DNA from: Caprimulgus europaeus
Taxonomy: Eukaryota > Chordata > Aves > Caprimulgiformes > Caprimulgidae
Length of the DNA stretch: 64,000 nucleotides
Assembly (NCBI GenBank): GCA_907165065.1
Contig: OU015539.1
Span: forward strand, 806,001-870,000
Reading direction: 5' to 3'
Shown here: positions 1-64,000 of the stretch, in pieces
How positions within the stretch are numbered: the stretch's first letter is position 1
Layout of the letters: every line of letters starts with the position of its first letter
Notes under the pieces: model-generated
The model's database searches: none
Seen by the model: the letters and a program-made list of their open reading frames with translations, nothing else
Told to the model about the DNA's origin: nothing
Position numbers and translations under genes: made by a program

Positions 1-1282
1 ATTCTCCGTGTCCTCGCTTCTTGTTCTCCCTGAGCTGCCTTCTGTCCCCTGCTGATGCCGATGCCATCATAGCTAGGAAGAGAGCAGATCAGCTGTGTGA
101 CTAGAGATCAGCTGGCTGGGAGTGACAAGGCTCTGGTGCCACACATAACACTGCTGCAGCGACAAGAGTCATCATAGTCTTAAAAAAGCATTGCTTGGGT
201 GAGAGCTTTCGCTCTTGAGTTGGCTGTGCCCCTTTATAGGGATCTGAGACTAAGTGAGAAACTGCACCCCAGTTGCTGAGTCGCCTCTGCAGACTCTTAA
301 AATAAACAGGGAAGAAAATCCCTGAAGAGTTTAGAGCCTAATTCCTCATTTCCAGAACAGGGAGCCCAAGTCTGCTGCAGGCAAACGGGCTTTAAACTCT
401 CCAGGGCCTTGGTTGCTTTTAGGCTCAGCGTGTATGTTGTAATTCACCCAGATTTCTTGGAACACTGAATCTGTGACTTTACAGCCAACATCGTCCCCAA
501 ACCCCCCAAACCAAACTCAGATACCTTTTCTTCTCGGCATAGGGAGAAAGAGAAAAGGTCTTCTTGTAGCCTGTGTGACTCTCTACGTTCCTCCACACAA
601 CCAGCCTTCTGCCAATGTCAGTGTCTCGTGGCTCGAAACCCTGCAGCCAGGCAAAAGGGTTTTGTCATCAGTTTGCGTTTTAGTTTAGCTTAGCTTTCCT
701 TAATCTTCCTCCTAGACACAGAAACTATGTAAGATTATTACTCCATCTTGGAGAGATACACAAGTTGAATTTTCCCTGGAAATATGGCATCCCAGAGCTG
801 TCAGAAAGAAGGCTTTCTCCTTTCCTTTCCTTCTTGGGCAAAGATGGCTACAATCCTCTCTCCCTCTCTCATAAATCTTTTCCTTCTCTTCAAGTAAAAT
901 AGTCACTTACAGAAGTGGGGGTAATGTTCCCAGCACTGCTGGGAGATGGGCTGGTGGCTGCCCCTGGCACAGGCTGTGCTCTTTCTGTGGTGTCAGAGAA
1001 ACAGCAAATACTGCACATTCCTGACACATCATGGCCATCCTGAAGGAGTCTGGCTTTGGCTGCACGCTGTGAAGATGTGGGCTGAGGACAGCAGATCAAA
1101 GATAAATGTGGTCATTTTTCCTATGGGCTTTAATGTCCTCCTTGATTTACTGTCCTGCCTCACCGCCTCTGCAGAGCAGGAAGGCAACATGGGCTCATTT
1201 TATATGGCAGAAAGAACACATCACTGGTTGGCCCATGGATTTTCCTGATGTTCATGGTGATGGATCATCTGTGGTGACTTAC
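1..1282 (-). other. DISP2: DISP2 intron 4, partial
   Basis: This is the sequence downstream, on the minus strand, of the exon 4 donor. I looked for the next expected dispatched segment (GFEPR...DIG) on the minus strand and did not find it, so the next coding exon lies outside the window. No repeat or RNA gene was recognised. Confidence 0.7.
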
Positions 1283-1416
1283 CATTAAGGGTTCTGAAAA
1301 GTCAGGCAAATTTCCAACGAGCAGCCCAGCTAAAGTGCAAACCACAGCCGCCACCGAACACAGCACCAGCACGGCTACGGGCCACTCCGCGATCAGCTGG
1401 GAGTAACTGGAATCAA
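1283..1416 (-). CDS. DISP2: DISP2 coding exon 4 (first transmembrane segment)
   Basis: This 134-nt internal exon encodes the stretch beginning [17 protein letters not shown] and ending [10 protein letters not shown]. This is the hallmark start of the membrane domain in dispatched proteins: a short amphipathic lead-in, one hydrophobic transmembrane helix (about residues 201-224 of the assembled product), then the conserved LPDF motif that opens the first extracellular region. The acceptor is a CAG after a pyrimidine-rich tract at about 1417-1430, and the donor is GTAAGT at 1282-1277. The exon enters by completing a codon begun in exon 3 and leaves after one base of a glycine codon, as expected before the family's GFEPR segment. 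Dispatched proteins are multi-pass RND-family proteins; DISP1 releases lipid-modified Hedgehog, while DISP2 is a mainly neural paralogue whose role is less clear. The sterol-sensing-like domain and the rest of the protein lie beyond the left edge. Confidence 0.93.
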
Positions 1417-2898
1417 CAGGAGAGGAAAAAAATGCAGCTGTTAAGGGGCTTCTGCTGTGAGAGGAAACCTGCTGGTGGGCCCACGTGGTGTGAGCAAAAG
1501 GAAGCCAAAGATTCGGGGCTTCCTGGTTTGTGCGTTTGCTTATTGAGACGCTTAGAGGCTCTAGTACCGTACTAATGAACACAGCGTACCTCCAACTGGA
1601 GCTTTGCAGGCAATTCTAATTAACACGGGTAATTACATTTTGCCTCCCTACATTTTCCTGCTTTTTCAGTCAGAAATAATAAAAAAACAGGCTCTTGCAT
1701 CTTAGGGCAGAATGAAGCTTTAAATATTTAACTTCAAAGATTGCATTTTAAAAGAGCTCCTTCCTTTTTCCCCGCCATCGTGCAATGTAAGCTAGTAGCT
1801 GCGAGCAGTTTGCCCTGCAGGTATTCAGCCTGTGGACCCCAGGAAGCCTTTGGGCTGTTCTGAAGCCCAAAGAATCAGTGCAGGTTTTACTGAGACAAGG
1901 TTTTTCTCTTCCTCAAAAAATATCTGTTAAGATGTATGATATCAGAATGGGTTCCTGCTGCTCTGGTTTGGCAGGTTCTAGGTAGTTCTTCTGTATTCTG
2001 ATGTATTTCTGAAACAGGAGATATTCTGTGTTCAACAACAGTTGACAAATATTTGAGCTTCACGGGGAAGTGAAATATTTATGAACTTTAGAGCTGTGAG
2101 GTGTAATGTTCCTGCTTGCCTGGTCGTTTGCCCCTCGCCTCCAGCTTCACTGAGTCAAATAATGCAGCTCCACCTCGTAAGTAGAAATCACCACAAGCCC
2201 TTCAGACAGCTTTTCACACGACTGCTGCTCAGGCCTGGTATTTTTTTTATTTAAGACTGCCTTATCAAGTTTTTTTTTCATAGATGAAGTCTTTGCTATG
2301 GAAATGAACAAAAATTGCCCTTGATGTGTTAGCTAGTGTACCTAATTTCTGGGGGCTGTTTTGGGTGATTCCATCTCCAATTACCAGAGGAAAAAAAAGA
2401 ATCAGCTGCAATATCTGACAATGGGAGATACTTAACGAAACCTTCCAGAAAAAACAGTTCACAAAAATCAGCTTTTAAATAGGAGTTGAAAGCAATCAAA
2501 CTATTTTAATTTTGAGAAGTGCATTGAAAATCCTCTGTCTTTTGAAGAAGTGACTTATTTCATGGGTGAGCTATCCTCCTGATTGCTCATCTGGTGGGCC
2601 AAGCCGGATTAATCCTATAGAGAGAGGGATAGGTGTACACACATACATACAGGATTAGCATGAAAAGCTATTGTGTGGACCAGAGCCAGGCACCTGCCCC
2701 GAGGACACCTGCCAGGCCAGTGTCACCGCCCCTTAGTGCAGGTTAAATGGATCCCAGGAGCAAGTGCAGGTGGGGAGTGCTGACCTGCCCTCTGGAGCTG
2801 GGCCTGCTGGGGCTCTCACCAGCCAGAACACTCTGTGTGCTCAGGGTAGAGCAGTGAGCAGGGGTGGGAGGACAGGAAGCAGTTTGTATTGCACGTAC
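1417..2898 (-). other. DISP2: DISP2 intron 3
   Basis: This is the intron between the 30-nt exon and exon 4. It is moderately AT-rich with A and T runs (for example around 2241-2280 and 2390-2400). No exon, repeat family or RNA gene was recognised. Confidence 0.8.
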
Positions 2899-2928
2899 CT
2901 TTTTGGCATCCTGAAAGCTTTGTCATGT
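2899..2928 (-). CDS. DISP2: DISP2 coding exon 3 (30-nt micro-exon)
   Basis: A 30-nt exon reads one base, nine codons (HDKAFRMPK), then two bases. It is bounded by a CTGCAG acceptor at 2934-2929 and a GTACGT donor at 2898-2893. Joined to exon 2 it completes an arginine codon (VVTVR), and joined to exon 4 it completes the serine of SYSQLIAEW. Human DISP2, as I recall it, has a similar segment (QERAFQMPK) between the VVSVR and SYSQ motifs. The exon is far too short to be found as an open frame; it rests on exact phase agreement at both ends plus the residue match. It lies in the cytosolic N-terminal region just before the first membrane helix. Confidence 0.9.
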
Positions 2929-3348
2929 CTGCAGACAAGGGAAAAAAAAAAGACACATTCATTTCTTATTATCCTCCAAGCCCAGTGCTGTTAAGGAGCG
3001 AGGTAACCCTTTCAGGGCTGTAAAGCCCAAGCTGAGCTGTTGCTGCAGGAGTGCTGGCACTGTGTTAATTAGCCTAATGAATAACAGAGTCTTTTCCTCT
3101 CCCATTGGCATTTTAGCCAAAGAGGATGGGCAGACATGTAGTCATTCCTCATTTTTGCCCCTCTAAGAAAAACCTGTAGAAAGTAATTAGCAATGTAATC
3201 CCACAGAAATCACACCACAGCTCTGTCCATGAAAACAGCTCTGTCTGTTTTAAGCACTTTCCTACTAAATTTGTAAATTGTTTCTTGACATCTTGACAAG
3301 AGCATTTCTCTTCATTAAATTTCATCAGCTGGGCTAGCAATGCAGGAA

Positions 3349-3520
3349 GCACAGAATGCCAGACAGGTTTGGATTGGGAGGGACCTTAAAGCTCATCCAG
3401 TTCCAACCCCCCTGCCAGCAGCAGGGACACCTTCCACTAGACCAGGTTGCTCAAAGCCTCATCCAACCTGGCCGAGAACACTTCCAGGGAGGAGCAGCCA
3501 CAGCTTCTCTGGCTCTGAGG
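3349..3520 (-). repeat. CR1 LINE fragment, 3' part
   Basis: Read on the plus strand, this stretch carries familiar phrases of the complement of a CR1 3' end: a damaged CACAGAATG start, GGGACCTTAAAGCTCATCCAG, the CCCCCTGCCAGCAGCAGGGACACC segment, CACTAGACCAGGTTGCTCAAAG and CCACAGCTTCTCTGG. The LINE is therefore in minus orientation, 5'-truncated and without coding capacity. It closely resembles the copy at 30407-30514. CR1 is the dominant retroposon of birds and other sauropsids, which supports the organism call. Confidence 0.85.
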
Positions 3521-3777
3521 AATGAAATGAAGAAGCCTTCCCCGGGGGATCCCAGGTGATGTTTGGTAATGAATCCCTGAGGGCAATTCCACTGACACCC
3601 TCACAAAACAGCTGCACCTCAGTGGTCCCCACATCTGAAGGACCTTTCATTCTGCTCTCCATTCCTCTGAAATGTTCCCTTGAAATACGTCCCAGCCTGG
3701 CATGGCCTTGGGTTCCAACACAGCTTCCAGCCAACTGCTCCCAGCTGTGGCTTCCTCCTCCCTCCACGGCCATGCCC

Positions 3778-3810
3778 AGCTCAGCTCAGCTCAGCTCAGC
3801 TCAGCTCAGC
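3778..3810. repeat. Pentanucleotide microsatellite (AGCTC)n
   Basis: About six perfect copies of a 5-bp unit (AGCTC/TCAGC phase) lie inside DISP2 intron 2. Confidence 0.9.
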
Positions 3811-5266
3811 CAGTGCTCCCTCCTCCCTTCACCCTCCGCCTACGCTCCTGGCTTAAACGGGGAGAAGGTGCTGCTGCACTCTGGGCTCTGGGTGGGGCAG
3901 ATGGCCGTGGGTCCCTGCTCCATCCCGGGCTGCTGGCTGGTGACCCTGTGGCAGCTCTTCCCTCCTGGCAGGTTGTTATGAATGGAAGAAATGAAAGAGC
4001 AAGGGAGGAGTCTCCTGTGGAAGAGGCACTCTCAGCACTGTGTTTCCTCATCCCACTAATGCTCCGTAGGTTTGGGAGAGAGAGGGGCAAGGAAAAATCC
4101 TCACCAGATTGTTACAGAGAGGTCTGGCTCTGGCAGCACACTGTCCTTCCTGTGCTAATGCTCTCCCAACAGCTTCCCAAGCAGATTTGCTTGGATTAAA
4201 AACCCCGTTCTGGCATTCTTGTGTTATCACTTCTCTGTCCGCCAGTGCCGCACGCTCTGCCAGGGATTTGCAGTCCAGCTGCGCTTCCCACTTAAATGTC
4301 CTGCTCAGGAGAGCGCACTTGATGCCTTTGAGCTGAAAGGACCCAGGCTCTGCTCCTCTGCCTGCACTGCTCTGCTCTGCAAACACAGGCAAACTAAATC
4401 CTCTGCTAATGGCTGGGAAATGAGACCGTAAAGGGCTTTTGTGCCTGACCCCGCACCGCCGGACGAGGCAGGGAAGGAATCCTGTGCTGTGTTTTATTGG
4501 ACTTTGGTGGCTGCTGCTGCGGTGGCTGAGGGATCATGGCCCTTAGTGCCAACAGTGGAGCCCAAAGGCATGGGCAGCAAGGACAGATGGTGCTGGCTGG
4601 AAGGGGCAGAGGCTGTAGCTCCAGCTGTTGGGGAAGCCCATCCTGGACACATCCTTACAGAGCTGCCCAAGAAACATCCACCACCCAAGCAAGTCCCTGG
4701 GACGCTCTGCACACACATGGACTTTGCCCAAATCTGCCATGGACAATACAGAATTTACACCCTTGTTGCTGCCCAGCCTGGAAAAACAAATAAACTTCCC
4801 CACTTTTGTATTTCTCGCTGCTCAGCTGTGGCCAGTTCTTACCCTCTGCTACCTCTCCCTTCCAGCACAGGCAGCAGCTTCGGTGGGGGCAGAAAAAGAA
4901 ATTAACTCTGCTCTTATCACTGAGGAACTCTGCCAAGACAAAGGATTAGCCAGCTGGATGTCTTGCAGAGCAGAAGGAGAAAACACAAAGACCACAGAAG
5001 ATGGGGATAATCAGAGCTGCATGATCTAGGAGCGACCGAGTGACCTTGGCTTTATCCAACGAGTCACTCTGAGAAGCAAATCCTGCCTCTCCTGGTGTGG
5101 GAACGGCAGCTCGGTACAGCCCGAGAGCAGACAGGATCCCTCCGTGCACCCTGGGCAGCTGCTGTCCCAAGCTGAGGACCAAGCCCGTGTTTCATGCATC
5201 CCCACTCAGACCCTGCTCAGGAGATGCTTTTGAAAGCCCCTGAGCCGCTCTCTGTGCGCCTCTTAC

Positions 5267-5704
5267 CTGACGGTTACAACGTGGTGCTGCACCGGCCGCC
5301 GCTGCCCGGGGGACCACTGCTTCCAGGGGGTGTCTGAGGCCTCGTGGTGGGAAGCTGGCACAGGATCACTGCTGGAAAGGTGGGAACACAACACAGACCC
5401 CTCGCCGTGCCCAGGGAGCAGGGGCAGGCCATAGCTGGCACAGGGCTCTGAGGGGTAATACAGGTGACGCTGCTGCGAGTCCTGGGAGCTCGATGGCACC
5501 TGGCCGTTGGACTGGGTGGAGACTGGCCCAAGCGTGTGGCTGGAGGAGGGCAGGTGGTCTCCCCCCAGCCTGGGGGATGCAGGAATGGGGCAGTGATGGA
5601 CTGGGCAGATCCTTTCCCAGGAAGTGCCGCTGTAGCTGAGCTCGGTGTTCCCTATCTCCGGCATGGCAAGACAGGTCTGGCAGGGTCCTGCATTTTGTCT
5701 TTCT
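5267..5704 (-). CDS. DISP2: DISP2 coding exon 2 (cytosolic N-terminal region)
   Basis: This 438-nt exon encodes about 146 residues of low-complexity, Ser/Pro/His-rich sequence and ends in RRPVQHHVVTV plus two bases of an arginine codon. The VQHHVVxVR motif directly before the micro-exon is the best-conserved part of the DISP2 N-terminus. The acceptor follows TTTTTTCTCACAG (ending at 5705), and the donor is GTAAGAGG at 5266-5259. Phase in (one base) agrees with the donor of the proposed exon 1, and phase out (two bases) agrees with exon 3. No membrane segment is present, as expected for the disordered cytosolic leader. The open frame continues upstream through intron sequence to 5892, but that part is not exonic. 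Confidence 0.88.
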
Positions 5705-8700
5705 CTGTGAGAAAAAATAAAGATGGGGTAAAAGAGCAGAGCAGTAGCAAGGCCAAGCAGGAGGATCCCATCCTGCAGGCTGGAGACTCTCCCAGGCCTC
5801 CCACAGAACACAAGGTGTAAAACCCACCCACAACTTGGTGTACCCAGAGCCAAACTCGGGGCTGAGCTGGATGATGCTTTTTGTGCAGACACCCCTGACT
5901 CACACAGGGACTCCAGCTGAAGGAGAACCCATCACATCTTTGTGTGTGTTGCTCCAAACTTTTGAAACACTGGGTAACAACATCCCCTCAAACATTTCTC
6001 CAAGATGTTTCACTGGGAAGGGGGCAGAACGCGCTGGCTGGTGGCAACGGCAGGGTCACAACTCGGGACCGCGGGGTGACTGCAGAGATCTGGGGAAACG
6101 GCCACCAAAGGAGACTGCATGTGAAGGAGACAATGATCTGCACCTCTTGGGAAGATGAATTTATTTGATTGCTCTGCAGGGGGACTGGCTCTGCTCCATG
6201 TTGGGAAAGTAGGAGAGTGAATCATCCCTGGCACTAAAAGAACTGAACAGTGAACCTGGTGGCTGTGACGGTGTAGAAGGGACTTCAGCCTCCAGCCTGG
6301 CACATGCCCTGACAGCTCCCATCTCCTGTGGACTCCACCGGGCTCTTCAGGGTCACTAAAGGGACACACACATCTCCCAGGGATGACAGCAACAGATATT
6401 CTTGGTCTTGGTGTGTAGGAAGGGGATGGACTAGGATCTCTCAAGATCTTTTGAAGCTTGACTTTCCTCTAACTGCTCAATTTACTGAGACAAAACACTT
6501 GCAGACTTCAGCTCCCAAGTAATGAGGTCTCTGCAGGAGATGCCTTCTCCTCTCCAATGAATTTTAAAAATTATTTCATGCCTACAGTTCTTGCTTTATG
6601 GAACCTGAGAGATTTTGCTAGCTTGGAGAAAGCTTGAATAATACATTGAGGGACTGGTTAGTCTGTGTGACACCAAAAACCCCTTCACACACAACAGACT
6701 GAGGTCAGACTGACCCCAAAATGCCGTAGGAATTGCTGTCTCGAGAGCTGCAGCTGGTCAAGGGGTCGGAGATTCAGCAGCACTGTGTGATCTGGAGCTC
6801 AAACAGAAAGCACAGCATGGAAACACCAGTGGTCTCTGGTCCTGGTTCAGAGCACGTGCCGTGGTGTCTACAGCTGCCTCGGGTGTCCTGCCCTGTGTCT
6901 GGCATCGGGGACTGAGCACGATGAGCGATTCGGGCCGGCTGGAATCGGTGTCTCAGCCAAAGAACAGTGAGTGCTGGAGAGAGACTAGACTGAGATGAAC
7001 TTCAGCCTGAGGCACCTGATGCCATGGGGAAAAAATGAAGGCAAAATGTTGGAGAAGGGGATATTTTGGAAATTTTGCAGAGTCCCTCTCATTTCTTTTT
7101 CAGGCAACTATGGAAAAAGACAGAATTTTAGCAATCACAAGTGTCTGGAATTGCACCCAAAGTTCAGTGGCGTGACAACACCAGTGGCTAAGGGGTTTGA
7201 AGAGCACTGCTAGCCCAGTGCTGCTTGAACATTGGCTGGGTTTATTTTTCTTTTTCCAGAAAGAAGGATGTACTGGCCTTGGCAGCTCGAGCTTTGTACT
7301 TTCCAACATCAATTGAGTTTATCAACACTGAGAAACTATATTTCATAGTTATAGCAAATGGGCTCATTTCATTAAAATCATCACAACAGATTGATGTGTG
7401 GCAGCAGTGATAGCAGTGCTGGTGCAGAGGCTCGTGGTGCAGGCATCACACTCAGCGTTATCTGCACGGGGTGCCAGTGCAGGGACTGGTCACAATGAAG
7501 TGCAGGGCCATCCGTGGGGGCTTGTGGTTGTGTGCCAGCAGTGCTGGGGCAGGGAATTTTCCTCAGAGAGCTGGGGTAGTGGCAGTCTTGTGCTTTGGCA
7601 AGCTCTAGACCTTTCCTCACTCCCCTTTTGATGACTCTGAGTTACTCTTTTCCCTTTAACTCAATCCTCCTGTTGTTTTTCCTAGTTTTGTACACTTTAA
7701 AGAGGTGATGGTTTCCTACAATGCATAATAATTCAGAGACACTGCTGCACTGACAGCTGGTGCTTTTGGTGTTCCCACACCTGTACAATATTTGTGTTCT
7801 TTTTTTTTTCCAAAGAAAAAAACCAAAATTCTTTTTCATTTAAACTGCTGGATCTGCACAGGCGATCGGGCCCGCAGGCTTTCATCACCCACTCAGTCTG
7901 GTGGCTGCGCTGCCACGTCTGCCTCATCTGGTGGTGCCTGTGTAACACTGGACAGAACAAAGAGGCTTTCACAAAATACACTTTGAAGATGGTCAGGGAG
8001 ATGCAGGAAGCAGGGAATGAAAAATTCCTCCTCCAGAAACCTCTCAGCTACAAAACCTCCTGGTGAGGAAAGCAGATGACAAACACTTGGATATCACAGA
8101 TTGCCTCCTGTTCTTATGCACACACGTTAATATCTTTGATTCTAATATTTCACATGAAAGCTTTTTCTTCTTGTTTACCATCTTTGCTGTGAAATGCTGT
8201 CAAGCTCCGTTCTTCCCCTGCATGTTGTCTCCTAACTCAGTCCCCTGCCTGCTCAGTGACTTCATCTTGTAGAGTAACTTTGGCTAGTTCAAATCACTCG
8301 CTCGTGACTCTTCTTCATTATCTCCTTTTCAGATGAAACAATTACAGTTCTGTCAATCACCCTCTCCAACTCCATGACAATGTGACCTTGGTTACCCAGA
8401 GTCTCCAGGGAAACCTGGAGCTCGCAGATAATGATGGGTTTGGATAATCACTGCTGGCAGCCCTGCAGAATTCGACTCTCCACTCGCTGCGCTCCCCAAT
8501 TAGCCCCAGTGCCGGCTGCTGAAGGTTTGATGTGCTGAGGTCCGCGCCAGGGATGCGGCTGGGCCTTGTTTGTCTGCAACCACGTCACTGTCACTTTTCT
8601 GGGCCCACAGGACCCTGAACTGAGCTAAAAAATGGTTGTGGAGGAGTTTCTGTCACCTGTTTACTGTCAGGCCGGAGCAGAGGTGGGCAGAGCACTGCCC

Positions 8701-11700
8701 TGGACTCTGCCACGCTGACACTAACGAGGGCTAACAGCAGGGGAGAGAAACAGGTTTTTAATGTTCACTCCCAGCCTGGGCAGTGTCAGATATTAGACAT
8801 CTTGGGGAGTGAGTGGGCAGAAAAGGTCTCTCAGCCACAGAAAAGCCTCCAGAGGCAGCCTGACAGTCTCCATGTTCTTCAAGCTCAGCTGGATGCAACC
8901 AAAGAGAAGCTGGGAAAAGAGAGGACAGGGAGGTGTAGGGCACGGGAGAGATGGGATTTAACTGCTCCTGTAACCCACGGCAATGAGTTGAGTTTCTCAT
9001 TCCATTTGCTTCCCCATCTCCTCTCTTGAGATGTCTAGACAGTATAATAATGCAATTTATGAAACTGCCCGAGTCACTCTGAGCACAGCAGAGCTTTTCT
9101 GAGCCGAGGACCAGGGCACAGGCAGCCTCCTTCACGTGGGGGAACCAGCACAAGGACAGAAGCTTCTTCCCACGGGAGAACAGGCCAGATGAGGTCACGA
9201 TTTCTAAGGAGACAGCTCTCGGCTGTTCCACCTCTGCTGGGCCGTGGGGCAGTGGGAGGCACTGCAGGGTCTGGTAGCAGGCTGTCTCCCTGCCCCAGAG
9301 ACCAGCACCCTGCTACAACCCCAGAAGGTGTCAGCAGGACGTGGCTTTAGCTGCCCACCTCCCCACCAGCCTCAGCACCAAAGCCCCAGCAAGAGCGTTT
9401 GCTGGCAGCACCTCATGTTGGCCGCCGGTCCCCGACCCCTTCCCCCTGGGGACGGCTTCACTCTGTCAGCACACGGAGCTGAGCTCCGGCCAGGAAGGTT
9501 TGTGGGGCAGGGAGGTGACAGCGCAGGGTCACCTTCCCTTTCCTCAGCCACACAGGTTCTTTGGCACGTCCCTGGTCGTGCTTCCCCCTGAGCCAGGCAG
9601 CAGGAGAGCACGGGTGTCTGTGAGAGAGGAGAAATGGGCCAAAAACACGTGGCATTTTGAAGGAAGGGCTTCTTTATTGTTCTGCCTCGTCCACCTCATC
9701 CCCGAGACCATTTCTATAGGCACTTTTTTTTTAATAGAAAGATTATCTCACTCTTTGCATCCTCAGGAGAGGGTCAGGAAAGCAGCACTTTGCATGTGAA
9801 AGATGGGAAACACCAAGTGACTGACACCTGAGTCAAACTACAGCCCCTCCTGTTGACAGAAAGATCTCCAGGGGGAATAAAAACACGTGAGGAAGGGCAA
9901 GAGTCTCTGTCTTGGCTATGACCAGAGCACTTGTTCCCCAGGAACCTTTGTTCAGTTAGACACTAAGCACTGCAAAATTCCATTCATAAAAAAAGCACTA
10001 GTTTTATCTTCTTTCCCTTTTTTTTCTTACTCAAGCAAAGTTCAGTTCCTGTCAGCTGTACAAGTTCTCCCAAATGAAAAAAAAAAATCTAAATTCTTTC
10101 TGAATTAAAACCATGTGCTATAGCTCAGCTTCCATCCAGATTAATGGCTTTTTCTTTCAGAGCTGTAAATGACTTTCTAAGAAAGAGGGTTTTAAAGTGG
10201 AATTTAAATAGAGGTTTTCTCTTTGAACACAGGACCAGCAAAACAGCCGTGGAGCTCTCGGGAAAAAAGAGCTTCTTTGCCTGTGTCTTCTGAGGAGACA
10301 GGAGTGCCCTTTTCCAGAGATTAGGGAAGGGCTCCCTGCGTTTCACCCCCACCCCCTTACCTCGCTCCCCTCTCTAGGGAGGCACAGGCACCCCCCAGCA
10401 ATTCCTCTCCTCAGTCTGGGTCACTTTTTCCTGCACTGACAAATTGCTGCTGTTTGCTTGCTGTGTGGCTGCTGTTGGTTTGGCTGTTTCAGCCCAGCAG
10501 CAGGACAGCGTATCCTCGAGAAAACCGACCATCGTTTTGTTAATGAGACTCCCGGGTCTGTTAAATCATCATGAAAAATTAATGAGACTGCTAAACTCTG
10601 CTTCCCACGTAGTCTGCCAAGAAAAGCTGAGTTTTATCCTCCTTTCCATTGACTCCTCTGAACAGGCTTCCCCTTACCCCAGGCAGCTGCTGCCGCTGCG
10701 GGCACCGGTGTGTGTGACGGGACACAACCGGGTCCCCACCCGTGTGCAGGGCCAGGACAGGGCTGGCTGCAGTTCACTCCATCTACACTGGCAGGTGGTA
10801 AAAAATCATGTTTGCTAAGACTTGTTTTGAGAAAAAAATATAAAAATAATGAAGTGAAATGAAATGTAATGAAATTAAATGGGAAAGGAAAATAAACCCC
10901 ACGTTGCTATCCCAGTCTGAAAGGGGCCGGAAGGCAGGCTGTGTTTTCAAAGCCCTGTATTTCTGATGAAGAACTGAGCACTGATGGTGAAGAGCATTGG
11001 CTAGGAGCAGAGGATGGGGACCAGAGAGCTGACCCTGGAGCAGCTGTGTGAAGAGCCTCTCCTCAGGAGTGAGAGCTATCTTCTCGTACTTCACTGCCAT
11101 AAATTTTAATTCCTGAGCGAGCAGCAAGAGTGAAATTCAAAATCCACCTGTTTCAGGTGGCTTCACTCATCCCTACAACTTCACTCGTACAGGCTGCAGC
11201 ATCCATTTCCAAAGACCTGGCTGAGTGAGAGGGATTAGTCAGGCAAGCAGAACTCACAGGGCTTCAGCGACAGCTCCGACCCCACCAGACGCCCACGGGT
11301 TAAACAATGCGAACCAGGGCTGGGTTGTGTAACCGTCCCTCAGAGAGCACCGAGACCCAAAAGCACATCGGCCTCTGGCTGAGATCTTCAGAGCTGTCTG
11401 AAGAGGAGTGACTGCCCCGTTGGCTCCCCCAGGCAGGTGGGGAGGTCTCAGCACGAATATCCTGTATCAGGGTGACAGAAGTGAAACTCTTTGGCTTTCA
11501 GAAGGAATTTGTGTGCTGCTGACCTCGGGGTGTGCTCTGGTCAAACCAAATCTGAAGAGCTCAGAAGATCTGCTGCCGCTGGTCTAACATGTTTGCAAAA
11601 TCTGGGGATGGCTCCTTGCCCGTCCTGATGGGCTTGTTGACATTTCCCGAGAAAATGACCCTGCTCGTGGCTGCCAGCCTGGCTTCAGACACCGGCTCCG

Positions 11701-12269
11701 GGAGCATATGGCACAGGGGGGAGCAGGGGGGAGCAGGGGGGAGCAGGGTCTGGTAGGGGAGATCTTGGGACTGAAAACCGTCCTTGCCCATTGCCTCACG
11801 CAGTGAGGACGCTGACACATGCCGAGCTTCACCAACAATAGCTCAGGCGTTGCTGCAGAAGGGAGAGCTCACCGTGTTGCAGGATAAAATCCTGTCAGGG
11901 AGGGTTTGGCGCGGTTGGCTCCGTGTGGTTCATCTGGCCCCGTCCGGTGCAACGGGGGCACTGGCCGGGCAGCACCGACCTCCCGACCCCAACAGCGAGG
12001 GGCGGGCAGGGGGGCAGGCAGCGCGGGGCTTTGCCTGCTTTCGCGGCGGGAGGACGGGACGCACCTCAGTGGGACGGGGGCTTCGCACCCGACAGAACCC
12101 CGGTGGCACCGGCCACCTCCGCACCCCGAGAGTCGGGTGTGGCGGCACGGCGGGAGGCACCGGCTCCGCAGAGCCGGCTCAACCCCGCCGACCCCGGAAG
12201 CCCCCGCATCCCCTTCACCGGCCCCGCCGCCCCGTTCCCGCCCCGCCGCCCCGGGACCCGCTCTCTTAC
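5705..12269 (-). other. DISP2: DISP2 intron 1
   Basis: This is the large first intron. It contains a G-rich 11-bp tandem array (about 11714-11748), an (A/G)AAAT-rich tract (about 10845-10885) and a pair of TTAATGAGACT words at 10540 and 10579. Open frames at 8758-9231, 9244-9799 and 10444-11127 have no family resemblance and no supporting splice structure. No repeat family or RNA gene was recognised. Confidence 0.7.
11714..11748. repeat. Short G-rich 11-bp tandem array
   Basis: Three consecutive perfect copies of an 11-bp unit (CAGGGGGGAG core) occur in DISP2 intron 1, close to the CpG island. Confidence 0.85.
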
Positions 12270-12379
12270 CCGGGCGGGGTGGTGGCGCGGCCGCGCCGCG
12301 TGGCCCCGGTTGGCGGGGCGCTGTCCGCATCCCGCGGTGCTGAACGCTCCCGGCGCGGCGGGCCCGACGCGGGCTCCAT
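12270..12379 (-). CDS. DISP2: DISP2 coding exon 1 (predicted start)
   Basis: Within the CpG island a minus-strand frame starts at the ATG at 12379-12377 (MEPASGPPRRERSAPRDAD...) and runs 36 codons plus two bases to a GTAAGAG donor at 12269-12263. The two leftover bases combine with the first base of exon 2 to make a glycine codon, leaving the exon 2 frame intact. No in-frame ATG lies further upstream in the open frame, which favours this start. The family's N-terminus is poorly conserved, so the call rests on strand, phase, donor quality and CpG-island position rather than residue identity. A 72-bp tandem duplication spans the start region (see the repeat entry). A different non-homologous first exon cannot be excluded. 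Confidence 0.62.
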
Positions 12380-12433
12380 GAGCGGCGGGGCGCTGTCCGC
12401 AGCTCGCGGTGCTGAACGCTCCCGGCGCGGCGG
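12312..12433. repeat. 72-bp-spaced tandem duplication at the DISP2 start
   Basis: Two nearly identical ~50-bp blocks (12312-12361 and 12384-12433) are offset by 72 bp. Both contain the CGCGGTGCTGAACGCTCCCG word. Read on the minus strand, both encode RRERSAPR-(D/A)ADSAPP in the same frame, because 72 is a multiple of three. The left block is inside predicted exon 1; the right block is just upstream of the ATG. Confidence 0.9.
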
Positions 12434-12640
12434 CGGCTCGGCCCGGCGCTTGCGCGGCCGGGGAGGCGGGGGCGGGCCCGGCGCGGGTGGCCAATAGCCG
12501 CGGGGCGAGCAGCGCGGCGGGGGCTGCGAGGGGTCGGGGAGCGGCGAACCGGGGCTGTCCGCCAACTCACTCCACCCCGGGGGGCCAACCGGGTCCCGGG
12601 AGCAGTGGCGAGCAGTTGGCGGTGCAGGGAAGCGAGGTCT

Positions 12641-13181
12641 TCTCCGAGGCTGGAGGTGGACCAAAGCTCCTTGCCTGGCCCCAAAACCCCCTTCCCGCCC
12701 TCAGCCCCGACAGCCCACGGCCTTCCCCTTGTGAGGGTGCAGCGAGGGGGCTGCAGGTCCAACCAGTGCACAGACACCCGTGGGTGGCGGGTCCCCCGTG
12801 GGTGGCAAGTCCCTTGCTCAGCAGAGCTGTGCTGCTGCTTTGGCCCAAGGTGGGCAAGCTCCCAGACCGGTGTGGCAGGTGCAGGGCAGCACTTTGGGGT
12901 GTGTGGGTTCACCCTCTGGTTTTTAGCAGCGTTAAATAAGTAAATGACTTGTTGGAATAGATGTGAGGTTTGAAACAACTGAGTTGAAAACACAGAGAAC
13001 ACAAGGAGCTCAGACATGTTCCCACAGCAGGATCCTGCTGTCATTGTCTATAGATGCCACTAAATTGCACTGGTTGTGTGGCAGCCACACAGTCCCCCTG
13101 TGCCGTGGGGACAGCTTCCCACAAGGCCTGTGGAAGGTGGCTGCTCCTTCCACAACCTCTCCCATGCCAATGACCAGGACA
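12641..13181. other. Intergenic, downstream of the histidine-rich frame
   Basis: This is the stretch between the CpG island and the stop codon of the histidine-rich frame. If that frame is a gene, this would hold its 3' UTR on the minus strand. I saw no canonical AATAAA on that strand. No other feature was recognised. Confidence 0.5.
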
Positions 13182-13373
13182 TTACCTGCCCCAGGAAGGG
13201 CCTGAGTCTTTCTCATGACCGTGTGTACGGCCATGGGAGTGGCAGTGACCTTCTCCCTTCTCATCAACCTGTGTGTGGCCATGGTGATGCCTATGGCCTT
13301 CTCCTATCTCCTGGCCATGCCTGCAGCCCTCACTTTCTTCCCCATGAGGGTGGCATCCTTTTTGCTTCATGTG
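13182..13373 (-). CDS. Histidine/glycine-rich small protein, PHGR1-like by position
   Basis: A minus-strand frame starts at the ATG at 13370-13368 and runs 62 codons to TAA at 13184-13182. It contains 13 His, 13 Gly and 3 Cys. A 16-residue unit is present twice (GEGHRHHHGHTQVDEK, then GEGHCHSHGRTHGHEK), with a weaker third copy before it. The matching DNA repeat is about 48 bp. An acceptor, with a pyrimidine-rich tract ending in CTGCAG at 13379-13374, sits three bases before the ATG, suggesting an upstream non-coding exon. The last codon overlaps a possible GTAATG donor, so the frame could also continue into another exon. In mammals the His/Gly/Pro-rich PHGR1 gene lies between CCDC9B and DISP2 on the DISP2 strand, as this frame does. 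The bird frame is poor in proline, so homology is inferred from location and composition only. Such proteins can bind Zn, Cu or Ni, but no function is shown here. Confidence 0.45.
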   Translation of the reverse strand, partial: HMKQKGCHPHGEESEGCRHGQEIGEGHRHHHGHTQVDEKGEGHCHSHGRTHGHEKDSGPSWGR

Positions 13374-16300
13374 CTGCAGAAAAGCTGAGGCAAAAAGGGA
13401 GAGTATTAGAGCGGAGAGTATCCTCTAACTCCCACTAATCCTCTGGCTGCTTAGAATAAGCCCTTCCTGCCTTAATGCCTTAAATGCCTGAGAAGACAGT
13501 TTAGAGAACAAAAGCTTTTCCTAATGCCAGGGTGGGTGACTCTCTCCGGCCGTAGGCTGACGCCGCTCCGAACCGGCCACAGGGATTATCCGAGGCCAGG
13601 CTGGGGCAGCGCCACTGTCCCAGCACGATGATCCCTGTGGGGCTGGGCTGGAGGGGACCAGCCAGCTTTTCTGGGCCTTAGCCACAGAAATGTCACCTGC
13701 CTGGCAGGGTCAGATACGCTGTGAGGAGCAGCTACCGTGTAGTTTGTCTTACGTGGCCCGGCAGGAAAGACTGAAACCTGGAATCTGCTGAAAAGCTTGG
13801 CTGGCATTACTGTGAGGACAAGGACATGGGTGCTATTTCCTTCTCTTTCTTCCCAGGGCTGAATCAGGATCCGTGCAGCAGCAGTGACAATAACGAAGCC
13901 GTGGGAGCTGAGAGGACGGTGGGAACACTGAGCTGCAAACACCCCACCGGCTCTGACAGCCAGCCGCGTCTTACAGCCGTGGGCTCGGCTCAGCCGACGT
14001 GCGAGCTCCTTGTCTGTGAAGTGGGGGTGGTCACACTTCCTCACTCCCACAGCTCGGCAGCTTCCCTCTGTGGCCTGCAAAGTATTTGCCACAAGGATTA
14101 ATATTTTTGAATTGCCCTTACGCAGGGCCCGTGCTCGCAGCTGGCTCGGCAGGGCTGTGCTCGGCGCTCGGCGGGGCTGCACTCAGCGGGGCTGCCCACG
14201 GCCCTCTGGGGCTGTTGCCACACGGCTGGGGCTGGAGCTCTTGGTGGCTCTTGGTACATCACAGTGGCTTTTTTTTTTTTTCCTTTTTGGCAGTGCAGGA
14301 GCTGGCTTTTTGCCATGGCAACCCAGATCTGAGACCTGCCAGCATCAGATGGGCCCAGCTGGTCCCTGGTGTCCCTCTGACGTGAAGGAAGGTGGAGGAG
14401 GCTGAGCAAGAAGGATAGAGAGATGACCAAAAAAAAAAATAGAAGCCAAGAGAAAAATAGCAAAAAAAGGAGATGTCAAGTCAGGAATACTAAAAAAGTT
14501 GACAGACAGTAATGGATACATGTGGAGAAGAGAAAAAAGTTGGTGAGCAGATAAAGGGGGAGAGGGGAAAGGAGTGGGGCTCAAAACCTCTGCTAGTCAA
14601 AGGCTTTAGGTAGGCAGACATGGAAAAAGGTCAGAAAGCAGCGCTCCTGGGAGAGCCAAGGCAAACATCTCCTTGGCACCACTCCTGGGACAACCAGGGC
14701 CAACATCTCCTCAGTACCTCGTACTTGTTGTCTCCACAGGAGGCAGGGTGAGGTAGGAAAGCTGCCAAGGGGACTGTAGAACTGGCCCCCAGGAGGAGAG
14801 CTGGGTAATTTCTGACACTAATTGGTGTTTGTAGCAATTGCAGACAGGTTTCTTGCCTCTCCTGCTTGGCCTGTGAAAGAGAGAAGAGAAAAAAAACTTT
14901 GCATGTGAGCTTTGACACATTTTTCACTTGAAGCATCTCTGTTCTTCATTTTGCACAGCCTGTTGCTCTTCCCAGCCTTCCTGCTCACCATCCACTTCCA
15001 CTTCTTTCACAATCAAAAAGCAAAGCCTTGTCTCTGCAGCTCTGCTGTCTCGAGAGCAGGCAGAGGCAGAAGTGAACACTACATCTCGCTGCGTGTGCAG
15101 AGTCCCCCCAGCTTGGAGGTTCCCCCCTGTCCCACCAAAGCCAGTAACAAGGCTGCCTTTATCTTGAGAACAAGCCGAGCTTTGCGGGTTCAAGCCAGAC
15201 ACATCCTTAGAGAAGCCCAAGAAGGCAGAGTGAGGCTTTCACTCGGCGCACTGGCAGGCGTGACCGAGAGCCTTTCCCAATGGATGTGCCTTGCACTCCA
15301 GTCCCAGGTCAGCGTGGCTCATTTCATGGTTCCCTGTCTTAGCACGGTTCCTTTCAGAGTGATTCGTTTTCCTCTGCTGTAAATCACATTTCCCCAAGCA
15401 GAACTGAGCTGGGTTCACCGTGTCCTGCCTCCTGTCAGCAGAGCTCAGCGTTTCACACGGCAGTCGTGGCCGGCTCAGCGAAGCCCACGCAGCAGCTGGG
15501 CAGGGCAGGGTGCTGGAGCGTGGCGGGCCCAGGCTCGTGCTGTTTTGCTGTGTCTTGGCTGATTGCTGACCTTTGCTGTCACCTGTTGTAGCTCAGGTCA
15601 CTTCAGTGACAGCCATTTCGGTGGTTTGGTGGATACCCCAAACACCTGGGGCAGGAAAATGAGATGGAAATATCACCTACACACTGGGACTTCTGCCAGT
15701 TAGGGCAAATCCTCAGGGTTGTGCTTCCCCGAGTGAAGCAACTCTCCACAGGCAGCAGGAGTGTGCACACACCACATGGTCACCCCCAGCTGAGGTGTTT
15801 CCACCAGCCAGCACAGCCGTGCTGCACAGGAAAGCTCCACAAGGAGCCCTCGCCGTGCTGGCCAGGCAGCCGCGTCCTGCTGCTCCCCGCTCCGCGCTGC
15901 CTGTGTCTGGCTGTGCCAGCAGCCAGCGCCAGCACTCAGGGAGGATCAGCAAGTCCTGGGATCTTCTGGATAGGAACACACTGCTGCAGACACACTGTGT
16001 CCCAGGAGGGGCTGGCAGGGAGCAGGGGCTCCTCCTAGACCTTGGTCTAGACCTGCTGCGTGGGCTCCCACCCCAGTGCTGGGAGGGAGCGGCTCTGGTG
16101 GCTGAAATCCTGGAAGCCAGGTGTCCCTTTCTTCAAAATCTGCTTGGCTCTTGGCCCTGCACTGCAGCACTGGAGGAGCTGCCTGTGCCCATCAGCACAC
16201 AGCAGCAGCCAGAAGCTGATGCTGTCCCCAGTGCCTGGTGCCAGGTAGAATATTGCCACTCTTTGCTTGATCAGTTTCAGACTGGTGGAGCAGATCTAGA

Positions 16301-19300
16301 GGAGGCATGTGCTGATCCCAAGATTTCAGCCCATTATGGATAAAACCCAAGAGTGAGCAGGAAGGAGGAGCAAATGGGGATCTCAAACTGTTCTAGGAAC
16401 ATAAATGATCCCCACAAGACAATTCCCTCAAGCTGAGACCCTCCTTCATCCAGAGGAATGTTTTCTTCCTCGGTCTCTGGCAGACCACGACGGGTGAGTC
16501 AGCAGGAGTCTGGATCAGTCTCTTTGGAGGGGGATGCACCCCTGCCCCCTGCTGCAGGCACTGCTGCCCTGGGCCTCAGGAAAAGCACGCTCAGAGCTGG
16601 CTGCTCTCGGACTGTGCAAAATCACACCCGTTACGAGCTCTGTGGACAGCCAAGCCACGGAGCCACCGTGGCCAAGGCCAGGCTGGAGATGACCGTGCAG
16701 CCGCTCGGGTTTGCAACAGGCTGCTGTTTCCAGGCAGTGTGCAATGTCTCGCTGATCTGCAGCCAGCTACGTTCAACCCTGGCCTGTCACTGCTCGCTGG
16801 AGCAATAAAATAGCAAGGGTATTTTTGTTCCTCAAAGCCAGTGACGGCGTGCCAGACACCTCCCGTGCTGGATGATTTCCATGGTACAGCAGCAGCAGTC
16901 CTGGCCTCGGCTGCTTCATAAACCTCCTGGTGTCTCAGCCCGGGAAATTGCTTCCTCAGGCAGAGCACAGGTCCCCTGCGGGGCTGACGCTGCGTTAGCA
17001 AATCGACCCCAGTCACCTTCACTCCACAGAGGTTGTTTTACAGGTGGGTGTAGCTCCCCACCTTCTGCAGCTTCAGGAGGGTTTAATTTAGAGATAGAGA
17101 TGGGCTTTAGTCACAGCTTGAGTGCCAAGACCCGAGTCAGACCTGTTTATCCCAACAGCCACTTACACCTAGGCTGACACAGACCAAAACCATCAGTGCT
17201 GGGTGCTGGAAGAGAACAGCCTGGGTGTGTGTTTGTTCTCCCTGACAGAGCCGGTCTGATTCGCTGTGCCAGCAGCACAGCACGAGCCATGCTCTGCACA
17301 GAAGGACATCTGTCTCTGTGGACATTTGCACCCAGCAGAGCCCATCTTCTTCCTCCTTGCACCTCCACTCACGTGGGTCAGATGAACTGCTCTGTGATTG
17401 CCATTTTCTGGCTTGTAGGTGCACTGGTGCTGTGAATTCTTAGAACTACTGAAAAAAATAAGATTTAGTGTCTATTGATTCAAAGCTCTTTGTGACCACT
17501 CGGTCCTGGGATGGGCTTGGAGGAGCTGTTACCTTCCAAAATTTGCGCAAAGTTGTCTCTGCTGATAGGAATCATCCTCCACAAGGGATGCATCAGCATA
17601 AGACACAAGATTCCAGGGGGACTGAGGAACCAGGCTCACGGGGCAATTGGAATGGCCAGTGATGATTTTGGTCCATCACACGTGCCCGGGGTGTGCTGGC
17701 GCATGGCCCACAGACAGCACGGGAAGGAGAGGTCCATGCAGGCCCCTTCTCTGCTGCTCAGGGTGACTGTGAGGTTCCTGCAGTGCTGGAAACCTTTGAG
17801 TGGCTGTTGACACAACACCATGGGCTGAGAAGGTGCCAGGCATATGGCAGTTATGTTTCTGGGCACCAGTACATTGCAAACTGAAGCAAATAAGAGCTGT
17901 GATGAGTTCACTGTGTGTTTGAAGGGGCAGGAGGCCCATGGAGACCCAGTTCAGTGGTGTCTTGGCAGGGACAATCTCACTGTGCACCATTTTCTGTGGT
18001 GCCTTGTGCTGGGAGCACAGCCACGTTTGCTCTGGAGCAGCCCATATGTTCCCGCCGTTTCCCAGCGCGATTGACAGTGAGCCAGTTCCCTCAGAGCATC
18101 CTGAGATATCCCAGACTCATTAATCCTTTGTGTGGAAATATTCTTCTTAGGAGGATCAGGGACATCAATTCTCAGCCTGGGGAAGGCCAGAGGAGACGTT
18201 GGGATGTATCAGCACACCTTGACTGTGTCTGTTACAAAACCTTCTTGAGCTTCCCAAAGGTTTGAAAATCACGGCTGGCTTTTAGTGGGACTGAGGATCT
18301 TGCAAACAGCCTGCACAGTGTGGTCCTGCCAGGACTTGGCCGAATACTTGTATGAGATCAAAGCCAACCATCCCTCCTCCCAGGCTCCTGCAGCTCACTA
18401 GACCCACATTTCAAGACTGACTCTGCAAAAGACACTGCACCCGAGTGTCTCCCAGCACACTGAAGCCGAGCACTGAAATGCCTGGAGTGTGGGAGAGGAG
18501 ATCTGAGCTGACATTTCCCCAATGGGAAAAAAATAGCTTATAAAAATCCTTCCAACTGCCTGAAGTCTTGTGTGAGGGAGGGAGAAACTTATGTCCCCTG
18601 CTTTGTTTACAGCCCTGCTGTGTCATGTTTGCATTCAACACGTCTCCAAAGGCAGCCGTGCGATGCCCCCTGGAGCACACAGCTCCAGCATCTCCCTCCC
18701 AGCCCGGAGGCCCCTCCTCTCCTGCGCTCATCTGCTTCGTTAGCGGCGTTGCTCGCAGGAGGTCACAAGTGCTGCTGGCTCCTGTGGTTGTGCCTGGTAG
18801 CTCTGCAGGCTGACACCACCCCTGTTATCGCCACTCGGCAAACGCGGCCGAGGTGTCAGTCACCAGGACACTCTCACCCTTGCTAATCTAATTTTTCAGT
18901 AGGGAAATTTGCCTGAGAGCTCCAGGGAGTATGCAACCATCTGCCCTCCTGCTCCAGCCCTGCGAGGAGGGACGGTGCAGCTCTTCCTGTTGTGGCAAGG
19001 CTTGTTTAAGGGGTTCCTGCTCTCCCATTCCTCACTTGGGTGTGTTAGGATGGTGCTAGTAGATTTATGGACAAGAGAAAATCTTGGCCTGCACGAGTCT
19101 GTCCATGCCAAGGAAAAGAAAATCAGGGGAATGACCAGTGGTGGCAGGTAGGAAGTTTTAACATGGGGAGAGCTTTTTATTTTACAACCCCATTCTATCA
19201 TTCTTTATCTTGGTGAATCTAAGCTGTGCCACAACACCTTCAAAATAGGAATATTACAATCTTGCCCAGGACAAGTTTAAATTCCAACCATAAAAGCCAG

Positions 19301-22300
19301 TTGGGAAAAGCTCCTGCTAGCAGGGATGGTTTCCCTAAGAGCAGTTGGTGGTTTCTGGACTGTTGTGAAAGCAATGAACAAAACTGCAGTTGGGAATAGG
19401 ACCAGGTATGATGAAGGACAGAACTGCTCTGAAATACAGCCCTGAGCCTGGCTGTTGAACCTAGCGCTAACAAGGTTTTCCTCTCTGCCAGGAGAAACTC
19501 CTCCTGCCTGCGCAGGGCTGGCAGATCCCAACCAAAGATCGAGACCTCCCATCCCTGTGGGCTGAGCTGCCAGCCCCCTTCCTGATCCTTGTTTGAATTG
19601 CTGATCAGAGCTGAGCTGCTGTTAACTTTCCTCCTGTAAGCCACTGAGTGCTGCTGGCACAAGCAATTTCCTTCCTCTGAGCCTTCACTGATATCACACG
19701 GGCCCAGACCCAATCCACCGTGTGCCCAGGGCTGTCACAACCAGAGAATTAACCACGAGCCCATCCCTCAACCTGTATTCAGCCCCAAATTCACCCTTGT
19801 TATTTCATAATAACAACCCCAGCCCCACTCACACCACAGACTAGTTGAGTCTCCTCTCGGTCCGCAGTAAATGTGCCATAAATTTATCACGAGCTGAACC
19901 TCCTCAGCTTGTGCAAGGGTTGAAATAAGGCCAGTGTGGGAGCAATTGTGACCACAGCTGGGAGAAGGACCAGTGTCTCCAGCTGGGCTTTAATTCACCT
20001 CTTGACTCATGATTTCCATCCTGCTGGAGCACGGATTATTTGCAATTTCAAGAGTTTTCTGACACTTGAGTGAAGTACTCAGCCAGGCACCGCGCAGCGA
20101 GTGTCTGCGAGCGCTGCATGTACCTCCACCCTTTCTCTCCACCCAGGTATTAATTACTGTTGAACTGGTCCTTTAATATTTAATTGCCACCTTGACTCCC
20201 CTTTTCATCTCCTCCCTTCTCAGGTGTCTCTATCCTCTTGCAGGCTGGCCCTTGTGCTTTCCCTGGGCTTGTTCTCCACATCAGCTCCGCGCCCTAACGC
20301 CGCGTGAGAAAAGCCTGTGTCCCTGCGAGCTGAGCCCAGGCCGAGCCCATGCAGCGTCGGGGCGCCGTGACGCCGCCAGAGTCCGTGAAGAGTCTTCAGT
20401 CTGGTTTAGACCCCGGAGCCAAGGTTGGTCTCTGGAGTTTGCTTTTGAGTTCTCCTGGCACAGGGAAGCAAAATGGTTTGTTAGGTTTTAATTGAGCTTG
20501 GTTGGGATAAGAGGCACTCGTGGGCTTGGAGAACAGTCCCTAAATTTGACTGAAAGTGGGTCATGTCGCCACTGGTGTAGCCCCAAAGCAGCCCTGTGTC
20601 CAGTAATTGTGTCTTTTTGTAGTTCACAAGGAGCACATGACTGTGTCAAGAGCCAGCTGTCTCTCGACATGCTCATTTGCAGCTTGTGAACTGCAGGTTA
20701 CAGGCCACTGGGCTGCCCACGTCCTCCTGATCTGGGCTGAAGCCACGGGCTGGAATGGGGAACCTCCCATGGCCCCTGGTGATGACAGCTTTCACCCAGG
20801 GTGAACCAGCTGCTGCCTGCAGCTCTCCATGCTTTCCCCAAGGACGACATTTCCATAAAAGATGGAAAGAACCTGCCTGACTGGCTGTCCCAGCTGCTTT
20901 CCACAGCCTGGCACCATTCCCAAGGCTGGGTTGTGTGTCCCACATCTGAAGGCTGGGGTAGCAAATGGGGTCAGCAAACCTGCATTTGGCCCTGCTGTGC
21001 TTGTGTGGAAGTGGGAAGAAGTAAGAGGACAGATCCTCTTATTGTTCACTCAGCTTCAGAGGCCCTACACTAGAATTACAAGTCTTTCTGGAGCAGAAAA
21101 TGTCAGGTGAGGTGATGAGACCATGAGTTATTCAAAGTGGCATTAAACATGGGTAGGCACAGATCTCACCTGCAGAAATTGGGGCAAGAACCTGCAGGCT
21201 GGGATGATGTTCAGGGAGGGGGGAAAGAGGGGACACACTTGTCCTCCAACGGGAACAGGGCTGCTCTGCGTGTCCTGAGAAGGTTCTGTGCCGGTGCTAT
21301 GATTGGTATCGCTATGGGAAGTACCAACTATGATCTTCACTGATTTTGAGCAGGACCAAGCTGTTCTTCTATCCTTTAAGCAGCTTTGGTAGCTTTCATT
21401 TTAATTTCATATTGATACATTTAAAAATGAATGTCTCAGCAGTCCTTTCATCCCAATGAGTCTCTCCAGCACTGTGCAAGAACCAGGACAAGCCTGTTTA
21501 AGGTTCCTGGCTGGTGCCTCCTCCCAGTCTAGGGAATATGCTGACCCTTCTCCTGCCTGGCTGGAGGAAAGGCCTCCAATGCATTTTCATCCTGAGGTGC
21601 AGCTGGCGAAGGACCAGAGCGGGGAGTGAGCAAGGGAGGCAAAGGAGGAGTTCGCTTATTGCGGGGAAGTTGGGTTTGTGGTTGGTACCAAAGATGCCTC
21701 CAGGCTGCTGGGAAACTCCTCTTTGATAAACTGCATGTTCCAGCCCTCCCTCTGTCCCACAGGCCTGGAGAGGGGCTGCTGGTTCTGCTCTGGAGCCTCG
21801 GGCAGGGTGATCAGTGAGTTCATCACTGCACACAGCAGCTTGCAAGAGCTCCTCTGAAACTCGGCCCGTGGCTTATCTGCAGTCCCGATACCGGGTATAA
21901 AAGCATCCTCCCACAGCTGCCAGACCTCGGCTCCCCTGCAGTGGGCTTTTTGGCAGCGGATCCCGGCTTCTCCCAGCAGTTACCGAGTGCCATCTGTTGA
22001 CTAAATAACGGCCATGCAAAAAATGGAGAGAAGCCAAGATGAGAACGGGTGAAGTGCACTCGGGGAAAGTGGCAGCATGGGACTGAGTGGCTTTGGAGGA
22101 GTTTCACGGAGTGCAAAAGGAAAAGGAGGGAGGGTGTCAAGCCAAGGCAGCTCCTGCTGGTGGAAGGGCTGATGAAGGGATGCCAGGAATGCTTCTCGGG
22201 GCAGTCAGGTTTGAGTTTATTCAGGGATCAGATTCTTTCCTTCAGCCTTTGTGTAAGGCAGAGAGACAGAGAGGAAACACACAGTCAGAGTGTGGGGGAA

Positions 22301-25300
22301 TACTTCAGCAAGCTGCTGAACGCCATCCTGGAGCGGGGAGGTTGTAGACTCCTGTCAGAGATGGGTCTTCGTGCTGAAACTGCTCAGGGAGAGGCTTTGC
22401 AGGGCACAGTGAGAGAAAGGGACGATTTCACTGTCACCAGCACAAAATGGACAGGTCATTGCCCTGATTTCTTTCCTTTGCCCTAGAAAAATCTCCAGCA
22501 AACTATGTCCCAAATGGAGAGCAGGAGCTCCAAGTAGGCAGCTGGAGGCTGTGCTTAAGGGAGCTCAGCTGAGCCTCTGCGTAGCTCAGCCCCATCAGGG
22601 CAACGCTGCAAAACCCCTTGTGTCCTCTTGATTCCTCCAGCTTTCAGGCTTTCCTGAAGATCAGCTGCTGTCTGCTCCAGGGGCTGCTCCTTCAGGGTTG
22701 CCAATACTTAGCAAGAGCTGGTACATCCCCTTCCTGTGAAGTGGAACTGCAGAGCCAACCTGGAGCTTCTGCGCTGGGTACGCCCCACAGCTTCTGCGCT
22801 GAGCAGGCTTCAGAGATGGCACAAGCCAGTCCACAGCAGTCAGAGCACAATAAAGAGCCCAGAATCAGGCCATCCTGCCTATTAAAGGTCTTTTGGCAAT
22901 TTTAGAAGAATAAAGGGATTAACTTTGGGGTTGGTGGACAAATTCCTGGGTGATTAATTAAGCTGGTTTCTCCAAACGTCCTTCCTGTCGCACGTGGATG
23001 TAATACACCCTCGCTGCCTGTGGTACTCAGCCAAGTTGTTGTGTGCTGGGAAATAGCTGCCCCCAGCTGCCTGAGAGGGCAGGCTTGATGTGCTTCAGCC
23101 ACCGAGGTGGGGGTGCCCCTGTGAACAGGATTCGGTGTGTCCTGAGGTCCTGCAGGACCCTCGAAATGTCATGCAGCCAACATGACCTTCTCACTGGAGC
23201 AGGAGACTGGGGACCACCTTGGCTTCTCTCCTTCCCAAGAGGATATTGGTGCTCCCTGATGCCAGGATGATGGTCCTGGAGGATTGCCCTTACCCTGAGG
23301 TGGGCATAGACCCCATGGGAAGGCAGTGCTCATCTTGGGATTGACCCTGCACTTCAGAGCAAATCAGAGTTCTTGACAGTTCTGAGTAAGCCCTCAGGTT
23401 GAGGATGGCCTTGGTGCTATTGCAACCCTTTCTGGCCATGGCACCTGGAACAAGCAAATATATGTGCATGTATATAACCCCATAAACCTCAGCATATTTA
23501 TAAGGTTCTGCTTGTGACACCCTGTGAGAGTCCCAAGAGCACAAACAGGTCCCCAGACCAGCCTGTTCTGTCCCACTGCTGGAGCTGCAGGTGCTGCTCC
23601 CTTGACTGGGCCCTTTTGCCCCTGGGTTTCTGTGTCCGCAGCATTAACTGAGCATTCATCTTCTCATCAGTCTCAGATGTTGATGCAGAAGTCATTTATG
23701 ACTGCTTGTCATTTGTGCCACTCAGACATGGTAAAGGACAGCTGAGAAATGTCAGCTGTTGGTGTTGAGGGCAGCGCAGTAGCCGACGCTGCCCTGGAGG
23801 GAACTGCAGCTCTCCAGAGACAATAGCAAAGGCAGAGGTGTTCTGGGGCTCTTCATGCCTGCTCGTGGCATTGCTCGTTGCTGGCAGAGCTTGGCCACAC
23901 CATCAGTAATAGCAGAGACCTAGGAGAACGCAGCTATGAGGTCTGTAGAAACTCCTTGTGGCACTTAGCTTACGCTTTGACACCTTGGGTGTGACATGGT
24001 CCCTTAGCTGCTGTGTTCTGTGGTGGCACAATGGACCCGCTGCACATGGCACTTGCCCTGCACTGTGCAGAGAACCTGGGATAATGGTGGGGGTCACTGT
24101 GTAAACCTGGACCTGGGTGTCACCAGCCTGGGCAAATGCCTCGAGGCCCAGGATCGTGGCCACTGTACAACCAGGATCATGCAGCGTCGCTGGGAAAAGC
24201 CTTTGCCTGAACACCGACTGCCTGACTCAGCCCAGCAGCATCTGCTAGGGCTGACCCTGTCCCTCTGGCCACCAGCCCAACCAAAAATGGGCCATCACTC
24301 CACCCTCACGAGGGACTGTGCCAGCTTGGAAACCCAAGGCAGCACCATCCTCCCAGCTCTCCTGTGTTCCCAGGGCAAGGAAAAGCCCCGCAGGGCTCCA
24401 CAGCTCCTGCACAGGCTTCTCCATCACAAACCTCTTGACAAGCACTTGGGCTCTAGCAAAGCTCTTGTGTCTTTTTCCCAGTTTTCCATCCACAGCAGAG
24501 TCTTCATCTCCTTCTCAAGCCTGAATCCAGAGGCACTACCTTGGAAATGGTTTTCATTTCCTTTCATCATTTGAGTAGCTACTAATTAGTACAGGTCAGT
24601 CTCTCCCTGTAAGTGCTTTTACTAAGCCATGCTTCCTGCTCCTTTCGTGCCTTAGCCCTGATCTCCAGTAGTTAGAGTTATATGCAGAGGAGGGGGCCGA
24701 GTTCTTCAAAGTCTTTTGAAGGCTTCCCTTGAACCATGCTGGATTTTGGGTTGAAATTCTTTGTTTTTGTAAACGGCTGACCTGCTCAAAGGTCTCAGAG
24801 GGGACAGGTACCAGCAGCAGACCTGCTCCTTTTTTAATGTGACAACGTACCAGCATAGCAGGGCCCTCGATAAAGCTGGGGTGTGCACCAAAATATTGGG
24901 CAACAGAATATTCCCCTGTGCCCTTCCATGTGCTGTTCACCTCTTGCCTGATCTGGGTCCCCCCGAGGCGGAGGGAAAGGGCAGCCAGCCTGCGCTGGAG
25001 GAGGACATCGCACACAGCCAGGACGTGGTGCCGAGATAAGGGTTGGAGTGTGACAATCTGAGACAGCAGCTGATGAGTGCTGCCTGTCTTCCCAAAGCCC
25101 CCACTCTCTGTGACTCTTCTGGGGGGGAATTTTGGCAGCTTTCAGACCAGGGGTTACTGAGGGACCCTCTCCTTTGACTATGTGCTCTCTGCTGGTCATG
25201 GTGCTGGATGGAATGCCCACCCCACAGCATCGCTTCTGCTCCCCCTTGAAAGAAAAGCACATTTGAAAAGTGGGAAAATCATTCCCAGAGAATACTGAAA

Positions 25301-25796
25301 TTAAACAGAAAAAGGCAAGTGTGTCCCTTTTTTCCCCATGAAGGTTCTTGCCCATACTCACCAGACATTCAGGACCCCGGATATTTGCCCGATTCCCCGC
25401 CAGGCGTGCAACTACCCGCGCATAACAAACAACACGGCCCGTGAATGGCCACGGGTGAAGTCAAGCTGCTTGCCTGATCCATTTTTCATTGTTCCGCCCG
25501 GCTTTCCCCACTTTGAATGAAGGCTTGTGGCATCAGGAAGTTAAAAGGAGTCAGGAGGGGGGAAAAGGGGGAGTGTTTCTTTTAAAAAGAGAGTGAGATT
25601 GGAGAGGAGGACACAGGCACTCCAAACCCTGTCTGTGCTGGGTATATTAGGCAGCCAGTGCTCTTGGCTGGGAGCCCAGACGAGGCTTTTGTAATCAAAA
25701 CATGATCTTGTATGCTGTGCAACCAGTGCTGAGAAAGGCCGTCTGATGGCTCTCCTCTTTTAGCTCTGCTCTGGAATCCGCCGGGCTCCGCTGCCG
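13374..25796. other. Intergenic region between the divergent genes
   Basis: More than 12 kb without a gene I can support. Scattered open frames of 60-190 codons on both strands overlap one another, show no domain or repeat signature and lack convincing splice junctions. Short A/T tracts occur near 14270 and 14430. I could not recognise a repeat family or RNA gene. A 5' exon of the histidine-rich gene may lie near its right flank, but none could be chosen. Confidence 0.6.
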
Positions 25797-26140
25797 ATGT
25801 CCAACATGCACCGAGCTGTGAGTGCTGCCTCTGTGGGGCCTGGGAGGGGCGCGGGGCGGTGGGGTCCCTCACCCTGAAAGGCCACGAAACGACCTGCACT
25901 CGCTTCCTTCAGGGTGGCCTCTCCCTGGTTGTCGCTTTGTTGTTTTTTTTTTCCTCGCTTGGCTGCCAGCAGGCACCGGGAGCAAACAAGCTGCACGGCA
26001 CCGTGGGGGGTGCTGGGGGTGGGTTTTGGGTGCTGGGGTTTGCGTGTCCATCAGCGGGGCAGGTTGTGGTGGCTGGCGCAGGACAATGTGCCACCGGGAG
26101 GGTGGGCAGCCGGGGTGGATAACGAACGGAAAGGCAGGGC
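25400..26140 (+). promoter_or_regulatory. CCDC9B: Probable CCDC9B promoter and 5' region
   Basis: GC content and CpG frequency rise around the predicted first exon (about 25780-26140), with a smaller CpG-bearing patch at 25375-25450. A promoter here is inferred from the position of coding exon 1. No TATA box or start site can be fixed. Confidence 0.4.
25797..25817 (+). CDS. CCDC9B: CCDC9B coding exon 1
   Basis: Seven codons (MSNMHRA) run from the ATG at 25797 to a GTGAGT donor at 25818-25823, leaving in phase 0, which matches the phase-0 entry of exon 2. The second ATG (25806) would give a protein starting MHRA; human CCDC9B, as I recall, also begins MHRA, so either ATG may be used. The exon lies at the start of a GC-rich stretch (about 25780-26140), consistent with a promoter-proximal exon. 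It is too short to be found as an open frame and depends on phase, donor quality and the MHRA match. Confidence 0.72.
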
Positions 26141-28407
26141 GTGCTGGATGCTGCCTGTCCCAGCAAGGGCTTTGGCTGCAGCTGTCAAGCCAGAGGATAT
26201 TTCTTAAAAAGAGCGGATGCCTTTGCTTACGCAGAAGAGTGTTAGCTGAGGGCCCCGCTCCTCTCTGCTCTTCCCTCCCCCCCACCTTCTGTCCTTCTCG
26301 CTTTTCCAACCCCGCTGCCTCCGAGGTCTCTCGCTGTAGAAGCAGCTGATCGTAGAAGTATGTGGGAAATCACTGCGTGCAGAGACAGTCTGGAGCGAGG
26401 CGTCCCTCCAGCCCCCAGTGAGCTGCGTAGCAAGTGTGTGTGCCACTGAGGAGCGGGGGTATGACAGAGCGAGATGGCGTCATTTAATTGAAGCACGAAG
26501 CCGCTCGCTTTCCATTCCTCCTTCTGTGACATTTTTATTTGCGATAGAAAGAGGCCTCTCGTTCTGCGGCTCCGTCGCTCTGCCTTGCTATCTAGGAGCC
26601 ACTGGGCTCGGCTGCTTTCTTTTTCAAAGCCATCGCACGTTCGTTCTGCCAAAGCCATTTATAACTCTCCCGTCGCGGTGACATACGGGCACCTTGGCTC
26701 CCCGGAAGAGCTTTGCTCTGGGGAGGACACGCTGTAGCTGCTTTTCATCCCGAGCATCAGCTTCAGCATGGGCTGGGGCAGCAGATTCATTCCAGAAGCA
26801 GAGGAGAGGGCACGTCCCCCTGTTATCAGCTGCCTGGGAGCAGCGGCTGACGAGCAAACGCTGACTTGGCTTAAACCGTACAATGGGTGAGAGCCCCTGC
26901 GAGCCGGCGCGTGGGCTCCAAACGCCGCTCGGCGCTTCTGCGCACAGCGGGGCTGCTCTGTGGCCATGGGCTGTGTGGGCAAGGGGCCACCCCTGGTCCA
27001 CAGCTCCCCAGCACTCGCTGAAATGAGAGAGTGATACGTTAACGGCTTCATTAATAAAGGTGAGGAGAAGTGCTGAATATCAGCAAAACTTTCCTTCCAG
27101 TGACTTGTTTCCAGCTGGAACTGGAAAGACCCCCCTCCCCCCTGCACTAGCTGTGTTGCAATGTAGACAAAATGCTGACAAATGTGCAGCCTCGCTCGGA
27201 GAGGGAGAACGGCCTGACAGGTCTTTTCCATCCTTTCCCTTTAAAAAGAGAAAAGCACAAATATAATCTTTGCAGGAATTTTTAAATTCTTCCTGAGCCG
27301 GCAGCTCTGTCAGTCCTCCTTCAAAGGAATTTGAAGATGAAAGGGGTGTGTTTGAGGGCATGCACCACTTTGATCCCACCCTCAAGCAGCCAACACCCCA
27401 GCACTCAGCAAACAGTCAACCTGCCAATTTAGCGCTCCCAGAACAGCTTCTGTTCAGATAAACACTGAATTCAGCTTTAATCAGCCTTGCAAAACGGCCA
27501 TGAAAGTGTATCCACCCACACACAATCCACTCACCTGTGGCATACCCAGCTGATTGATGGCAATGGGAAAGCGTGTTTGGTTCTCCCACAGACCGTGACA
27601 ACATCCCATTGTCCAGCAGGAGAATGTGTGGAGGTGGTTTAAATGCCCCTCTTGTTCCACCTGAACACAAGTGTGTGCCTGTGTCCTGGCAGAGCGGCCC
27701 TCGGCAAGGGCTGTTAAATCAGCTCTGATTAAATACCCCTCACTGGGGACGGGAGTGAAGATGCACTTGTGCAGGATCTGAGGTCTCCTTCAGCAAACCG
27801 GTTCTCCCGCCTTTCCCCTCTCTGGTTTCTGACATCCAGCACACCTCCTCTGTGATGGTATCATGTTTTCAACCCTTAGTCCCTTTTCTCCAAAGAACAC
27901 TACCTAGGCAGACTTCTCCCCCATCCGTGGCCTTATTGTTTGCAGATCAAGCACAGAACTGCTTGACCAGAGCTGAAATGTAGTGAGCTTTGGGGTTTTT
28001 TTTCATGAAAAGCCCTTGAAAGGGAGACCTGGCACTGCAGGGATGAGCGGTGATCCAGCAGCTGGATCCCTTCCTTCGAAGGTGAGCGCTGGCCATGCGC
28101 ACAGAGGATGACGTGCAGCCCTGTTCCTGGGAGGCCTGTGACACTTTGGGAAGAGCAGTGATGCTAACCTGGCTGAATTCCCACACGCTACCTGGAATTA
28201 TCTCCCAAAGGGCCAGCTGATCAAACATGCCCACATTCTTACCTGGTGTCCACCTCCCAGGTAGCTGAAAACCATGTTAACCTCCATGTTAACCAGTTAC
28301 CTCCACGTTAACCAATCACCTCCATGCTGAGGAGGTAACTCCTGCAGTTCACGGTATTCAGCCCAGGAGAAGGGTGTTGCAAGCCCCTTGGCTGCTGTTT
28401 GAGGCTG

Positions 28408-28767
28408 AAGGAAAGGAGGCTGAGGGGAGACCTTCTCACTCTCTGCAACTCCCTGAAAGGAGAGTGTAGAGAGGTGGGGTCGGTCTCTTCTCCCAAGTAA
28501 CAAGTGATAGAATGGGAGGAAATGACCTCAAGTTGCACCAGGGGAGGTTTAGATTAGATCTGAGGAAAAACTTCTTCACCGAAAGGGTCGTCAAGCATTG
28601 GCACAGGCTGCCCAGGGAGGTGGTGGAGTCACCTTCCCTGTTGGGTTTAAAAGACAGGTAGGCGAGGTGCTGAGGGACACGGTTTAGAGGTGGAATTGGT
28701 AGTGTTGGGTTTATGGTTGGACCTGGTGATCTTAAAGGGCTTTTCCAACCACTACGACTCTATGAGA
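28408..28767 (+). repeat. CR1 LINE fragment, 3' end
   Basis: This stretch matches the 3' untranslated part of CR1 in plus orientation. It has GAGGCTGAGGGGAGACCTTC, CTCTTCTCCCAAGTAACAAG, CCAGGGGAGGTTTAGATTAG, CACAGGCTGCCCAGGGAGGT and the terminal CTTTTCCAACCACTACGACT followed by a degraded ATTCTATGA-type tail. It is 5'-truncated and non-coding. Further upstream sequence from about 28350 may belong to the same copy. Confidence 0.9.
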
Positions 28768-29540
28768 CTGGCTGGCTGAGTCACTGCTGGCAGGAAGGCA
28801 CCCAGGGCATGGCGGGTGTCAGACCCAGATCCCATGTCCCCAGCTGCCATGGCTGGCCCCTGACGTATCATTCCCTGAAGGAGGTCACACCTGCTATGTC
28901 ATGATTAATGAAGGAAAAACCCCTCCTGCCCGTGCAGAAGCTCTTCCCAGCTTTGAATGCCACAGAGCCGGCAGCGGAGGATGCTTCTGGGGATTTTGCC
29001 CTTGGGATGGGCACGGCTGGCAGCCACTGGCCCTGAAGAAGCGACGGCAGCGGTAACTCACTCCCGTGAAAATGGGGAAACCAAGAGCTGTCCTGAGGGT
29101 CTGGCTGTTTTTAAGAGGAATTTGTTAGGAAGCCAACAGGGATGAGCAAAAACCATGCCTTGCCCATGCTTCGCGAGCAAAACCACTTTACTATTGCAGG
29201 GAATTTTAATCAATTTTATTTGCCAGTCATCCATCTATTAATGACTGATTCTGGTTTTAAAGAAAAATGAAACCAAACACACTCTTAGGAAAAACACCCC
29301 TACTTCCCTCCCACCACCGCTCCCCCCCAGATTTTTGTTCTCCATCTCCCTCAGCACGGGACACCCCGAGAGAAAGGGCAGCTCCAGCAATGGGGTCTGC
29401 ACCTGGCGGCTTCCCTGCTGGCATCAGCCCCTCAAGGGTCCCCGCGCAGGTGCATCACCCTCCTCCCCATCCAGGCTGGGCCTTTTCCTCCTTGAAAAGG
29501 CTCCTTCCCCTCCTCTCTTCGACACCACCCACAGAGCCGC

Positions 29541-29664
29541 CATTGCTCCCCTGAAGGGCCAGAGGCGCCTCGCTCCTTCATAGCTGAGGGGCCACACGGC
29601 CTCCCCTGATTGGCTCAGAGGCCACACGGCCTCCCCTGATTGGCTCAGAGAGTTTTGGCGGGAA
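29541..29664 (-). promoter_or_regulatory. Tandem CCAAT-box / E2F-like block
   Basis: A perfect 30-bp unit is tandemly duplicated (29591-29620 and 29621-29650). Each copy holds one CCAAT box in minus-strand orientation (ATTGG at 29609-29613 and 29639-29643). Immediately beside it is TTTTGGCGGGAA (29653-29664), a good match to an E2F site. About 50 bp downstream on the minus strand is an ATG in GC-rich context (29543-29541) starting MAALWVVSKRGG, open for 39 codons to a stop at 29426-29424. The arrangement resembles promoters of cell-cycle or housekeeping genes. I do not recognise the short frame, and no splice partner was found, so this could be a cryptic promoter within CCDC9B intron 1 or a coincidence. 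Confidence 0.35.
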
Positions 29665-30188
29665 GGCCTGTGAGGGAGCTGTCTGGAACTGGCTGTGGGC
29701 AGCTGAGAGCGGCCTGTGGCCTCCTCCCTCACAGGGCACCCACAGCCTCTTCCCTGCTACCCAAACCTCACCAGTTATGCCCAGTATACCCAGGCAACTG
29801 GGGTGGGTTTAGGACCTTTTAGCAGCTGTCAGGTTAGCACTGGGATGGGGGCTGGGAGAGCTCGTGAGGCTGGGGTTGGTGGTGGGAGCAGCTCTGCCCC
29901 CGGGCAGGTCCCTCACCCTGTCCCCTGGGTGTGGCTGGGGGCTGAGGTGCCCTGGAGCAGGGAACGATCCCGGCCCCAGAGACCTCGACAGGTCCAGGGC
30001 GAGGATGGAGCCAGGACTGTCATGGGCAGTGCCAGAGCCTCAGGGAGGCAATGCTGGCCCCAGAAGACATGGCACACATGAACCTTGGGGATCACCAGCA
30101 TGCCTTTCCACCATGCGCTGGCTGTTTGTGCCTCATAGGGACACAACCCTGAGAGTCACCCGCAGAAGCCACATTTAGATGTAGCGAG

Positions 30189-30404
30189 ATCATAGAATTG
30201 TTTGGGTGGAAAAGACCTTTGAGATCATCGAGTCCAACCAGACCTGTCCATGACTAGACCATATCTCTGAGCACCCCATCTACCCATCTTTTAAATACCT
30301 CCAGGGTTGGGGACTCAACCACCTCCCTGGGCAGCCCATTCCAGTGCCTGAGAACCCTTTCAGTGAATAATTTTTTCCTCAGAACCAATCTGAGATGGGT
30401 GACA
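30189..30404 (-). repeat. CR1 LINE fragment
   Basis: Read on the plus strand it begins ATCATAGAATTGTTTGGGTG, then GATCATCGAGTCCAACC, CCTCCAGGGTTGGGGACTCA and CTGGGCAGCCCATTCCAGTG. This is the complement of a CR1 3' end. It is 5'-truncated and non-coding. Confidence 0.9.
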
Positions 30405-30406
30405 GT

Positions 30407-30514
30407 TTCATAGAATCAGAATCCCAGACTGGTTTGGGTTGGAAGGGACCTTAAAGCTCATCCAGTTCCAACCCCCCTGCCAGCAGCAGGGACACCGTCC
30501 ACTAGACCAGGTTG
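30407..30514 (-). repeat. CR1 LINE fragment, second copy
   Basis: This starts two to three bases after the previous copy with TTTCATAGAATCAGAATCCC, followed by GGTTTGGGTTGGAAGGGACC and CACTAGACCAGGTTGG. It is the same orientation as, but a different sequence version from, its neighbour, and is close to the copy at 3349-3520. Two separate insertions, or insertion of one at the tail of the other, would explain the abutment. Confidence 0.88.
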
Positions 30515-31411
30515 GTACATTTGCTCCTCAATTCCTCCAAACTTTCCCAGTGCTGTGGGCAATATGCATCGTGCACAGCAGCTCGATTTGCTGCAGTGCT
30601 CCTGCGGCAGATTCACTGCAGAGGGCCAAATGGCAGAGGCAGTGGGCTGGGGAAGCCTGCTGGTGCTGGAGTTGTGATGTCAGCAAAACAGATACCCAGG
30701 CATGCGATGCCTGCTCAGAGGTTTGGAGTTCCTTTCCTCCTCTCCCCAGTCTCACTTTGTCTTTTCCAGCTCTCTTTGTGAGTGGAGGAGAGGGAATATG
30801 AGATCTCTGCAGCATATAGAAGCCACAGTGATAAGGAGAGCACAAAAACACTTTAAAAATAAACCTGTAGTGTCTTGGAGATCTCAGCCTTGCCACCTTG
30901 CTCCTCATGCAAACACCAGGCAGAGTCTAGACGATATGGATCAGCTTGCTGCAGGGAGCTGATACTCATCAGCATTAATTTTCACTAGACACTGCTGTCA
31001 CTAGAATTTTAAAGATCCAATTTGTTCTTCCCTGTGGTACCCAAGGTGCTCTCTGAATGTAGATGAAGGGGAGCTGATGTGCCTGAGAACACCTGAACCA
31101 ACAGCAGGGAGAGGTGTCTTTTACTGCATCCAGCTAAGCAGTGTGTTAACTCTGGAGCCTACTGACAGCCATCAAAGTGGGACATCAGCTTAATGCTCTA
31201 ACTACCTCATTGCTGAACAGAAATTGTAAGAAAATAAAACTCTGTCAGGAAAAAAATCCATTTACAAGACACAGTATTCTTTTTAATGGAGGACCAACGG
31301 GAGAAATGGTGGGGAAAGACTCTTCTACTTCCTACCCTGTCCAAAGAGAAGGAGCAGGTTTCATCCTGCTGGTGTGATGACTGACAAGAGCTTTGCTCCT
31401 TCTGTTTTCAG

Positions 31412-31525
31412 GATGCTGCTGTGGACGATGCAGTGTTAAGGAAGAAAGAACAGAAAGATGTTGAACTTGATAAGAAAATCTTGGCTTTGCGGAAAAAGAA
31501 TGAAGCGCTGATACGAAGATACCAG
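31412..31525 (+). CDS. CCDC9B: CCDC9B coding exon 2 (N-terminal coiled coil)
   Basis: An exon of 38 codons encodes a highly charged helix with the core RKKEQKDVELDKKILALRKK followed by NEALIRRYQ. This is the diagnostic N-terminal coiled coil shared by CCDC9 and CCDC9B. The acceptor is TTCTGTTTTCAG and the donor is GTGAGA. It enters and leaves in phase 0, so it joins exons 1 and 3 without disturbing the frame. The CCDC9 family is poorly characterised. CCDC9 has been linked to the exon junction complex, and CCDC9B is expressed in muscle and heart; both are from recall, not from this sequence. DISP2 in the divergent position identifies this copy as CCDC9B rather than CCDC9. Confidence 0.95.
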
Positions 31526-31759
31526 GTGAGACTGAGCCAACAAGAGATAGTTACTAAGGTGCCTGTGGCACAAGGACAGGTAATGCAGGTCACAGCTGCC
31601 TGTGACCCCTTCCAAGGGCACACAAATTGGACACAAGGTGGTCCACTCCCTCTTAGAGGTGGAGGTGGGTCCATTTAGGAGAAATTCTAAACAAAAAAGT
31701 GGACAACATCTGTGGACATCCAGGTACTGGCTGCTGATGAGGATATATGTGTGTTTCAG

Positions 31760-31864
31760 GAAATAGAAGAGGACAAAAAGCGAGCTGAGCAGGAGGGAAT
31801 GGCCGTTACCTCCAGGAGACCCAAGCAGGATGGACTCACCATTACCATCACCAAAGCTCACAAC
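31760..31864 (+). CDS. CCDC9B: CCDC9B coding exon 3
   Basis: Thirty-five codons start EIEEDKKRAEQEGMAVT, the direct continuation of the coiled coil (CCDC9 has a very similar EIEEDRKKAELEG stretch). The exon ends DGLTITITKAHN. The acceptor is TGTGTTTCAG and the donor is GTAAGT. It is phase 0 at both ends. Together with exon 2 this gives roughly 55 residues of predicted helix, residues 8-62 of the assembled protein. Confidence 0.95.
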
Positions 31865-32610
31865 GTAAGTGCTGTGTCTCCTTCACCACAGCTCAGCTCT
31901 CACTCCAGGCCTACCTCAGCAAAGTGACATTTCTGAAAGAGAGAGCCTCCACAGCAAAGCTCTTTCAGGCGTAGGACAGAGCTCCTAAGCCCTGGCAGAA
32001 GGATGTGGAAGCTCTGCAGAGATGTGTGCTCAGAGTGATTTTAGCGGATGCACAGAAATTTCCAGCCCTGCCCAGGCACCTGTACCCAAGCACACAGAAC
32101 TGACAGGCACTGAGTGAATGTGTGAACCTGGATGGGTCCCAGGTGTCAACGTCCCTGCAAATACGTAGGCAGAACCTACCAGGTGTCTGTGTGTCACTGG
32201 AGGCATCAGGAATGCCTCTGAGGATGCCTGTAGGCAAAGTCATGGTCTCCTTGGGCTTTGTGAGTGAGCAAAGCGAGTAGCTCTTGGTTGCTTTGGGGCT
32301 TCCCACAACTGGAGCAAATCCTGCAAGTCCCAGGCTTCTGTCCTAACTGGAACAAATCTGAGAAGCCCTGTCCACCCCTCCTGGCAGCATGGGGCTCCAT
32401 AAACCACCCAGCCAGTCCTGCTTTCACCCCTGGGTGAAGCCCTCTGCCAGAGCTCGCCTGGAGCTCGCCGAGCCAGCCCACCCTGCTCCCGTGCAGTCAG
32501 CACTCCTGGGCTCTCAGATCCAGGCGAGTGCACTGCTCACTCCCCCGCCACGGCCCGGCCCCTGCTTCTCTCTGGAGGTGCGCTGTTGCACACGTTTTTC
32601 TCTCATACAG

Positions 32611-32673
32611 GACCTGAAAGATGCAATTACCCAGACTGAACACTATGGACAAGATAGCCCAGCCCTCTCGATG
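32611..32673 (+). CDS. CCDC9B: CCDC9B coding exon 4 (short, possibly optional)
   Basis: Twenty-one codons read DLKDAITQTEHYGQDSPALSM between a TTTTTCTCTCATACAG acceptor and a GTGAGC donor, phase 0 at both ends. I do not recognise a counterpart in human CCDC9B from memory. Because it is symmetrical it could be skipped without frameshift, so it may be an alternative cassette exon. The call rests on good splice sites and its location between solid exons of the same phase. Confidence 0.68.
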
Positions 32674-33061
32674 GTGAGCACCACCCTCAGGAGCCATCCA
32701 CTTGGCTTCCAAGGCCATCTCCATCAGGACTTAGGCTTTCCTGATCTAACTCAGAGTGCTGCAGAAAGAGATGAGGATGACATTTCTTTCCTATGACTCT
32801 GGCATTTTAGTCTGAAATGTCAGATTTGTAAGTGCAAAGGATTTTCCAGACCCGCTGTAATTGTGGGTTTTGCTGCTGAGCAGACAACGAGCCCCTTGTT
32901 CCCCAGGAATGTCACGGCACCGTGCCGGGCACAGAAAGCCTCCTCGGGGCAAGGCCTGCCTTCTCTGTAGCCGGCCTCCCTGCTCGTGTGCAGGTGTGTT
33001 TGGGGAAGGGAATCGCATTCATGGGGCCTGGATTTGCTAACAGGAGTGATTCCTTTTCCAG

Positions 33062-33226
33062 GACAAAAGGGTGGTGAGCGAGAAATGGGTGAACCCCTGT
33101 CCTACGAGCCCTGGGTTCGTCATTGGCAGTGAGGAAGAGGAGGAGGAGGAGGAAGCAGATCATATGTTCACATTCAGGATGGGGAAGAGGATGCAGCTGG
33201 CTGTTACCATGGACAACAAAGCCAAG
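33062..33226 (+). CDS. CCDC9B: CCDC9B coding exon 5 (repeat module A)
   Basis: Fifty-five codons start DKRVVSEKWVNP, continue through an eight-glutamate run encoded by a GAG-rich tract, and end FRMGKRMQLAVTMDNKAK. The acceptor is TTCCTTTTCCAG and the donor is GTGAGC; it is phase 0 at both ends. The KRVVS...LAVTM.NKA pattern agrees with my recollection of human CCDC9B. It is homologous to the next exon (40780-40929) at both ends of the module, showing an internal exon duplication. Confidence 0.93.
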
Positions 33227-36200
33227 GTGAGCAGGGAAGAGGATTCCTCTTACACTGCAGCCTCTTGACTTACAAATGGGCTTCTGTTCTGCCCCTCACT
33301 TGAGCTTTCTGCTCCACATGCCCCCCGGTGTCCCGTCTCCGAAGGGAATAGTTCCTTTCCCACTCCACTTCCCTCATTTCTCAGTCCTTGAGCACAGCTT
33401 CAGTCTTCATCTCGAGTTGCCACACACTTTCCTCCCCACGTCTGCTTCACAGGAATCGGCCCCCAGGCTTTGCTAATCCTCCCAGCAGCTCCAGCCAGCC
33501 GTGCACAGCCAGTTCCCTTTCTGAGAGATCTGTCACCTCACTGCCCTCCTGGGCCACCGGCGGGTTTGTTAAACGTGTCGCTGTGCCGGGAAGGGAATGG
33601 AAATCAGTGGGAGCGCGGCCAGATTTAGCTGCATTACTCCCCAGCTATTCCCAGGGAGGCAGTGAAGTTTGGTGGTAAAACCAGCATCATTTCTCCCTGT
33701 TGCTGTATTCCAGAAAGTCTTAAATGCAGAAGGAAAACCACAGTGACATGAGTATCTGTTGCAGCTGCCGATGTGATGGGCAGAAAATGTGACCCAGTAT
33801 TTGCAGACTTAATTAAAAATGGTGTGAAGAGGCAAAAGTAATTGAAAATGCTGCTTCATTTCTGAAATCCCAAAACATCCCCTCCTGGGCGCCGCCCTGT
33901 CCCTTGTGGAGTCTGTGCAGCCAGATATAACCATGCTAGTGGCAGCTTCGGCATGTCGGGGAGTTATCTGCCAAGAGGGTTTGATAGAGCTTTGGCAGTT
34001 AGCATTGGCAGCACGTCCAGGGAAGTACGTGCCTGCACGAGCTTCACGCTCTGTTTTTTCTCCACTTAGAGTAAATCTCGGGGGGCTGATCCTGTTCTCA
34101 CTGGAGTTAGTGACTTTGGCCACTGAGGTAAATAGGAACAAGGACCAGAAGTGCCACCTTCTTTGGAAAAATGTGGTACCTGCGTGTACAGATGCACCTG
34201 TATGGGAACTCAGGGAAGCTCTCCAGCTTGTGAGTCTCTGGAGGCAAGGTTATTGCTGCAGGTGATATTTCTTGCTGTTGAATGTGTTCCAAAAGAATGT
34301 AAGGAGCGATCTTATCTATTTATTAAGACTGAGGAGACACCAGTGAGACAGTGGGAGACTCAACACGCAGGTGAGCACAGCCCCTCTGTGCTGACCACGC
34401 CGCTGTGAGGGAGACAGAAAGCCTCAGCCAGCCCTGTGCCCCGCTGAGACACTGGGGCGGACGAGGTCAGCTCCTGTCTCCATCACAGCAGCGCTGGGAA
34501 GAGGAAATGGTGGCAGCAAACGGTGCTCCCTTGGGTCCCCTTTCAGGCACAGCAACGTGCTTGGCCCACAAAACGAGAGTGGACTTTTTTGAACGGAGGC
34601 CCGAGCCAAAGACACTCCCCAGGGTAATGAAGCGAAACTCCACCCTTCCTGCTACCCTGGTGCTTTGGGGTAGGAGTGCTGAAAACCTTGGCTGTAAACA
34701 CAAGGCAGAGCCATTCCTCCCTCTGAGGCAGCTTGCAAATGTTTTTCTGATTTTGTGCCTCGAATGCCTTCTCATTTCTCTTTCTCTGTGACCCAGTTAC
34801 CCTTCTTCCCATGAGGAAATAGGCCACAATCCCTGTGCCACTATGGAGTCATTACATGCTACCTTGAAGGAGCTGAATGGTTTAGGAAATAACGCACCTT
34901 TCAGAACGATTTTTCAGGGGAAGGGTTCTGAGGCCTCTCATTTCCTTTGTTCCAGAGAGATCACAGATAGCCTGAACACCCCCTGCAAATGAAACCTCAT
35001 TCCAGCACAACCAAACCACCTCCTGATGTAAGGGGGAGAACTCGGGTTTTTCTTAGAAGAGAGGGTACATAGAAATCTCACCATCCTTGTTACTGACTGA
35101 ACTTCACCAATGAAATACCTGAGGGTCTCCTCCAAGGTTTCTTGGTGGGGGGGGCTTATATTTGAAGCAATTACTTTTGCAGAGTGAGTGGCTCTCGCAG
35201 ACAGGCCGTGTCCCCTGGAGCCATTTCCATAATCTACAGCTCAGAATTCAAGTCCTAGATGGGGATTTGTATTAGCACAAAGCTCTGGCAGCTCAATCAC
35301 ACTGCTGCCTGAAACTCTGTGCCAGGGTTTTTCAGCATGGCCAGTTAATAGACCTCTGAGAGTTTTCTGCTGGAAATGCAGACCACTGTGGAACCTCCCC
35401 ATAAGTTCCCTGTTGTATGATCTATATGGATTTGCTTGTGTTAATGCCTTTCACAGGCCTTAGCAGCCCCCCAAAGGTCTCCTGAGGGTTGGTGTAAAGC
35501 ACAACCCAGCAGCCTGACTTGATGACAGAGGAAAACTGATTTATTGGAGAATGTTCCAGTGGCATCAATCCAGAACCTTCCTTTAGTTAGTTTAAATATA
35601 GTTCTCCAAATGGATGGGTAGGAAGAGCATGGGACTGTAATGAGTGAGAGGGAAAAATTATTAGGATTTTGGACAACATTGCATGTGATATTGTATGAAA
35701 TACAAGTTTATTTGTTGCTACTGCCCTGTTAAGGCATTCTCTGCACTGCTGAAGATTAAGAGAGTCTTGCTTCAGCTTCCCAGTGTGCCAGGCTTCACCA
35801 GGTGTCCCTGGAGAGACTTGCTTGGTTGTACTGGGATGACTAAATGGGCCATCACCATCCTTGCTCACTTTGGGAGCCAGCCCAGCATGGGACAAGCAAT
35901 CTAGGAAATCACTGATGGTCTGAAAATAATAAACAAGAGAAAGCAGACACAGGTCAGCACGTTCAGCAGAATGTGCCTTCAGGGGCTGCATCTTAGCCAC
36001 AAGCAGTGTGGGGAGCAGGGGAGGGAGGGAGGGAGAGAGGGTTTGACCTGAAGAGCTGGCGGTCTCCCAGCCTGTGTATGTCTGTCTGTCACAGCTCTGC
36101 TAAACAGATATTTCCTGGGTCAGCCTCTGAGTCTTCCTTGTCATCTGCTCAACACACTGCAGGGTTGAAGGGCTTTGCCAACGCCCCAGCCTTCCCACTG

Positions 36201-39200
36201 TGACTTTTAACATCCTGGCTGAAGGAAGGTGCTGCCTCTCTGTAAATCCAGTTGTGCATTTGAGGCTTCCATCCTGCTCACAGTGCTTGGGCACAGGGTC
36301 CTCTGCAATGGTTTTCAGGTAGCAGCTTTGCTGTCACTTGCACTCAGGCCCATGTCCCTCCTCAGGAAGGACTTTCTCCTATAGGAAGTGATGAAGCCAT
36401 CTTCCAAACCTGCCCACCCAGTGCTGGGCCTCCCTGGCAGGAGTTATTTGTGACCGTGTTATTTGTCTAAAGGACAGGCCATCACCACCTAAGCACTGAA
36501 GAGCTCGAGGAAGCAGCTGTTGACTTAAGCTAGAATTAATGTTTGATGTACGAGTTATGGATTAATAGCTTGCTATTATCTTGCTAAGCCATCACTGGCC
36601 TGACTTTCTGAATAAAAAAAATATTAACTAGAATGCCAAACACTTGTACTAGGGCAGAGCAAGTCCAGCTCCCCAGTTCATGAATGAACCTCAGCAGTTC
36701 CACCTGGGATTACTGCACACGCCTGCTCAGGGATGAAAGGAGGGGGGAAAAAAAGGAGCAGTTCACAAAGCTGCTAAGCACTTTGCTTCCATGTCTCCAG
36801 GCAAAAGAAAGAGTTTAGTTTCCTGTACAAAGGGGAACTGTGAAGCACACAGTGATGCTCATCACTTTGTCCTTTCTGGCTGCGGGAGAAAGTCTGAAAT
36901 GGAAGGCTCAGGTTCTCAGAGCGGCTGACAAGGTTCTGGTTTTCCCTCCCGTTGCAGCGCAATGGGGAGTGTTTGATCGTGTATCTGGAAGACACACGAT
37001 TCAGTCAGCATAACTTTGCAAACTACTGCATAAGAGGTGTCCATTTACATGGTCTGGAAGGGAAGAGTTAAATAAAAGCACGTTTTCCTGTGTTTGTCAC
37101 AAGAAAAGAGCACCATCATGGCCTGTCAGTGCCGGTGCACAGTCACTTGCTGATGACCATGTTAACACTGTATTGCTGAGCTGCTAGACCATCTGCCAAC
37201 AGGAATGAGCCCAGAGGATACTCTTGTGGCTGCAGGCATTGCCCTATGAAACCAGAGGGGATGGCAGGAGACATTTGAAGCTTCAAATTATCCAGCCCAG
37301 TTCTGTGGTCTGAAGTACAAGCCCAAGACAGTCTATTCACAAGGTTAATTTCACTCCACCCACGTCCATTAATACTGATTTGCACTGACATAAAGAAAAA
37401 CCACATTGGTTTCTTTGACTGCAAGCGGGAATCCTATCATAGCCATTCTCATTCCAGTCTCCAGTGAAATTTAGGAATAAAATATATTAATCATAGAACA
37501 TAAGGAGGATTTGAAATATTCTTTTTGATTTAAAACATCCTGTGTTTGTATTGGCTAACAGTTCTGGCAACGGAAACACGTTACCTTTGGACATGCTGCG
37601 ATTCAGTCATTTGGAAGCAGGTGCCACTTAAAAGCCAAGACCTAAGTGCTCGTGAGCTTCATGGCTGACTGGTCCTGAATTCTGGCCTCTGTTAGTTCTA
37701 GCTGTATAAAAGCCAGAGCTCAGAAATCAGGCAGAGTTACTATATCCATACTTGCATATTCAATGCGTTACTTGCAGACATCTGCACGCACACGTGTGTG
37801 TATGAACACATACATGGGTGTAAAACCTAAAGTTTTACTTCCCAGTTGAAGCAGGCTGCAGACCTGGGCTCTGGAGGTCACCTGCTCTGATCCCCTGCTA
37901 AACAGTTAGTTATCTTTAAGTTGCTCAGGGCTGAGTCCACACCTCTCCCATCTTGCAGTGAAGGGAAACTGGACACGATACTTCACCAGCCTGATGGCTA
38001 TCCTCGTGCTAATGCAACCAAGTGAGCAACTCTCTGTGTTCACTGTTCACTTATGGTCAAGGTGTAGCCCACCAGGCTCCCAAAGTGCACCTGCAAAGCT
38101 GCTCCCAGCCAGCTGGGCCCATGGCTGTTGTGGTGCAGGGGATTCTTTGGGGTTCTTCTGTCCCACCTTTGTGCTTTATTTAAATGGTGTGTAACTGAAT
38201 CTTCCAGGATGCAGAGGGAATGAAGCACTTCTCTGACTCTGCCACTAAGTTAGGACTTGGGGGAGGAGAGCAAACTTTGCCAGTAAAAGACCAAGGCAAA
38301 GAAGGCATGGAGTAACCAGTCCTTTCCATGCCCTGTGTCACTAAGTTGCCCACCCCGTTCAGCAGCAAGCCAACATCTTTCTTCAACTTTCTTTGCTGCT
38401 AATATACCTACAGAAATCATCCTTGCTGACCTTCTCATCTCTCATTTGTTTCAATTCCAGGTGAGCTTTGGCTTTCCTAAGTCCATCCCTGCATGCCCAG
38501 GTCCTGCTCCCATCATCTTTCTGGAGAGCCTGTCCCTTTCCACCTCCCACACACGTCCTTTTTGCATTTAAGTTCAACCAGGAGCAAGGTTCTCAGCCAA
38601 GCTGGGCTCTTTCCACACCTGCTCATTTTATTGTACAACAGGAAGTCCTTGCTTATGTTCTTGTGCCTTGTGCATGAAAATCAATCAAGTCTCCTGGGCT
38701 CCTTTCCCCTTCAAGACAGCTTCCTGCAGGATCCTGCCTGCCAGTTCCCTGAGCAACTCAACATCTGCTCTCCTGAAGCCCATGGTCTCTAACCTGCTGC
38801 TTGCCTTCCTTTCTGCTCTCAGACTCCTAAAATCCACTCTTTTCTGGTTGCTGCTGCCAAAGCTGCTGTTGGCCTTCACATCTCCAACCAGTTCTGACTC
38901 CATACATCCTGGCTGCAGGTAAAACTGCACCTAAATGTCTGACTGTGGCCGATGCCAAGGCAGTTGTATTCTGTATTTAAATGGTCACCTGTTCTCTTGA
39001 CGATCAGATTTTACTCTCTCAGGAAAAAGATTTTGGCATCTCTAGGGATGGCTCAGAGCTGTTGGTCCTCGGCAGCAGTCGAAGCAGGAGGCTGCCCTGG
39101 CACGTAGAGAACCACACGGAAAGTGCTAGAATGGCAGTGAACAGACTGGCAGCAGATCCCTGCTTTGAACCCACATGTGGCTTCACTTAGTCCAAGAAAA

Positions 39201-40779
39201 GCAGGAATAGCGAGGATCCTACCCAGGGCAGCACTGTTCAGAGCTACAGCTGAGCCCCAGAACCAGAGCTGCACCTCCTCAGAGGAAAGGATGGAAAGGT
39301 TCCCACCGTGTCCACACAGCTCTGGCAGACAAAGCTAACGGCAGCGCAGGGACCCCCTCCTCTCGCACGCGTCAGACCAACCCAAGCGCCGTCTGCTGAG
39401 ACAGCAAAATCACACAGATGTGAAAGAGGAATAAACAAGAGACTGAAGGTCTGGTGCTGGAAATACTCCAGTACCTCCTAAAACACTTATCATGTGTTAG
39501 GAAGCTCAGAGACTGGAGAAGCAATAAAAAAGGTCTTGCTGATGGAGGCTGTCTGCAGCAAGGCTCCCTCCACGCTAACATCTGCACTCCTGGCAGAGCC
39601 GAGTGGAGATGAGGCCAATGCGAGACATCTCGATATCGAATGGCATGGTAAATTCACTGACACTCATGAGACTTCCACACAAACCAGGGGTCAGCGTGTG
39701 CTGTTTGCTTTTGAAACCAGGTTTGTAGCTACAGAGAGTTCCCAAGTTTCACTGAAGTTTCCTTGGAGATTTTGAGCTCCTTTGAAATCCAGATACCAGT
39801 AGGTGTGGTGGTCCAAGGAGAAAAACAGAAGAAAATAAACCATCCTTTAGAGAGGGAAGCTTCTGAGGGTTGTTCATCCCTGGTAAAGTTGAGCAGAGGA
39901 ATCATACAGATGAAGAGAAAATAAAAAGATCAGAGATAAAGATGGAGATGACTTATGAAGTCTCTCATTTCCTTGTAAGGCAAAAATAAAGAGGCACATG
40001 ATGGAACTGAAAGATGATACTTTTAAATGAGAAAAAGTATGTATTTTTGTACAAAAGATGTGCTCATTTTGTGGAAGTGCTGGCTGAGGGCACTGGCAGC
40101 AGCTCAGCCAGCAACAAAGATAATTAACAAAATAAGAACCAGATGTAAATCCCTGCAGTAAAGTCATGAACTGATACAGACAGCTGGAAATAATATCTGA
40201 AAGGGGTAAACTGCCCTTGTTCAAGGAGTTTATAGATCAATTTTCTAAACTATTCCACTGCTGAATAAATCATTCCAGAAATTTGAATGCACAATGACTG
40301 TGAAGATGATAAATTATCAAGTGTTCATACACTTCAGGGTAGGAACGGCTTTGTGGGCAAGGCTGGAAGGAAGTTCCTCTTCTCTTTCACCCTCTCAGCT
40401 TCTGCTCCAATGTAGCCTCACACTTTACTGGGACATGTTGTTTGGTGGGAGGACAACTTCAAATTTGTTTCAAACACACAAATGCAAGATGGCTCGCCTG
40501 TCTCAAATAAAAACACCAACCAGTGTTCATGCTGCAAAGCACCTGAACTCAAAGGGCAAATCCCACCCTACCCAAGCTGTGCTGGGTTGAACACGCCTGT
40601 GTCACAGTACAGACCCCTTAAAGTAGGGTGGCAGCTTTATAAACCAAGGCGACTGACTCTGGCTCATGTTTCTGTTCTGCCAGACCAAAATCCTCTCTAG
40701 CTTGGGGATGGGCACTCCCCGAGGAAGGGCACTGCACAGGGCTGACAGAGGTGTCGTTAACTCCTCCCGTCCTTTCCAG
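33227..40779 (+). other. CCDC9B: CCDC9B intron 5 (between the two repeat-module exons)
   Basis: About 7.5 kb. It contains an old interspersed-repeat remnant around 38690-38925, listed separately. The rest shows AT-rich stretches (around 35590-35700, 36520-36640 and 39930-40060) without recognised exons, RNA genes or intact repeats. Confidence 0.7.
38690..38925 (+). repeat. Decayed CR1-related repeat remnant (tentative)
   Basis: The succession of CTGCTCTCCTGAAGCCCATG, TCCTTTCTGCTCTCAGACTC, AAATCCACTCTTTTCTGGTT and GGCCTTCACATCTCCAACCA resembles an old interspersed sequence common in sauropsid genomes that I associate with the internal region of CR1-type LINEs. It is degraded and non-coding. 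The family assignment is from pattern memory only. Confidence 0.45.
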
Positions 40780-40929
40780 GGCAAGCGGATCGTCAGTGAG
40801 AAGCGCAGCGAGTGCTTCCCCGGCCCAGGCAGAGCGCCGGACCTGAGCGAGGAGGACACAGACCATCTGGTGGCCTTCCGCCGAGGGAGGAGGATGCAGA
40901 TTGCCATCACCATGGATAACAAGGAAAAA
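40780..40929 (+). CDS. CCDC9B: CCDC9B coding exon 6 (repeat module B)
   Basis: Fifty codons start GKRIVSEKRSECFPG, pass through an acidic LSEEDTDHL stretch and end FRRGRRMQIAITMDNKEK. The acceptor is CGTCCTTTCCAG and the donor is GTAAGT; it is phase 0 at both ends. It is a clear second copy of the module in exon 5: the KRxVSEK start, the acidic middle followed by DH, and the FR.G.RMQ.A.TMDNK.K end are shared. The GKRIVSEK part is also present in human CCDC9B as I recall it. Confidence 0.93.
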
Positions 40930-42172
40930 GTAAGTGCACTGTGAATGACTGGACTGACTGCAATGTGCCAGTGGCACCCACTGGTTCTGCTGGCATGAGA
41001 CGGGCCATGGAGACAGGAGCTAGCCCAGCACCAGGACACTGGGAGAGACTGTATATTAATAGTGTGGAGCTTATCACCCTAAAACTCTCTGGCTTCATCA
41101 CTGTGAAAGAGGAGAGGCTACAATCCTTTCCCTTCTCTGTGATCCTAGCTAGAGCAATGGGGATTTCCATAAGGAAAATCAGATGCTGTTTTGGGAGGAC
41201 TGATGAGAGCACTGCCAGATATGGGGCATGAATCTCACCTCCTGTCTCTTACCAACTTCTTTCTGGGGCCGTACTCAGATCGAGTCGGGAGCGCTCTCCT
41301 TTTGACCCACTGCACAACTTAACAGAGCTTCATGTCTGCTTCAAAACCCAAGTCCTGCTGTGCCTGGCCATAACCTACGGGGTGAGCTGGCTGAACTCTG
41401 TTAATCTTTTAAACATATTTCAAATACTTCTTCACAAATACCTTCCTCTTTACACACACGGAGGCATGTGATATTTTCCTCTTTGAGAGTTTGCACAGAT
41501 AAGTAAGAATGCCTGCAGCAAACAGGGTCAGCAAAGACTAGGAAGGAAAACAACACTTAGTGGAGCTGCCAAACACACCCAGGAAGGCTGGGAGACCCGC
41601 AGCACCCTCTCTGGGACAGCAGCCAACCATCTGCTAACTGCCCACGTTAAATCCTCAGCTTCTCCTCCTCCCCAGAGTTTACCTCAGGCTCTGAAGGCCC
41701 GTGTGCTCCTTTCTCATGGCTACCAAGCAGTTTTTTCAATGCCACAAGCCTCATACAGGCTGCCTGACTGAGCCCTAGTAACCACCCATTCACCAGCAGT
41801 TCACGTGGCAGATGGAGCTCGTTTCAGTCTTGAGGATTAGTGTTTTAAACAAGTACTTCTTTTTTCTGATAGTGATAGTGCTTCAAAAATTGAAACCAAG
41901 CAAGTCTGTCTCACATGCTGTGCCTCGGAGCGATGTGCTTCTCCAAGGGGCACTGGAACGCTGCAGTGCAGAGAGCAAGTCAGCAGTAGCAATTACAACA
42001 TGTATTAAATGCTCTATTAAAGAATTTGAGCCTGCAGAACTCAGTGTCATGGGGATGCTGAGTATAACAATTCATTTTGGAAATGGGGGTCAAATCCCAC
42101 CAGAACTGCTGGGATCACAAACCCTGGCAGCCCTGGGCTTCAGTTCCCCTCATGTAAGCAGGGTTACAGCAT

Positions 42173-42346
42173 GCCTCTGCCTCTGCCTCTGCCTCTGCCT
42201 CTGCCTCTGCCTCTGCCTCTGCCTCTGCCCCTGCCTCTGCCCCTGCCCCTGCCTCTGCCCCTGCCCCTGCCTCTGCCCCTGCCCCTGCCCCTGCCCCTGC
42301 CCCTGCCCCTGCCTCTGCCTCTGCCTCTGCCCCTGCCCCTGCCCCT

Positions 42347-42378
<32 letters not shown>

Positions 42379-42446
42379 CCCTGCCTCTGCCCCTGCCCCT
42401 GCCCCTGCCCCTGCCTCTGCCTCTGCCCCTGCCCCTGCCTCTGCCT
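42173..42446. repeat. Hexanucleotide array (CTGCCY)n
   Basis: About 45 uninterrupted 6-bp units alternate between GCCTCT and GCCCCT variants. Because the unit is a multiple of three, each frame stays open and translates to a two-residue repeat, which makes spurious long open frames. The two unit types are arranged in blocks rather than at random. It lies within CCDC9B intron 6. Confidence 0.97.
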
Positions 42447-43129
42447 TCCTGGCTCTGGTGATGATGAGCCTGTGAGCGATGCTGAGTTGCTCAGCGTTGC
42501 ATCACTTCAGGAAAACTGGTAAACAGGGAACCAGCTGGCAAACAAGAAAGCCTCTGCAACCCAAACCAGCCCAGCACTGCAGCAGAGCTGGGCCCTGCAC
42601 TGAAGGAGTGTTAGTGCAGCGCTGTTTGCACTCACACTAAGCGTTAGCAGCAGCAGCATTGGGAAGAGAGCAGAGCAGTGAAGCCTGCGGTCATCTCTCC
42701 CCTCCTGTAGTCGCCATCCCCCAAGTGAGGGGCCTCCTCTGCCAAGAACAGCACCTTTCTCCTTGACAGGCTTCTGCTTGCCTGAGTTCTAACTTTTATT
42801 TTTTTGTTTGAGTCCATCTACACTTTATCCCCCACAGCATTTCCAGCCAGGAGCTGCGATGTTAAGTGACATGCTGTGTGGAAACACAGATCCTTGCTTT
42901 TCCTTCAAGCTTCTTCCCTGATGACTCCACTTGGTGTTTCTGCGTCACAGGAAGCGGTGCAGAGATCACCCCCTGCTCCCCTTCCCACAGCACAAAGGAT
43001 TTTATCGACCCGGTTCACATCTCCCTTCAGCCTTCTCTTCTGCAGGCTGAAGAGACTGCCCCTATTGACACATCTCTGGTGAGGTAGTGCTGTATTCTTG
43101 ATCAGACTCATCGCCCTTGTCTGTGCCTT

Positions 43130-43800
43130 TGTTATTTTTACTGTGTTCTTTTAATACAAGAAGACCAGAACTGCACATGGTATTCAAGCTGTGCGCTCTT
43201 ACGGATGTACTCAGTGACATGAGAACGTTTCTGGCTTCCTCTCTATTCTGCTCCTAACAACTTTGCATTTTCTTTGCTTTTTCAAAAAATAATTGAGCTA
43301 ACATTTCCAGGGAACCAGTCACAATAACACCAAAAACGTCATTCCCGAGTGTTAATCATAGTTCAGGCTTCATTACTGTGTGTGTCTATATAAGAAGGGG
43401 CATTTTTCTCCCTGTGAGTTATTCTGTATTATTGATATTGAATTTCATCTGTAATTTTATGATGCAGGCATTCAATGTTGAGAGATCTTTTGCAGCTCTT
43501 TCCTGGCAAATTACATTCTTGGCCCTGGATGATTTAGTGTCATCAGCAAACTGTCATCTCTCTATTCAGCTGCTTTTCCAGACCATTTATGAGCATGTTG
43601 AGCAGTGCATGTTCCAGTGGCACACCCCTGCTAATCTTCTACCATGGAAACTGGCATTTTCTTGCCACTTTTTGTTTTCTGTCCTTTAATTAGTTGTTAA
43701 TCCAAAAGAGAAACTTCATTTTCACCCCCAAATTGATCAGTTACTGGGAGAGCCTGATGGGGTATCAGTGTTGTCATCTGAGTAGCTGTGTGTTAGGAAC
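43130..43800 (+). repeat. Ancient CR1/L3-type LINE fossil
   Basis: A string of degraded but recognisable phrases occurs in LINE order: AAGACCAGAACTGCACATGG, TGGCCCTGGATGATTTAGTG, GTCATCAGCAAACTGTCATC, CAGACCATTTATGAGCATGT, GAGCAGTGCATGTTCCAGTG, CACACCCCTGCTAATCTTCT and TTTCTGTCCTTTAATTAGTT followed by TTAATCC. This is typical of old CR1/L3 copies also found in mammals and turtles. No open frame survives. Confidence 0.65.
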
Positions 43801-46800
43801 TGAGCTGAGACCCCCAATTCAAGGATTAGCTTTCAGCCTCCCTTATTACCCCAGCACAGTCCATCCTTTGGGGTTTTTCACCTCATGCTCCAGCTGGTTC
43901 CCTGCTCATTCTGGGTTATCTGTGTCCTCCCTCCCACAGAGGCCTGTGGTGCCTCAGAGAGAGGATCCCACCCGTCACTCCCCCTTTGGTAACATCCCAT
44001 AGCCCAGCCACTGTCGAGTCTGCCTCTTCCTCTCTGCATTTGCCAAATTTATCCTGTTAAAACATTTCATTCCTCGTTATCCCACATTTTTCTGTATTTT
44101 TATTCATGATGAAAGTCAATAAAAAGAGAAAAAGAAAAGGCTCTCATTCTTGCTGCCCTTGGTGCTTGTAGCTAACACCACATTGTCCGTCCCAGCCCGC
44201 ATCGCAGCAGGGCACAGCTGTGGCAGAGCCTGCCAAAGAGGAAATGCAAGAGAAAGAAATCTGTTCTCATTATTTTCTTTTCCAGAGCAGCCCCAGTGCC
44301 TTATATTACCCTAACATCTTGAAGCCTGCTTTTTCCTACTCAGTGAAGGACTCTCTTACTCTGTCAGCACGAGTCTTGGGGGAACCAAATTACCCTGACT
44401 CCTTGCAGAACGAATTAGCCTGAGCACCTCTTTCTACTGATGCAACTTCATGGCCTCCAGTGCTGCTGCCGGCTTGGAAGTGCCACATCTGGGACCTTTT
44501 TCCCCACCTCTGCCTGGCTGTCCCAAATCTGCAGGCAGGGCTGGGGATAATGACTAATATTTAGCATCACTTTTCCTAAAAAGCCACTCTGTGCTCTGGC
44601 AGTGTTTCAGGATCGTTAATACATTAGAGCTGCGAGCCAGCGGCCCAGGACCAGTGCAGCACAATGGTTAATTAGCAAGTTACAAATCATCTTTTAAATG
44701 GACAGTTGATAGGGCTTCAGGGCTTTTAAATTCTCCTTTTATTAACGAGTTTCCAAGGATAGTGTATCAGAAATTAGTCTGTAATCAAGAGACACAGAAG
44801 CTGCTTTCGGACACTCACACAGATGAGTCTGACAGAACCAAACCTGTGGCAGGAGAAACGCTTTTACACTGCAGATGGGAGAGAAAGATGGGCAGAAGAG
44901 TGGCTGGGCAGACTTTAGGTCCCTTCAGGCAGCACAATTAGGAGGCAGATTTTTCAAAAGAGTTAGAAAAAAAATTCCTCTTATGTACTAGTGTCAAAAC
45001 TCCTGCCCAGTGGGGGACACGAGCACTGGAAAACCTGCCCGAAGCCCCTACAAGAACCTCCTCCTGCGGAAGAAACGCCAGCTCTGGTGCCAAACACGCC
45101 TGGAGGAGTGGGTACCGAGGGGTTAATTTAGCACATCCCTTGGTGCTCATTTTCAAAATAAGAAGACAGTGAAGTAGCCCAGAAATGTTGGAGCCTGTCA
45201 AAGCTTTTGGTTTGGAGAACAGTTAGTACAAAACAATGCTGGACATGGCTGGATAACGGCAGCAGCCTTGTCACCGTGTCACCGTGTCACTGCGGCACAT
45301 GAACACTGGCTGAGTACATGGAGGTCGGGAGGTCAGACAAAGCCAGCGTCAGAAAGCACTGAGGCTCCCAGGGCTGGATCCTGGGTAGGAGCAGGCTCTG
45401 CCCCAGCTGGAGCACTCTGTGCCCGAGAAATGGGGACATCCTCGCGGAAATCTCAGGATAAACAAACATCTGCTCTGTCTGCTTTAAGTTTTTGTTCCCT
45501 CCTCGCACCTCTCCCCCTGCTGCGCAGGAACAGTTACAGGATGAGATGATAATGCCATTGTCATATTTCATCATTTGGGGGGCGGAGAGGAGGAAGGAGG
45601 AGAAAAACATGTTTTGCTTCCCCTGGCCTGGGTGTGTCATGAGAGGCTAACAGCAGCTCTGGGGCAGCAGGGAGCAAACGTGAAAATCTGCTCCCGTGCA
45701 AGAGCAAAGCCAACCACACATCACACATCAGAGCTGCACACATCAGAGCTGCCTTCCTGGTAGAAAAGAACTAGAATTTTTTTTGGTCCTCTCTGTTTTC
45801 CACAGTGCCCTCTGAGAAGCAAAGATAGAAGCAGACTAAAGAAAAAGGCAGCCTGGCTTTGAGTGAGGGGTGTAAGAGGATGGGGAGTTGCACAGTGTCC
45901 CTGTGACAGAGCGATTTGTGGTGTGCACTGAAGAGCTGGTGCCCAAACCAGGACAGCCCCCGGGATGCAGGTCTGGTGCTGGCCAGCCACGCAGGAGCTG
46001 CGCCTTCTCCTCTGGCGAGCTGCAGCAGGTCCCTCACCACACCATCCCAGCACATTTCCTGGGCACAGGCTCAGTCCTCGCAGCTCCTTGGCAGAGACAG
46101 GGCTGAGGCCAAGCTGCAGACAGACAGACAGAGCTCTGCGCGCTGCTCCCTCTGCAGCTTGCACACACCCTGGCTCCATGCTCCAGCTGTGCGGATGCTC
46201 TGGCTTTCCGGTTCCTGTCTTTGGGGACACAATCAGGCATTGTAAAGGGTCCAAACCGAATACATTCTTTGCATGAGCTTGCATGAGAACTATGCAGACT
46301 CAGTTGAAACAATAAGCACACCCATGCAGCTCCCTGCCTCAGTTTCCCCATCAGTTATGAGCTGTCTTTGGCATTTCCGAGGCAACCAGTGCTCCTTCTC
46401 CCCTGTCTCTCTCCCCACGCACGGTTTCCCCCAGGGATGGAGGCGCTCCAGTTCTTCTGTGGCAGCTGGCTCCTTTGTACTCTTCCTAAAAAAAATAAGT
46501 TTCTTTTACAGCTGCTTTAAGGGCTAAACATCCATCTGCACCTTGCTCCCCAGCCAGCCTCCTCAGATAAGCAAAGTTTCCAAGTTTCTGCTGGGTTAAT
46601 GTCTTGATAAATGCAAGGTCTCAGTTTGGGGCTGCAGAGACTTGTTAGATCCCTTTCTAGGATTCCTCAAATTGGGCTGGATGAGCAGTTGGTCCAGCCC
46701 AGCTCGAGCAGTTGATTTTGGGCCTGGTGGGAGCATTTTTGGTTATATACATTTACACAGCAAGCTTTTGAAATAAATCCCCAGTATCAGCTTTCACCCT

Positions 46801-48035
46801 GACTCGTTTGCAACAGGTCAGGATATGGTCAGGGGTGGCTTCTCTGAGCACAGACCCCTCTGCTTTTTTTCCCAAATCTTTGCTAAAATTCCTAGGACAA
46901 CATAGCTAATGCTTTCCTCGTTACTTCCAAGGATCTGTTGACACAAGCTTCCATCTGTACTGCAGCTACACCAGCTTCACACCAGTCAGGCCAGTGAAAC
47001 TGTCATGCACTGAGTGCAATGTCCCACCTGCCTCAGCTTTGGCACATGTGGACAATTCCCAAAAGGCCTGTCCCCAGCTCGCTCCCTGCACCGTCCCGCC
47101 GTGTGCGGGGGAGCTGAGCGGGGGTGACTTGCCAGCAGTATTAAGTCTGGTATCCTGAATTTCACACATCCAGCCCCATGATGCTGGGCTGAACCTGGGG
47201 CTGGCAAAGAACTGGAATAAAAGTCCTGTTTCCAGCCTGGGCTGGACCTCGCAGCACTGACCCTTTCTGGAACAGCTGACCTGGCAGTTTGTGCCTGTGA
47301 CTTTCCCCTTTGTGTTTCAGTTTTGCTTGGCAATGCAGAACCACAGCACAATAATCTCAGCCCCACACACTCCCTGGCCCCGTAGCGGTTCAGCAGGGAG
47401 GGAATGTGGGGACACCTCTGCTCCCCTGGGCACGAGGCATCCCCAGGGCTGCCATGGACAGTTACAAAACGGGGGGAGGCAGCTGTGATAAATGCTGTGC
47501 CACTTGGCAGCCTCCATGCTGCAAATCACATGTCATGGCAGCACATGGGTGGGACTGGGAGCTGCTCATGGAGAAGCATGTGGTCACCTCAGGGCAGAGC
47601 CCCGAGCAAGCACCAAGCCCCTGCCCTGAGGGGCTCAGCAGCGTGCTGGGCAGGCTGCTGCCCTGCTCTCATCCACCTGGCACATGCAACAGCAAGCAGC
47701 CCTCCCATGGCACCGGGAAAAGGTACCCGAAACTTGGTCTGCCTTGGAAAGAAGTGGGACCCTACAGGACACCTCTCTGCCTCTGGCTTGGGAGGAGGGG
47801 GAACCTGTGGGAACACACCCCTTTTCTTGCTTTTCTCATGCATCTCTTCATTTCTGACATCTGACATCTTTTTTTCCACATCAGTTTGATTCAGGCCCCC
47901 AGAAACTTTCCTCTTTTGTTGACCTTTTCTGAACAGTTCTTCCATGTCCTGGTGGGCACAGGGTCAGGCACTGACTCCCCTGCCAGCAGTCCTTGCTTAA
48001 TCCTTGAAATAATTCCTGCTTCTCTGCTCTTGCAG

Positions 48036-48110
48036 GCAGAGGAGAGGAGAACAGCAGAGAAGAGGAGATCGGACAGTGACAAAGGCCCAGAAACTGAGCA
48101 CAGCCGGAAG
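48036..48110 (+). CDS. CCDC9B: CCDC9B coding exon 7
   Basis: Twenty-five codons of charged, presumably disordered sequence start AEERRTAEKRRSDSDKG and end EHSRK. The acceptor CTCTGCTCTTGCAG is strong, the donor is GTGAGT, and both ends are phase 0. It has no distinctive motif of its own. Its phase and its place between exons 6 and 8 support the call. Confidence 0.8.
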
Positions 48111-50561
48111 GTGAGTGGGGCCTCGTGTCCCCTGTCTTGGAAGAGGAAACCAGTAGGATGTGCCTCCCCACCAGTAAGAGTTGCCTCAGTCCTAAAGGAG
48201 GCAGCAACTTGCTCTGATGTGGTCCCTTCTTGTCATCCAAAGCTTTGCTGAGCAGCCAACACACCTAAAGCAAAGCATTAGTGGGAAGAGGTGACAGGGG
48301 ACCTGCTCTTCACACCTTATCGTGGCTGCTTAAGCCCCTGGCACAGCAGCAGGGATGTTAGGAACGAGGACACACTCACCCATGTGGCAGCACAGCCCTA
48401 CCTGGTTTCTCTGCCCAAACCATTTGCTTGAGGGTTGAAAGGCTCAGGGTGTATTAGGTACAGCTCCTCACTTCAGCAGAAGCTGAGTAGGATGGAGGTA
48501 AATTAAAGCACTGGCCTTCCCACTGACTGTTTAATGCAAGCCCTGGAGGACATGCTGGCTCCCCAGAGCCTGCAAATGCTCTTAATTAATGGAGCACAAA
48601 TCGAATAGCCCCACCTCAATGTGATTCATTAGGAGGACACAGATGGGCTCTTAAACACTAATTCCAGCTGAGCCCCCCAGAGCAGAAAAGGGGAGCACAG
48701 GAGCCTTGTGGTCCAGCTACTCACAGCTATGCTGCCACTGAGGTGAGCCCCTTGGTCAGGGACCAGCTCCCCCTGCTCTGCAGGACCCACCTCTGCATCC
48801 ACCCATGAGAGACCACAGGCTCCAGCCTCAGTCTTTCCCTCACATTTGGCTTCCCCTTTGCTCAGGGTCAAGGTAATGGTGCAGGGCACTTTCCTTATCC
48901 TCTGGAGGCTGTGGGGAGCATCTCCAGGCCTGTGCCCCAGCCCAGGGACCAGTGCTCGCCCTTGCTTTGCCCGGGTGTGCCTTGCCTTGGTGCAGACCTC
49001 ATCTCTCCCTTCCTGGGGATGCAGTCTCATGTCCCCCAGCTCCTGCCAGCTAACGAATGGAGGAGCAATTACTGCCACCCCACCTCTGGCCCACGCAGGT
49101 GGGTCTCCTTGGTAACAGAGCTTTCAGTCACTCCTTCCCCGCTGCTCCCCTTTTATCAGCAGTGCCATGCTGAGGAGTTAATTCCTGTTTGGGGAAGGGG
49201 TGAGGGTGGCTGGTGTGGAAGGGCACGTGTATGAAGTGATGAATTATCTGCTGGTGATTGCCACCCCAGGACTCAGCTCTGCACTGCAGGATTCACTACA
49301 CAGTGTTGCTCGACAACACGCCATGGCCAGTTGGCTCCTGTTTTCACCACATCCATTAACCTGACAGCTGGGTTACCCACCTCTCCCTCTTCACATGCTC
49401 CAGCAGCTCTCAACTATGTTTTCATTAAGCTTTAATTTTTTGAACAGCAGCAGCCCTTAACTGGTCTGTCGTGAGGAGGAGCGATAAAGCAAGGGGCTGA
49501 AAGCAACGAAGAGCTCCAAGGCTGCTGCTCTTGGCGCCTGCAGTGCTGTGTGCCCCGGCACAGGCTGGGCCTCCCCTGTGTCTCTGGGCTCCTGTGGGTG
49601 CCTGGTGGCCACAGAAGGCTGCCTTCCTTCTCAACCTTGTCGGTGTGAAGGATTTAATGGGCAAAACTTTGATTTAAGTGTCCCAAAGTCTTCAGGTGGG
49701 GACATTCATCAGCCTGGTGCATCTTCTATGAGAGGTCAACCTCTCAGACTCTGTTGGGAGATGTTGCAGGCACTCCAGGAACTAACCATGTGCCCTAAGT
49801 AAACCTTAGCAAAGTGCCTCTTCCAGGAAAAATTGGGAACGCTTGGTTTAAAGCCTTCAGGTGAGTGAGAAAGCAGCAGGTGGCAGCCACTGTCTCATTT
49901 CTGCCTGCAGTGAAAGTCACTGCAAGTACAAATTAAGTGAATGGATTCTGTGGCCATTTGTACCCAGAATTACAGGAGCGTGCTTTGAAAGGCTCTGATC
50001 AGGTACTGAATACCTAGAATTAAAAACTACATCTTGTGGCAGCTGCCTGACAGCTGAGGAGGTTGGATATCCCTCCAAGGACCAGAGAAACATTGCAGTT
50101 CAGCTCAGGGAAGTGTCCCTGAAGCCCATCTCATTAAGGCAAGAGGAATGTGTCCAGATGGTTTAGGTGGAGGTGATTTTAGTCCTTCACAGTGTAGCAC
50201 TGTTCATGTCCTCTGGATAAAGTGGGACACCTTGCAGAAATACACTGCCACCAATTGTCATTGTCATTGTTGACTGTCCCTGGGAGGGAATGGTTGTGGA
50301 TTTACAACGTGGCTCCAAGCAAGCCATGGAACTGCTTCCTGCCTCAGTTTCCCTCTCTGAAGTCAGCCAGCCCTGGGACCAGTATATGTAGGCAATGGGT
50401 AAGGCAGAGCCCTTCTCTGTGCACATCACTCAGAGAGAAGCTAACCTTGCTCCAAGTTGTTTCCAAATATTACTGAGCATTTCTGGTGGTGACAGTACAG
50501 TGTGTGCTGAATACAGCTGCTTGACACTTTCATTAACCAGACACTCTCTTGCCTGCACCAG
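48111..50561 (+). other. CCDC9B: CCDC9B intron 7
   Basis: Unremarkable intron sequence. Open frames around 48629-49234 have no family resemblance. No repeat or RNA gene was recognised. Confidence 0.75.
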
Positions 50562-50746
50562 GATGGTGGGAAGCCAGGCCAGAAGAGCCCTGGAGAGCTG
50601 AGTTTCCCCATGAGTGGCCGGGAACGCTCGGAGTACATACGCTGGAAGAGGGAGCGAGATCAGATTGACCTGGAGCGACTGGCGCGTCACAAGAACGCGA
50701 AGGGCGAGTGGCGACGGGCTTGGGATGTGGAGAAGTCAGAGCACAT
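50562..50746 (+). CDS. CCDC9B: CCDC9B coding exon 8 (conserved central block)
   Basis: This 185-nt exon encodes the best-conserved block of the family: MSGRERSEYIRWKRERDQ, then IDLERLARHKNAKGEWRRAW and DVEKSEHM. CCDC9 has an almost identical MTGRERSEYLRWKQEREKID...GQWRREWDAEK segment. The exon enters in phase 0 after TGCCTGCACCAG. It leaves after two bases of a methionine codon at a GTAGGT donor, which the first base of exon 9 completes. A second GT four bases later would put a stop in frame and is rejected. Confidence 0.95.
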
Positions 50747-52140
50747 GTAGGTCCTCCACAGTCCTGGGGTGGTTTGTCTGCAGCAGGCCATCTAAAGCCA
50801 GGGATGAGCTCTTGTGCAGTTATTTATTGCTGATCAAATCCCATGCTGTCATGTGCCTCCCCCTGACCAAATCCACATTGCTGTCTCTTTCTCCTCCTGA
50901 TCATGTCTGTTAGTGGGACCAGATACCAGAGTGATTCTTGATTTTCTTTCTGACATGAGGTCTCCTACCCTGACAGGAGATACTGTGTGCTGACAAAGAT
51001 TGCCTGCCTTTGATCCCACCAGGACTTGGACTGTAGGAGGGAGGGGAGTGTGAATCAATGCTCAGTCTACATCTGGAGGGTCCTCTCTGTCTCCACATGA
51101 ACAAATTCAGTGGCAGGAGAGTGCAGGTGCTCTTCTAGAAACAGGGATGGACAAACTCATGTTGCTAGTCCACAGGTTTTCTCACAGCCCTGCTTGCTTC
51201 CCTTTTCCAATCACAGGGCAGGCAAAGGTGCCTAAATCCTCCACACCTCATAAGCAGCCCGCTCGGGCACTGCGGTGTGAGGGGGTCACTCCAAAGGGTG
51301 GCCTGTGTGATAGGGGGGAAATGCTGGGGACAGCAACGTGGGAGAGCTCCTAATGGGGCCTGACACTTCCTGGCTTTAAACATCCTCCCTCTAACTCTGC
51401 TTGTTCAACTGGGTCACACCAACTAGCAAGCTTTGGAGGGTGATGTGGCACCTGCAGCAGGATGAGGTTTTGATAGGGTGTGGAGTTAGGGAATGTTACA
51501 CAGGCTTGCTGATAAAAGAGTTTGTACAGGGCAGATAGGTGTGACAATCTTTTGGCTGGGGAATGGGACCAAATACTTTGATTTTCAGTCACTAAGACCC
51601 CAATAATTAGGGGTGAATTGACTTCAGCAGGTGCTGAGTGTTGCTGGCAAGACAGCTCTGAGCCCTACTGTTCTCCTTTATATCAATTTTTAAGAGAAAA
51701 ACCATAATAAAAACCAAGCAGGATTAGAAAACAACCAAATGAGTCTGATCCACAGGTCTGATCTGAGAAGACAAGTCTGAAACTACTTCAGGTTGTGTTT
51801 AGAAGCCTGGGAAGCTGCGTTTGAGCCTTGTACACTCACACCACAGTCATCTCTCTGTAGGCTTCATGGATGTTCACACAATTAAATACACACACACACA
51901 TATGGGTACTGATGTAAGGGTTTTAGAGGTTCTCCCTTGGGTAGAATTGCCTCACAGCCTCATTTCTCCTGGTTAGTGCATGCAGTTTCAGCTCCTGCTG
52001 ACAAACCTGCGCATATTTGCCATGGGCAGGGGCAGAGGGGCCGAAGGCTGGAGCCTGCCTTGTCTCGAGGTCTCCTGCCCACGCTTTTGCACACCGGAGG
52101 AGAACAGCCAGGTCTGACAATGCCTGTTTTTAACCTGCAG
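50747..52140 (+). other. CCDC9B: CCDC9B intron 8
   Basis: This intron contains a short CA dinucleotide tract at about 51888-51902. Nothing else was recognised. Confidence 0.8.
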
Positions 52141-52202
52141 GTTTGAAGAGGACTTTGTTAAGGATGGGGAGCCAGCCTTGGATAATCCCAGCAATAAGAA
52201 AG
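52141..52202 (+). CDS. CCDC9B: CCDC9B coding exon 9
   Basis: A 62-nt exon completes the methionine codon and encodes FEEDFVKDGEPALDNPSNKK plus one base. The F.KDGE piece parallels MFKDGP in CCDC9. The acceptor follows a pyrimidine tract ending TTTTTAACCTGCAG. The donor GTTGGC is weaker than the others in the gene, but the one-base carry-out fits exons 10 and 11 exactly. Confidence 0.85.
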
Positions 52203-52714
52203 GTTGGCAAGGGACACCTAGACTCTGTCCTGGCGCTAGTGAATGCTGATCGTGCGAGTCCCAGCGCCACAGCAGCTGCCGTGGCTGCCAGTGTGAAACT
52301 CTGCTTTCCTGGGCAAACGCCTCTGAGCGCAGTGCTGGGGTCTCAGCCCTCTCTGCTTTGCAGAGTGCTCAGGGGACGGGATTTCAGTGTCTGGGTGCTA
52401 GTGCTTTTTACCTTCCCAGGGAGAGCAGTGGCTTCTGTAACCTTGTACGGCACGATACGGAGGCTCAGCACTGCCTCCTTTCCCAAAGACTGGTTTGAGA
52501 GGCAATCCTATTCCAGAGCACACCATCTCTGATCCCTGTGGCACGTGCTGGCTTCTTTACTGGCATAAGTCCACCATGACTCCTGTTCCTCAGGAGATGG
52601 ACTGGCAGAACAAAGCTTTCCCTCATGACACCCTATTTGAAGGCCAGGCTTTCTGCTGCACGCCCGTTACCGACCCTCGCTTACTTCTGCACGTGCTTTG
52701 CTTTGTCCTTTCAG

Positions 52715-52768
52715 GGGGAAGAAGCGCAAGGAAGTTCCAGCACAGGTCCCTTCCTCCCGACGGGAAAG
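52715..52768 (+). CDS. CCDC9B: CCDC9B coding exon 10
   Basis: A 54-nt exon is read in the frame set by exon 9: GRSARKFQHRSLPPDGK plus one base. The LPPDGKG motif across the next junction resembles the LLPDGKGRG segment I recall from human CCDC9B, which settles which of the three open frames is used. The acceptor is TTTGTCCTTTCAG and the donor is GTGAGT. Carry-in and carry-out are both one base. Confidence 0.88.
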
Positions 52769-53209
52769 GTGAGTGAAACACACGACTCGGTTGTGTCACC
52801 CCACCAGTGGCAGCACCTCTGCTAAGCCCTCGTGGAGTGAGTTCTCTCCAGGCACTCCCACAGACTTGCAGTGCCTTTTGGGGACGTACCACGTGGCTGC
52901 TCTCATAGCTGTGGAGTATGGGCTGTGCTGTGTAGCAAGGGAAAACCAGTCTTCCAGGAACCACACAAGGGAGACTGCATCCAAGGAATAAGACTTAAAG
53001 TTATATTTGGAATAAAAAATGCAAAAAAAATACCCCTAAATTCTCAATTTGTATTTATTACTTTAGAAAATATACATACAGTATGCATACAGCTCCCAAG
53101 GCTTCCCCCTCCAGAGGTACTTCCCAGTGACACAAGGATGTTGGCCCCTTCAATGGTGCATCAGCTCATTCTGTCTGCTCTTGCATGGCCCTTCCAACCT
53201 GTCTTGTAG

Positions 53210-53315
53210 GTGGAGGACAGCATGGAGTGAACGTGAGCGATCCTGGTCCGAAAGCAGTGCCTGCTGTGAGCAGCCGAGCCAAAGGCAAGGACAGACTGAC
53301 GGGCAGAGCCAGAAG
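53210..53315 (+). CDS. CCDC9B: CCDC9B coding exon 11
   Basis: A 106-nt exon in the carried frame gives GGQHGVNVSDPGPKAVPA, then VSSRAKGKDRLTGRAR plus two bases of an arginine codon. The SRAKGKDRLTGRARRWD stretch across the next junction closely matches the human protein as I recall it (SKARGKERLTGRARRWD). The acceptor is CCTGTCTTGTAG and the donor is GTAAGG. Confidence 0.92.
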
Positions 53316-56300
53316 GTAAGGAGGCTGGCAGCAGTGCCGTGGAGTAGTGGTTGTGATATGCACATCCAGGTCTCCTTCCCTGCCTGATTGTGAAGAGGGA
53401 CAGACAAAAATAGATATTGTTCCACAACAGCATCTTTTTCAATGAGTTCACGTTGGCTGGGACCATGTCTGGCAGGACTTCCCTTCGTGGGGTCTGTGGT
53501 ACTTGTGGGGTGTGTCATTGCTGTGCTGACCCGCTGCATCGACTCTGCAGACAGCTCAGGGGGGTCAGGCTTTTTCTCTCACCAGGTCTGGGTAGCACTG
53601 GCACATGTGCCAGAAAGCTTCTGAACACATCTGACGTCCAGGCCCTGCTGATATGGAGGAGCAGCCTCCAAAGAGAGTTCCCAACTGAACCATTAGGAAT
53701 TAGCAGTGATCCTGTGGTACAGATTCTTTTCTTCTTAAACAACTCTTAAAAGATGTGAGGAGGGAAGCAGCCTGCTCCTGCCAGCTGTGGGCAGCACACA
53801 GCAATAGAGTAATTAGCACAGAAGTAATTTCAGAATATCAGCACAACTAAGTGCACTTTACAGGTTCTCCCACATGCTCCCAGGGGCCTCCCTCCCCTGC
53901 TGCTCGTCATAATTAAATTGCAGTGCAGTCTCCAGTCTCCTGGAGCCACACTGACAGTTTAATAACAGCAATCGTCTTCACAGCACTGCCGTGCCCTTTA
54001 GCAGGCAACAAAAGGATGAAGAGTTGATTACGTACCCCAAGCCTCTTCATTTCTCCAGAACACCAAGGCATCCCAGTAGCTTTCAGTGTTAGCATTCTTC
54101 AGCCACCCAGGTCAGGCATGGCCCTGCAGTTAAACAGATCTGGGCTTCCCAGGGCCACCCACAGCCTTCCCCAGAGGACATTGCCTGGTTGGGGATCAGC
54201 TGCTGCGTGCTGGTACTTGGCTGAAGTGAAGAGCGTTGGGCTCTGTGTGTCTGGGGTTCTGCTGTGTCAGGACAGCAGTGGGTCCAACATGCAGAGCCTG
54301 GCACTGCATTGAGCCTGGAGATTTTTTTAATGTTGCTTTTGTTCCTGGTGGCTGTGCTTTGAGGAGATGCACCTGAGCAGCTGGAACTCTCAGCTAGTTA
54401 CGCTGTGGACTGGGAATCTACTTTTAGCATAAAGATGGGTTATCTTCTGTCCCTCTAAGCCCTGCTAGCTAATCCTATTTCTTTAAAATTAAATTTAATT
54501 CTGATAAACTGATGACAAATAGGATTCACAGCATGCAAATAATCAGGTTAGCTTTGTTTGTGAGTTACATTCCACCCCTTCCCATTCTTCAGCTCCATCC
54601 CCAGTGCCAGGTACTTGGGAAAGAAAAGCTGATGAGCTGTGCTCATGCTCACTCTCCTCCAGCCACTGACTGCAGCAGCAGGGAATTGCAGCAGTTCCCA
54701 GAGGACGTGCAGGGTGCTATCTTTAGAGCTGTGGGGGTGGTGGGTTCTGGGGGGGTTCTGCAGGAGCCATGCAGTGGTAGAGTAGACAGAGGCAGGAGAG
54801 GCAGAAACCTGCAGTCAGCAAGTCCTTCCTCTGTTTAGATATGTCAGGGGAAAGCAGTCTCTGGTCCCAGCAGCAGCAGTGCTGAGTGCAGAGGATCACG
54901 AGGGCAGCCCGTGCTGAAACTGAACACGGTGATGTGTGTGATGAGCTCTACCCACACAGCCTGGCTTCAGAGCTTTGGCAGGGCACCCCTGAAAATACAA
55001 GCCCAGTGGTGGGGGCTGCTTCCAAGAAAAGGGGCCCTTGCCTGGTTTGAGCTGGCACAGCCGGTGGCAGGGACCTGCCTTGAGTGCAGGACAAGACCTC
55101 GGCGGCTGTGGTTTGGGTGCCAGGTCTGTCCCTAAGCCCTCTGGGGCTGCTCCGAGCTGCTTCCCCCTCTGGCTTATTGAGGACACGGTACCCAGCTCTG
55201 CAGGCTGAGAGAGCCTCCGGGGGCTTGCAAATGCAATTCACTTCTGCCCTAAGGGCTTTGCTAGATAAAAACACAGCATGAGGCAGCTCGGTGTGATTGT
55301 CTGGTGCAGCCTGTGGTGGTAAGGCCTGCACAGTTTTCACAAGGGCACACGGGGTCTCTGTACCACACTGGCCTCTGGAAACGCCTGGCTGCAGTCACCT
55401 CTAGGTGCATTCTCAGTTTTTGAATCTTGGCCCAAAGTTGCCAAATGAAGAGGCCAGTAAGCCCAGCAGAGACAGTCTAGAGAGGAATTAAACCTCACAC
55501 ATGTTCACACGTGTTTTGTTCTAAGAGTATGGGGCAGGGAGAAATATCTCTATATTATCTCTATATTATATATGTGTGTGTACATATATAAAATGTCTGT
55601 GTGTGTGTGATATAACTCTCCAGGCACACATTTAGGAAGGCAGGGGTTGCTACGACCCCTCCCTGCCCAGTAGCACTCCATGGGCAAATTCAGGTTTATA
55701 TTCCCCCTAGCAAATCCACACAAGCAAAGGCAAGCAGGTCCTCACGCAGCCCTAGCGGAGCTGGGGCCCTTGGCACAGGATGTTGAAGCTGCTGCAAATT
55801 TATCACGGGGTCAAAATGCACTGACACAGATCCTTGGGAGAGACTGTCTGCTAAGCATGGCTCAACACAGAGATACCATCTCAGGCTCAGGAAATCCCGG
55901 AGCTGCACGTTTCTGGAAGCTGGGTAGGGCACAGGGGAGGTGTTAAATACCTTTGTCCTCTTTCCAAACTTACCCAAAGCATCTGCTAGTGATGCTGAGA
56001 GGGGAAGAGAGCCTGGGCTAGCTGGACCTTCAGTCTGATCCTTGTGGCCATTCTTGCCATCTGCTTGCACATGTCCACGTCTCCAGTCTCCCAAGTCACT
56101 TCAGAGCAATTTTATCCTTCACTGTCTGCCGATGTGGAGACCTGGGACACTTGGGCACTGTCAGGCAAGCAGGACAAGTCAGTGGCAGACATCAGCATAA
56201 GCAAACTGTGTATTTGACTAGTCTAATGACAACTGTCTGTTCTGGCAACTGGATTTTATGTTTTCATTACATTTTGAATTAGAACAACCAGTTCACTAAG

Positions 56301-56529
56301 GGTTAGTGGTCTCAGCTGAGTGCCTCTGGATGGGCTGAGTGCTTTGCAGGTGCCAAAAGGAACCTGATCAGATGTCTGCCACCTTTATCTCTTGTTGCCT
56401 GGGCAAGGGGCTCAGACAAGGAATGTGTAGCTGTGGTAGAAATTCCTACTCGGGTGTCAGGCAGGGAGAGTGGCTTTGCTGTATGAGAACTTGAAGGCCT
56501 AAATTGAGGTTTTCTCTTTTTCTTGGCAG
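53316..56529 (+). other. CCDC9B: CCDC9B intron 11
   Basis: This intron contains a TA/TG-rich simple repeat at about 55548-55616. No exons or interspersed repeats were recognised. The shorter introns 2, 3, 4, 9, 10 and 12 likewise show nothing beyond splice sites. Confidence 0.8.
55548..55616. repeat. TA/TG-rich simple repeat
   Basis: Two copies of CTCTATATTAT are followed by mixed TATATA and TGTGTG runs, in intron 11 of CCDC9B. Confidence 0.8.
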
Positions 56530-56587
56530 GTGGGATGCAAAAGAAGGCGAGGACATGTCTTTTCTGAAGGATGACCTTGATGGCCAG
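56530..56587 (+). CDS. CCDC9B: CCDC9B coding exon 12
   Basis: A 58-nt exon completes the arginine codon and encodes WDAKEGEDMSFLKDDLDGQ. The RRWD.KE motif is conserved in both CCDC9 (RWETKEG) and CCDC9B. The acceptor is TCTCTTTTTCTTGGCAG and the donor is GTCAGT. It leaves in phase 0. Confidence 0.92.
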
Positions 56588-56916
56588 GTCAGTTCACGAG
56601 TTCAAGGCTGGCTGCTGAGTTTTCTCCAAACTTACACTCTCAGGAAAGTTGGGGGCTCTCAGCCAGTGCAGAGCTGGGAGATCTCTGTGTTGGGGTTAAT
56701 GTGCCCCTTGTTAGCGCTCTCCAGATGGCATGATGTGAGAGCAACTTCACTTCTTGTCAGCACAACAACCCCACTTGTTCTGTTCTCTGAACATTTCTGC
56801 ACCAACATCCTTTAATGGCCTTCATATTTTTTTCCTCGAGTTTTGAGAACCACCATAGACGAGGAACACCATACCCTGGTATTTAATAAGCTGAACTAAA
56901 TTTCTTCTTTTCTTAG

Positions 56917-57702
56917 AAGAGCCTTGGTATGGACAAGCAGAAGAGCAGAGGTGAGGAGGGAGTGGAAGGGAACTGCACAGCTGAGCTGGAGGAGAAGGTG
57001 AAGCAGCCAAGCCTGCAAGATCATGGGACCTCCTCATCACAAAGGCTACAAAGTGGAAAAGCCCAGTCTGCCCACAATGGCCAGAAGGAGGAACAGAAAG
57101 GAGTGAAGGGCTTCAGCACAGAGGTGTCTGTGGCCAGCACAGGTCACTTAGAGCCAGGGCCCAGGCCAAGTAAGGAGGGTGTTGAGGAAGATGCCAATGG
57201 GAAGCCCAGCCCTGCTGACATCTTTCAGGAGAAGGAGAGTTCTGACAGCACCACTTCACCGAGCAGCCTTCCAAGCACTGTGCAAACCACCCGGCACGGC
57301 AGCGAGGAGACCTTGTCATTGCCCACGGGAGGGAACTTAGGTGGAGCTGGCTTAGAGAAAAACACAGCCTCAGAACAAGAGTCCATGGAGGACTCTTCAA
57401 ACAGCCACAGGGGAAAGCTGGACACAGCAACAGGAGACAGACTGGATGCAGGGCAAGGACAGCTGGAGAGAAAAAGAGAGGAGGAAGTAACCCAAGACAC
57501 TGCCCTCCAGGGGCAAACACTTGCACTGAAAGGAGGTGAAGATGCTGAAGGCGCTGAACACAGAGGAGAGCCTTTGCCCCCAAGAAAAGCCAACTCTGAC
57601 AAGACTGTTGTGTCTGAGCAGGACACAGCAAAATCACAGTCCAGGGAAGGGGACCAGCCTGAGGACTGCAAGGACAAGGACAGTGGGGACACTCTCAACT
57701 AG
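56917..57702 (+). CDS. CCDC9B: CCDC9B coding exon 13 (acidic disordered C-terminal region)
   Basis: A large exon of 261 codons plus TAG is read from a TTTCTTCTTTTCTTAG acceptor in phase 0, starting KSLGMDKQKSRGEEGVEG. It is rich in Glu, Ser, Gln, Gly and Lys, with no hydrophobic segment or folded-domain signature, and matches the long low-complexity tail of CCDC9-family proteins. With the preceding exons the product is about 647 residues. The stop at 57700-57702 may be secondary: in a shifted frame the same DNA continues STSKDCTSLPEAE up to a GTGAGT donor at about 57735, followed by a phase-compatible exon at 59888 (see findings). Confidence 0.9.
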   Translation, partial: KSLGMDKQKSRGEEGVEGNCTAELEEKVKQPSLQDHGTSSSQRLQSGKAQSAHNGQKEEQKGVKGFSTEVSVASTGHLEPGPRPSKEGVEEDANGKPSPADIFQEKESSDSTTSPSSLPSTVQTTRHGSEETLSLPTGGNLGGAGLEKNTASEQESMEDSSNSHRGKLDTATGDRLDAGQGQLERKREEEVTQDTALQGQTLALKGGEDAEGAEHRGEPLPPRKANSDKTVVSEQDTAKSQSREGDQPEDCKDKDSGDTLN

Positions 57703-57893
57703 CAAAGATTGTACCAGCTTGCCTGAGGCAGAAGGTGAGTTCCTGCCCCCGCTCCCCATGGTGTGTTCGTTGTCCCGGTAACGCTCTCGGTTGTAGCACA
57801 GACCCACAGCTCCACTTTATGTGGCTATAACGGCATCACACCAGATAACTGTCCAAAAGTGTTAATTAACAGTGATATGGATCCCTCAGGTAG

Positions 57894-58308
57894 AATAAAT
57901 GTGTGCATCACAAAGACCTGCTCTGGAGTGGATGGGGAAGCAACAGAAAGGCAGGCAGGAAAATTTGGACAGAAAACTGCACTGCTGAGTCAGGCTGGTG
58001 ATGTGGATTAATTAGGGCGCAAGCTGACACTATTCCTGGGAAGGGATAACCTCAGAAAGGATGGCAGGATGAATTTATTTGTCTCTGGGGTGGTCACAAC
58101 TAGAATAACTTAAGGTCAGCATGGTCCCTTTCCCAAAACACTTGCAAAGCTATAGAGGCCCACCTTGTGGACAGTGGTTTGAAGAAGGCTGACTGCATGT
58201 GGGATTCTCTTCCCTGCACAAGAGCTCTGAATGCTATACATTGAGTTATACACGTGGTAACACTAATGTGCAAGGCAGGTAGAAATACTGGGTGAGTTTA
58301 TAAATAAA
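57894..58308 (+). terminator. CCDC9B: Candidate CCDC9B polyadenylation signals
   Basis: Canonical AATAAA hexamers occur at 57894-57899 and 58303-58308, both within 610 bp of the exon 13 stop. Either could end the main transcript. If the downstream exon at 59888 is used, a later signal would be needed (for example 62769-62774). Sequence alone does not choose among them. Confidence 0.35.
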
Positions 58309-59887
58309 GGTGAGATGGTTCCTCCTGAAAAGGCCCATGAACCAAACAGAAAGGAGGAAGAACAGATCTGGTTATGTAGCAAAGCTCCAGGTTTTACTCA
58401 AGCAAAGAAGGTTCTTCCAGAAAGGGAAATGCAGAACAAGAGCCAGGAGAAAGAACAATGATAGGAAAAAAATAAGGTAGAAATTAGGGGCAGGGGCAAG
58501 GAGGGAGTGCCCGGGCCCTTTGGCAGTTACCTTTGCAAGACATGTTCCTTCCAGACAATGTCACACACAGCTCAGGGTGTCACACCCACCACGGCTAGAC
58601 CAGACCAGTAAGTCAGGGTGTGATTCCACCAGCAGGTTAGGCACTCAGGTTGTCATTCACCTAACTCAGGCCGAGCACAGAGGCACCTTGAACTTCCTTT
58701 CTCTTCAAAGGAGAGAGATGAGCACTTCCAGAATGCACTCCATCCTACCTGACACCTGAACTGCTCTCAGGATACCCCTGCCTCTATCCTGGAAGTGGAG
58801 AGGCAGCAGCTATGTTCCCCTAGCAGGCACGGCAGGCAGTCAGCTGCTCCAGGCCAGGCAGGCAGATGGCCCCACCTCCCGCCTGTCCCTGATTCCAGCA
58901 GGCTTTTCTTCAGACCCCCACCCAGCAGCTTGTCCCCGAGTACTGCTCAGTATTCATCCCAGAGGCACAAATGAGCTTAGGGATGGAGTGGTTAAGCTGC
59001 TAACAAAGACTTTCACTCTAATCCAATCCTGTACAAAAGGCATGGAGAAGCACAAGCCTTACAGCCATTTAAGAAAGACAAAACACCCAGAGCCAGCAGG
59101 AGCTGGTTCTGTGCTTGAACTAAAATTCCTTCAAGTGAGGGAAATTAATTCCAACAGCATTAGGAAAATGCTAAGAGACACTCGGGTGCACATAGCAGGA
59201 GTTTACTGTCCAGGCCATGCCTCTCCAATCTACCAAAAATCCCCCTGAAAGCAGAGGGTGAAGGAATTAAAGTTACCCTGACTGTGAAAAGTAGTCATTA
59301 ATTAGCCATTAGCTAAGAGGAAACAATAAATTACAGCAGTCCATCTTCATCTCAGCAATGGAGATTCCTACGGCTTGGTAATAGGACCCTGAGTCCACTT
59401 CAGCTTGGCTCTCTACTCCATCACTCCTCGCTAAATCAATTAAGGCAGGCTTAATTACAAACATAGCCTTACAGCTTGGAGAGGAGAAAGCGCCTTAGCC
59501 TGGTGTTTGCCCTTAAGCTCTCGCATATCTGCTTGGCTAGGGTGGAACCTGAGACCTGTATTGCTCTCTGAAAATAACTACTGCTTGGGAAGCACCACGG
59601 GTAGTGATGCCAGGGGAAAATGAGGGGTTAACTGGTGTCCCAGTCACCCTCTGCCAGTTCCTCCTGCCTGCCCTCCCATCCATCTCCTTCCTACCTGCAA
59701 CGTTCATTTTCTCTTGCCTGCTCATGCCCTCCCAAGAGAGCATGTTCCTGCCTCACTTTCCCCTCTTTCCCAAGCAGTTTGAGTTTCCAGGTGTGCCTAA
59801 ACTATGCACTCAGCATCACACACCCCCTTTTGGTGCAGACAAATTAAAGCAAAATACTGTCCTTTTTTGATTTGTCATGTAATTCAG

Positions 59888-59979
59888 ATGCTTCAGATTT
59901 CCCTGTGCAGGAAATGGATGGCAGGTCCCTTGGGGAGAGTCAGCCTTTAACCAAGAGCAGCACACAGGAACAGCCACAG
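59888..59979 (+). CDS. Possible additional CCDC9B C-terminal exon
   Basis: After the acceptor TTGTCATGTAATTCAG, 92 nt read (in the frame carried by the GTGAGT donor near 57735) ASDFPVQEMDGRSLGE followed by SQPLTKSSTQEQPQ, ending at a GTACAT donor. If the donor is not used, a TGA follows five codons later at 59992-59994. The acidic Ser/Gln/Glu composition is like the end of exon 13. It joins exon 13 only in the +1-shifted frame, so with the printed sequence it would be 3' UTR. It may be a C-terminal exon lost to a frameshift, or reached correctly if the window carries a sequence error. Confidence 0.4.
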
Positions 59980-61410
59980 GTACATCAGATCTGACACCGA
60001 GAGAGGCCTTTCCATTCTGTTTAGTCCTTGGAGCAGTCCCCAGTCCCTAACTCACAGCAAAGACGTGATGGCTGAACCTCCCTGAGTGCACTGGGCTGTG
60101 GTTGTTTCATCTGAAGGTTTCTTGCACTTTCCTTGGAAGCCTCTAAACTTTCTCGCTGGCGGGTGCCAGGGTGAGCCAGAGCAGCAGTTTCTCTGTCCCC
60201 CATCTTAGAGAATGAGTGCTTGGCTGTTAGTCTTTAACGATGTTCTAGGGCATCATTGTCACCTCCTGTCTGCTGAAGTCACCACAAAGCAATCTGGCCC
60301 CTCCCTTTGCACCAGTGACAGGCCACTATCAGCGTTGGCTTTCCCAAACAAGATCATTTGCAGAGTGAATTCTGCCAGGATTTATTTGTAGTGGGGAGAA
60401 GAGCCAAGAGGAAGACAGAGGGACCTGTCTTTAACTGTCTGCTCCCTGTGTCAAATTTGTCAGGAACATCCCTCTGCAGACCAAAAAACTGAGACCTGGA
60501 TTTCTCTAGCACAAGCTCAGCACAAGCAGAGCAGTTCACCTGCATGGCCTGACAGCGGGCTCCTAGGAGCAACAAAACAGCAACAGGGACAACAACAACT
60601 GCCACCAAGACCACAAAAGCTCATTTGGCTCAAGGTGGTTCAGTTGTCAGTGTGTTTGGAGCTAAAAGGTCTTGTCTCTATTCCTGCTGATGCTTTGAAG
60701 TTCCCAACTCACCATGACAGGCTGCACAAGACACAGATGGCATCAGAAATAACCACTGGCTGGTAACAGCCACTTCCCTTCCCCTTGGCTTCTGTGCTCT
60801 ACAGACAGATTAGTTTTAGACCATGGTACATAGAAAAAGCTGCAAAGCTCTACTTTATTTTCATGTAATTCTCCCTGAAGTGTGATTTCACAGCAGTTCT
60901 TTGGCAGCAGATCCCTTCGGGTTGCCCCGTCTGAGGTGTGTTTGAGTGCTTGGCGGGATTTTCTGCTTGGGTTTTTTGGCTGTAGAGCCCGATGGCTGCA
61001 GCTGCTGCTTTAGGGAAAGGGTTCCCCAAAATGCAACCCCAGGGACCCTGTGTTGGGCAGAGCCATTGCATGTGTCCCACAAAGGGATCTGATAGGTGTG
61101 GCCATCCTTGAGGGAACCATCACTACACCCACTGCAGTCCCTTTGTGAACATACCCACCTGTGGCAGGCCAAGGATTCTGCCTTTTCCAGCCCCCCCAGG
61201 ACACAGTGCAGCGTTATCGGGCAGAGCCAGGTTTAGCAAGAACCAGGAAAGGGGAAACTGAAAGAGCAGCAAGATCAGGCATTAAACAAAGAGCTGCACT
61301 TTTCTTTTTTGTTGTTGGAATGCAAAATTAACAGTTTATTTATTCCTTTTGTGTCCAGTACCATGAATTCAGGTGCCCAAACCATCTTAATTGTTTGCTT
61401 CCTCTCACAG

Positions 61411-61461
61411 CTTGAGTGTGACCTTTGGAGGAACACGCAGTCCTGCGTGAAGGGCCCATAA
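61411..61461 (+). CDS. Speculative terminal exon fragment
   Basis: A strong acceptor (TTGTTTGCTTCCTCTCACAG) is followed in phase 0 by sixteen codons (LECDLWRNTQSCVKGP) and a TAA. Phase 0 is what the possible donor at 59980 would need, so this could be the end of the C-terminal extension. No homologue is recognised and a chance acceptor is quite possible. Confidence 0.2.
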   Translation, partial: LECDLWRNTQSCVKGP

Positions 61462-64000
61462 TCCGGTTTCAGAGGCCGTGGGCTGGTGGCTCACGTGTAG
61501 CTTTGCCAGTTGATGCTCACACTGAATTGCAGAGCTCTCCATACATCTGTGCATGTATTTAACTGTATGGAGCTGACGTCAGGCCAACACAATCACCAGA
61601 TTACCCCGCTGCAGCAGGGGAAGGAGGGGGTGGTTTCACCCCGTGGTGTGTGAACAATGGTAACAGAGTTCTCTGTAGAGCAAGGACTTCATGCAGCAAG
61701 GTAAATGGGTTGTTGTTATTCAAGCCTCCAGGAGGTACCAAGCAGCTCTGTCTTGGTATATCCAGGCCAGCTGGAAAGCTTTACTGGGTTCTGTGTCCAT
61801 GTAACCAGCAGACATTATACCAGGGAATGACCTGAAGTACCTGGTAAAAAAAAAAAAGTGAAGTCTGTGCCCAGAATCCAAATTATCCAGAGTCTGAATG
61901 ACAACTGTCTTGGAGGACAGGGAGTTCACAGCAAACAAAGATTACTGTTGTAACTGGGACCCACATAAGATATGACCAGCCTTAAGGAGAAGCATCTGGA
62001 GGGGTGCACCATCCTGGGTTATCATGACTGGTTAATAAATTCTTGCCAGGAAGTAGCAGGTAACTTCCCAGTGAGATTTTTTTTTTTCAGTGAAAATACA
62101 GATTTGACAGATGCCATGCATGTACCAGAAATGTATCTGCTTCAACATTCCATTTTTCATAAAACCCAAACTGGAACCCTGGTTAAACCTTTTCAAAATG
62201 GCAAATTTTAATGTTATGTTTTTACAGCCTGGTGATTCAGTTTTGATACGGTGCCATTTTTGGAAAGTCAGCCCTGAAACAGATGGAATGATTTTGCAAA
62301 ATACAACCTATCAGCCCCAAAAGGAATGTAAAGACAACATTCCCTTTAAAAGTTTATGTTGTGGAATTTCCATCAGGAGAAAATCCTGTACCAGGTCATT
62401 TCACCTGATGCCAGGGCCATGCCCTCTGTTCACAGATCTCACACGTCCCAAAGCACGGTGGGTGCCTGTAGCAGCATAAACATCAGTAATCAGTGACAAC
62501 AATGTGCTCCCCACCTGCCCTGCTCCTGGGCTTTGTGGGGCCCATGTCCCCCACACATTAATGTGCAGATTTCCCTCCCCACTGCAGATGCTGCTCATCC
62601 CTTTCTGCAGAACAGCAGCTCCTTGCAGCAAGCAGCCACCATGTGGGTTTCACAGCTTCCACTGCTCATGTCTATTTATGGCACTAAAAATCTCCATCAC
62701 CTTCAAACCAGTTGGAGATGCTGCACAGAGTGTGGTGGAGCTTTCATCCTTTGCTTCAAATAACAAGGAATAAATATTTACCCAAAGAGCAGGACTGGAA
62801 TCCCTGGAGAATGTCCAGCAAGTCCCAGAGAAGTAAACGATACACAAAAACCACAGAAGCTTTTCCCTGAATTCTCTTGAGAAAATCAATCTTAACATCT
62901 TTAGAGAAAGTGCAGCTGGGGGTCGATTTCCCGAGCAGCTCCAGGGATCTGACCTCGCTGCTCTGGCTGACGTAAAGAGGAGTGGGGCAGGCAGGGCCTG
63001 TGGGCTGCAGGGCTGGGAGGGCAGAAGAGGTCAGCTTTCTGATGCAAACCAGCCCCAAAGGTTGGTGCAGGAAGCAGGACAAGCAGAAACCAACAGTTCT
63101 CAGTGCAGTTAGGGAGCTACCAAGGAACACACCAGTTTCCTCCAAGAGACAAGAAGATACCATCTGCTGGCGTGTCTTGGAAGTTGGCCTGGGACTGGCA
63201 GGCTGAGTTCTCAAGGGCTTGACTAGAATGGCATCAGCCTCGCAGGTCCTGCAGCCCACACCACCTTCTGGAGCTCACCATCATGCTATGGGCATTTCAA
63301 ACTCCCAGAGCCCATCTCAGCACCACCAAAGTGGAGAGTTTAGTCCTCATGCAGATGAGGGAGTGGTGCAGCTTAATACAGGGCTCGACACAGTTATTTT
63401 CATAGCTCTGGAGTGATGGAAAGCCTTTCCTGTGGCACAGCATGGGGAAACACTGTTAGCACTGGCAAACCTGGGGATGATGTGAGAATGGTGGAAGAGA
63501 AATGTACTTGGCCTGAAGAAGCACAGGGAAGGGCTCCAGGGATGTTCAGGGAATGGTTGTTTAGTCTAGCAAAACAAAGGCAGAAAGTGATGGAGTTGGG
63601 ATCTCTATAAATAAAGTGGGATAGTAAAAACCAGGGAAGGAGAAGAAACATTCAAACCAGAAAACAATGCCAGTGGCAAATCTAGACAGGATTAGGATTT
63701 TTTTCCCCCCTTAAAGAAATCAGTTCTAATTCACATGGGAATTAATTCAGAGATGTCCAATGGCCTGTGCTAGGCAGATGTCTCACAATCTTGCTGGACC
63801 TTTTTCTGGCCTTACAGTGTATGTTGGAACAGCAGATATGTCTATCCATTTGAGAAAAGCTAAGTGAGAAAAGCTGGTAGGATGATGTCCAACAGATGGT
63901 CCTTACACATCACATCTGAGTTTGTCTTGTGGTATTTCACGAGACTGTTGGAGTGGTCCACTAAGAACAAAATCATCTCTGGGAACTCTGGACCTGCCCC

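Follow-up and report, generated by a model that had tools for sequence, protein, structure and literature searches.

A histidine/glycine-rich open frame between DISP2 and CCDC9B in Caprimulgus europaeus, possibly a small exon in the position of mammalian PHGR1

The window analyzed here is a 64,000-nucleotide stretch of the Caprimulgus europaeus genome (contig OU015539.1, positions 806,001 to 870,000 of the forward strand), and our interest lies in a short histidine/glycine-rich frame in the interval that separates DISP2 from CCDC9B, upstream of the former gene and on the same strand as it. DISP2 is represented by a large minus-strand exon just outside the window. In the PDB this exon finds structures of Dispatched homologue 1, with a best E of 5.9e-296, and a Pfam search at E 1 yielded nothing for it. 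We take this exon to belong to DISP2 rather than DISP1, based upon its sequence and the neighboring genes. Inside the window, a second exon is presumably also part of DISP2, judging from the motif VQHHVV.VR together with the large exon; Pfam recognized nothing in the surrounding open frame (5266-5931). The likely first exon of DISP2 sits in a CpG island of about 11801-12800. On the other side, CCDC9B is marked by an exon with a DUF4594 domain; the other genomic copy of this domain, on contig C56, was taken for CCDC9. The features of the two flanking genes within the window are the following.

5267..5704, minus strand: putative second exon of DISP2 (acceptor score 9.5, donor score 7.0)
12270..12379, minus strand: inferred coding part of DISP2 exon 1 (ATG at 12379, donor at 12270, in-frame join to 5704-5267)
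50571..50750, plus strand: CCDC9B exon with DUF4594 (PF15266; E 2.9e-24, with one stop inside the match)

The first-pass annotation had placed the candidate between DISP2 and CCDC9B in the DISP2 orientation, and both the PDB match and the DUF4594 exon bear this out. Mammalian PHGR1 sits exactly between these same two genes, and the candidate shares both its interval and its strand relative to them. A human association table lists CCDC9B, DISP2, and PHGR1 at one chromosome 15 locus (PMC8850418).

Read on the minus strand, 13182-13373 translates to HMKQKGCHPHGEESEGCRHGQEIGEGHRHHHGHTQVDEKGEGHCHSHGRTHGHEKDSGPSWGR and ends in a stop codon. The features of this small region, including a frame on the opposite strand, are as follows.

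13182..13370, minus strand: His/Gly-rich frame (ATG 13370-13368, TAA 13184-13182, 62 codons spanning 13370-13185)
13186..13373, minus strand: candidate 188-nt internal exon, open throughout (start possibly at 13384, after an upstream AG)
13374..13395, minus strand: polypyrimidine tract carrying two acceptors in tandem, CCTCAG and CTGCAG, read from the sequence
13180..13188, minus strand: donor CAG/GTAATG, which shares bases with the in-frame TAA and is weak at +5, where it has T rather than G
13210..13257 and 13258..13305, minus strand: two in-register 48-nt repeat copies (16 codons each), 73% alike
13206..13385, plus strand: hydrophobic mirror frame, 60 codons from stop to stop, with a single match in the genome

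Counted from its Met, the 62-codon frame holds 13 His, 13 Gly, 2 Pro, 4 Lys, and 3 Cys, so that its length and its His and Gly counts are just as originally described. Over the 61 residues preceding the last Arg, the composition is 21% His, 21% Gly, 13% Glu, and 3.3% Pro (2/61), and the translation includes the stretches DSGPSWG and GCHPHGEESEGC. The stop-free frame extends back as far as 13424 (80 codons). For comparison, we used 264 kb of DNA, covering the window and a further 100 kb to its left and right, in which the six frames hold 2168 segments that run for 60 codons or more without a stop. The candidate has the highest His count per 60-codon stretch of all of these (14, vs 11, 11, and 10 for the next segments) and also ranks first by the smaller of the His and Gly counts in each segment's His-richest stretch (11, vs 9 and 8 for the next). 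From 13000 to 45000, the minus strand has no second place where 25 codons contain 6 or more His. Thus, the His/Gly composition of the candidate stands out as exceptional for its neighborhood. The openness of the frame by itself says little, since two frames are fully open across 13186-13373 (the candidate and one plus-strand frame) and a third has just one stop.

The candidate frame also has the outline of an exon. Splice sites were scored with a simple frequency matrix, and their ranks refer to the 42,160 AGs and 27,268 GTs of the 264 kb. The acceptor at 13373 scores 5.70 (best 1.3% of AGs) and the alternative at 13384 scores 6.53 (best 0.8%); what had been described as a strong acceptor is therefore a good one, although not outstanding in a simple matrix of this kind. 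The donor at 13186 scores 3.36 and falls in the best 2.4% of GTs. As the TAA of the frame overlaps this donor, the region can be a 188-nt exon, and the donor is newly recognized here, adding to the acceptor that had been noted before. We then counted exon-like intervals, defined as 100-300 nt between sites at least about as good as the candidate's and open in some frame, with thresholds set just below the candidate exon's own scores. There are 56 in the 264 kb, where the candidate is counted twice for its two possible starts, compared to a mean of 18 in 10 dinucleotide shuffles (range 10-27), from which at most about two in three such intervals would be genuine exons. That fraction is an upper bound, given that acceptor-like sites are fewer in the shuffles (mean 310) than in the real DNA (565) and that the thresholds lay so close to the candidate's own scores; part of the excess is due to pyrimidine runs, because shuffling breaks up such runs. 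Among all of the exon-like intervals, the candidate has by far the largest share of His (0.23 and 0.22 for its two starts, vs 0.12 for the next).

The surrounding minus-strand signals are sparse. There is no AATAAA or ATTAAA from the exon down to 11110 and none of eight polyadenylation signal variants in 12400-13190, while canonical signals occur further down the intron, at 11110, 9735, 9678, and other positions. Between the candidate exon and 12400 no acceptor ranks in the best 3%, and from 12900 down to 11461 none exceeds a score of 3.5. On the upstream side, the motif TATA[AT]A is absent from the minus strand of 13380-20000, and the context of the candidate start codon is weak by the usual rule. 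Accordingly, no first exon, terminal exon, or canonical polyadenylation signal was recognized near the candidate. Elsewhere on the same strand, a strong donor at 14989 (best 0.7%) and a textbook acceptor at 14870 (tied for second among the 42,160 AGs of the 264 kb) form a join that reads ATG/GCC and is open for 80 codons, in which no known gene was recognized. We left this pair out as an upstream part of the candidate gene model; 14870-13948 contains no donor above a score of 1.

Homology searches returned little for the candidate. In Pfam, no family passed its cut-off with the candidate frame, its extension to 13424, or the mirror frame, and a weak match of the candidate was to Zip (E 0.039, 13.6 bits vs a cut-off of 35.1). 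The PDB sequence search found no relative below E 0.19 and gave two zinc-finger fragments at E about 0.2 that match by composition only, and an Rfam scan of the window at gathering scores gave nothing. The His-rich loops of ZIP and CDF zinc transporters do resemble the candidate in their HGH- and HSH-type clusters, a likeness echoed by the Zip match; however, this match is far below the curated cut-off and composition-driven, and no transporter domain was found in the frame. Within the genome of C. europaeus itself (1.18 Gb, 121 contigs), a DNA search produced one match, which is the candidate, and a protein search produced one further match on contig C11 (E 0.63), where the frame shows no overall enrichment in His and Gly. 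Within the limits of these searches, we found neither a close paralogue nor a dispersed repeat of the candidate.

Much of the frame is built from the two 48-nt copies listed above. In codon register, the copies EIGEGHRHHHGHTQVD and EKGEGHCHSHGRTHGH (EIGEGH.. and EKGEGH..) are 71% alike, and weaker partial copies flank them on either side; a partial 20-nt match between 13282-13301 and 13312-13331 is 70% alike. A 16-residue unit present twice plus a weaker third copy had been reported at this site, which agrees with the two in-frame copies and the partial ones found here. Tandem Repeats Finder reported no array at the candidate frame. A self-match as good or better occurs in 34 of 2798 overlapping 188-nt control tiles, while 0 of 500 codon shuffles of the candidate region self-match as well. 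The repeat in itself is consequently not rare for the surrounding DNA.

Comparison of the two copies gave no significant sign of purifying selection, because 22% of 2960 neutral simulation runs produced a ratio as low as the observed pN/pS of 0.53 (corrected dN/dS 0.41). Both copies were still open in 63% of these runs. The differences between the copies fall 3, 4, and 7 times on the first, second, and third codon positions, respectively (P=0.15 for at least 7 of 14), and a stop-bearing plus-strand frame has the same ratio as the claimed frame (0.49 each, both scored over 45 nt). The synonymous codon score of the candidate is -8.5, which lies in the lowest 5% of 225 noncoding windows, in a test that separates held-out genes poorly. 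These average -0.2, 1.7, and -5.0, compared to -1.9 for noncoding DNA, and the test thus has little power and settles nothing. Its training set consisted of the exons of DISP2, an open frame assigned to BAHD1 by eye, and the open frame 56917-57699, which was assigned to CCDC9B by its location and in which Pfam found no family. Overall, the direct coding tests of the candidate are all null or underpowered.

With this evidence, several explanations of the frame have to be weighed. It could be open by chance within a short tandem repeat of 48-nt units that has decayed upstream of DISP2, its His and Gly arising from a CATGGCCAC-like unit and no protein being made, an account we regard as a strong contender whose odds nevertheless stay somewhat below even. 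Self-repeats of comparable quality in 34 of the 2798 tiles, the persistence of both open copies under neutral drift in 63% of the 2960 runs, the second fully open and third nearly open frames, the low synonymous codon score together with the lack of a sign of selection, and the searches that ended with no Pfam family over its cut-off and nothing in the PDB below E 0.19 are all as such an origin would have it. It must, however, also accommodate that the most extreme His frame of the neighborhood occupies the place and strand expected of PHGR1 and is bordered by an acceptor and a donor. The combination of composition, address, and exon shape is unlikely to be an accident.

Two further explanations would make the region part of something other than a separate small gene. 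As an alternative first coding exon of DISP2, it would be transcribed from upstream and spliced from 13186 to 5704, so that it would stand in for the CpG-island exon and DISP2 would begin with a His-rich N-terminal tail. This is a serious though less likely reading, and we consider it improbable. The join from 13186 to 5704 is indeed in frame, stop-free, and of the same phase as that of the CpG-island exon (12379-12270), and no canonical minus-strand polyadenylation signal intervenes between 13186 and 11110. Such a phase match would nonetheless arise by chance one time in three, the donor at 13186 is weak, the splice would have to skip a CpG-island exon that already supplies an in-frame start, and canonical polyadenylation signals do exist deeper in the intron (11110, 9735, 9678, and others). 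DISP2 is not known to have an isoform with a His-rich start. Less probable again, and in our judgement very unlikely, is that the feature belongs to the other strand, where divergent transcription out of the CpG island of DISP2 would run across the candidate and either the hydrophobic mirror frame or no frame at all would count. The mirror frame is open with a synonymous score of +4.9 vs -8.5 for the minus-strand frame, albeit in the same low-power test, and the plus strand carries very strong acceptors at 13857 and 14294 that, together with its donor at 12849, may mark a divergent noncoding transcript. Against this explanation, the copies within the mirror frame differ mainly by replacements (pN/pS 1.8-1.9), and the frame has no Pfam or PDB match. 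The mirror frame is the antisense image of the His/Gly frame (VFLMTVCTAMGVAVTFSLLINLCVAMVMPMAFSYLL...), and the acceptors at 13857 and 14294 are two of the 18 best in the 264 kb, just beyond the DISP2 CpG island.

The explanation we prefer is that the region is a real small minus-strand exon encoding a His/Gly-rich, repeat-built peptide, the positional counterpart of mammalian PHGR1, and we put its probability at about 0.42, a figure that, like all of the odds expressed here, is a judgement rather than a computed value. Human PHGR1 is a gene of four exons with a 434-base mRNA and 82 residues, of which 29% are Pro, 18% His, and 31% Gly (PMC5803922). Like that protein, the candidate is short, internally repeated, and His/Gly-rich (21% and 21%, respectively), whereas its Pro content is 3% rather than 29%, it is rich in Glu and Lys, and its repeat unit is 16 residues long compared to about 11 in PHGR1. 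The same paper reports three Cys and one Lys that are present in all of the aligned orthologs, which are from primates and rodents, and places the single trypsin site of the human protein at residue 6, where a conserved Lys precedes a Gly (PMC5803922). The candidate similarly has K4-G5 near its start and three Cys, but with 4 Lys in 62 residues and at positions that are unaligned with those of PHGR1. Aligned with a 36-residue stretch of human PHGR1, which is a weak yardstick, it reaches a score that 293 of 2000 composition shuffles also reach, and hence has no significant alignment to that stretch. Within the window sequence, the four-exon structure and transcript of PHGR1 were not recognized around the candidate. 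The original proposal of a PHGR1 counterpart is therefore supported in part: place, strand, exon appearance, and His/Gly content fit, but the Pro content does not, and the human stretch is no closer to the candidate than shuffles are. The candidate may work like PHGR1, but on sequence it is not assignable to it.

If the exon is real, its transcript would start at a first exon further upstream and would probably be made in the gut epithelium, like that of human PHGR1, which peaks in the most mature gut epithelial cells and has a function that is not settled (PMC5803922). The peptide would probably be disordered, and clusters such as HRHHHGH and GHCHSHG could bind zinc or copper weakly in the enterocyte cytoplasm. 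The metal-binding or mucosal role suggested in the original proposal is conjectural. Turnover of the repeat may have put Glu and Lys where mammals have Pro. A rebuilt PHGR1 repeat is plausible given that PHGR1 is listed among proteins that combine high compositional order in human with low order in mouse (PMC3836704). A more tentative proposal, which we find possible yet doubtful, is that PHGR1 is an amniote gene that birds have kept beside DISP2, with its Pro-rich repeats exchanged for a His/Gly/Glu/Lys repeat, such that only the place, exon shape, and metal-binding character are conserved while nearly all residues have been replaced. A non-mammalian counterpart of this sort would suggest an origin of the gene in the common amniote ancestor, and would point to the His clusters and Cys, rather than Pro, as the essential features of PHGR1. 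It would also provide a clean case of repeat turnover rebuilding the sequence of a gene while its place and role are retained. Conversely, should the frame be due to chance, it would illustrate how readily a repeat yields a convincing small gene at a meaningful address.

Other repeats are present in the window as well. Tandem Repeats Finder reported a 30-nt tandem repeat at 29583-29650 (2.3 copies, 94% matches) and a (TGCCTC)n hexamer array at 42172-42446 (about 46 copies, 94% matches), the latter of which encodes a Cys-Leu/Cys-Pro repeat in an open plus-strand frame.
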